From contig NC_089856.1 in assembly GCF_036373705.1 (NCBI RefSeq), positions 13,732,501 through 13,796,500 on the forward strand: a stretch of 64,000 nt of DNA, given 5' to 3'. Source of the DNA: Amia ocellicauda. Its lineage: Eukaryota; Chordata; Actinopteri; Amiiformes; Amiidae. The translations under genes and the position numbers were made by a program. This document shows, in pieces, positions 1 through 64,000 of this stretch. Under the pieces are notes generated by a model. That model saw nothing but the letters and a program-made list of their open reading frames with translations. It made no database searches and was not told where the DNA came from. Every line of letters begins with the position of its first letter. Position 1 is the first letter of the stretch.

Positions 1-28
1 CTTCCCCTGCCTCCTCTCCTTCTCTCAG

Positions 29-194
29 ATCTCAGAGATGGCGAGGCCCAAGTTCCTGCAGCGCACCCTGGAGGAGCTCTCAGTCGGGACGTTCGAGCAC
101 ATCGCCGTGGTGCACCCGGCCACGCCCCTCTACACCGCGCTGGGCATCTTTGTGGAGCAGCGGGTCTCCGCCCTGCCCGTGGTCGACGACAAGG
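29..194 (+). CDS. PRKAG1: PRKAG1 exon, start of CBS3
   Basis: The acceptor AG is at 27-28 and the donor GT at 195-196, with one base carried into the next exon. It encodes ISEMARPKF through [11 protein letters not shown]. The first three codons match the human ITEF region, so the exon begins upstream of the ATG at 38, which is an internal methionine and not a start. Confidence 0.9.
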
Positions 195-996
195 GTGAGG
201 AGGGGGGTGCTTTAACCCTTTACACTTAGGGAATGGGCTGTCTTTGGTTGTGCAGTTTGGGTCTGATGAGGGTAGGGTGAGGGCAATTGTGTGTTTTTGT
301 TGTGGGGTGGTTCTGTCTAGATGGGGTGGTTATTCTAATTTCTCTGTTTCTGCTCTCTCCCAGGGCGAGTCGTGGACATTTACTCCAAGTTTGATGTGAT
401 AGTAAGTGTTGCTCTCAGTGATGTGTGAGAGAGTCGGTGTGACAGTCAGTTTGTGTGTCTGTGTCAGTGCTCAGTGCTGTGTTGTTGCTGCAGAACCTGG
501 CTGCAGAGAAGACGTACAACAACCTGGACGTGACGGTGACGCGGGCACTGCAGCACCGATCGCAGTACTTCGAGGGTGTGCTCAAGTGCTACGGGCATGA
601 CACGCTGGAGGCCGTCATCAACCGGCTGGTGGAGGCGGAGGTATGCGTACGTGCACACGCGCACACACACACACAGACGCATATACAGACAGACAGACGG
701 GCATCACGCAAGACACAAACAGATAATAACACTCCCTGTCTCTCCCTCCCCAGGTCCACAGGCTGGTGGTGGTGGATGAGAACGAGGTGGTGAGGGGCAT
801 AGTGTCTCTGTCTGACATCCTGCAGGCGCTGGTGCTCACAGTGGGAGGTGAGTGCAGAATCAGTCAATAACAAAGGCACACAGACCAGAACCTTATACTA
901 ATTCATAGGAAACAAGTTTAAATGCAGATATGATTTGTTACCTCAAAAGTGACCTCTCTCTCTCTCCCTCTCCCTGCAGGGACAAAAGATGACTGA
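29..996 (+). CDS. PRKAG1: PRKAG1, AMPK gamma-1 subunit, 3' part (five exons)
   Basis: Exons 29-194, 364-401, 494-640, 754-847 and 980-996 join in frame to 153 codons plus TGA; the gene starts before the window. The product is the C-terminal half of the AMP-activated protein kinase gamma subunit, which binds AMP/ADP/ATP through paired CBS domains and controls the kinase in the cytosol and nucleus. The visible part covers CBS3 and CBS4. By alignment from memory, the aspartate of SKFDV, the His-Arg of [10 protein letters not shown] and the aspartate of SLSDILQ match human gamma-1 nucleotide-contact residues D245, H298/R299 and D317. [15 protein letters not shown] and [11 protein letters not shown] favour gamma-1 over gamma-2, whose region reads EGVVKCN and DRIVRAEVHRL. 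The tail after LTVGG is very short (TKDD), as in gamma-1. Introns are compact, 92-169 bp. Identity of the family is secure; the gamma-1 choice is strong. Confidence 0.93.
364..401 (+). CDS. PRKAG1: PRKAG1 exon, SKFDV segment
   Basis: A 38-bp exon too short to stand out as an ORF. It completes the split Gly codon and encodes [12 protein letters not shown], then a GTAAGT donor. The Asp corresponds to a ligand-contact residue of the family. Confidence 0.9.
494..640 (+). CDS. PRKAG1: PRKAG1 exon, CBS3-CBS4 linker and CBS4 start
   Basis: It follows TTGCTGCAG and encodes [13 protein letters not shown] through NRLVEAE, ending phase 0 before a GTATGC donor. This is the most diagnostic exon for gamma-1. 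Confidence 0.93.
754..847 (+). CDS. PRKAG1: PRKAG1 exon, CBS4 core
   Basis: Acceptor CCCCAG, donor GTGAGT. It encodes [13 protein letters not shown] and [14 protein letters not shown] and carries one base into the last exon. Confidence 0.93.
980..996 (+). CDS. PRKAG1: PRKAG1 terminal coding exon
   Basis: After CCCTGCAG the reading frame gives G-T-K-D-D and TGA at 994-996. The human protein ends in the same place with GEKKP, so the short charged tail fits. Confidence 0.85.
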
Positions 997-1566
997 TGGC
1001 GGAGGGACACAGGAGGGAGGGAGTGGGAGACCGGGGTGCCAGGAATGACAATAGCAGGAGGGGTAGAGGTTAGACAGGCATTCGTCAAAGTCCCCCTTCA
1101 CTTTGTCCCTGCCCTCCCAACACACACACAGCCCCCCCAACACTCCCTATCTCAACCCCCCCCCCCCCGGGGAAGGTGGAAACCCACCACTCTGTGGGCT
1201 GCAAATACCACCCTCAAGGACTGTGACATTCAGAGCTGAGCCGGTCCGGTCCAGACCAAATCAATTCAGCATTTCATTTGGATTGATTGTTTGGGGGGGT
1301 AATCATGTGATTCCCTCTTTCGCTTTCACTCTTCATTTGTGCTATCCTGTCTGCTCGGTCAGGGGGCCTAGGACCTGGACTCTGTGCACTTCAGACAGCT
1401 GAACCGGCAGCACATCCCGCTGGGCACAAACCGACACTGCCCTCTGTGTCTGGCCTTATGGACCTATATGAACATAGATACTTAAGATGTTTTTCACAGA
1501 TTGTAGCAATAGTCTTGAAAGAGGTAAAGTTGCACCCAGATTTACTTACCAAGATAATTATAAATT

Positions 1567-1597
<31 letters not shown>

Positions 1598-2325
1598 ATA
1601 TCTCATTAGTTCTCTTGTCCTACTCCATTCCTTACTCTTAGATCATTATTTTTACTACCACTTTATCCTAATTTAAGTTCTATATCAGGTCTTTATGAGC
1701 CTGGTTGGTGTGTGTGTGTCTTTTGTACGTCTCTGCGTGCCAGTTTGTGTGTGTGTGTTCATGTTGGGGACAGACAAATGCAAGCAAACAAGAAAAAACA
1801 AGAAAAGGGATCTTAATATTTTGGCCCAATACCTCCCAGCTGCTCTCAGCTCCTCTTTGGGCCCAGCAGCCAATTTGGAGCATCTGCTTCTCTTTCCCGC
1901 TGTCCTTGTTTCTGTACATCTTTCAGCCATACTGCACTTCCTTATTACGGCATAATATGAATTAAAATAATCAAAAATAAAGTCCTTGTGTGGGGCTGGT
2001 CTCGTGAGGGCCTGGCTGCCCACTCACCCTGGGTTAATGTCCAGTGCAGGGTGCTTCACTGAGACCTAAACTATGACCCTGCAGACCGAGACGAGTGGGT
2101 GGGTATTTTGTTTTAATTTGATATGTGAAGCTGCCTCAAAGCAGGGAAGTGATGTGGTCACTTCACACAGTTATCAATTATAAATGCTGTTTTACTTTAA
2201 TTAGACTTGATTTTTGAAGACATACAGGTATATATTATATACAGTTTTGTTTCTTTTCTATTCATGCTGTACATGTCATTTTTATCTTGAGCATGAGCAA
2301 TAAACTGTATTTATTTTAGCTGCCT
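997..2325 (+). other. PRKAG1: PRKAG1 3' UTR
   Basis: Non-coding sequence from the stop to the first good poly(A) signal. It holds an (AT)n tract near 1570-1597 and GT/AC-rich patches. The end is placed about 20 bases after the AATAAA at 2299; no transcript evidence is available. Confidence 0.6.
2299..2304 (+). promoter_or_regulatory. PRKAG1: Poly(A) signal of PRKAG1
   Basis: A canonical AATAAA in AT-rich sequence, followed by a T/G-rich stretch (GTCTTTGTGGGATGG) suited to cleavage-factor binding. It is the first canonical signal well placed after the stop codon. Confidence 0.6.
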
Positions 2326-2633
2326 TTGTCTTTGTGGGATGGTTTCGTGGGCTTCTCCAGATTGCTGCAGTTTGGCTCAGTGGATGTGACTGCCCTCTTT
2401 ACAGCTAAATAAGTACATAAATGATCAGTTTGTGTGTGTAATTGTAGAGTATAAAGTAATTAGCATATTTGAACTTACAGCTTTTGCCTGTACCATTTAA
2501 ACCCAATTAGAGCCAAATAACAATTAAATAGTGTGGCATTAAACCCACCCCAGGTATCAACTGGAAATAAACCAAGCACACAGCTCAAAACAGCAAGAAA
2601 TCATACCAGCCAAGTATATTAGAAAAAAAAATG

Positions 2634-5600
2634 TATTTAATTGCTGTATATCACCTATATACAGGTTTGCAAACGGTTCCTGAAAGTGTTTATGTTGTCA
2701 AAGATGGTTTGTCAGTGTTTTCTCCAGCTGTACACAGAGGCTGGTGGGGGGGTGCGAGTGGGAGGGGGGGGCAGGAGGACAGAAAAGAACAGCACGCTTT
2801 CAGTGTAAAGCAGTTTCAGACTTTCTAAGCCATGCTCTCCGCACCCTGGCCCAGCAGAGGCAGCGGTCTCTCCTTCAGAGTCACTCCAAACCCACCAAGA
2901 GGACACAGTGCCACTAATGAGAAGGGAGAGGGACGTCTCTCCAGGACCAGGGCTGCATCGTCGCACACGGCCATCACCTGTCATAAACATGACGGGTCTC
3001 TGAAACTTTAAAACTCCCCCTCGCCCATTACAGCAGAGCACCCAGCAGTGCCATCCCCGCACCACGATGGCTGCACCCAGTCACGCTAGCAGCAAGTTTC
3101 GGGAAAAGAAAAGTATATACACACACACTCACTGTCCTCAGAACAAAAAAAAAATACACATGTAAAATCAGGGTCAGAATAATAAGGATGAAAAAAATAT
3201 ATATATATTACCCTTTCAGGTCTTTTTATGTCTTTTCTCTCAACAGGATTAACAGTAGTTCAGTTGTGGCAATCCCAGTCCTAATCCTACCCAGTTTCAT
3301 TAAGATCAGCTACCATTTCACACAGCCCCTCTTCAGAAGCCTGATGAGTCGCACACACCGACACCGCAACACATCGCCTGTATGTCGACTGCGACTGTGT
3401 TTTAGTACAGAGAGACTGCTCAGATGAACCTGCACCCAATACACTACACTGAGGCTTGGCTGATAAATAGAGAGAAACTAGAGTACACATAACGCTCTAG
3501 TTAATGTGTCCGCATATCATTTATTTAACATTTTAAAGGGTGCTGCTACTTCTGCGACTCCACAGAAATCAAGATGCATTCACATACACGTTTGCGTGTG
3601 CCTCACTTGCCCAACGCCTACCCTCCCCCTGGCTGCCACGGACAGAATTAAAAATGAGAATCCAGTGTCCCTCAGGTCAAGCTTCTGCAGTGGGAGCTAC
3701 AGATGTGTGTATTAAAAAACAAAGTATTCACACATACTTACATACATACATATACAAGTACTTATTCAGTATAATGCATTTTCTAAATACTGTACATGTG
3801 ATGCAGAGGGTCAGCCCAAATGGGTCCAGCATAGTCTTCTGCTTTTGCTTTATTTATAGTTTTTCTAGTGCTCTTCCCACATCTCCTGCAGAGAGGACAT
3901 GACTGAGCATCACTGCTCCTAACAAAGACTGCTCTGAGGAGACTAACTCACCTGTACCAATTCTGATCAAATTAAATTAAAAATAAAAACAGCAGGTTTT
4001 AAAACCCTCACGGAGGAGAAAAATAATAAATTAGATCAGAGACACTTTGAGATCAAGAACAGTACCTTCAAGTTTACCCCGTCACTCATGAGATTTAAAA
4101 GGAAATATAAAATAATGAATCATTCAAATTAAAATACCCACAAAATAAAATACAGCAGATCAGTTTTTTGTAGAGAGGAAAATTAAAAAACCATTAAAAA
4201 TATTGAACAACCACATTATTAATATTATCAACATCAAAAAAAGAAATGTACAACTTATTTACATTTTGCATATAAAGGAGGTAATGTTTTTCACTCAGGG
4301 AGTTGTGTGTGTGTGTGTGTGCGGGGGGGTAAGTTACCTCCGAAAGAGAGGGGTGTGTAAAGAAAGGGGATAGGATGGGGGAGGGGTTGAGAAATGTCCC
4401 AAACATTTGAAATTGGGAAGAAAAATCCAGTTTGACTCAAGACCTCAGCCCCGAGAATCCAGTCTTTCAGTGTTCACAGCTCAGTTAATTAATGGATTCA
4501 CTAATTAAGGACCAATTAAGTAATTGGTAAACTCCAAGACCATAGTTATCAACTCTGCAGGGTCCCCTGTAAAAAAACGTAGTTGGGGGGAGTGTAAGAC
4601 TACAGTCCCACCACCAGGGGGAAGCGTTTTCACATTCAGACGTACAGCTCTGGTCAATTGCAACCAAAATATAAGCAATTCCTTAGGGCAACGTAAAAAC
4701 GTACCATTCGTCCATTCAGCAGGGCAGCGCTAGAGACACGGGGGACAAGACTTTTACAGCATTTACACCAGTGTGTTTATCTTTGAAACCTCCAGTTTTC
4801 CACATTAAGGGATTCTTTGTAATCTGGGTTAAATCTCCCACAAACAACCACTTTGCCTGGGGAAAAATAAATAAATAAATAAAACCAACGAAAGGGGGAT
4901 CAGAGGATCAATGTTTTGATTTCAAGTGCTTGGAGGAGGGAGATGCGGGGGGGCGGGGGGAAGAAACACAAACATGCATTCTTTTTACATATATAAAAAA
5001 ACAAAAACACAAAGAAGAGTATTTAGTCCATAATGCAGTGTTGGGGTATTGTGGTTTTTGTGCTTAGTGTTTTTCTTTTCATTTCACAGATGTCTTGTTT
5101 CAAGGTTGCTCATTTTCAATTCAGCAGGGTTGTGTGGGTAATAATAATAATAATAATACGATCATCATGACATTTGCCTGCCAGTATAAATCAGGTGTCG
5201 GTTACTTGGACGTTTGCAAACAACTTAATCAAACAAAAAGAGAATTAACTATAAAATTCCAGCAGAATCGCCCTCAGACAGTCCCTCTCAATCTCTGCGT
5301 ACGAGCAACCCTGCAGGACTGCACTCACACCCAGGGAAAATACATTCAGAACTAGGAATTCAAATTCAAAATTAAATTCAAAATTATTTTACCCCCCCAA
5401 CCCAACACCGTACTACATATCTAACCTGGTTAAGGGTCAACCTCCTACTCTATACGTCAACTGCACCCCACGATGTGACAGCAGTGGGTGGGAGCCCTAA
5501 GGGAGAGCAGATCTGACAGACGGATAATAAATTAAAGTCTAAAACAAAAAACCTATAACTGTACAAAGAGAAACAAACAAACAAAAGTGGGCAGTGGAAA

Positions 5601-5810
5601 GGGCAGGGGATGGAGGAGGGACTGGGCAGGCCTGGGGGGCAGGGGAAGGGGTTAACTCAGTAGTTTTGGCTAAAATCATTGAGGTAGTCACAGCTCGAAG
5701 AGTTTGTGGCTTTACATCTGGCACGCGTCTCCCGATCCTCGCTTCGTCTTCCGCCACGCCTCCGTCCACTGTCGTTGTGCGTTCCGCGCCCCTCTCTCTC
5801 CCTCTCCCGC
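2634..5810 (-). other. ACVR1B: ACVR1B 3' UTR (limit uncertain)
   Basis: No coding sequence is visible here. Candidate poly(A) signals on the minus strand are AATAAA at 3849-3854 and 3520-3525 and ATTAAA at 2634-2639; a UTR of 2-3 kb would resemble mammalian ACVR1B. The sequence is AT-rich with A-tracts and an (AAT)n run near 5140-5157. The farthest candidate comes within about 330 bp of the PRKAG1 poly(A) signal, so the two genes converge tightly. Confidence 0.45.
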
Positions 5811-18660
<12,850 letters not shown>

Positions 18661-19000
18661 GACTGCACAATTCCCATCGCTTTGCATTGATACATACAAC
18701 AACAACGCAAAAAACCCCAAAGTGTGATCTTGACAAGGAAGCCAGACCTCAACCCCCCGCACACACACGCACACACGCACACGCACACACCACCCGTCAG
18801 CCAGGCAGACAGACCGAGACGCGGTTAAAGGGGCGTGCATCTTAAAGGGGACGGGCGGTTCGGTGTTTTTGTTGTGGGTGCAGGGAGAGCACGAGCATGG
18901 CTTTTGTGCTGATTCTTTTTTAGGCGACAGAAATTGCAGCAGGGACGGGATGGGAAGGGTGAACTAATGTATGCACCGTGTTTATGGGGTTAGTTGCAAC
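18661..19000 (-). promoter_or_regulatory. ACVR1B: Probable ACVR1B 5' UTR and promoter region
   Basis: Sequence just upstream of the ACVR1B start. It contains an (AC)n tract (18760-18790) and a GC-richer patch with a GGGGACGGGCGG box near 18846. CpGs are more frequent here and in the first 250 bp of intron 1 than in the surrounding DNA. No start site can be placed. Confidence 0.4.
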
Positions 19001-19366
19001 GATATCATTCTAGTAATTATTGTGGCTTGTACTATGGTCTTCTTTTTGTCCCAAGTGCGTTTATGGTTAAGTATGAAGCTCGTTTTGGCATTTCTGGTGT
19101 ATCGTTCATTGTGCCACATTGTGTTCCTCTGTATACACCATTGTATTGTGCTCAGCTTTGTGATGTCACTTCGACACTTATAACTTTTTTTTACACGCGA
19201 CTTGTCAACCAAACAAACATAGCAAACACCATATTCTCTCTGTCCTTGTAGATCCGAGTTCACCTTAATTCAATAAATTAACTTTTCTCTCAATACTTTT
19301 TTTTAAAAATCATTGAAAGACGAATTAACTTACACCATATGTTTAAACAGGTATGTTTGAAATGCA

Positions 19367-19370
19367 TGTC

Positions 19371-19415
<45 letters not shown>
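19367..19415. repeat. (TTA)n microsatellite
   Basis: About 16 perfect TTA units. Confidence 0.95.
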
Positions 19416-19419
<4 letters not shown>

Positions 19420-19669
19420 ATATTGGTGGTTGATTATTTTCTTATGGTCATGACTAATGCGGTGGTCCAGAGCTCCAGTCTGTGCACTCCGGGCAAAGGG
19501 GGCGGTCAGCTCTTTGACTCCTGTGGTTTCCTCCCCCACACCTCACGCCTCTCACAATGGAGCTCGACCGCATGCCGGTCATTCAGAGGCAGAGTCGCCC
19601 TGCTCTCCCAGGCCTCCCATCGCCTGGACTGCGGTTTCTCTCCCTGTCCCGCTCCCCCCTCCCCCTCTC

Positions 19670-20045
19670 TCTATACACACAATCTCTCTCTGTCTCTAAT
19701 ACACACACACAATCTCTCTCATACACACTACACCACACACACAATTTCTCTGTCTCTTATACACACACTAACAGTCTCTCTCTGTCTCTCTTATACACAT
19801 TACACACAATCTCGCTCTGTCTCTTATGCACACTACACACACACACAATCTCTCCCCCTCTCTCTTATATACACACATTCTCTCTCTTATACACACTACA
19901 TACATACACGATCTCACTCCGTCTCTCATACACACACACACACACACAATCTCTCTTATACACACTACATACACAATCTGTTTCTGTCATACACACTACA
20001 CACCCACATACAATCTCTCTCTTATACACCTCTCACACACACAGA
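19670..20045. repeat. TCTCTTATACACAC minisatellite
   Basis: Imperfect tandem array with units of about 25-35 bp built from CTCTCT, TATACACAC, TACACACAC and AATCTCTCT. It gives long false open frames rich in HTHTH and SLSL. Confidence 0.9.
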
Positions 20046-20358
20046 CTCTGGCCCGGCCGGTTAGAGATGTAGCATCGGGGTCGCCGTGGTCAGGGTCTCT
20101 CCCCTCCGCCGGGTTCAGCGATTTGCACCGCACGTACTGCGTAAACCAGGTGTGACTCACGTCCTTATTGCGCCAGTCGGATAAACCGATTGCGAAATAG
20201 GTAGTGTTGTGTACGTGGGTGATACAGAATAAGTACGTCTACAGATAGTCTTTTTACATCCTTCCGTGGAACAGATTGCACAGAAATTAAAAACTAAACC
20301 ACAGCAATAAAAAGATCAGTGTTTGCCAGTCTCTCTTTGTGAAGATTAAAATAATCCA

Positions 20359-20398
20359 CAGGCTGCATAGTAACAACACAGGCTGCATAGTAACAACA
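20359..20398. repeat. 20-bp tandem duplication
   Basis: Two exact adjacent copies of CAGGCTGCATAGTAACAACA. Confidence 0.9.
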
Positions 20399-23300
20399 CC
20401 AGGAATCACCAGCACGCAGGTGTTGGAATGTCCCTGCCTTAACAACCCCCCAACCTCCCCCATATAGATTTGTGTACAATAAAAGAGACAGGGGACATTC
20501 CAAAATCTGTCAACAGTCAGGGTATTGTTAGCACACTGGTAGAAGGGAGAGTCAGGGTGCGGATTCACAGCACCTTACAAAATCTTCAACTGACACCAAT
20601 AATAACCCCCCCAGCTTTCTCTTCCACATCTGTGCTCCCCCTGTTACTCTAAAAGGAGACCAATTTGCAGTGCGTGGGGACAGTTCGTCTTCGTTTACAC
20701 ACTCAAAACCACTCTCCGAGAGCCCGCCACGAGGACAGGAGAAGACAGGCCCTGATATCAGTTCCTGGCTCTACCTGGGACACAGCAGCGGCACCACCAG
20801 GAATATAACGCTGGCAAGGTGTGGCAAGGAACAGGCCGTGTCACTGAGTCATGCTCCGGAGAGCTGGGAAAGTGTCTTGCCTCATTCAGCAGCAACTATT
20901 TTCTCAGCAACTATACTCAACCAACCACCCCCCACCTCCTCCTGCCAAACACACACCCACACAGATACACAGACAGAGACTGACACGTCCACATCCCCAC
21001 AGACACAAACAGACACTCGAGAACCACCCCACTACGCAACGCTGAAGGACACTGCGCTTTTTCTGGGGCGGGGGGGGGGCAAGAACCAAGAATTAACTGC
21101 TTCTAGTGCTTAGCTTTGTGTTGGATGATACAGACAGAAACCAAACTCCTGTGTATGGGGCTGCAGAATCACTACACAAAGTTGTGTCCATCTAGCACAA
21201 CAGCTGCACTAAGATACACACATAGCCACCCCCCCCCCCCCAGCTCTGGGAGTGTCTGTGGTTCCCAGACAAATCCATTCATTTGTACTCACAGCTCCCC
21301 CACCAGCCGGCCCCGTCCTAACTCTGACCAAAAGTCTGCCAGTAACCCCTCCTGACTAACCACAGCACTCACCACAGCTCTAATCACATTGACAACCACA
21401 ATCAGAGCTGCGCTGTAACCCAAAACTGCCCCCAGACCACAGCCTTCACCCAACCAGGCCAGAACCGGGACCCTAAACTGCACAACTAGCTCAAACCCAG
21501 GGGGGTCCATCTCACTTCCAAAAAGGGGGGTGCTTTGTTTTGTGGTGTTGTTCCAACTGGAGCCTTCTCAAAAACACTAAGCAAATTGAATTATTTTCTC
21601 ACATTGTTTTGACAATTAATTATTATTATTTATATTTTTAATAACAGCCAAAAAAGCTTAAAGGCAATTTACACTCAACATGTTTTCAAGCCTGGGGAAG
21701 GAAGTGTAGAAAATAAACAAAACATACAAACAATCACAAAGCTTTAACTGTTCAGGTTAACAAGACAGCTGGAAGTCACTGTTTGCTCTCAAGCCCTCCC
21801 CCTCCTCAGGTAAGGGTGATGTTGTAAAAGGGTGTGGGTGAGGGGGCGGGGGTGATAGAGCTTTAATACCCAAACTTGACACAGCAGAAAGGTGGGGCCT
21901 GCTGGTCTGAACAGCCCATGGACGCACAGGCTAACCATGAAGGGCACACATCACTTGCTCTCCCCCCTCCCCTGGCACTTCCTGTTTCTGCCCCATGGAA
22001 CTTTGTATCCATGCCAGGCCCTCCGTCTGGCTCATGACTTCAATTTTGCCGCTCTGTGGGTCCATCTTGTCACTTGTGATCTCCAATTTTCCCTAATTTC
22101 GACTTTACACGCCACTCAGGCTGGACACAAAGAGTGCGTTGTGAGCTGGGGGACGGGGGAAGGGGTGGGATTCAACCCCCGCCTTCCCCCTCTTGTCGTC
22201 ACTAGCCATTTGTTAAACAAATAAATAAGGAGAAAAATTGTTGATTTATTTATTTAAGTTCTTCATTTATTGGAATCACGGTGCTGTCTCAGTGTCATGA
22301 GGTGCCTTGTGGTTTCCATGGCCATCCATGACACCCAAAGCAGAGGATGATCACAGAGTTGGCACCTCAGCACTGGACTGGTCCTTACCAGCTGCAACAA
22401 ACCCAGAACTCTCAGGCAGCCCCCTAGTGCGGATTAAAAATATTCCCAATGGCAACACAGTACAATGCTGAGTGCTGCCCCCTAGAGGTTCCTGATGTAC
22501 TACACTGAATTAGACCACCAAGTTCGTTAAGGATTTATTGGACTGACTCAAGGTACAAGGTATAATAATAAAAAACAATAATTGGGATTAGCTCTCATAC
22601 AAATAATAACAATAGTACTAACAACAACATCAACAACAATGATAATACTACTTTAAGACAAACTGTCTCACACACCAAACTTAAGGGGACACATGCTCAT
22701 CTCAAAGACAGACAGAGACAGGGCCCTGCACAGCTGTTCTCTAGAGAGAGAGACAGCACACAGACAGGCACAGCATCCCCTCCCACACACTCTCCTCCCT
22801 TTTATCACTCTTTTATAAATAACCCACCTTCACTCAAAGGCCAGACTGCAGCTTTGAAGGAGTCTGAGACCTCCGCACCCACCCACACAGTCTCTCTCTC
22901 TCATATACATTTTATCTTTCTTTCTCTCACAAACCATCTCTCTCTCACACACATTATTTCACTCTCTCTCTCTCTCTCTCTCACACACACAAATGAAATC
23001 ATTGTATTTCAGAAGCCAGACCAGTCCACAATCCAATCAATACTGCAACAAACATATGAATAATGGGAAGCAAAAGCTACATTCCTGTTTTTTACATCAC
23101 AAACGTAAAATAGAAATATGCATAGAACTTAATTCCAGAGTCGTGTTTTGATCGTGTCAGTGTGCGGTGAAGGAATGCAGATGTATAACTGATCCCGAAT
23201 GAGTGACTATGTGTGCAATGCAATTCAGACACAGGCTGAGGAATTTCACAGCTGACAGGATAGAGCAGTTGAATCAGTAAAACAGTGCAGTATCTGCTGC

Positions 23301-23517
23301 ACTCTAGTGTGTACACTGGGTAACTACACCTTGAGATAATATAATGGGTTCTCCGACCTACAGGACATTAAATTGCTGATGCAGGACTTATTTTTTATAT
23401 GAACTATTAAAACAGGGAATATTTTCCCTTTGATGGTTCCATTAATTTTTTTCTTGGCTGTTAAATAAGAAAACACATTCTGTTAAAGTGGACAACACTT
23501 AAAATAAGGGTTTAAGA

Positions 23518-24442
23518 TTTATTATTATTGTTAACTAATTAACAAATCTGTCTGCATTTGTTTTTAAACAAAATAAGTGTATATTTTGATGCTTGAGTGA
23601 GGAAGCAAAATTCTGCACTATACAGGGTAACGTTTGATTAGGAAAATATCAATAATACCAATACTACTAGTAATATATATAATCTCTCTCTCTCTATATA
23701 TATATATCTATACATAAATGTCACTGTACTTAAACAGTGAATAAACTTAAGGCATTAAAGAAAGTAATCATAGACTGGTACAAAATATGAGAAGAAAGTG
23801 AAAGTGCTTTTCACTGTAAATACAGGTCAGTTCCTATGTGGAGAGGAGGACCTGCTAGTGAACAAAACAATACACAGAGCATAAAAACAGGCATCCTCCT
23901 ACCAAATACAAATGATAAAAAACGATAGACTTGAGCAAATAGTGTGCAGCTGATCCCAGTTACACTGACCAAGAGACAGCAGGTCACAATCCCTTTGGCC
24001 CAGAGGCCCAGACAGAAGGACAGAGAGATGGAGACAGAGACAGAGATACAGGGACACAGAGACCGAGACACAAAGGCACAGAGACACAGACAGACACGAA
24101 GGCACAGAGACAGAGAGATGGAGACAGAGACACAGAGATGAAGGCACAGTGACAAGGAGAAACAGGCATGGAGGCACAGAGGCACAAAGACACAGATATA
24201 CATAGGCAAGGAGGCACAGAGACAAGTTTGCTCCCAGTGTGTTTGAGTTCAGGAGACGCCCACACTGACAGAGACAGGCATTCGAGGTCAGTGAGACTGC
24301 TGGGGTTTTGTTGGTCTTGTTGGGCATTTTGTCGGGCATGCAAATCCACACCACCCCCTGCTGGAGAAAATCAGTTCTTCCCACAGCAGGGCAGGTGAGC
24401 AGATCAGCACTGGGAGCTGGGTAAGGAAGTGGTCAGCGTCGT
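23518..24442 (-). other. ACVRL1: ACVRL1 3' UTR (limit uncertain)
   Basis: Non-coding sequence after the ACVRL1 stop. The first minus-strand AATAAA is at 23523-23518, giving a UTR of about 0.9 kb. It includes the CACAGAGACA minisatellite at 24000-24235. Confidence 0.4.
24000..24235. repeat. GACACAGAG minisatellite
   Basis: Irregular tandem array of GAGACAGAGACA and GGCACAGAGACA words, lying in the probable ACVRL1 3' UTR. Confidence 0.85.
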
Positions 24443-28958
<4,516 letters not shown>

Positions 28959-29873
28959 CACTGTGAAAACAAAATCAGGAAATCAGGGTTCATAGTGTCT
29001 GTATCAGATCACCATCACATTTACCACCCTCACCACCCACATCCTGTGTGCCCCCTGGAGTGGCTGAGGGGCATCGACTGACCCCCATCTTTGTCTTTCC
29101 TCCTCCTGCGCAGACTGGGAATGTGGAAAAATAGGGAGGGGACGGGACAGTGATAAGTGGTTACAGCTGAGGACCAGGGAGGGAAGAATAGAGAGAGAAA
29201 GTTGTGGGGCAAAGCTTATGAATGACTGTACTCCTGGCCTGACTGACTTCCTGCCTTCCTGTGAGGCTGAGAGACTGACACACTGAGACACTGGGAGAGA
29301 CTGGGACACTGAGAAACTTGTAATTTGAGAGAATGAGGGACTGGGAGACTGAACTCCTGGTTGCCTTGGTGATGACAGATCCCAATCCAGGGCAGAAAAG
29401 GAGCCATAGCTAAGCCCGTCCCACACAGCCAGCGAGACAGGGGACCAGGCAGGCTGTCTGCCCGTGCCATCTGTTTGCCCTGGCAGGAGGGGGGGGTTAA
29501 AAGCTGTTTGGACTCTTCTTGTATATTGACTTTGGAAAAAAGGAAAATAGACTAAATTGTTCTTGCCCCCAGCACTTGGAGCCGCTCGTGTGTAAACAAT
29601 GCTGTCGGCACTTCCTGCCATTCAGGAGGGCACGCCCGTCTCCGTGGTGACGGGAGCCAGGGGTCGCCGGTCTATTTAGATCTTGGCCAAGATGGGATGT
29701 CACGCACTGAGGCGTGGGGGGGTGGGGGGGCAAGGGATATTTCAGGAGACATGGAGGAGTACTTGTCAAGGACAGACAGACAGACAGACAGTGTATCAGT
29801 CAGTCCCTCACTGCATTGGAATGCGGCCTGCTTCCATGTTGACTAAATATATATTGACTATATATACACATAC

Positions 29874-29902
29874 ATACATACATACATACATACATACATA
29901 CT
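29874..29902. repeat. (CATA)n microsatellite
   Basis: About seven CATA units ending at the TA insertion site of the adjoining Tc1 element. Confidence 0.9.
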
Positions 29903-29904
29903 TA

Positions 29905-30718
29905 CAGCTCTGGAAAAAATTAAGAGACCACTGCAGTTTTTTCTTAAATCAGCATCTCTACATGTATGGCTGCCATTCCATTTCAGGGTCTGTTGAATTC
30001 CAACACAGGCACACATTCTACTGAATGAGGTACTGATTAGGTGATCACCTGAACCAAATCTTATTTAACGAGAAAAAGTATAAAAACCACTGCTGTGGCC
30101 ATCACTATCCTCTTGCAATAGGACCAGCTGGATGGCAAAAACAGTGCTAGTAGTACCTCAAAAGTAATTAGAATCAAAAAATAACTATTGACCATGAAAA
30201 AAGAGTTGAAAAGGAAAGTTTTGAGTGAAGAAAAGAAGGGTTCAATTCTGGCTTTACTGGCAGAGGGATATAGTGAGCATCGGGTTGTTTCCATCTTTAC
30301 AATTTCAAAGACGGCGGTTCAAAAGAACAAGGTCAAGCAGCAGACATTGGAGACAACAAAGCTACAGACCAGTAGAGGGTGAAAACGACTCCCCACTGAC
30401 AGGGATGACCGCCAACTCAACTGAAGTGCACGGAGAACGGCTTGAAACAGGCTCCTAGGGGCAGGTTGTGCAAAGCTAGAAAAAAGCCCTTCATCAATGA
30501 GAAGCAAAGAAGAGCCAGGCTGAGGTTTGCAAAAGACCATAAGGATTGGACCATAGAGGACTGGAGTAAGGTCATCTTCTCTGATGAGTCCAATTTTCAG
30601 CTTTGCCCAACACCTGGTTGTCTAATGGTTAGACGGAGACCTGGAGAGGGCTACAAGCCACAGTGTCTCGCACCCACTGTGAAATTTGGTGGAGGATCGG
30701 TGATGATCTGGGGGTGCA
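29905..30718 (+). mobile_element. Tc1-like transposon, 5' part, decayed
   Basis: It starts after TA with CAGCTCTGGAAAAAATTAAG, the well-known terminus of a fish Tc1 family. A broken transposase follows on the + strand: VLSEEKKGSILALLAEGYSE (DNA-binding region, about 30220), then RRARLRFAKDHKDWTIEDW, VIFSDESNF with the first catalytic Asp, and KFGGGSVMIWGC. The frame shifts between pieces. The copy stops near 30718, before the second Asp, where an opposite-strand Tc1 begins. Confidence 0.8.
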
Positions 30719-31345
30719 ATCTTCAAGTCTTGCCACAGATTCTCAATAAGATTGAAGTCCGGGTTTTGACTGAGCCAATTTAGGACATTCACTTTCTTGT
30801 TTTTCAGACACTCCAGTGTCAATTTGGCTGTGTGCTTGGGGTCATTGTCCTGCTAAAAGGTGAATCCTTACCCATAGGTCTTTTGAAGCAGGTTATCCTT
30901 AGGGATCTGCCTTACTTAGCTCCATCCATGTCTCTACCCTGACAAGCTTCACAGTCCCTGCCACTGCAAAGCATCCCCATAACATGATGCGGCCACTGCC
31001 ATTTTCAGAAATCCTTCTTCTTCCTTCTTGCCACTCTTCCATACAGGCCAGATTTGTGGAGTACCTGAGGTATTCTCGACGCATGGACAGTTTCTCCCAT
31101 CTCAGCCATGGAACGCTGTAGATCTTTCAGAGCTGTCCTTGGCCTTGGCTTTTCTGACCAATGCCCTTCTTACCTGGCTGCTCAGTTTAGGAGGACGGCC
31201 TGCTCTAAGCAGATTCTGGGTGGCGCCATATACATCATAGCAAAGGGGCTGAATACTTCTCTAATGAAAGCTTGTCAGGTTTTGATTTTAATTTAATAGT
31301 TTTTTCACACACACAATTTTTCCCCACATTATTTTTGTAAAACTC
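30719..31345 (-). mobile_element. Second Tc1-like relic, opposite strand
   Basis: On the minus strand, scattered frames read NGSGRIMLWGCF, then the second-Asp region as a shifted DNDPKHTAK, then NQNP-type LSQNPDFNLIENLWQDLK containing the third catalytic Glu. Stops and frameshifts separate them. The 5' side includes GAAGTATTCAGCCCC, a typical Tc1 subterminal word. It meets the first element head-on. Confidence 0.75.
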
Positions 31346-31675
31346 TTTAATCTGTAATTACTTACCATGGCAGGTTGTCTGTAAGTCTCTTTGGACAAAG
31401 TCATCATCAAAATAATAATAAATCACAACTCACACAAATACACGAAGAGAGACACAGAAACAGACAACACACAAAGACACAGAGACAGACACACACAGCC
31501 CTGCTACATTCAGTTTTGTGAAATAACTCTTATCCCTCGGGAATCTTATCCACTGTTGCACATTTTCCATCCTGCAATTTTCTTGGCCACCAAAACATTT
31601 TTTTGGGGGGGGGCATTATAATACACAAGCCAGACAAGGTCACTAAGAGTTCACATGTGTCAGAAGCAGTCACAG

Positions 31676-31735
31676 TGCTGTGCTACAGTACTGTACACAG
31701 CAAGGTTTCCAGCCCTGGTCATGGAAAGCCCCAAA
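31676..31735 (+). repeat. SINE-like interspersed repeat, copy 2
   Basis: ACACAGCAAGGTTTCCAGCC followed by CTGGTCATGGA matches copies at 27540 and 63805. Confidence 0.45.
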
Positions 31736-32249
31736 AATATTATTTTCTAACTTTGAGAAAATAATAGAACAGACTGCACAGACCGCTGAGTGGAGTTGTC
31801 TGGCTTCTGCGGCTGGCTGCCCTCAGCAATCCCTACATCTGGAATGGCACCCAGATTTATGGGATTGATTTCCCACCATGATGGGAATTCTGGATGAGCT
31901 CTGTGCCGAGGGAGGGGGTCAGGAATTCACTATCTGCCTAATGTGGTCAGATAACGGTCTCTCGATGCTTATGTCTGGCCAGTCCTGGAGAACCCTCTCA
32001 GGAATTCTGTTTCCTAATCCATCAAAGCTCTTAATTACTTAACTGTATATTTCAATTAATTAATTGGATTCGGCTAATTGGTTAATTGGTATGGGTCCCA
32101 CTCTTGTGTCCAGATCTCCAGGCCCAGTGAGGAGTTTCAGCTCCCTATAAACTAGAGTTGGCTGGAGCCCAGAGCCGGAGATGAGGTCATGGAGCTGCTC
32201 CACTCCCCCCCCCCCATTTAAACTCTAAAATAAAATAATTTTAGTGAAT

Positions 32250-32353
32250 GAGAGATGTGTCCTGAGATAGAACTGACATAGAATCACTTCATGAACTGAG
32301 AAAGGAAAGTGAAGGTTCAAGAAGTGATTCTATAATCTCAGGGCAAATCTCTC
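32250..32353. repeat. 104-bp long hairpin
   Basis: The outer arms GAGAGATGTGTCCTGAGAT and ATCTCAGGGCAAATCTCTC pair with three mismatches. The inner arms ATAGAATCACTTCATGAAC and GTTCAAGAAGTGATTCTAT pair with one mismatch around a loop of about 18 bases. It could be a small palindromic MITE or a miRNA-like hairpin; it matches no miRNA I know. Confidence 0.7.
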
Positions 32354-32464
32354 GTAAACCACTTGCAAAAGAAAGAAAGTCTATTTTCAATCTACACTTT
32401 TAAGTATCTCCAAATGATTTCATTTTAACCAAATTATTTATCTGCCTAAATTCACCTCAATTAA

Positions 32465-33540
32465 CAGCCACCTGTCATAATAATTATAATAATTTATTAA
32501 TTTTATATAGAGCCTTCTCAAAACCCAAAGCCCTTTAAACAAAAAGCAATCAATACAAATAAGAAAAAGAACATTGCAAAAACAGCATAAGAAGTAAATA
32601 AAAGTACACACACACAGTTTAAAATACCAAAGTAAAAGATGGGTTTTTATATTGATTTAAAGATATCTGGGGACAGAGCCTGTTCTAAAGACAAAGTGCA
32701 TAACTGGCCTAAATGTCAGATCTCCAACTGAGCTCAGTCTCGTCTTTGGAAAAAACAGTAATCTTTGGTCTGCAGAACTTACTGCATGTAATTAAAAACT
32801 CATTTAGATATATAGGTGTTAGATTATTCAGAGCTTTGTAGGTTAATAAAAGACTTAAAATCAATTTGCCTTACTGGTAGCCAGTGAAGAGATACTAAAA
32901 TAGGAGTGATATGAACAGAGTGGGGTTCTGGTTAAAACCTTGGCTGCTGCATTTTGGACCATCTGGAGCCTCTGCAGGAACTGACCAGAGACCCTTCCTA
33001 ACAGTTTTGTTCCAATAGTCAATGCGAGAGGTAATAAAAGCATGGACGAGTATCTGTGCATAAGCAGCTGTAAGAGAGGATCTTAGTCAAGCAATGTTGC
33101 ACAAATGAAAGAACAAAATATTTGTGGTATTCTTTATATGGGACTCAAAAGATATAACTGATTAAAAAAAATCAACTCTCAGAATTTGAACCTCTGAGGA
33201 GCAACAAAGTTCAACCACATTCATTTTTAGGTTGACTCATTTGACAAAGCTGTCGGGAGAACCAATTAACAACTTCGGTTTTATCACAGTTCAATTTTTA
33301 AAATAAATTTTGCATCCACATTTTGACATCTTATACACAATCCTTAAGTATAGAACGATTTAGTCTGCAGAGACATTGGTATATCAGCATTAAAATGTAA
33401 GTTTAGTCCATGGCCACAAAATATTTGACCTAAAGGCAGGAGATAAACACGAAAAAGAAGAGCCCCTGGTACAGATCCCTGTGGAACACCAGCTGAGACC
33501 AACATTGTTAGGACCCGAGTTAAGGTCACATGCTGGAGTC
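32465..33540 (-). mobile_element. L2-type LINE fragment
   Basis: On the minus strand a decayed reverse transcriptase reads VSAGVPQGSVPGALLF (RT motif GVPQGSVLGPLLF), then LNLHFNADIP (degraded YADD box) and, further on, FLQRLQMVQNAAAKVLTRT, the conserved LINE-2 C-terminal motif. It ends at 32480-32520 with the L2-type 3' end (AGGCTCTATATAAAATTAAT) and an AT-rich tail. Stops and indels make it non-functional; the 5' part is missing. Confidence 0.85.
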
Positions 33541-34060
33541 ATGCCCCCTGCACCTGGATTGCCATCTTTACTGTATGATTTTCTGCATCTGTGCCCTCTG
33601 AACTTTTACCTCCCATGACCCTGTGCACTCACTGTCACCCAAACTGGAAATTAATAAAAAGATTGAGAGGCGGTAAAAGAGGGATTTGGAGAAACAAACA
33701 AACACATACGCTCATATGAATGGTCATGGATAAGATGGTGAGAAGAGAAAGAAAGAAGGACAAATTACAAGGGTGAACAAGGAGAGGAAGGAAAGAAAAA
33801 GAAGAAGACATATTTCTCCCTTCATTCTGCCTTCTGACGCCATCCGGTTTCTCAGCGAGCAGTACTGACGAGTTGTTCAGGGTTAAGGTGCAGATCTGCT
33901 GAATAACCACAGATACATTCACACATACACGGATACAGAAGCGAACACAGATAAACGCAGGAGACCTCCGAGACACAGACAAGCTGTCGACGATAAGCAG
34001 GAGATAAGGGTAGGGGGGGGGGAGTGGGAGAGGTGATTTGTATCACTCAGGGGGGCTTAC

Positions 34061-34082
34061 CTGCAACCGAGACTCCCTCCAT
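34061..34082 (-). CDS. ACVRL1: Possible ACVRL1 first exon with alternative start
   Basis: On the minus strand an ATG at 34082-34080 (G at -3 and +4) reads MEGVSVA and is followed by a consensus donor (GCAG|GTAAGC). Joined to the acceptor at 28961 the frame continues as V then the downstream MPSAPVS. The result would be a signal peptide with nine extra residues. An in-frame stop lies about 40 bases upstream. The rest of this exon would be 5' UTR of unknown length. It rests on splice signals and phase only. Confidence 0.45.
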
Positions 34083-34559
34083 GACCACAGGAACCAAACG
34101 GCACGATTCCTATCTTGAATCGTTATTTATTTATGTATAGATTCGTTTTCTCTGTCTCTTTTCTCCAGTCTTCACTAGATCGCCCCAATCCCTTTCATTC
34201 CAGAACAAAACGGCACACGTCCGGTCTTCTGGTCCATATAAGCACCGCTGGAGTCCTCTGCTTGGGCTTGACTGGCTGTGGAAAACGTTTCTCGCTCAAC
34301 CGCACAAAAACGCCTCCACTTCGAAGGGAGGATAATGATATAGAAATAAACCATCAAATGTCGCTTCGTCCATGCTTGTGTGGAGAGTCAGTACTGAACA
34401 CTAAATCCCATCCCTCTCTCTCTCTCTTTGGAGTGTTAAACTTCACCAAACTAAAAAAATCAATAAAAAAAAATCCGGGAATTGACGCTCAATAGTAACA
34501 GTAGAAATAATAGTATCTATTATAATGAATATATCAAAGTTTTAAGAGACGCAACTTCG

Positions 34560-34745
34560 AAATCTGTGTCAGATCAGCAGGCGAACCAGCTCCTTGTCCA
34601 GAAATCTGTCCGCCGGACCCTCACGCAGAGAAGCGGGCGCTATTGCGTATTGGACCGACCCTCGCCTCCGCCCAGCACACTCTCCGAGTCCGACCCACAG
34701 AGAGCTTCAGTGGACACATCCGTCCCAGGACAAAGCTCCGCGTCG
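34560..34745 (-). promoter_or_regulatory. ACVRL1: CpG-rich patch, possible ACVRL1 promoter
   Basis: A GC-rich segment with many CpGs (for example GTCCGCCGGACCCTCACGCA and GCGGGCGC) in otherwise CpG-poor DNA, about 0.5 kb upstream of the inferred first exon. This suits a vertebrate promoter island. Confidence 0.4.
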
Positions 34746-34862
34746 TTGCTTATCTGCTTATCGTCTGGTCAAGATTAGAGTTTGTTTTATATTTATATTC
34801 ATGATCATATAAATACACTTATGTGCCGTCCCACCCCTCCTTGTTTGCGACGGGAACTTGAG

Positions 34863-34864
<2 letters not shown>

Positions 34865-34897
<33 letters not shown>
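34865..34897. repeat. (CT)n microsatellite
   Basis: About 33 bp of CT. Confidence 0.9.
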
Positions 34898-34898
<1 letters not shown>

Positions 34899-35006
34899 CT
34901 CTTAGAGCTGTTTTCCTGTTTCTGGTCGGGTTTTTAGTTTTTTTTTCTTTCTCCTGGCTGAGTTGAATACAGTATTAGAGGGCGCCCTAAAAACAGCATT
35001 CGCGTC

Positions 35007-35065
35007 ACATCAATCAATCAATTTGTATTTGTATAGCGCCTTTCGTAGGGTAGCCAAAGAGGGGA
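35007..35065 (-). mobile_element. LINE/SINE 3' end
   Basis: CAATCAATCAATTTGTATTT followed by GTATAGCGCCTTTCGTAG is the reverse of the common fish retroposon end 'AAAGGCGCTATACAAATA...'. Only about 60 bp is recognisable. Confidence 0.6.
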
Positions 35066-35140
35066 CTGGGTAAAACCAGGATCGCCGGACCAGTGGAAAG
35101 ATTTACAAAGACGTCCAAAACAGAAAAAAAAACTACTTAT

Positions 35141-35249
35141 TCTGGGCTTTCAGAAACTTTTTTTTATAATTCATAATATTGTTTTACATAGTGTAAATAT
35201 TATTAATAATGAACTTTAATTCGTATACATACGAAAAAGTGTATACAAC

Positions 35250-35303
<54 letters not shown>

Positions 35304-36319
35304 TATACAATTTTTCTACAATTTGTTTAACTGAGCAGAATTTGTAAAAGTAATAATGGCACTAAGGTTCAATAGTGCTACAATAGTTTCATTCTGGGGA
35401 ACTATTTTTGGAACTGGGAACAGATCCCCAAACTAGTGTCCCTATTGTTTCCATTTACTCTACAATTGAGAGATATTAGCTTTCCAAGGCTTGCTTGAAG
35501 ACTATTGATAGCAGAAAGAGTCCCCTTCTAAAGTACAGTAGTGTTATTCTGGGATGCTATTTGTGGAACTGGGAATAGACACCCAAACTGGTGACCCCAT
35601 GCCATAATGTCATATTTTGAAGTGCACTGTGAGCGTTCTGAGGATTCCTTTCTAATATTTAAAATAAAGTCCCCAAAACAATTCCTGCTCCCTTTGATAG
35701 CAGTAAGGGTCCCCTTACAGCAAAACTGGTGCCCAAATGCCACAATTTCATATTTGTAATTGCATTTTAAGCATCTGAGGCTGGCATTCTCTTATTTAAA
35801 AAAAAGTCCCCAAAACCATTTTAGGTGCTATTGATAATAGAAAGGGTCCCCTTCTAAAGTAAAATAGTATTATCCTGGGGAACTATTTGTGGAACTGGGA
35901 ACCGTTTGTGTCTTAAATTGCATTGGGGGTCCTCTGCCTCTACCTCTACATGGTAGTTTCAAGTAACATACCCATGAAAGTATGCAGAAGACCCCCCTGG
36001 CCACAAACTAGATGAGGAGAAGGTTATCATGAAGCTGAAAAGACTGTGTAGAGCAGTTTGGCTGTCTATTCCCAGTTACCATAAACCAAAAATAGTTCCC
36101 CAGCTATTGTACCTTAGTGCCACTATTACTTTTACAAATTCTGTTCAGTTTAACAAATTGTAGAAAATGTGTATACATTTATTATTATTATTATTATTAT
36201 TATGATTATTATGATGATGATTATTATTATTAGCAGTAGTAGTAAAGTTAATTATTAATCTAATTTACACTATGTAATACAATATTCTCAATTAAAACAC
36301 AAGTTTCTGAGAGCCCAGA
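35141..36319. mobile_element. 1.18-kb palindromic element with internal repeats
   Basis: Left arm 35141-35430 and right arm 36050-36319 are inverted copies of each other. Matching words include TCTGGGCTTTCAGAAAC / TCTGGGCTCTCAGAAAC, TTACATAGTGTAAAT, TGTATACA, TTCTACAATTTGTT, AGAATTTGTAAAAGTAAT and GGGGAACTATTTTTGG. Each arm holds an (AAT)n tract. Between the arms are about three imperfect direct repeats (starting near 35385, 35518 and 35708-35844) with GGGTCCCCTTCTAAAG, TGTGGAACTGGGAA and AAAGTCCCCAAAAC, and a central mini-hairpin (GGGGGTCCTCTGC at 35934 with GCAGAAGACCCCC at 35981). No transposase is encoded and no clear target duplication is seen. It is most like a foldback or non-autonomous DNA element. 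Confidence 0.75.
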
Positions 36320-36786
36320 TTTTGTTTTGTTAAAATATGATACTTGTTTGACATTATTCTGTATGTATTCAAATGAGTCCCAGTTGTTCTCAGCATGTTT
36401 TCCTGTGTGGGTGAAATCCCAGAGAAGGACATGTGGTATCACATGCTGAACGTTTTAGGAAGTGAATGTACATCACAATGTCTCCATGTGTTCACCAATA
36501 TGGGAAGGATACTGTTCTTCCAGTAAAATAATAAAAGAGCATTTCCCATTATGTATCTTGCTTTTAAAATTTATGATTGATTTTTAATTTTTAATCTTAT
36601 TTCAGTTGTGTGTTAGATGATTGCTAGTCTTGTATGGTGTAATGAAATGAGAGTCTTTGGACTAGACCAAATCAAAACTCGGACCTCCCAACAAAACGTA
36701 ACTTACAAACTACTTGATGGCTTTTTGGTTTATGTAACACAATTGTAATATTGATGGTAAGTACCATTTGGATACAGACTTCAGAC

Positions 36787-36826
<40 letters not shown>
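36787..36826. repeat. (AAT)n microsatellite
   Basis: About 13 AAT units. Confidence 0.95.
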
Positions 36827-37056
36827 GTCCAACTATTCCGCGATGTTAAGAACTCTGTCCCTCTTCCTTTTTCTCTCTCTAATTACCAAGCTCAATAATG
36901 ATAGCGGGGCCCTTGATAAGATTACGGCTGTTTTCATTACAGTCGTCCAAGAACCTTTCAAGAACCAAGAAGTTTTTTCCCCCGATGAAAAACAAATTTT
37001 AATTCCCAAGTTTATCAAGATTGGCGGACTGGGGTAAAGACTTCTCAGACATAACA

Positions 37057-37063
<7 letters not shown>

Positions 37064-37090
<27 letters not shown>

Positions 37091-37091
37091 T
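37064..37091. repeat. (GT)n microsatellite
   Basis: About 14 GT units. Confidence 0.95.
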
Positions 37092-37300
37092 GGTGGTTGG
37101 TGTTTTAAAATCCAATCGGATTTCTGATCCAGAGCAGAGCATACACTGGGGAGAGAGAGAGAGAAAAAGAGATAGAGTGTCTTCTGAACCCACTCACTGC
37201 TCCAAGAGCTTTGTCCCAATGTTCCAGTCTCTTGTAGTCTGTGGTGTCTGTCAGCCTCAGTGTCTTGGTGTCTGTCTGTGTTGGAGTGTTTCAGTCTCCC

Positions 37301-38856
37301 AGACCCCGTTCACACTTACTAGGCTGGCCCTCGGCCGCTTCTAATCTAGGCCGGCTTTTTTCAGACACCCCGTTTACACTTGCGGTTTTAGGAGGCCTAA
37401 CGAAATGCATGCCGGGAATAAACAAATCTGCTCAAACAAACCAGTGACGTATGACATTAGGTCTGATTACAGGTGTATGCGATGTGTTTATAATCACACC
37501 TTATTAATATCGATTGGCTATTGTTCGGTTCTATATTTTATTTGAAAGTAATCTTAACCCTTTGCAGCCGAAGCTTTCTAATATAATTAAAACATGTGCT
37601 GGTTCAATGGTAATCGAATTAATATATTTCCCTTTTCAAATGTCTATCTTCGGTTCTGCAAGTCTAAAAGTGCTGTTATACACCCGAAAGCGAAGCACCT
37701 TTATTAGGACATCTGCATTAAATCACAAGAAGTCGTGTGCATTGAAAGCAGCCTGTGATGCGTTTGTAGTTGTATATCCTCAGACAGCAGCGCTGCGCAC
37801 TTCTGCGGTTTCTGTTTTAACTTCATCTTCATTCACATTGTAAACAGCGCTTTCATTTCTGCATCGGCCCAGTTTTTACCTCTAACGCCGGCATTTGTGA
37901 TCGTACTGCTCAGCTCAATATAATCGCATTTACTATTGCATAGTAAACAGCTGGTCTCGTATTAAAATACACTGATTTGAATGGAATCCTGCATTGGTTA
38001 AATTTATATCGTTTTAATGCACAATTTGAATAATTAATAAAGTTACCTGGTCCCGTTCACAATTTCACAATGCAATTTCCACGTGTAAAATGTATGCTGT
38101 TAAATTTCAGACTTCAATCATACTTAGTACAAGAACAAACAATAGCAAGTTTACCAGCTACACACTTTTATTTCAATCGACCAAGTAGTTTGAACTGTTT
38201 ACATTATAACTCATTACTTAGCCTAGACTTTTATAATATATATAAAGATGTGAGCTAGTGAAATGTAACAGTACATTTAAGGATCGATATGACACTGAAA
38301 CAATATAGAGACAATACTGTGTCCTGCAGTGTGTGAGCTGTTTCGGTGCCCGCGTTTACTCTGTGTTTATTGTGTTTACTCTGTGTTTACTCTGTGTTTA
38401 TTGTGTTTACTCTGTGTTTATTGTGTTTACTCTGTGTTTACTCTGTGTTTATTGTGTGTTTATTGTGTTTACTCTGTGTTTACCCTGTATTTATTGTGTT
38501 TACTCTGTGTTTACTGTGTGTTTATTGTGTTTACTCTGTGTTTACTCTGTGTTTATTGTGTTTACTCTGTGTTTACTCTGTGTTTACTGTGTGTTTATTG
38601 TGTTTACTCTGTGTTTACTCTGTGTTTATTGTGTTTACTCTGTGTTTACTCTGTGTTTACTCCGTGTCTCTCAGACACGCGTCTCTGGGGCGGGGCTTGA
38701 GTTGCGTCACACGCTGACGCTTTCCACAGTTACACAGTTTCACAGTTACATTTAGGCCGCATTAGGCCGGGTCGAAAGATTTAGGCCGGGTCAAAAAGTG
38801 GGCCTAAATCTATGACCCCGTTCACATATGAGTTAACTCAAGTGTGAACGGGGTCT
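37301..38856. mobile_element. 1.55-kb inverted-terminal-repeat DNA element
   Basis: Both ends carry AGACCCCGTTCACACTT in inverted orientation (37301-37317 and 38840-38856). Near both ends AGGCCGG/AGGCCTA-type words recur. No transposase frame is visible, so it is probably non-autonomous. The superfamily is unclear: no convincing target duplication is seen, because the flanks are CTCAGTGT minisatellite. An 11-bp minisatellite lies inside. Confidence 0.65.
38357..38665. repeat. 11-bp TGTGTTTACTC / TGTGTTTATTG minisatellite
   Basis: About 28 tandem units of TGTGTTTACTC and TGTGTTTATTG in mixed order. All three forward frames stay open, giving false Leu/Cys/Val/Phe proteins. Confidence 0.95.
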
Positions 38857-38859
38857 CAG

Positions 38860-39535
38860 TGTGTCTCATTCTCAGTCAGTGACTCTCAATTACTCAGTGT
38901 CTCAGTGTCTCAGTGTCTCTCATTTTCAGTCTTAGTGTCTCTCAGTGTCTCAGTGTTGCAGTGTCTCTCAGTGTCTCAGTGTCTCTCAGTGTCTCAGTGT
39001 TGCAGTGTCTCTCAGTGTCTCAGTGTCTCTCAGTGTCTCTCATTTTCAGTCTTAGTGTCTCTCAGTGTCTCAGTGTTGCAGTGTCTCTCAGTGTCTCAGT
39101 GTCTCTCAGTGTCTCTCATTTTCAGTCTTAGTGTCTCTCAGTGACTCAGTGTCTCAGAGTGTCTCAGTGTTGGAGTGTTTCTGTCTCTCAGTGTGTCTCA
39201 TTATCAGTCTCAGTGTCTCACTGTGTCTCAGTGTCTCTCAGTCACTCAGTGTCTCTCAGTGTCTTACTGTGTCTCAGTGTCTCTCAGTGTTGCAGTGTCT
39301 CAGCGTCTCTTGATGTCTCACTGTCGGTCGGTGTCTCAGTGTCTCTCAGTGTCACTCTGTGTCTCAGTGTTTCTCAGTGTCTAAGTATCTCTCTGTGTTG
39401 CAGTGTTTCAGTCTCTCAGTGTCTCTCATTCTCATTGTCTGTCAGTGTCTCAAAGTTTCTCTGTGTCACAGTGTCTCTCAGTGTTGCAGTGTCTCCGTGT
39501 TGCAGAGTCTCAGTGTCTCTCAGTGTCTCATTGTC
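38860..39535. repeat. CTCAGTGT minisatellite, block A
   Basis: Long tandem array of CTCAGTGTCT, CTCAGTGTTGCAGTGT and CATTTTCAGTCTTAGTGT variants. A 90-100-bp higher-order unit (CTCATTTTCAGTCTTAGTGT ... CAGTGTTGCAGTGT) is repeated about three times at 38918-39140. Confidence 0.95.
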
Positions 39536-39610
39536 TGCTCAGGGCTTATTTCCTGTCAGGCAGCCCCACACACAGCTGGAGGTTCTCATAGACAGATTTT
39601 AATACCGGCT
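39532..39610. repeat. Array-end segment, copy 1
   Basis: TCTGCTCAGGGCTTATTTCC, CAGGCAGCCCCACACACAGC and TGGAGGTTCTCATAGACAGA. A near-identical segment follows the second array block at 40134. Confidence 0.9.
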
Positions 39611-39837
39611 TCAGAGCAAGAGGGACCATGCCTGTCTTCTCAACCCACTCACCGCTTGCAGCCCTTTGTCCCAATGTTTCATTCATTCACAGTGTCAGAC
39701 AGGGTTCGAATTGAGGAGCAGGATTGGGGGTCTTGAACCTCCCATAATTAAGAATTGGATACCCCCCCCCCCCCCCGCTCTCACAGTTTTTGACCCACCC
39801 AAGACCGTCACGCCTTGTTTGTCAATGTATAATTCGC

Positions 39838-40135
39838 ACTCTCAGTGTCTTTCAGTGTCTCTCAGTGTCTCAATGTCCCTCAGTGTCTCTCATTCTCTCA
39901 GTGTATCTCTGTGTTTCAGTGTCTCTATGTCTCAGTGTCTCTATGTCTCAGTTTCTCAGTCTCTCAGTGTCTTTCAGTGTCTCTCATTCTCTCAGTGTAT
40001 CTCTGTGTTTCAGTGCCTCTATGTCTCAGTGTCTCTATGTCTCAGTTTCTCTCAGTCTCTCAGTGTCTCTCAGTGTTGCAATGTCTCAGTGTCTCTCAGT
40101 GTCTCAGTGTCTCTCAGGGTCTCAGTGTCTCAGTG
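39838..40135. repeat. CTCAGTGT minisatellite, block B
   Basis: Second array of CTCAGTGTCT and CTATGTCTCAGTGT words, with an internal duplication of a roughly 110-bp unit (CATTCTCTCAGTGTATCTCT at 39890 and 39985). Confidence 0.95.
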
Positions 40136-40212
40136 TCTGCTCAGGGCTTATCTCCTGGCTGGCAGCCCCACGCACAGCTGGAGGTCCTCACAGACAGACA
40201 TTAATACTGGAT
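40134..40212. repeat. Array-end segment, copy 2
   Basis: Direct repeat of 39532-39610, offset about 602 bp, with a few substitutions. Confidence 0.9.
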
Positions 40213-40609
40213 TCATATTTTATTGGCTTCAGTTCTTTCCATATTTATCTCCCAGTGGCACGTCTGCTTGGTCCCACATTCCTTCAGCTCACGTCTCTGA
40301 GTCCACTTCAACCACTGCTGGACATATCACAGCTGCTGCACAGCCATGCACCCCCAAAACACAACCTAAAGTAATAATCAAAATAGTAACTAGAATTGAA
40401 AATATCTGAAGATGCTGTGTCTGCATGTGATGGTACATTTTTTATGATATATTATGGAATATGTGTGTATGTTACTACTGTTTCAATTACCAACCATCAC
40501 TGATGGTTAACCTGCACACTACTGTAAAAATAACACATATCCCATAATATTTCATATAGGAAGTACTGTCCCATGCAGACAGAGTATCTTCAGACACTTT
40601 AAATTCAAG

Positions 40610-40618
40610 TTGTTGTTG

Positions 40619-40717
<99 letters not shown>

Positions 40718-40738
40718 AATAATAATAATAATAATAAT
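40610..40738. repeat. Compound trinucleotide microsatellite
   Basis: TTG units, then about 20 TTA, about 12 GTA and about 7 AAT units without break. Confidence 0.95.
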
Positions 40739-41215
40739 ATGAAAGAACAACAGACCATTAAACACAATAGACAGTGTCTTTGTTGTCTGGTAAATGACGT
40801 TTCGATGACCTCACCCCACAGCCAGGAAGTAGCTCAGTCAGTTTCCCCACTCCCTCTTGGCAGACATGGGGAGATGGAGAGGTGGAACATGTTGTGACCC
40901 AGGGGACAGATGGGAGCTCTGAGCATCGTCTTCCAGCAGCCAAACAGCACCGCACACACAGCCAAAAACTGCCATGACCATGGGAGGTGCAGGGTAAAAT
41001 CATGTTTAATTCTGCTAGGTTATAAATATTATCACCATCCTCAAAATTATTATTATTATATATGTTGTTTTTGTTCAAGACAGTCTAGAAAAATAACAGT
41101 CAGACAGTCAGGTGTACAGGTTGGTGGACGCTTGTCCGGATCTCAGAGACAGCAGTGTAACACACACCCAGTGAGTATTGCTCATAACACAGCTTTCAAT
41201 AGCAATAGCAATATG

Positions 41216-41217
<2 letters not shown>

Positions 41218-41264
<47 letters not shown>
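41218..41264. repeat. (AT)n microsatellite
   Basis: About 47 bp of AT. Confidence 0.95.
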
Positions 41265-41267
<3 letters not shown>

Positions 41268-41524
41268 CATATATTTGTAAAAATTCTATAGCATGTGAAC
41301 AGTGCTGCACTTCATCCAACAGAACATGTAATAATATGCTCTTGTCTACTAATACAGCATCAGTACATACAGGGGGTGCCAACGGGCTCCAGGATTGCAT
41401 CACAAGGCCCTGTGGTTGACAGAGGCTGGATTTGAGCTGGTGCATCAGACAGACGGACAGACAGAGGTATTAGAGAAGATCGATATTGGAAATCATTTGC
41501 AAAGTCCCAAAACTTATTCCTTTG

Positions 41525-41625
41525 GATAGAACACCTTTGGGATGAATTGGACCAGCCAAGCCAAGTGTCCACAGATTGCCCTGCAATGGGAGATTGTGTC
41601 TGTCACCCAAGAATGATTGGAAATA
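41525..41625 (+). pseudogene. Tc1-type transposase scrap
   Basis: One frame reads WIEHLWDELDQPSQ, resembling the third-catalytic-residue region 'PIEHLWDELDRR' of Tc1-like transposases. Nothing else of the element is recognisable. Confidence 0.35.
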
Positions 41626-41631
41626 TAAATA

Positions 41632-41635
<4 letters not shown>

Positions 41636-41693
<58 letters not shown>
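41636..41693. repeat. (AT)n(GT)n microsatellite
   Basis: AT units passing directly into GT units. Confidence 0.95.
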
Positions 41694-42540
41694 GTTGTGT
41701 ATCTATCTGTATATATCTTTTTTGATCCTTTTATCCTGACAGTAGGAAGAAGTGCACAGAAGTATTTACAGTCAGTAGGGGCTTTGTGTTCTTGCTTCAT
41801 GTTTTGGAATCCATGCTTCATAGGCCTGGGGTCTGAATGCAGATTTGTAGCTGAGAGTATGCAGGGCTCTCCTCACAGGCCAGGGGTCCACTCCGTCTGT
41901 CACAGTATCTCACTGAACTTCCAGTGTCTGTAAGTCTGTCTGTCTGTCTCCACAAACACGACTCCTCCTCTCAAGCCATCAGTCAGACCCCCTGGTGTGC
42001 GAGCAGCAGTGGAAAATCCCCCCCATACAGACACCTCAATCACTGTTTAATCTGTTTTTTCCCCGGTTGTGAATTTGATACATTTCCATTGCATAGACGT
42101 AGCTCGCAACTCGTGCAAGCCTTATGGAATATCAGGTTATATTTATTCATTTCTGTTATCCAGTAAGTCCATATAAAAAAAAAAAAACACACAACACCCT
42201 GATATTTTCATATTATTGTGATGTTGTGATCTGCAAGGTTTTCTGGAAGATCCAGGCTGTGTGAATGTGCTTGAAGCACAACAGAGCGAGACTCGGGTTG
42301 GCAGGGAGCTGCAGGAAAACGCGCTGCCTGCTAGTTTGGCATCTGTTGGTAATGGCTCCGGTCCCTCGGCAGGGAGCGTGCTGAAGATCTGACTTTAACA
42401 CAGGGGGCACGCGATCCACCTTCCAAACGAGAAGACGGACAAAAACGTTAATCTCACTCCACCCCCCCGCACACCGAGCAGCTTCCTCCCCCAATGCTCT
42501 TTCCGCGAGTGTATGTAATTCCCTAGTCCCGGTCTTGACT

Positions 42541-43248
42541 TTTATTGCTAAACAAAAATCTCTCGTTTGTCCTCGGAAGAAATCATGAGGATCGTTGAGT
42601 CATGTGTCTCTAGAAATCATAGGATGTGAAATGTAAAGTACTTTAAAATAAAAAATAAAAAACCACAAGCGTAGTTTAAAAACAAACAATTAGTGGAAAC
42701 AAAAATCTGCAGAAAAAGACCTCAAGGTTGCATCTGCAAGAATCAAGTGCAAGTTTATAAACAAATAAATACGTAAATGGCTGACACAATAACATTTTTT
42801 TTTTTCTGAACGGAAAACATCCATGTAGAAAGAAAACAAATAAATACATCACACAGACAGGTTTGTTTGGCTCCACGTCCCCAGCCTTCTCCCTACACGC
42901 AATCAGATCCCAGTCCGAACGGAGAGCATCCTTCTGATAACAGAACAACATGACCCCACACCACCTCGAGCAGCGCAGGAAACGATCCCAATACAAACAC
43001 CAAACCCACAGAAAACAATTCAATTCCACAGTGAACGGGCCATGGAGTGTTAGTGAGTGTGAGTGAGTGTGCATGAGTGGGAGTGAGTGCATGAGTGAGT
43101 GTGTTAGAGTGTGTGGGAGTGAGTTTGTGTGTATGTGAGAGTGTGTGTTGGTCTGTCTGTGTCTGTGTGTCCATGATTGTGTGTTTGAGTGAGTGTGTGT
43201 GTATGTGGGGTGGGGGGATGTGCAGGAGGAAGTAGGACAACCCCTTTC
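42541..43248 (-). other. ANKRD33: ANKRD33 3' UTR (probable)
   Basis: Non-coding from the stop to the first minus-strand AATAAA at 42546-42541. It contains GTGAGT/TGTGAG repeats at 43050-43200. The end is an inference. Confidence 0.45.
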
Positions 43249-44081
43249 TCACTTCTTCTTCTTCTTCTTCTTGTCCTTGTCCTTAGATTTGCACTTCTTG
43301 TCCTCTTTCTCCTTCTCCTCCTTCTCCTTCTCTGCCTTCTTCTTCTCCTCCTTCAGCTCCTTGTACTTCCACTTGGGTGGCTCCAGGTAGTGGCCACCCT
43401 TGGACTTGTGCTTCTTCTCCTTCTTGGGCGTCGGCTCGCCGGACTTGGTCACCTTGATCTGTGGGATGCAGCCAGCCGGGAACACGCTGTTCCTGTGGCT
43501 CATGCGGCTGGGCAGGAAGCTGCGCACCCCTGAGGACGCCAGTGAGAGCATGCTGCCCCTGCGTGTCTCAGAGGAGGAGGAGGGTGTGGAGCAGGAGGAG
43601 GACGAGGAAGAGGAGGAGGAGATGGAGCCGTTGCTGTGTCTGACCGATGTCTCCTCCGCCTGCCTTCCCGGGTACTGGCTCACGATGTCGGGCACTGCCA
43701 GCCGCCGCTTGCCCACTTCCGGGGGGCTGGTGGGACAAAGGGGGCGGCAGGCGGTGCCCACGAAGGGGCCGGAGATGGCAGTGGTCATTCGCACCATGTG
43801 GTCCAGCACCCCGCCATCCTCCGGGTCGCGGGGGAAGTTGAAGGTGAAGGTGCTGCGCAGGCGCTGACTCAACTTCTCACCGCGGCTCTTGGCGACCATC
43901 GCCTTGGCCACCAGGTCCTTGAGCTCCGGCCACTCAGGCACATAGGCCTGGCAGAACTGGTCGGCCCGTGGCTTGGCTAGGAGACGGCGGATCTGGATCA
44001 GTGTCTCGGAACGGCCCGTCTGCAAAGCCCACTCCCGTGCCGTCTTCCCCCGGGTCAGGTCCACCGCATTCACCTCCGCGC
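43249..44081 (-). CDS. ANKRD33: ANKRD33 exon 4
   Basis: Encodes the last ankyrin repeat from (G)AEVNAVD, the family block, the Ser run ([12 protein letters not shown]), and a Lys/Glu-rich tail ending in TGA (43251-43249). The opposite strand is open over much of its length because of codon bias, but that reading is a shadow. Confidence 0.93.
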
Positions 44082-47000
44082 CTGGGGAGAGGGAGAGAGA
44101 GAATAGGATGGAAAGTGATGAGGAGAGTGGGAGAGGAGGAGAGGTGGCAAGAGCCGTGGATGTGGAGAGGTGGAAAGGGAGGGTAGGGTGAGGGACAGAG
44201 AGAGAGGAGAAGTGGGAAGGGAGTGTGACAGGGAGGGACAGAGAGAGAGTCAAATTTGTTCCCTAGCTTCTGAAAGTGCTTTCTGTTTTCTAGATACACT
44301 TTTGCCCCCGCTAGTGGTGAAAAAAGTACAAACACTAGGAAATCCAGCACTTGTACTACAGAGGAAACTGTCTGATTTCACCCAGACTTGCTCAGGAGGG
44401 GTTATGCAACTGTGCAGCTCGACAGGACTGCTGTAGAGTCACTGACTGGACTGGACTGGACTGTCCTGCTGCAGATTCACTGACTGGAATGGACTGTCCT
44501 GCTGCAGAGTCACTGACTTCACTGTAGTGCTTGGGAGATAGTAATTTCTGCCTTTGTGGTCTTGGGAACTGATGGACTGGGTCTTGTTGGACCTTCACAC
44601 AAGCTGGGCTGGGGACAGTGCCCTCAGGTGACCTCACTGAGGACCTGCATCCAAAACACACACCAAAATATCCCAGAGGAAGGCAGAGACACATACATAA
44701 CCAATATAAATAGAGGCTGTGGCACTGGACTGGGGAGGGATACCTGACCTCATGGCAGCATGGCTGGGCTGAAGAGCGCCATGGTGAGTTGATGCCGTCA
44801 CTGCAAATAGACCCAGAAGGGTTCAGTAATTCCACAGGGCTAATCCACAGAGATGGGGGGGGGGGTGGATTACAGGGTGGGATCAGAGAAGGCCCTGTCC
44901 TCACTGCCCCCACCTTAAAACCCCCAGGACTGACGTCACTGCCCCCCCTCACCCCATCTCCCACCCTCCACCCTAACACTGACACTGCAGCCTGCAGTTG
45001 CGGATTATCACACCCAACAGTGTTTCTGGATCTGAGCCCCCCCCACCCACGTGTTTCCTGCTCTTAATGACAGCCAATTGCTGTCTTCCATTGAAGTGTT
45101 TTGTCAGATGACAGCAGACACCTTCTGCTCCACTCCACTCTACTGGGCCCTAAACCCTGATGGCAGCAAACGAATTAGGTCATTTAAGTAACTAGCCCTG
45201 GTTCTGTTTTTTTCTGTCCCAGATCGCTACCTGCTCCATCGCTTGGGCTTCATTAGTCCAGAGCACCTGAGTGCCAAAATGACCAACAATTTCCCCAACT
45301 GCCCCAGCCCACCCCAACAACAAAACCTATCCCACTCTAACAACTGCTCGACCCCCAACCTCCACAAAACCTAACCATGGTCATCTGCCCCATTCCCCAC
45401 TGCCAATCCTCCATATTAACCCCCCAGACCCACCGGCCATCATAAGAGCAGCCACACATTCATTGCGCCCCTGCATGGCTGCCTTGATGAGTGCTGTGAA
45501 GCCCCGTGTGTCCCTGGCCTCCATCTCCACGCCAGGGAAGTAGTTGAGGAGGTAGTTGACGATGGTGATGTGACCTACAGAGAAGAGGGAAGTTAGGACT
45601 TAAGTACGGTACTCAGAGTTTGTACGCTCTCTGTCCACTGAGCTGCTGTGACCGAGGGTGGCCATCACTCTCAACCTTCTGTCTTTGCCACCCTCAGCCA
45701 TCCTGCTCCTGACCCAACCCATGATCCCACCCACCCCAACGCAGTGGATAAATAAATACATACATACATACATACATACACTCACCTAAAGGATTATTAG
45801 GAACACCATACTAATACTGTGTTTGACCCCCTTTCGCCTTCAGAACTGCCTTAATTCTACGTGGCATTGATTCAACAAGGTGCTGAAAGCATTCTTTAGA
45901 AATGTTGGCCCATATTGATAGGATAGCATCTTGCAGTTGATGGAGATTTGTGGGATGCACATCCAGGGCACGAAGCTCCCGTTCCACCACATCCCAAAGA
46001 TGCTCTATTGGGTTGAGATCTGGTGACTGTGGCGGCCAGTTTAGTACAGTGAACTCATTGTCATGTTCAAGAAACCAATTTGAAATGATTCGACCTTTGT
46101 GACATGGTGCATTATCCTGCTGGAAGTAGCCATCAGAGGATGGGTACATGGTGGTCATAAAGGGATGGACATGGTCAGAAACAATGCTCAGGTAGGCCGT
46201 GGCATTTAAACGATGCCCAATTGGCACTAAAGGGCCTAAAGTGTGCCAAGAAAACATCCCCCACACCATTACACCACCACCACCAGCCTGCACAGTGCTA
46301 ACAAGGCATGATGGATCCATGTTCTCATTCTGTTTATGTCAAATTCTGACTCTACCATCTGAATGTCTCAGCAGAAATCGAGACTCATCAGACCAGGCAA
46401 CATTTTTCCAGTCTTCAACTGTCCAATTTTGGTGAGCTTGTGCAAATTGTAGCCTCTTTTTCCTATTTGTAGTGGAGATGAGTGGTACCCGGTGGGGTCT
46501 TCTGCTGTTGTAGCCCATCCGCCTCAAGGTTGTACATGTTGTGGCTTCACAAATGCTTTGCTGCATACCTTGGTTGTAACGAGTGGTTATTTCAGTCAAA
46601 GTTGCTCTTCTATCAGCTTGAATCAGTCGGCCCGTTCTCCTCTGACCTCTAGCATCAACAAGGCATTTTTGCCCACAGGACTGCCGCATACTGGATGTTT
46701 TTCCCTTTTCACACCATTCTTTGTAAACCCTAGAAATGGTTGTGCGTGAAAATCCCAGTAACTGAGCAGATTGTGAAATACTCAGACCGGCCCGTCTGGC
46801 ACCAACAACCATGCCACGCTCAAAATTGCTTAAATCACCTTTCTTTCCCATTCAGACATTCAGTTTGGAGTTCATGAGATTGTCTTGACCAGGACCACAC
46901 CCCTAAATGCATTGAAGCAACTGCCATGTGATTGGTTGGTTAGATAATTGCATTAATGAGAAATTGAACAGGTGTTCCTAATAATCCTTTAGGTGAGTGT

Positions 47001-48121
47001 ACATACATACATAAATAAAGTAACACAGAGGTACAGCAGATGTCCAACTACAGACGGGCACAACACATGTGAGGGGCAGATCTAACCCCACAGGCTGCCA
47101 GGACACTGACAGCGGCATTGGACCACGCAGTGACCACGGCCACCCACCCCACCATCTCTCCCCCACCGCCCACAGCCCCTGTGTGCTCACCTGCCTGTGA
47201 GGCGATCATCAGGGCTGTGTTGCCATCATTGTCCTTGTGATTGACGTCCAGGTGTGGACATTGGTCCAGGATGGACACGATGTCCACAAAGCCCTTGTAG
47301 CATGCCAGCATCAGTCCGTTCTGAGCACCACCGAAGGATGCAAACAAGCCAACAAACAATAAACACACAAACAGACAAAGGGGAACAAGAACAGAAATCT
47401 TCCTCCTAAAAAAGGGTCCCTGGGTGTCTCAGTGCAAGAACAGTGTTGCGGTGTGTACCTGCTCATACACAATCCTCTGCAGCACCAGGGGTAGCCCACA
47501 GGGGGCAGCAAAACAAAAACTGTTAGTGCCAAAACTGAAAGATTTTCCAATTCAAATATAAAATGTTCTCATTTTTCAAGGGTTTGACAGTATTCCCTGG
47601 AGTCTGTAAATGGTCCATAGTCCACCAATACCTAAAGTGACACTGACTGTATATTGCTGCTCACTGGGATAATGCCCCACAGGAACAGGGAGTTGTGAAT
47701 GTGGTGGATCTGAGGCCCAATTCCTACGCCAGGTGACACACCACTGAGGCCTAAAGCTGAAACCAAACACGTCTAGAAGGCTGGAGGGGCTGTGGGATGG
47801 CACTGGAGGCTGGCGTACCCTGCCATTGATGTCGATCTCCATGACCTCCTCGGGCTCAACCCCTCTCTGCAGCACACGACCCAGGGCTGCCGCGTCATTC
47901 TTGGCACAGGCTTGGTACAGCGTGAATTCGGGCCCCTCCACCTCCGGTCTGCCCTCTGCCTCATAGTCAGGGTATACCGAGTCGTCCGAGAGCACGCTGA
48001 CCGTGTCTGAGTCGTCGGAGACATCGTTGCTGGCAGCAGACACCTCTGAGGCTGACTCATCGTCCAGGCCCCCCCCCGGGTCCAGATCGGGGTCGTCTGC
48101 GGCCCCCCGTTCATCCGTCAT
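43249..48121 (-). CDS. ANKRD33: ANKRD33-type ankyrin-repeat protein (photoreceptor)
   Basis: Four coding exons (48121-47819, 47320-47191, 45574-45434, 44081-43249) total 1407 nt, 468 aa. In mammals ANKRD33 (PANKY) is a photoreceptor protein that represses CRX-driven transcription; that role is transferred from the family. In order: acidic Ser/Asp-rich N-terminus with [14 protein letters not shown], about five ankyrin repeats (residues 66-235; [50 protein letters not shown]), the family block [16 protein letters not shown] and [11 protein letters not shown], a nine-Ser run, [17 protein letters not shown] and a C-terminus of seven Lys. The same blocks occur in the paralogue ANKRD33B; position beside ACVRL1 favours ANKRD33. 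All phases fit. A DD36E transposon sits in intron 2. Confidence 0.9.
44420..44525. repeat. About 40-bp tandem repeat
   Basis: Three imperfect units of GTCCTGCTGCAGAGTCACTG followed by ACTGGAATGGACT, in ANKRD33 intron 3. Confidence 0.85.
45434..45574 (-). CDS. ANKRD33: ANKRD33 exon 3
   Basis: 141 bp encoding (G)[18 protein letters not shown] through [11 protein letters not shown], with phase 1 at both ends. Too short to stand out as an ORF, but it matches the family closely. Confidence 0.93.
45754..45778. repeat. (CATA)n microsatellite
   Basis: CATA units flanking the DD36E transposon; the array resumes beyond its other end at 47000. Confidence 0.9.
45779..46999 (-). mobile_element. Tc1/mariner DD36E transposon, nearly intact
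   Basis: A 1221-bp element bounded by TA on both sides (45777-45778 and 47000-47001). Its terminal inverted repeats, 45779-45807 and 46971-46999, are identical over 29 bp and start CACTCACCTAAAGGATTATT. It carries one transposase gene. It has inserted into a (CATA)n tract in ANKRD33 intron 2 in the same orientation as the gene. Perfect ends and a single nonsense mutation point to a recent insertion. The DD36E spacing matches the 'Incomer' group of Tc1/mariner elements; that family label is from memory. Confidence 0.93.
45811..46851 (-). pseudogene. DD36E transposase with one in-frame stop
   Basis: Reads in a single frame for 346 codon positions from [13 protein letters not shown] to GGQTQY, interrupted only by TGA at 46341-46339 after DGRVRI. 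N-terminal helix-turn-helix regions ([19 protein letters not shown]) bind the ends. The catalytic core shows SDESRF (first Asp), [10 protein letters not shown] (second Asp) and NPIEHLW (Glu), with 36 residues between the second Asp and the Glu. Close relatives in fish have Trp at the stop position, so one G-to-A change would explain it. As it stands the copy cannot make full-length enzyme without readthrough. Confidence 0.9.
47191..47320 (-). CDS. ANKRD33: ANKRD33 exon 2
   Basis: 130 bp encoding [19 protein letters not shown] through LMIASQAG, after CTCAG. Donor GTGAGC. Confidence 0.93.
47819..48121 (-). CDS. ANKRD33: ANKRD33 exon 1
   Basis: ATG at 48121-48119 starts [17 protein letters not shown]; the exon ends [10 protein letters not shown] with donor GTACGC, phase 0. 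It holds the acidic region and the first ankyrin repeat ([18 protein letters not shown]). Confidence 0.88.
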
Positions 48122-48188
48122 GCAGCCCCCGGCCCCTGAATCACACGGCAGAAAACAGCCCCTGGCTGGCCCTCATCATCTCTGTACT
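48122..48188 (-). other. ANKRD33: ANKRD33 5' UTR part of first coding exon
   Basis: A pyrimidine tract and CTCAG at 48193-48189 on the minus strand form a good acceptor, so the coding exon probably starts at 48188 and a further non-coding exon lies upstream, not located. Confidence 0.5.
48141..48179 (-). CDS. Short upstream ORF in ANKRD33 leader
   Basis: ATG at 48179 (a second ATG follows directly) opens MMRASQGLFSAV and stops at TGA 48143-48141, 19 bases before the main start. If the acceptor at 48189 is used this uORF is in the mature mRNA. Function unknown. Confidence 0.35.
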   Translation of the reverse strand: MMRASQGLFSAV

Positions 48189-49098
48189 CTGAGGGAGAGA
48201 GAGACAGAGAGAGAGGAAGAGGGAGGGAGAGAAAGATGGAGGGAGGGAGAGAGAGGGAGGGGAGTTTCAGTGTTGATCAACCCCAGATGTGAAGTGCCCT
48301 GACTACACCGCACACTGACCCAATCCAGATTCTGAAAAGCCACTGGACTGCAGCAAGAATCTTTACCTGTAAATTGATTAATTGATCCATTTAACCAATT
48401 AAAGAAGGACAAGCAGAAGTGAGCACTTGTACCGAATGCAGGGAGCAAAAGCAGAAATGAATTAGGCAATGATAACCAAACAGAGAATATTTGTTTTCTG
48501 CTTTTCATTACTGCTTCTAATGCTCAGGGGTGGGACTTGTTTAAATCCACGTGTGCCCAATGATTTATCACACAGAGAATTTCAGCAGAACACAAGAAGG
48601 TGAACTGCACGCTGCTCCCCTCACCTCCGGTGATAAAAATACCTCCTGGTGTCATTCCTACACTCCTCTCAGGTCCTACCAACACTAAAATAAGATATTT
48701 GGCTGACGTTTATATTACCACATCATTACGACAGACTAGACATAACCACAAAAAACAACAACAATAATAATAATAACAACAACAATCATAATAACAATTA
48801 TAATAACAACATCACTACAACTTTAGAGAGAAGAGAATAACCAGTGATTACCTGAGTTCAGTGAGCGAGTTGGGGGTTAACGGTTTGATTATGAAATCCC
48901 TCAGTGCTTCCTGTGTGTGACTAGCACCACGTGTGGAACTGGTGATGGCAACAATCTTCCAGTACAGACCCAGTACTCCTACTGCCACTGTCACCCGCCA
49001 GTCTCCCGTTCTCCCCCTAAGACCTCCCTGCGACTGGCCAGCTCTACCCCCGCCAGAGTCCGTCACACAAGTCTCGCATTTGCGCTTCTGTAACTGTC

Positions 49099-49118
49099 CT
49101 CTCTCTCTCCCTCTCCCT

Positions 49119-49172
<54 letters not shown>

Positions 49173-49176
49173 GTCT
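49099..49176. repeat. (CT)n / CCCTCT microsatellite
   Basis: CT and CCCTCT units over about 78 bp. Confidence 0.9.
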
Positions 49177-49854
49177 CTCAGAGTTCCCCTTCCTCTGTTT
49201 TCACTTCTGCAATTCTGCCAACAGCACAGCCTATTGACAAGCATGTTGCTAGAATAAAAAATAAAACAAATTAACATGAGAAACAAAAAGGAAACGGAAA
49301 AACCAAAAGCCGCCGTGCACGCCGCAGCCTGAGTTGTGGCCTGCTGGGGAATCCCAGACACAGCGTAGTGACACACCACCATAACTGGTGACTGACAACG
49401 ATAATTGTGCAGACACCCGCTCGCAGCCCAGCCAAGCCCGGCCTCACCCAGTCCAGCTACAGGGGAGGACGACAAGTCTGGGTGGAAGAGTTTTGATCTC
49501 AGTGTGAGGATGTTATGTCTGATTAGGGCATTCAAAATAAATAAATAAATGTGTACAATACACTACACTACTACTCTACACCATACTGCACCAAACCAGA
49601 TTACATTGAACTACATCAGTGTGCGCATCGAAGTGAGCTGGCTGTCCCAGAATGACTTCACACACCCTGACTCAAAGAGGAGATTTTGTAAACCGAAGGG
49701 GATATTCTCTCTCTTAACTAAAGGCATTAGGTGATATAAATACCAGTCTCTGAGCCTTGTCCTCAAAGCCACCAGCTGCTGTTTGTGTTCAGTCTGCTTT
49801 GCCAGAGTCGGTGAGCTGTGGAGCACAACAGCCTCCATGCTTTTTTAGATGGAG

Positions 49855-49975
49855 TTAGATGGGATTTGGACACTGTATCCCGTAGAACACCTCTGGGAGG
49901 AGCTGGATCACAGACAGTAGGATACAATGCACCAGAGGAATGCACTGAGTCCCTCTGGCTGCCTTTCAAATAGCC
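49855..49975 (+). pseudogene. Tc1-type transposase scrap
   Basis: One frame reads VEHLWEELDHRQ then a stop, resembling the third-catalytic-residue region of Tc1-like transposases. The same EHLWEEL word occurs at 13820. Confidence 0.35.
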
Positions 49976-51644
49976 CAGTCATTCAAGCCAAATATACTGT
50001 GCATTGTACTGCAGTACTGTACTATACTGCACTATACTTAACTAAACTATACTTTACTATACTTTACAGAGATCGCTCTCTCTCCATGTCTCTCCCTCTC
50101 TGTGTCCCTCTCCCTGTCTCTCTCTCTCTGTGTCTCACTCTGTGTCTCACTCTCTCGATCTGTGTCTCTGCTTGTCTGCTGTGTGCAACGTGCGCCTAGT
50201 GTATTGAGTACCTGACTCAAGAAATCTAAAAACCCAGTGAACACGGGGACTAATTCTGGAGCCCAGGGTTATAAAAATAGCCTGGCTTTAAAAAGTAAAG
50301 CTGAAAAAAAACAAAACACTGGTCAGTCCAGAGACATGTGGCCCTGAGCCCTGTGAAACCTCCCTCAGCACCTGTGTGTCTCTGAGCAGAAGACAGGGAA
50401 TTACACTGTGTAATCTCCTCACTGCACACTCACACACTGTACACCGCACACACTGCACACTGCACGCTCACATACACTTTTTCTACATATGTCAGGGCCT
50501 AACTGACTAAGAGAGAGAGAGAAAGAGCCCAGTTTCTCTGCCAGTGCATTGTTCCTCTCCAGCAGCCCGTAAGTGCGTATCCCTCCTGACATGTCGGCGT
50601 GCAGCCTGTGTGTGCGTGTAATCGCAGGCGATGGGGCATATGGTGTGTGCAGTACATGCCAATTCTGCCTGGGGGTGACAGGTGGGAAGCCCCCTCGTAC
50701 AGGTCGGATCTAGATTTTCATTATAATGCATTTTTTTATTCTTTATTTAGAATCCCTGCTTTAAAATTACATTGCATATACATACATTTATTAAAAAACC
50801 CCACCCCCTTGAGGTAATCACATCCCCGGGGTGATTCAGACGAAGAAACAGAGAAACCGGAAGTAGTTTGGCTTTCCCTTCTCTCCTTGACACAGTGCTT
50901 TGTCAGTACAGGGTCACTAGCCCAGGGAGGAAGGTGTGATTAAGACATTTTGTTTTATTTAACGCTGAACTTCATCTGTTCTGACACAGCCTCCATCGAC
51001 TCTCTTCAGAGATCGTGTCTAAGCCATGTCTGACACTTCCGCCTCTGTGCTTTACAAGCCTACGCTGATATCACCAGCACTGCACTGCTGCTCTCACACT
51101 GCCCACCTCAGAAGGCAAGATCCCAACACAGCGCAGCACAACACAAGTACACACAGTGTGTTGGATCTTAATCCTGCACTCACACTCATTAGGCCAGGTT
51201 TACTTTGACTCTGCTTCTTTCCCTGTCTATCCATTCTTCCATCTGTCCATTTATTGTTCCTCAATCAATCAATCAATAAATAGATCAATAAATAAACATT
51301 TTCACAAAATCATGCAAAAACAATCACAGAAGAATAACTGTGACCCCCTCCCAGCTCAAAGCAATGCAAACACAACTTGGGGGGTAGAGGGAAAGGGGGT
51401 GGTCTAGGGTGTGAACAATTCAACTTACCACTAATAAGAGTGATGCCTGAGGAGTTCGCCACTCACTGCCACTTCAGGTGTGTGCCACAGCCTCACTCCC
51501 CAGCTCTCTACCTGTCTCTCAATTTCTGTTCACCTACAAACTCTCTATTTCTCTCTCTCTCTCTTGTTTCTGTCCTCCTCACTCCTGCTCCTCAAAACTC
51601 AAAAAAGGAAAGATAGTAGGTTTTGCTTGGGATCTACATAACTG

Positions 51645-51645
51645 T

Positions 51646-51713
<68 letters not shown>
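51645..51713. repeat. (CT)n microsatellite
   Basis: CTGTCT units followed by about 50 bp of pure CT. Confidence 0.95.
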
Positions 51714-52183
51714 AGTGTGCAGGCTCTCTCTGTCTCTGGGTGACACCTTGATCCCAGGTTCTCAGCAGGGAGGGTGGGAGAGGAGGGAGACAGAAGCTGG
51801 CGTCTTAATTTAAACAGCCTGTTAAGTCAGGAGCACGTTCCTGCAGCCCTGATTAGAAGAGATTTGTGAAGAGATTACAGGCAAATGGACAGAGCAGTCA
51901 GAGAGAGAGGCCTGTTAATGAGCATTGCATAAAGTGTATAGTGATGTGATTGTAAATAATTACTCAATCTGTTTACTTATTATTATTATTTTGATAATAT
52001 AAATTAGTATTATCATTAACCTGCATTTCTCTGTTATGGAAAAAAGTTAAAGGAAGATGAATAATGTAGGTAAGAAAGTAATACACAAACCTCTTGTGGG
52101 TTAATTTAGATAGCTGTCTTGAGTTACACACAGTAACACTCACACACACTGACACACACACACCGTCACTTACATACACTGAC

Positions 52184-52186
<3 letters not shown>

Positions 52187-52222
<36 letters not shown>
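52187..52222. repeat. (AC)n microsatellite
   Basis: About 18 AC units, with ACACTGACAC words on both sides. Confidence 0.9.
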
Positions 52223-52225
<3 letters not shown>

Positions 52226-52937
52226 ACACAGTCACACAGCACACTGCCGACACACACACACACAATCACACAGTACACAGCAGACACACACAGACACAAG
52301 TCAGGTCCAGTCTAGTCCAGTCCAGCAGGGTTTACTGTCCTATTCTGAGCAGGACGGGAGTGGACTTCGCAGCTCTGTGTTACAGTTAGGAGGGCAAAGA
52401 TGATTTATCAAGAATCACCAACAGGTGGAGCCAAAGCACCTAGGATTTCTGTCCCTCAGTGAACGCAGAAGGCATGTGGGCAGATGCCGCGCACTAGGAT
52501 TGTGCAAAACACACCCCTGCCTTATTCAGCACAGAAACAGACCTGGCTTTCACCACAATGCCACATGATAAACAAGGACCGGACAGGTTAAACTCACTCT
52601 GCGCAACTACGGGCCAGCTGTGCGGCTCTCAGTGTGTTCAAGATGCCCAGATGAATAATCATGAAAAAACGTCACTTCTCTCCACTTTACACAAACCATG
52701 TGCATCTGAAGACAGGCCGAGAGAGGGAGCAGAGTGGAGGAGGGGATGGAAGGGGGATGGTAGGAGAGATGGAGAGAGAGATGGAGGAGGGAGAGATAAG
52801 GGAGGGAGAGGTTGAGGGGAGGGGTAAAGAAATGGGAAGGAAGGGGGGAGAGGGGGAAGACAGGCTCAGGCAGCCAATAAGAAAGAGGGAGCAGAGTTTT
52901 GGGAGAGAGAGGGGTGGGAGTGTGTAAACACTGGGAG

Positions 52938-52968
<31 letters not shown>

Positions 52969-53374
52969 ATAACTTTCTTTTTTTTTTAAACCCACACAAA
53001 CTGAAAAGTATCTAGGGGTGGGAAAAAAAGCATTCAAAAAATAAAATGAAACAAAATAAATAAAGACAGAGGACCTGAACTCCAGATTGTTCTAAGAGTG
53101 ATTCTGGAGAGATTTCCAGCAGATTTCTCAAACCTTGCCGAACGTGTGTGATTTGCAGTCCCCTCCCATGGGTCAGAACGTGCATTACTGATGTACTCAC
53201 TGCCAGTGCTGCACAATCCTCTCAGTGCACGCTTTGGCCAGCCTGACTGTGGAGTTACTGCGCTGCAAGGATTGTGTGGGGGGTTTGAGTTCACTGTCAG
53301 CCTGGGAGGAGGGAGAGAAAAAATATATAGATAGAGGGAGAGAGAGAGAGGGAGAGAGAGACAAGGGTTCGAGG

Positions 53375-53470
53375 ATGAAGGCTTTGCAGAAGAACCAAGG
53401 GCGGACTGATCACATTTTGGGTGCCATGGCGGACATCCTGTCTTCCCTGGCACTGCCCAGCCAGCAGTGG
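53375..53470 (+). CDS. Candidate exon A of unidentified gene
   Basis: ATG at 53375 opens 32 codons (MKALQKNQGRTDHILGA...LALPSQQW) ending at a strong donor (TGG|GTGAGTGAG), phase 0. An internal ATG in GCCATGG context (MADILSSL...) is an alternative start. I do not recognise the protein. The next exon-like segment on this strand (56473) begins in the same phase. Chance cannot be excluded. Confidence 0.25.
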
Positions 53471-56400
53471 GTGAGTGAGAGGGGAAGGGGCTGGGGGGGA
53501 GCAGGAGGTGTGGCAGGAGGGTGGATGAAAAGGGGTGGGGAGGCTGCAATTATTGCAAAAAAAATGAAATCTGAATGCAAAACTGCGGCGGGGGGGACAT
53601 GCGAGGACACACTTGTATGGCATAGTCTGCTTTTAATTTTGTTGCTTTTTTTGGTGGGGGGAGAGGAGAGGATTGGGAAACGAAGACTGGACTATTCCAA
53701 TGCCACACAAGTCTTGGAAAGAAATTGCTTACCAAAAAGTGTGTGTGTGTGTAGGGAGAGGCAGGGAACACGGTCTTACACATCAGCAATGGGATGTAAT
53801 TGCAGCTCGATACCTTTGAAGCTTGGTGCACTTACTTTCTTCAAGATGGCAGCTCCTGTTGGTGCAGGGGGCTGTGACCTGGTGGCTGCTGCGTATCTGA
53901 TGTCACCAGCATTTATTGGAGAGGGTTCCGCTCCAGGGCACTCCAGGGTACTCCAGTCCAGGCAATAACATTCATATGAACTTATCAGCGTTTGGAGAAA
54001 GGGTGTATCATCGTGGGCCGACATGCCCCTTGCACCGATGCGAGCCGTCATCTTGATCGCCACTGCACTGGACTTCCAACTCCTTTTCAGGATTGTTTTG
54101 ATAAAAAAGGAAGCTGTGAGCGATGGCAGCAATGTCTCAGGCCTCAGTACTGAATCAGCCGCTCTTACCAAACCGCACTGGCCACTGGAAGGTTAATAAA
54201 GGAATAAAGGACCAAATGGCTCCTGTCTGAGGGTGCGGTCAGGGCCTCTACCAGGAATATGGCAGAGATACAATCAGCAACTAATGAGGCGATGAGAGAG
54301 GGAGAGAGGGAGAGAGGAGGGGGGAGAGAGAAGGAGAGGGAGATGGAGAGGAATCAAGAGGTTAAGCCGAAGCAATTTATTAGCTCTTGTTGATAAGAAG
54401 ATTAGGAAGTTGTATTTTTTAAATATATATATACGACTGGGAAGGGGAGGGACCATGTGTGTGCTGGCGGGTGTCAGTTTCAGACAGGGCTCTGTACACA
54501 TGCACACAACATGGCCTTATACCTGACCCTCAGATCGATGCTTTGAGTTGATGGGGAGGGAGTCCACAGACCCCTGATTGTGCAATCACAACCCTCAAAA
54601 CTGAGGTACAGTCTGGGGGGGCTTACAAAACCATGATTGAACTTTTGGCTCAATTGCCAAACAAACTCTGATCCAGGCTGATTTACTCTGACATCCTTTT
54701 ACTTAACAAGTCAAATCAATATCAAGTAAATCTCGATCAATAACGTGGTTAGTCAGTCTGACCCCAACAGGACAGATTGACCCAACTCACCTGCCCCCTT
54801 GCAAGCTGCCCCTGCAGAGCCCCCTCAACTCCCAGGGTCCATCACCACCAGAGAGAGTCCCTGCATCTGTTGCCGTGGCGTCCATCTCCTGTGCGTTCCC
54901 ATGACGCCAGCATCCTTGTCGAGTCTCTGGATTTGGGACGGCTGGTCGGCAGGAAGAGGGGAGGACCGGAAAAAATAACTAAAATACCTGTCCCAGTGGG
55001 TTTTGGTTTTATTTTAGCCCCCTGGCTGTGGGACACACTGCCGGACCCATTTACCATCAATAACCTTATGATGGCTGTTTTGAGATATAATGGCTGTGAT
55101 CCATGCTTTACTCTGAGGCCTGTGTGTGCCAAACTCTAGAGATACTGGGAAATGTTCTGGGCATCAAAACAGCATTCCCCTCGTGGGTGTACTTGCTTGA
55201 GCAAAACAGAATAAGCTGATCCACTATGTATACATCTATGTAATTATTTATTTGTTTCAGTTTGTTTTTTTGGAGGATCTGCAAATGCTGTTATGTTCTT
55301 AATCCTGCTATGGTTGTCAGGTCGTTCCGACTTAAGTCGTTTTGTGTGTCTCCTTAAAAAGAGGGGGAGAAGAGAGAGGGAGAGATAGAGGGGGAATGGA
55401 GAGAACAGGGGAGTGAGACACGGGGGGAAGTGGGAGTGATATGGGGAGAGAGGGGGAGTGAGAGGTACAGAGAGAGAGAGAGAGAGAGGGGACAGAATGG
55501 GAGGGAGAATGGAGAGAGTGGGGGAGTGCGAGAACGGGGGAGTGAGACAGCAATAGAGAGAGAGAGATTACAGTGTGTGGAGGGGAGAGAGACAGGGAGA
55601 GAGAGAGACAGAGGAAGTGAGAGAGAGATGGAAACGCTACTGCTGCACTAAACCCCAGAATGCCAGGTGTCCCAGAGTACTGTTTGACCTTTGGTTTCTC
55701 ACATTCACTTCCTGGGGCAGCTGTACCTAAGGAAAATGCAATGCAAATGCAGGTGGCCATGTTTAGAGTTATATGTACGGCACAGACAGCCTGAGATGCA
55801 CCTAAGCATGGACAGTGGACACAGGGTATCACTCTCCACACCGGCACCCCCAGCACTGGCTCTGCAGACTTGTTTGTCTCAAGGCCTGGTGTTGGTTCCT
55901 GGTGGACACTTCTCCTGTGAGGCTCAGAGGGACGAGGCCTGTATGACCCCCAAATGTGTCCCCACTTCATTTCCCAGCAGGAATTGTGTTTTCTTCCTGC
56001 AAACCCTTCTAGAATAGCAAATAATCTTCAGAGAGGCAGACTAGGTCTCGGTAAGACCACACACAGATGTACACACAAACACACACACACACACACACAC
56101 ACTCACACACATACAGGAAAAGTAAGCAAGAATTAAATAACAGGAAATGTTCCTGAATGACATCACACTCAGCCTGCATGGAGTGCAGTCAGAGAGCTGA
56201 TCTGTGTTTTCTGGAAAAAAATAAAAATAAAGGAAAAAATGAAAATTAAAAACATCCAAAACCGAACTGGGCAATGAGAAGCATTCCCTCTGGCTCCAAA
56301 CAAACTGCAGCTCAATCCCCCACAAATATGTCAAAATCTTTTGTTTGTTTGTTTTCATTTGGTATATTTTTCCATATCCCTAACTGCCCCCGCATAGACA

Positions 56401-56472
56401 AACAAACGTGATGGTAGCCCCCTCACTTGCCATTCAAAAGTCTCAACCAATGCTCTCTCTCTCTCTGCGCAG

Positions 56473-56602
56473 GTTTCGGAGCACAATGAGGAGGAGCCAT
56501 TGGTCAGCGGGGAGAGTCAGGGATCAGAGCAGGTGGCCTGGGATCACAACCTCCTGACCCCCGAGGTACAATACGACAACCCAGAGAGAGGAGGGACAGG
56601 AG
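56473..56602 (+). CDS. Candidate exon B of unidentified gene
   Basis: After a pyrimidine tract and GCGCAG the frame reads VSEHNEEEPLVSGESQGSEQ and continues acidic to NPERGGTG, then a consensus donor GTGAGA (phase 1). The composition (Glu, Ser, Pro, one Trp) is not that of a simple repeat. No relative is recognised. It could belong with the 53375 segment or be fortuitous. Confidence 0.3.
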
Positions 56603-57211
56603 GTGAGAGGGGGTGGAATTGGTTCCACCAGATTCACATTGTGGTTCTCTACTGGCCTGAGGAAACAGGTCCCAGGTTCCCCAGGACCAATGCATCAGTG
56701 TGTGTGTGTGTGGGAGTGAGTGTGTGTGTGTGGATGATGGACAATCAGACAATGACCCAAACACAACCAAAGAAAAAAACAACAAAACAAAAGCATAAAA
56801 ACTAGGCAATTGTGATCTGGCCCCTTATCAAATCAGAGCTCGTTAAGAGACCGGCCTGAGGAGTTAACGAGTGATTGCGTTCATTAAGATTAATCTCAGG
56901 GGAAAGGTGGGGGGGGTGGCACTATTTGCTAATGTGGCGGAGAGAGAACTGGAGAGAGAGAGAGAGAAACAGCTGGAGAGGGAGAGAGAGCTGGAGAGAG
57001 GAAAAGAGAGAAAGAGCTGCATGCGGAGTAGCTGCACACTGCTTCTTCACGGCGCTGGCGCGGTGGCAGTGCCCGTGGCCATGCCCCTGGTCTGTGCTGC
57101 TCCCCTCCTCTGAACCTTCGCATGCTTCTCCCTTTGCCATTGGCTGTGGAGTCAGGGTGCACCGTGTGACTGATTGACCGATTCTGATAATACTTACCCA
57201 GCGATCTGATT

Positions 57212-57218
57212 CTATCTT

Positions 57219-57269
<51 letters not shown>

Positions 57270-57270
57270 C
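57212..57270. repeat. (TATC)n microsatellite
   Basis: About 14 TATC units. Confidence 0.95.
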
Positions 57271-57535
57271 CCACTCCATTGCATTGAGATCTGATAGAAA
57301 TGTCTTTTCTTAGAGTGCCATCTGCAACACATTAGAGGGGCTGAAACTGAACTCCAGCTGGGGGGGGTCACTTTGACTAACCCCCCCCCCCCCCCACACA
57401 CACACACACACACACACACTTTCTGCCCCCAATCACACACTGCACACAGAAAGAGGAGAGGGGGAAGAAAAAGGGAGGAGAGAGAAGGGAAATTGCAAAG
57501 GCATTCCTCTCTCTAAACACTTACTCCTCTCTCTC

Positions 57536-57579
<44 letters not shown>

Positions 57580-58894
57580 CCCTGTTTCTCTCCTCCTCTC
57601 CCCCACCCCCACCCCCCGGTTCACTTCTATCTCTCCCCCTCTACTTGCCCAGTCCCTGTATCCCCTCCTCCCCTCTCCTCCTTCCTCTTCATTCTTCCCC
57701 CTCTCAGAGCACCTCTCCTCTCCCTCATCCCATCTCTCCTCCCCTCCCCTCCTCTCTGTCTCCCTCCCTCCCTCCCTCTCTCCTGCCAGTCCCTGTTGAG
57801 TGTTACAGTAATTGCCTGGTATTTACGCTGAGTCATTATGTGCAAAAATGTTGGTTCCATAACAGCAAACTGTGCTGCAGTGGTTTAGCGGTGAAGAAAC
57901 AGCACAAACAACACAGATGAATACTGTGTGAGAGGATAAATCATCTAATGGTTACATTTGGGTTGTCTATAGCGCAGTGCTGGGAGTAATTTAGGTAAAG
58001 TATGCAGTCTAATTAAATGTAGTAATTAGATTAGCGTTACATATGTGGTCCGGGCTGGGGATAGGTATCAAATCCCCAGGAAACATCAGACTTTCGTTAA
58101 GTTCTAGGGTGCATAGGGTGTGGATTTGTAGGGGTTTGACGTTTTGGTGTTGGCTGGGGTCGGGGTTCAGGCTGTTGTTCGGGTCTAAATTGGTGCAGGT
58201 GATGTAACACAATGGTTTACAAAGCAATGTCTCTCTTCTGCGCTGCAATGCAGTATCACAGTTCAGCACTCAGATTCTGAACATTATTTTGGTAAATTGC
58301 CATATATTTTACAACTGAAAAAAAAAGCAATCCAAAATTCTGAAAATTCATTTTTAGGAATGACATGCAATTCCAGGGATGATGGTTTACTGACACACAC
58401 ACACAATCACTCACACACAAACACGCAATCACACACACACACGCACACACACACACACACACAAAGCTGGCTTCTAGATTAGCACTAACGAGTCATTTGG
58501 CACCCTCTCTTAACGAGACTCCTTCCCCTCTGCTTAATCACAGTCCTTCTCGCTCTGGCAAAGGAGGACTGAGGAGCTGCCAGTTACAGCTTGCACCCCC
58601 CACCTCTCTCTCTCTCTTCAAGGCTGATCCTGCCTGAAGTGCACATTAGGGCCCATTAAGTCCCATCCTTCACATCCACTCACAGCTAACTTCCCCATCC
58701 CTGTGCCCCCCCACTCCCTGCTGCCACTCACTGCGCTGTTTCTGGATTCTGCAGTGCCAACCGGAGTCGCCAGTTCTCAGCTCTGTCAGCCCACCAGGCT
58801 CTGGCTCTCAGCCCCACAGCACCCCATACCAAGCCTGGCCTGGGCCACCACTGCAGACTGCAAACTCAGCACATCCTGTCACTCTCTCACCCTC

Positions 58895-59025
58895 ATTGTG
58901 TCACCCTGCCACTCTGTCACAGTGTCACTCTGTCACTCTGTCACCCTTTCACTGTGTCACTCTGGCACTCTGCGATTCTGTCACTGTGTCACTCTGTCAC
59001 TGTGACACTGTGTCACCCTGTCAAA
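58895..59025. repeat. GTCACTCT minisatellite
   Basis: Tandem CTGTCACTCTGTCAC and TGTGTCACTCTG words, about 16 units. Confidence 0.9.
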
Positions 59026-59760
59026 TGCTCTGTTGGGCTTTGAATCTGGGGAGTGGAGCTTCCTTAATGGTTCCAGAATAGAGCTGTCAGGGAAGGTGAA
59101 ACAACACTGAGGGCTCTGGCAGGGCTGCAGGCTCCCATCTGCCCCTAAGGCCGGGTCTGCAGGCTGCTGGCAAAACAGTGCAGCAAAGCTCTGAGGGAAG
59201 GGAGCTGTACTGTTTCCTCACTCTGCAAAACAGCTCTCGGAATGCCCCCCCCTCCCAGGAGCCCTGTGCCGTACCCAGCTCTGACCTTAAAAGGAACTCA
59301 GGCCCAGGATCCTGGACATGAACAGCCAGTCTCTGACGCTACAGCAGCACTGAGGAGAGATGGCACTCAGGTCTTGCTGTGCTTTCCAGAGAGGCGAGGG
59401 TAGGGGTGCAAGATCTTGTCCATCTTTTCTCAGGTACAATGGTGGTCAGTCTGGAAGGGAAGGGTTACAATTGTCTCCACCTGTTATAATTATTTTTTTT
59501 GTTTAGTTTTTGCTTGTTTAACTGGGATGTTGAAATGATCTCCCCCTTGAAGATCTGTGTATTGAGGCTCCCTATCTCCCCAGTGATAGACTATACTACA
59601 GCTTCTCTCACTGACCTAGAAAACTGCAAAATATGCTAAAGTAGATATATACGCAGCATACTGCACTTTACCATCCTGTTACCACAGTACATCACAATAC
59701 TATACTTTGATTTTAGCATGGTACACCATGCTACTTCACTTATCGCTCAGTGTCAAAATT

Positions 59761-59763
<3 letters not shown>

Positions 59764-59806
<43 letters not shown>
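59764..59806. repeat. (AC)n microsatellite
   Basis: About 21 AC units. Confidence 0.95.
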
Positions 59807-59808
<2 letters not shown>

Positions 59809-61374
59809 AACAGGAACATTTAATTCTGGATTTTTTCTTTTGGTGGGGGGGTGAGGTAATCCCTGTGAACCCAAAGGGAGTGGGGATTTCAGGACACTGA
59901 TTGTTCAATGGGAGAGAGAGAGTGTTGAGTGGGTGTGAGTGGGTGGGTGAGTGCAGGGAGAGCAATTTAAAATGTATCATATAAAACACCACGGCTGCTC
60001 TCATATTAAGCTCTAAATGACATGGATCCCACTTGCATTGCTGAATTGCTTCCTGCTTGAACAACTTAACCTCCGAGAGAGAGAGAAAGCGAGAGAGAGC
60101 GAGAGAGAGCGAGAAAGAGAGAGAGAGAGTTCAAACGCAAACCCAGACATGCCCATTTACTGTATCTGAGAGCGACTGACTCACTGACTCTTTAATTGGT
60201 TGGGCCAGGCAGTGACCCCGGAGTCAGTGTGGCTGCAGTGTGGCTTAGCAGGAGTCTTTTGCCTTATCTTCTCTTTCCTATTTTTTCCTCTCATAAATTA
60301 AGAAAGCGTAAACACCAAACCTTTAAGGAGGCTGGTGTCAAAACAACCAGATTTATTGTGTTAAAAGAGAGCGATCCTACTCCCTGCTCTCTGACAACAC
60401 TCCGACAGCCAGCCAGCCGGGATTAAAAACCAATACAAAATACAATAAAAGAGCATTCGGAACGTGGAACATGACATGCGGATTGTGGGGGAGAGAGAGA
60501 ACACCCCCCAACACACACACACACACGCACACACACACACACACAAACACAAACACACACACACCCAAACACACCACTCCAGACAGAATAGAAGAGATTG
60601 TCAGAGTCCAAGTCCAAGCGTATGAGTGGGAGAGGGAAGAGAAGAGATGGGGGAGAGGGGAAGAGAGGAGAGAAGAGATAGAGAGGGGAAGAAAGGAGAG
60701 AACAGATGGGTAGAGAGGAAAGAAGAGATGGGGAGAAGGGAGAGAGGAGAAAAAGATGAGGGAGAAGGAAGAGGGTGGGAGAGACTGGAGTAGGGTGAGA
60801 GGAGAAGAGAGGCTGCAATCGGCCAAGTTCACGTCAGCCCAAACTAGGCCCCATTCTCTGCCTCCCTGATTTATAGCACCAAGCAGATATACATCAGCCA
60901 TAGGCCAGGACTGCGTCCATTTCTATAAACACATGCAAATATCCTTTAGTTGGCACAGTGATATATATTGCAACAATATAGACACAAGAGTCTTCTGTAT
61001 GGTAGATGCCTTGTGTGCAAGACTGGGGGCGCTGTAGCTCTGTGCGCCAGGGCTTGGATCTGGGCTGTGCATCAGACGGAGAGGGGACGTGTCAGCGCAG
61101 TGCGGTCCAGATACAGTCCTGGCTCCAGCGGTGGGCCGTATGCCAGGCTCTCCCCTGTGTCCCTAATTCAAGTTTGCCTTAATTGGCGTTCAGCTCTGTC
61201 TTAGAAAGGGAAACAAAATAATGAAGAGGAAAATGCAAATCTAGTTCTGATGCAGGGATTTGATATGGGGCTATTTGCAGTGTTCAGAGAGGGAGGGGAG
61301 GGGTGGTGGGGCTGTTTGTAGCTAGTTGTGAAAACTCAAACAATCCCTCAGTGGCTTTATGTCCTGTGTATGTA

Positions 61375-61973
61375 TTACACTGAACTACAGTATACTGCAC
61401 TGTACTACACTACACAACACTGCAGTACACTACACAACACTGCATTACACTGCACTCAACTACACTATACTACACTACACTATACTACACTAAACTGAAC
61501 TATACCATGTGGTGTTTTATACTTGCTCTCGATCATGTGTGCAGTGTAGTGTGTGCAGTATAGTGTGTGCAGTGTAGTGTGTGTGTATGCAGTGTGTGTA
61601 GTGTAGTGCGTGTATGTGTGCAGTGTAGTGTGTGCAGTATAGTTTATGCAGTGTGCACAGTGTAGTGTGTGCAGTGTAGTGTGTGTAGTATAGTGTATAC
61701 AGTGTGTGTGTAGTGTAGTGTGTGTATGCAGTATAGTGTATGTAGTGTGTGTAGTGTGGTGCGTGTATGTGTGCAGTAAAGTGTATGCAGTGTAGTGTGT
61801 GCAGTATAGTTTATGCAGTGTGTGCAGTGTAGTGTGTGTAGTATAGCGTATACAGTGTGTGTGAAGTGTAGTGTGTGCAGTATAGTTTATGCAGTGTGCG
61901 CAGTGTACTGTGTGCAGTGTATTGTTTGCACAGTAGAGTGCTGTGTAGTGTGTGCTGTATAGTGTTTGCAGTG

Positions 61974-62010
<37 letters not shown>
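61375..62010. repeat. GTGTGCAGTGTAGT minisatellite
   Basis: Two parts: ACTACACTGCA-type words to about 61500, then TGTGTGCAGTGTAGTGTGTG / GCAGTATAGTTTATGCAGTG units, with a higher-order repeat of roughly 100-200 bp, ending in (GT)n. Confidence 0.9.
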
Positions 62011-62445
62011 TCTGCGGTGGGGGTGGGGATTACATTAAAGATTTGTGCAGCATCCACACAACTAGAGTCTCCAGGTGAATGAAAAGCGGGAAAAGAGCCA
62101 GGTGTGAGTTCGACAACAACAACAAAAAAAGACTTAATGCATCACTTTGGAGCCGGGGGTTTAAAACGGAAAGAATCTGCGCCGTCATCTATAATTTACC
62201 TCCCCCCTCCCCCGGCTCCTCCTTACCCCTGCACTGTGAATATTATATCTGCTGCAGGAATCGCACCAGTCAGCAGAGCTGGAGCGCTGGCAATACCCAG
62301 GGCTGTTACAGTTAAACTGGGGCTCGAGTGAGTTTTGTAGATATTTTTTATTTATTTTTATATTTTATTAAAATAATTTGTCGGATTGAATTTCAGTTAC
62401 AGCCACGGCGGTCCTCCCAGCTATGCACTGGAGAGGATTGGGAGG

Positions 62446-62450
<5 letters not shown>

Positions 62451-62516
<66 letters not shown>
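62451..62516. repeat. (GA)n microsatellite
   Basis: About 66 bp of pure AG. Confidence 0.95.
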
Positions 62517-62521
<5 letters not shown>

Positions 62522-63799
62522 AAATCGGGCAAAAAGGAGGGGTAGAAGACCTCTGCAGCTATGATCATTCCCCATTGTGTTTGTATTCTCTGTTACTAGG
62601 CTGTGAGACAGAGAGGAGTGTGGCAGGGTGGGGGTTATTTTTGATGAAGTTGTTTAAATTCCTCGGGGAATATACAGTGTATTTTGGGTAATATATACAA
62701 AAACAGGCATCAGTTTGTTACCCTCTCAGATCACCTCAGCTGTTAATGTATTTATGTATTTAAGATAGGAAATATAAACGCATGCGGGTGAAGTGTTACC
62801 GATTGAAGTAGACAGCTGTCACGCGTCCAGGCCGATCCAGAGAGCACGAGGGAGAGTCCTCGTGACGTTTTTTTTCTCATCCCATCATCACCAGAGTCCC
62901 TCGATTACGACAGGGGAAGTCTTGAAAGCTGAATGTGACAGTTTCCACACGGTGCACAGCAGTTGTTGGGCAACAGTATATGAGCAACACTGTGCTGTAC
63001 TGAGAAAGGGGACGCTACAGAGAAAGGAAATAAGAGGGAGGGAACTAGAGATTTAAAATGAAATAAATAACAAGTGAAATGCAAGCAGAATGTACGATAA
63101 ACACACTTAAATGTCTCCGTGGAAATGTCTGAACTCGCAATGTTTCCAAAAGACAGAACTTTCACTGGTGTTAAATATTAAAACAGTCTCTGTTTGCACG
63201 GTTTTGCCTTTCTGTGTTGTGCATTGCCTGGTGCAGACAGAAGAAGAGACAGAGACAGAGAGAATTTGAGAATTTATGTATTAAAATCCTGTCCAATTGG
63301 GTTCTTACGTTGTCCTAACTTGTCAATCTGTCACAGTAAATTCCCCATAGAGTAGCCACAAGACCTTCAAGAAGCCAGATTAACCTCTGACCTTTGACCT
63401 CTAAATGTACAATACAGATCTCAACTCTTATTAAGTTTTCTCTGCAGTCAGGGCAGCACCCCTTGCTCATAGGAGTAAAACAGGACAGAAGTGTTCAACA
63501 GGGTCCTCACTAATTGCCTGGCTCCACCTGCTGTTGAAATCTGCAAAGTGCAGGTCTCCATTAAAAATAAATACATACATAATTACATACATACAAACAT
63601 TAAACTTCAAAACTTTGTGTTTTTTATATTAGTATACATGCACTGTTTATACGGGTTTAGCTGTTTGTACTTCATTATACTTCTTTAGAAGATGTTGACA
63701 TTTCAAATGCATAGTGTAGTGTCCTTAATGACCAGGAGAGGTGAGAGAGAGAGAGAGAGAGAGAGAAAAAAAACTTGAACAAAAAAAGAGCTTTCTGTG

Positions 63800-63870
63800 T
63801 TTTCTACAGCGCAGTACAGCAGGGTCACCAACCCTGGTCCTGCAGAGACACACAGTACAGTATGGCATGG
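63800..63870 (+). repeat. SINE-like interspersed repeat, copy 3
   Basis: CAGTACAGCAGGGTCACCAA followed by CCCTGGTCCTGCAG matches copies at 27540 and 31676. This is the third member in the window. Confidence 0.5.
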
Positions 63871-64000
63871 ACTCCTGCTATCATCAGCAAACCAGTAGGG
63901 GGCTCTATCCTCCCTCTGGATCGGGAAATGCCAAACCATTGCAGGGACGTGCTGCACCTCCTGCTCTAGGGATCAAGGGAAGATTTTTAGAAATACAGTG

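Follow-up and report, generated by a model that had tools for sequence, protein, structure and literature searches.

Foldback DNA transposons, whose long inverted arms consist in part of tandem repeats, have been described in flies, nematodes, sea urchins and plants. As far as the sections of the reports drawn on here describe them, Tetris of Drosophila virilis makes target duplications of 8-10 bp, has units that grow into satellite arrays and has had no transposase found (PMC4079207). Foldback FB4 of Drosophila melanogaster makes 9-10 bp duplications, and its transposase is given there as unknown (PMC2955051; PMC8277862). In the nematode element Tm1 the duplications are mostly of 9 bp, and some copies encode a Phantom-type Mutator transposase (PMC3169594). 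Galileo of Drosophila occurs in chimeric copies with non-matching flanks and has generated chromosomal inversions (PMC3573991); further binding sites for the THAP domain of its transposase have been identified in the tandem repeats of the arms (PMC3688188).

FB4 has been judged likelier to be a MULE, a type described as rare in animals (PMC8277862). In the sections used here, a survey gives target duplications of 8-11 bp for the MULE groups, reports limited evidence for MULEs in chordates and asks whether they are truly absent from vertebrates; the MuDR reports in Repbase from zebrafish and mammals are held there to be misidentified (PMC6446971). Among the literature matches listed for the present analysis, none described a foldback element of this kind in fish or other vertebrates.

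Results

Arms and bounds of the window copy

The DNA analysed was a 64,000-nucleotide stretch of the Amia ocellicauda genome (the window). A first-pass annotation made from its sequence had placed a palindromic element at 35141..36319, consisting of two inverted arms, imperfect direct repeats and a small hairpin between them, an AAT microsatellite at the same place in each arm, and no ORF. These structural claims were borne out. BLAST returned 35141-35434 and 36055-36319 as an inverted pair, and a MAFFT alignment of 35141-35440 with the reverse complement of 36049-36319 showed the arms to be 86% identical (226 of 262 aligned bases, with 47 gap columns and the AAT tract counted in). The palindrome is beyond chance, the top inverted BLAST score in 34901-36600 being 221 bits compared with a maximum of 48.2 among 100 first-order Markov shuffles.

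The bounds of the element were revised on one side. On the left, family homology reaches past 35141 to a terminus at 35062, which was located by comparison with other copies and begins GGGACTGGGTAAAACC. The right limit of 36319 was retained. It is where the match to the family ends, and the right end is therefore truncated, the right arm being without its outer ~79 bp. The outer terminal domain (35062..35140, plus strand) aligns with the ends of other copies and has no counterpart in the right arm. It is followed by the inner part of the left arm (35141..35378, plus strand), which is present in other copies and forms an inverted match to 36104-36319. The shortened right arm (36055..36319, minus strand) lacks the spacer, the inverted inner domain, most units and the outer terminal domain seen elsewhere in the family. 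Judged by its modules, this copy derives from a fuller element by deletion.

A second inverted repeat was observed at window positions 40372-40627, with 104-nt arms (76% complementary) and a 48-nt loop, adjoining a (TTA)n tract. It is possibly a MITE-like palindrome.

Internal parts and coding potential

Between the arms of the window copy lie imperfect tandem units (35379..35902, plus strand). Direct-repeat pieces of 67, 74 and 138 bp were found with identities of 81%, 86% and 76% at offsets of 155, 326 and 138 bp; the units lie here at offsets of 138 and 155 bp and measure ~190 bp in less reduced copies, L014 among them. The units are followed by the inner domain (35906..36056, plus strand), of whose length 21 of 28 loci retain 75% or more. 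It includes the small hairpin at 35925..35996 (no strand assigned), whose folding energy is -15 kcal/mol, compared with -8.6 (sd 2.2) in 200 shuffles, two of which fold as well (z -2.9).

The longest ORF wholly within the palindrome is 71 aa, and a coding centre was ruled out, as the four ORFs tested had no Pfam match at E<=1. An RNA gene was likewise ruled out, the window having no Rfam match at the gathering score. A search of four of the 28 loci (L003, L005, L014 and L020) against Rfam at E<=0.1 gave a single match, mir-297 in L014, which lies outside the element and under its gathering score. The long copy L013 was considered as a source of the family's own transposase. Nevertheless, its ORFs at 5510-6521 look, by their motifs, like an inserted Tc1-type element, presumably Tc1-like ORF fragments within a foldback copy. 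Elsewhere in the window, two adjoining ORFs on the minus strand at 45811-46851 (175 and 170 aa, measured between stops) appear to represent a Tc1-type transposase, and further ORFs presumably resemble a TGF-beta receptor kinase and an ankyrin-repeat protein.

Dispersed copies

When the 1179-base segment was searched for in the 988-Mb genome it comes from, 40 of 327 candidates were scored and 141 matching pieces were recovered. These were grouped into 40 loci on 16 contigs with the window copy counted. Sequence was read for 28 of the 40 (L001-L028), with 1.5 kb of flank for L001-L008 and ~3 kb for L009-L028. The sample is a non-random one, made up of the best-scoring copies. The other 12 scored loci comprise seven of the eight members of a cluster on contig C21, four of the five members of a cluster on C18, and one locus on C27.

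The two clusters, C18:23665544-23728593 (five copies) and C21:2273061-2387486 (eight), hold 13 of the 40 scored loci; spacing on C18 includes 4515 and 9030 bp. The clustered copies probably sit in larger tandem or segmental duplications and were multiplied together with their surroundings. The other 27 loci are scattered.

Family plan and deletions

The 28 loci yield a common modular plan. It runs from an outer terminal domain through an inner terminal domain that carries the AAT site, a second inner piece, tandem units (~190 bp each, up to five in L014), an inner domain of ~150 bp and a short junction to a spacer of ~120 bp, after which the same modules follow inverted. The fully symmetric form is a composite, since both arms are complete in no single copy among the 28 loci, and would correspond to the ancestral element. 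L005 comes nearest to it: it has an outer domain at each end, units to either side and two inner-domain pieces.

By the module criterion, the outer terminal domain is present at both ends in five of the 28 loci (L003, L005, L012, L020 and L021), at one end in 12 and at neither in 11; a longer query adds partial outer-domain pieces in L016, L018 and L023. Tandem units occur in both arms of L005, L020 and L021 and in one arm of many copies. In L003 the spacer is retained but units and inner domain are both missing from the short arm, and in the window copy the inner domain runs directly into an inverted unit fragment. With different modules missing from these two, different copies carry different deletions.

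The spacer is found in both orientations. Where it is near-full and adjoins the inner domain, it lies one way in seven loci (L002, L003, L007, L009, L011, L013 and L015) and the opposite way in L014; L012, having inner-domain pieces on both sides, was left out of this count. Partial spacers, with L024 as the majority and L004, L006 and L020 reversed, were given little weight because part of the spacer resembles the units. The spacer may have been flipped by recombination between the arms.

AAT tract

The (AAT)n tract of the left arm (35250..35302, plus strand) corresponds in position to the (TTA)n tract of the right arm (36179..36232, minus strand). An AAT/ATA/TAA triplet run of at least 9 bp occurs in 20 of 22 arms examined, the exceptions being L016 and L022, as a raw count in arms that are AT-rich. 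Four arm remnants without both inner blocks (L012, L013, L021 and L027) are omitted from the count. In the alignment most of the runs sit between the same conserved blocks, and the run counted for L019 lies elsewhere. The longest, of 51 bp, are in the window left arm and in one L005 arm. The microsatellite thus seems to belong to the element, which is one of the options that the first-pass annotation had offered.

Termini, flanks and target duplication

A GGGACT-type terminus was found in 13 of the 20 arm ends listed, that is, those whose match begins no further in than base 25 of the query; one of the 13 reads GTGACT, and the other seven ends are degraded there. L021 has a further end, GGGATT. 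Inverted termini GGGACT...AGTCCC are seen in L020 and, with mismatches, in L003, whose left terminus is mutated to CGAACTGGG. Beyond the termini, the flanks appeared by eye to be unrelated between copies.

Just left of the element terminus in the window, after an AATC run, lies the 17-mer TTTGTATAGCGCCTTTC (35028-35044). It presumably resembles a common fish repeat, and at up to two mismatches it is absent from the other 27 loci read.

A 9-bp target duplication is clear in one of the five two-ended copies, partial in a second and missing from the other three. With fixed ends, L003 shows CTCAGGAGC/CTCAAGAGC (8/9), compared with 3/7, 0/8 and 2/10 at 7, 8 and 10 bp; moving one of its ends by a single base makes 8 bp fit at 7/8. 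L020, with GT-rich flanks, gives 6/9 at 9 bp and 4/7, 0/8 and 1/10 at 7, 8 and 10 bp. At fixed ends 9 bp is the best length in both, and these are the copies with both termini recognisable. L005, L012 and L021 match at 3, 2 and 3 of 9 flank bases, each having one degraded end whose position was extrapolated. Flanks that do not match are seen in chimeric copies of Galileo as well (PMC3573991). At the family end of the window copy no matching 9-mer flank was found. These data support transposition with a stagger near 9 bp, the clear case being a single copy.

Divergence and age

Divergence was calculated for pieces covering at least 75% of a module. Mean divergence from the consensus is 7.1% for the outer domain (n=11), 5.7% for the inner domain (n=21), and 7.5% (n=18) and 5.0% (n=19) for the other two arm modules; single pieces range from 0.8% to 16.9%. 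Matches of 90-93% had raised the suspicion that the inner domain is specially conserved. This was dropped, as 5.7% falls within the 5.0-7.5% of the other arm modules.

The tandem units are 16% divergent (n=18 and 49). A tree was built from 60 units, each 100 bp or longer. As judged by eye, units with the same place in the arm mostly cluster together across loci, rather than units of one locus; exceptions include a pair formed by two units of L003. The tandem duplications therefore probably preceded the spread of the family. The copies look like the product of one old burst.

Discussion

The element shows long inverted arms, arm tandem repeats of variable number and dispersed copies with common termini, all features of foldback elements. 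It is very probably a non-autonomous foldback-type DNA transposon, present in the window as a deletion derivative. This agrees with the first-pass reading of a foldback or non-autonomous DNA transposon, for which many dispersed copies with the same ends and a constant target duplication had been named as supporting evidence. The dispersed copies and shared ends were recovered at the scored loci and at most of the listed termini. The target duplication fared less well, with one clear and one partial case among five.

A one-off inverted duplication without mobility would explain why the window copy has neither a target duplication nor a right outer end, but it is contradicted by 39 other scored loci with homologous pieces on 16 contigs, many sharing the end, and was discarded as next to impossible. 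Spread of the family chiefly by segmental duplication instead of transposition has its basis in the 13 of 40 loci clustered on C18 and C21 and in the C18 spacing of 4515 and 9030 bp. Nevertheless, the scatter of the remaining 27 loci, the constancy of the terminus at the intact ends read and the apparently unrelated flanks make it very unlikely. When the window modules alone are used, many copies seemingly end just past the inner domain, as would an asymmetric element such as a Helitron. Helitron ends are TC...CTRR, with no inverted termini. Here, most copies share a spacer after the inner domain, which in L005 and L012 continues into an inverted inner-domain piece, and the inverted termini of L020 and L003 are likewise at odds with such an element. 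A Helitron, at the very edge of plausibility, and with it any Helitron- or SINE-like end at this point, was dropped.

Within the foldback reading, the choice of mover is less certain. The 9-bp duplication suggests the Mutator superfamily, which is the likeliest, with slightly better than an even chance. The same kind of foldback element could instead be moved by a P-superfamily transposase, as is Galileo, similar in its long arms with internal repeats and in its recombinant and solo-arm copies (PMC3573991). As described in the sections drawn on here, P-like Pdre elements occur in zebrafish, as does a THAP9 transposase for which activity has been reported; zebrafish Pdre2 has 13-bp ends of the CATACCTG type and 8-bp duplications, whereas the ends here are GGGACTGGG (PMC10983969). 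The one-base shift that lets L003 fit 8 bp would suit this alternative, but the fixed ends of L003 and L020 give 0/8 and 0/8 at 8 bp and 3/7 and 4/7 at 7 bp. A P-superfamily mover is considered unlikely.

For a foldback element moved by a Mutator-type enzyme, the likeliest mover, the following steps may be proposed. A transposase made elsewhere would act in trans on the GGGACTGGG termini and perhaps, by analogy with Galileo, also on the repeated arm units. The element would move by cut and paste, inserting at cuts staggered by about 9 bp. Once inserted, its long inverted arms could recombine and break, so that the spacer flips, an arm shrinks or is lost, and the number of units varies.

A Mutator-class foldback family in a vertebrate is a tentative proposal with a less than even chance of being right. 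Should the 9-bp duplication be borne out and this genome contain a MULE-type transposase with these termini, the family would bear directly on the question, raised in that survey, of whether vertebrates truly lack MULEs (PMC6446971). If the mover is not of the Mutator type, the result adds one repeat family to the genome annotation. A vertebrate family with many half-lost arms also provides material on the decay of long palindromes.

The first-pass annotation had called the internal repeat structure unusual. This was not upheld: such repeats are typical of foldback elements, as described for Tetris (PMC4079207). Tetris and FB4 were likened to the present family by description and not by sequence. 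In the sections of the reports drawn on here, Tetris has arms made of a flanking domain, tandem units and an inner domain around a variable non-coding middle, with few structurally complete copies, as in the present family; it differs in its units of ~220 bp, compared with ~190 bp here, in the AAT tract found in the arm here, and in its host (PMC4079207). FB4 is also a palindromic, modular, non-autonomous element, and differs, as described, in the number and sizes of its modules (PMC2955051; PMC8277862). Tm1 of root-knot nematodes has foldback-like arms with repeated motifs variable in number, and non-autonomous forms, some without one terminal motif; unlike the family described here, its repeated motif is ~14 bp, and its terminal motifs are asymmetric and of 7 bp (PMC3169594). 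Galileo shares long internally repetitive arms and the occurrence of two-arm, recombinant and solo-arm copies, but its P-superfamily transposase is known and its duplications are of 7 bp (PMC3573991; PMC3688188). The present family, which may already be named in repeat libraries, is thus an addition to the known architecture of the Foldback, Tetris and Galileo type.
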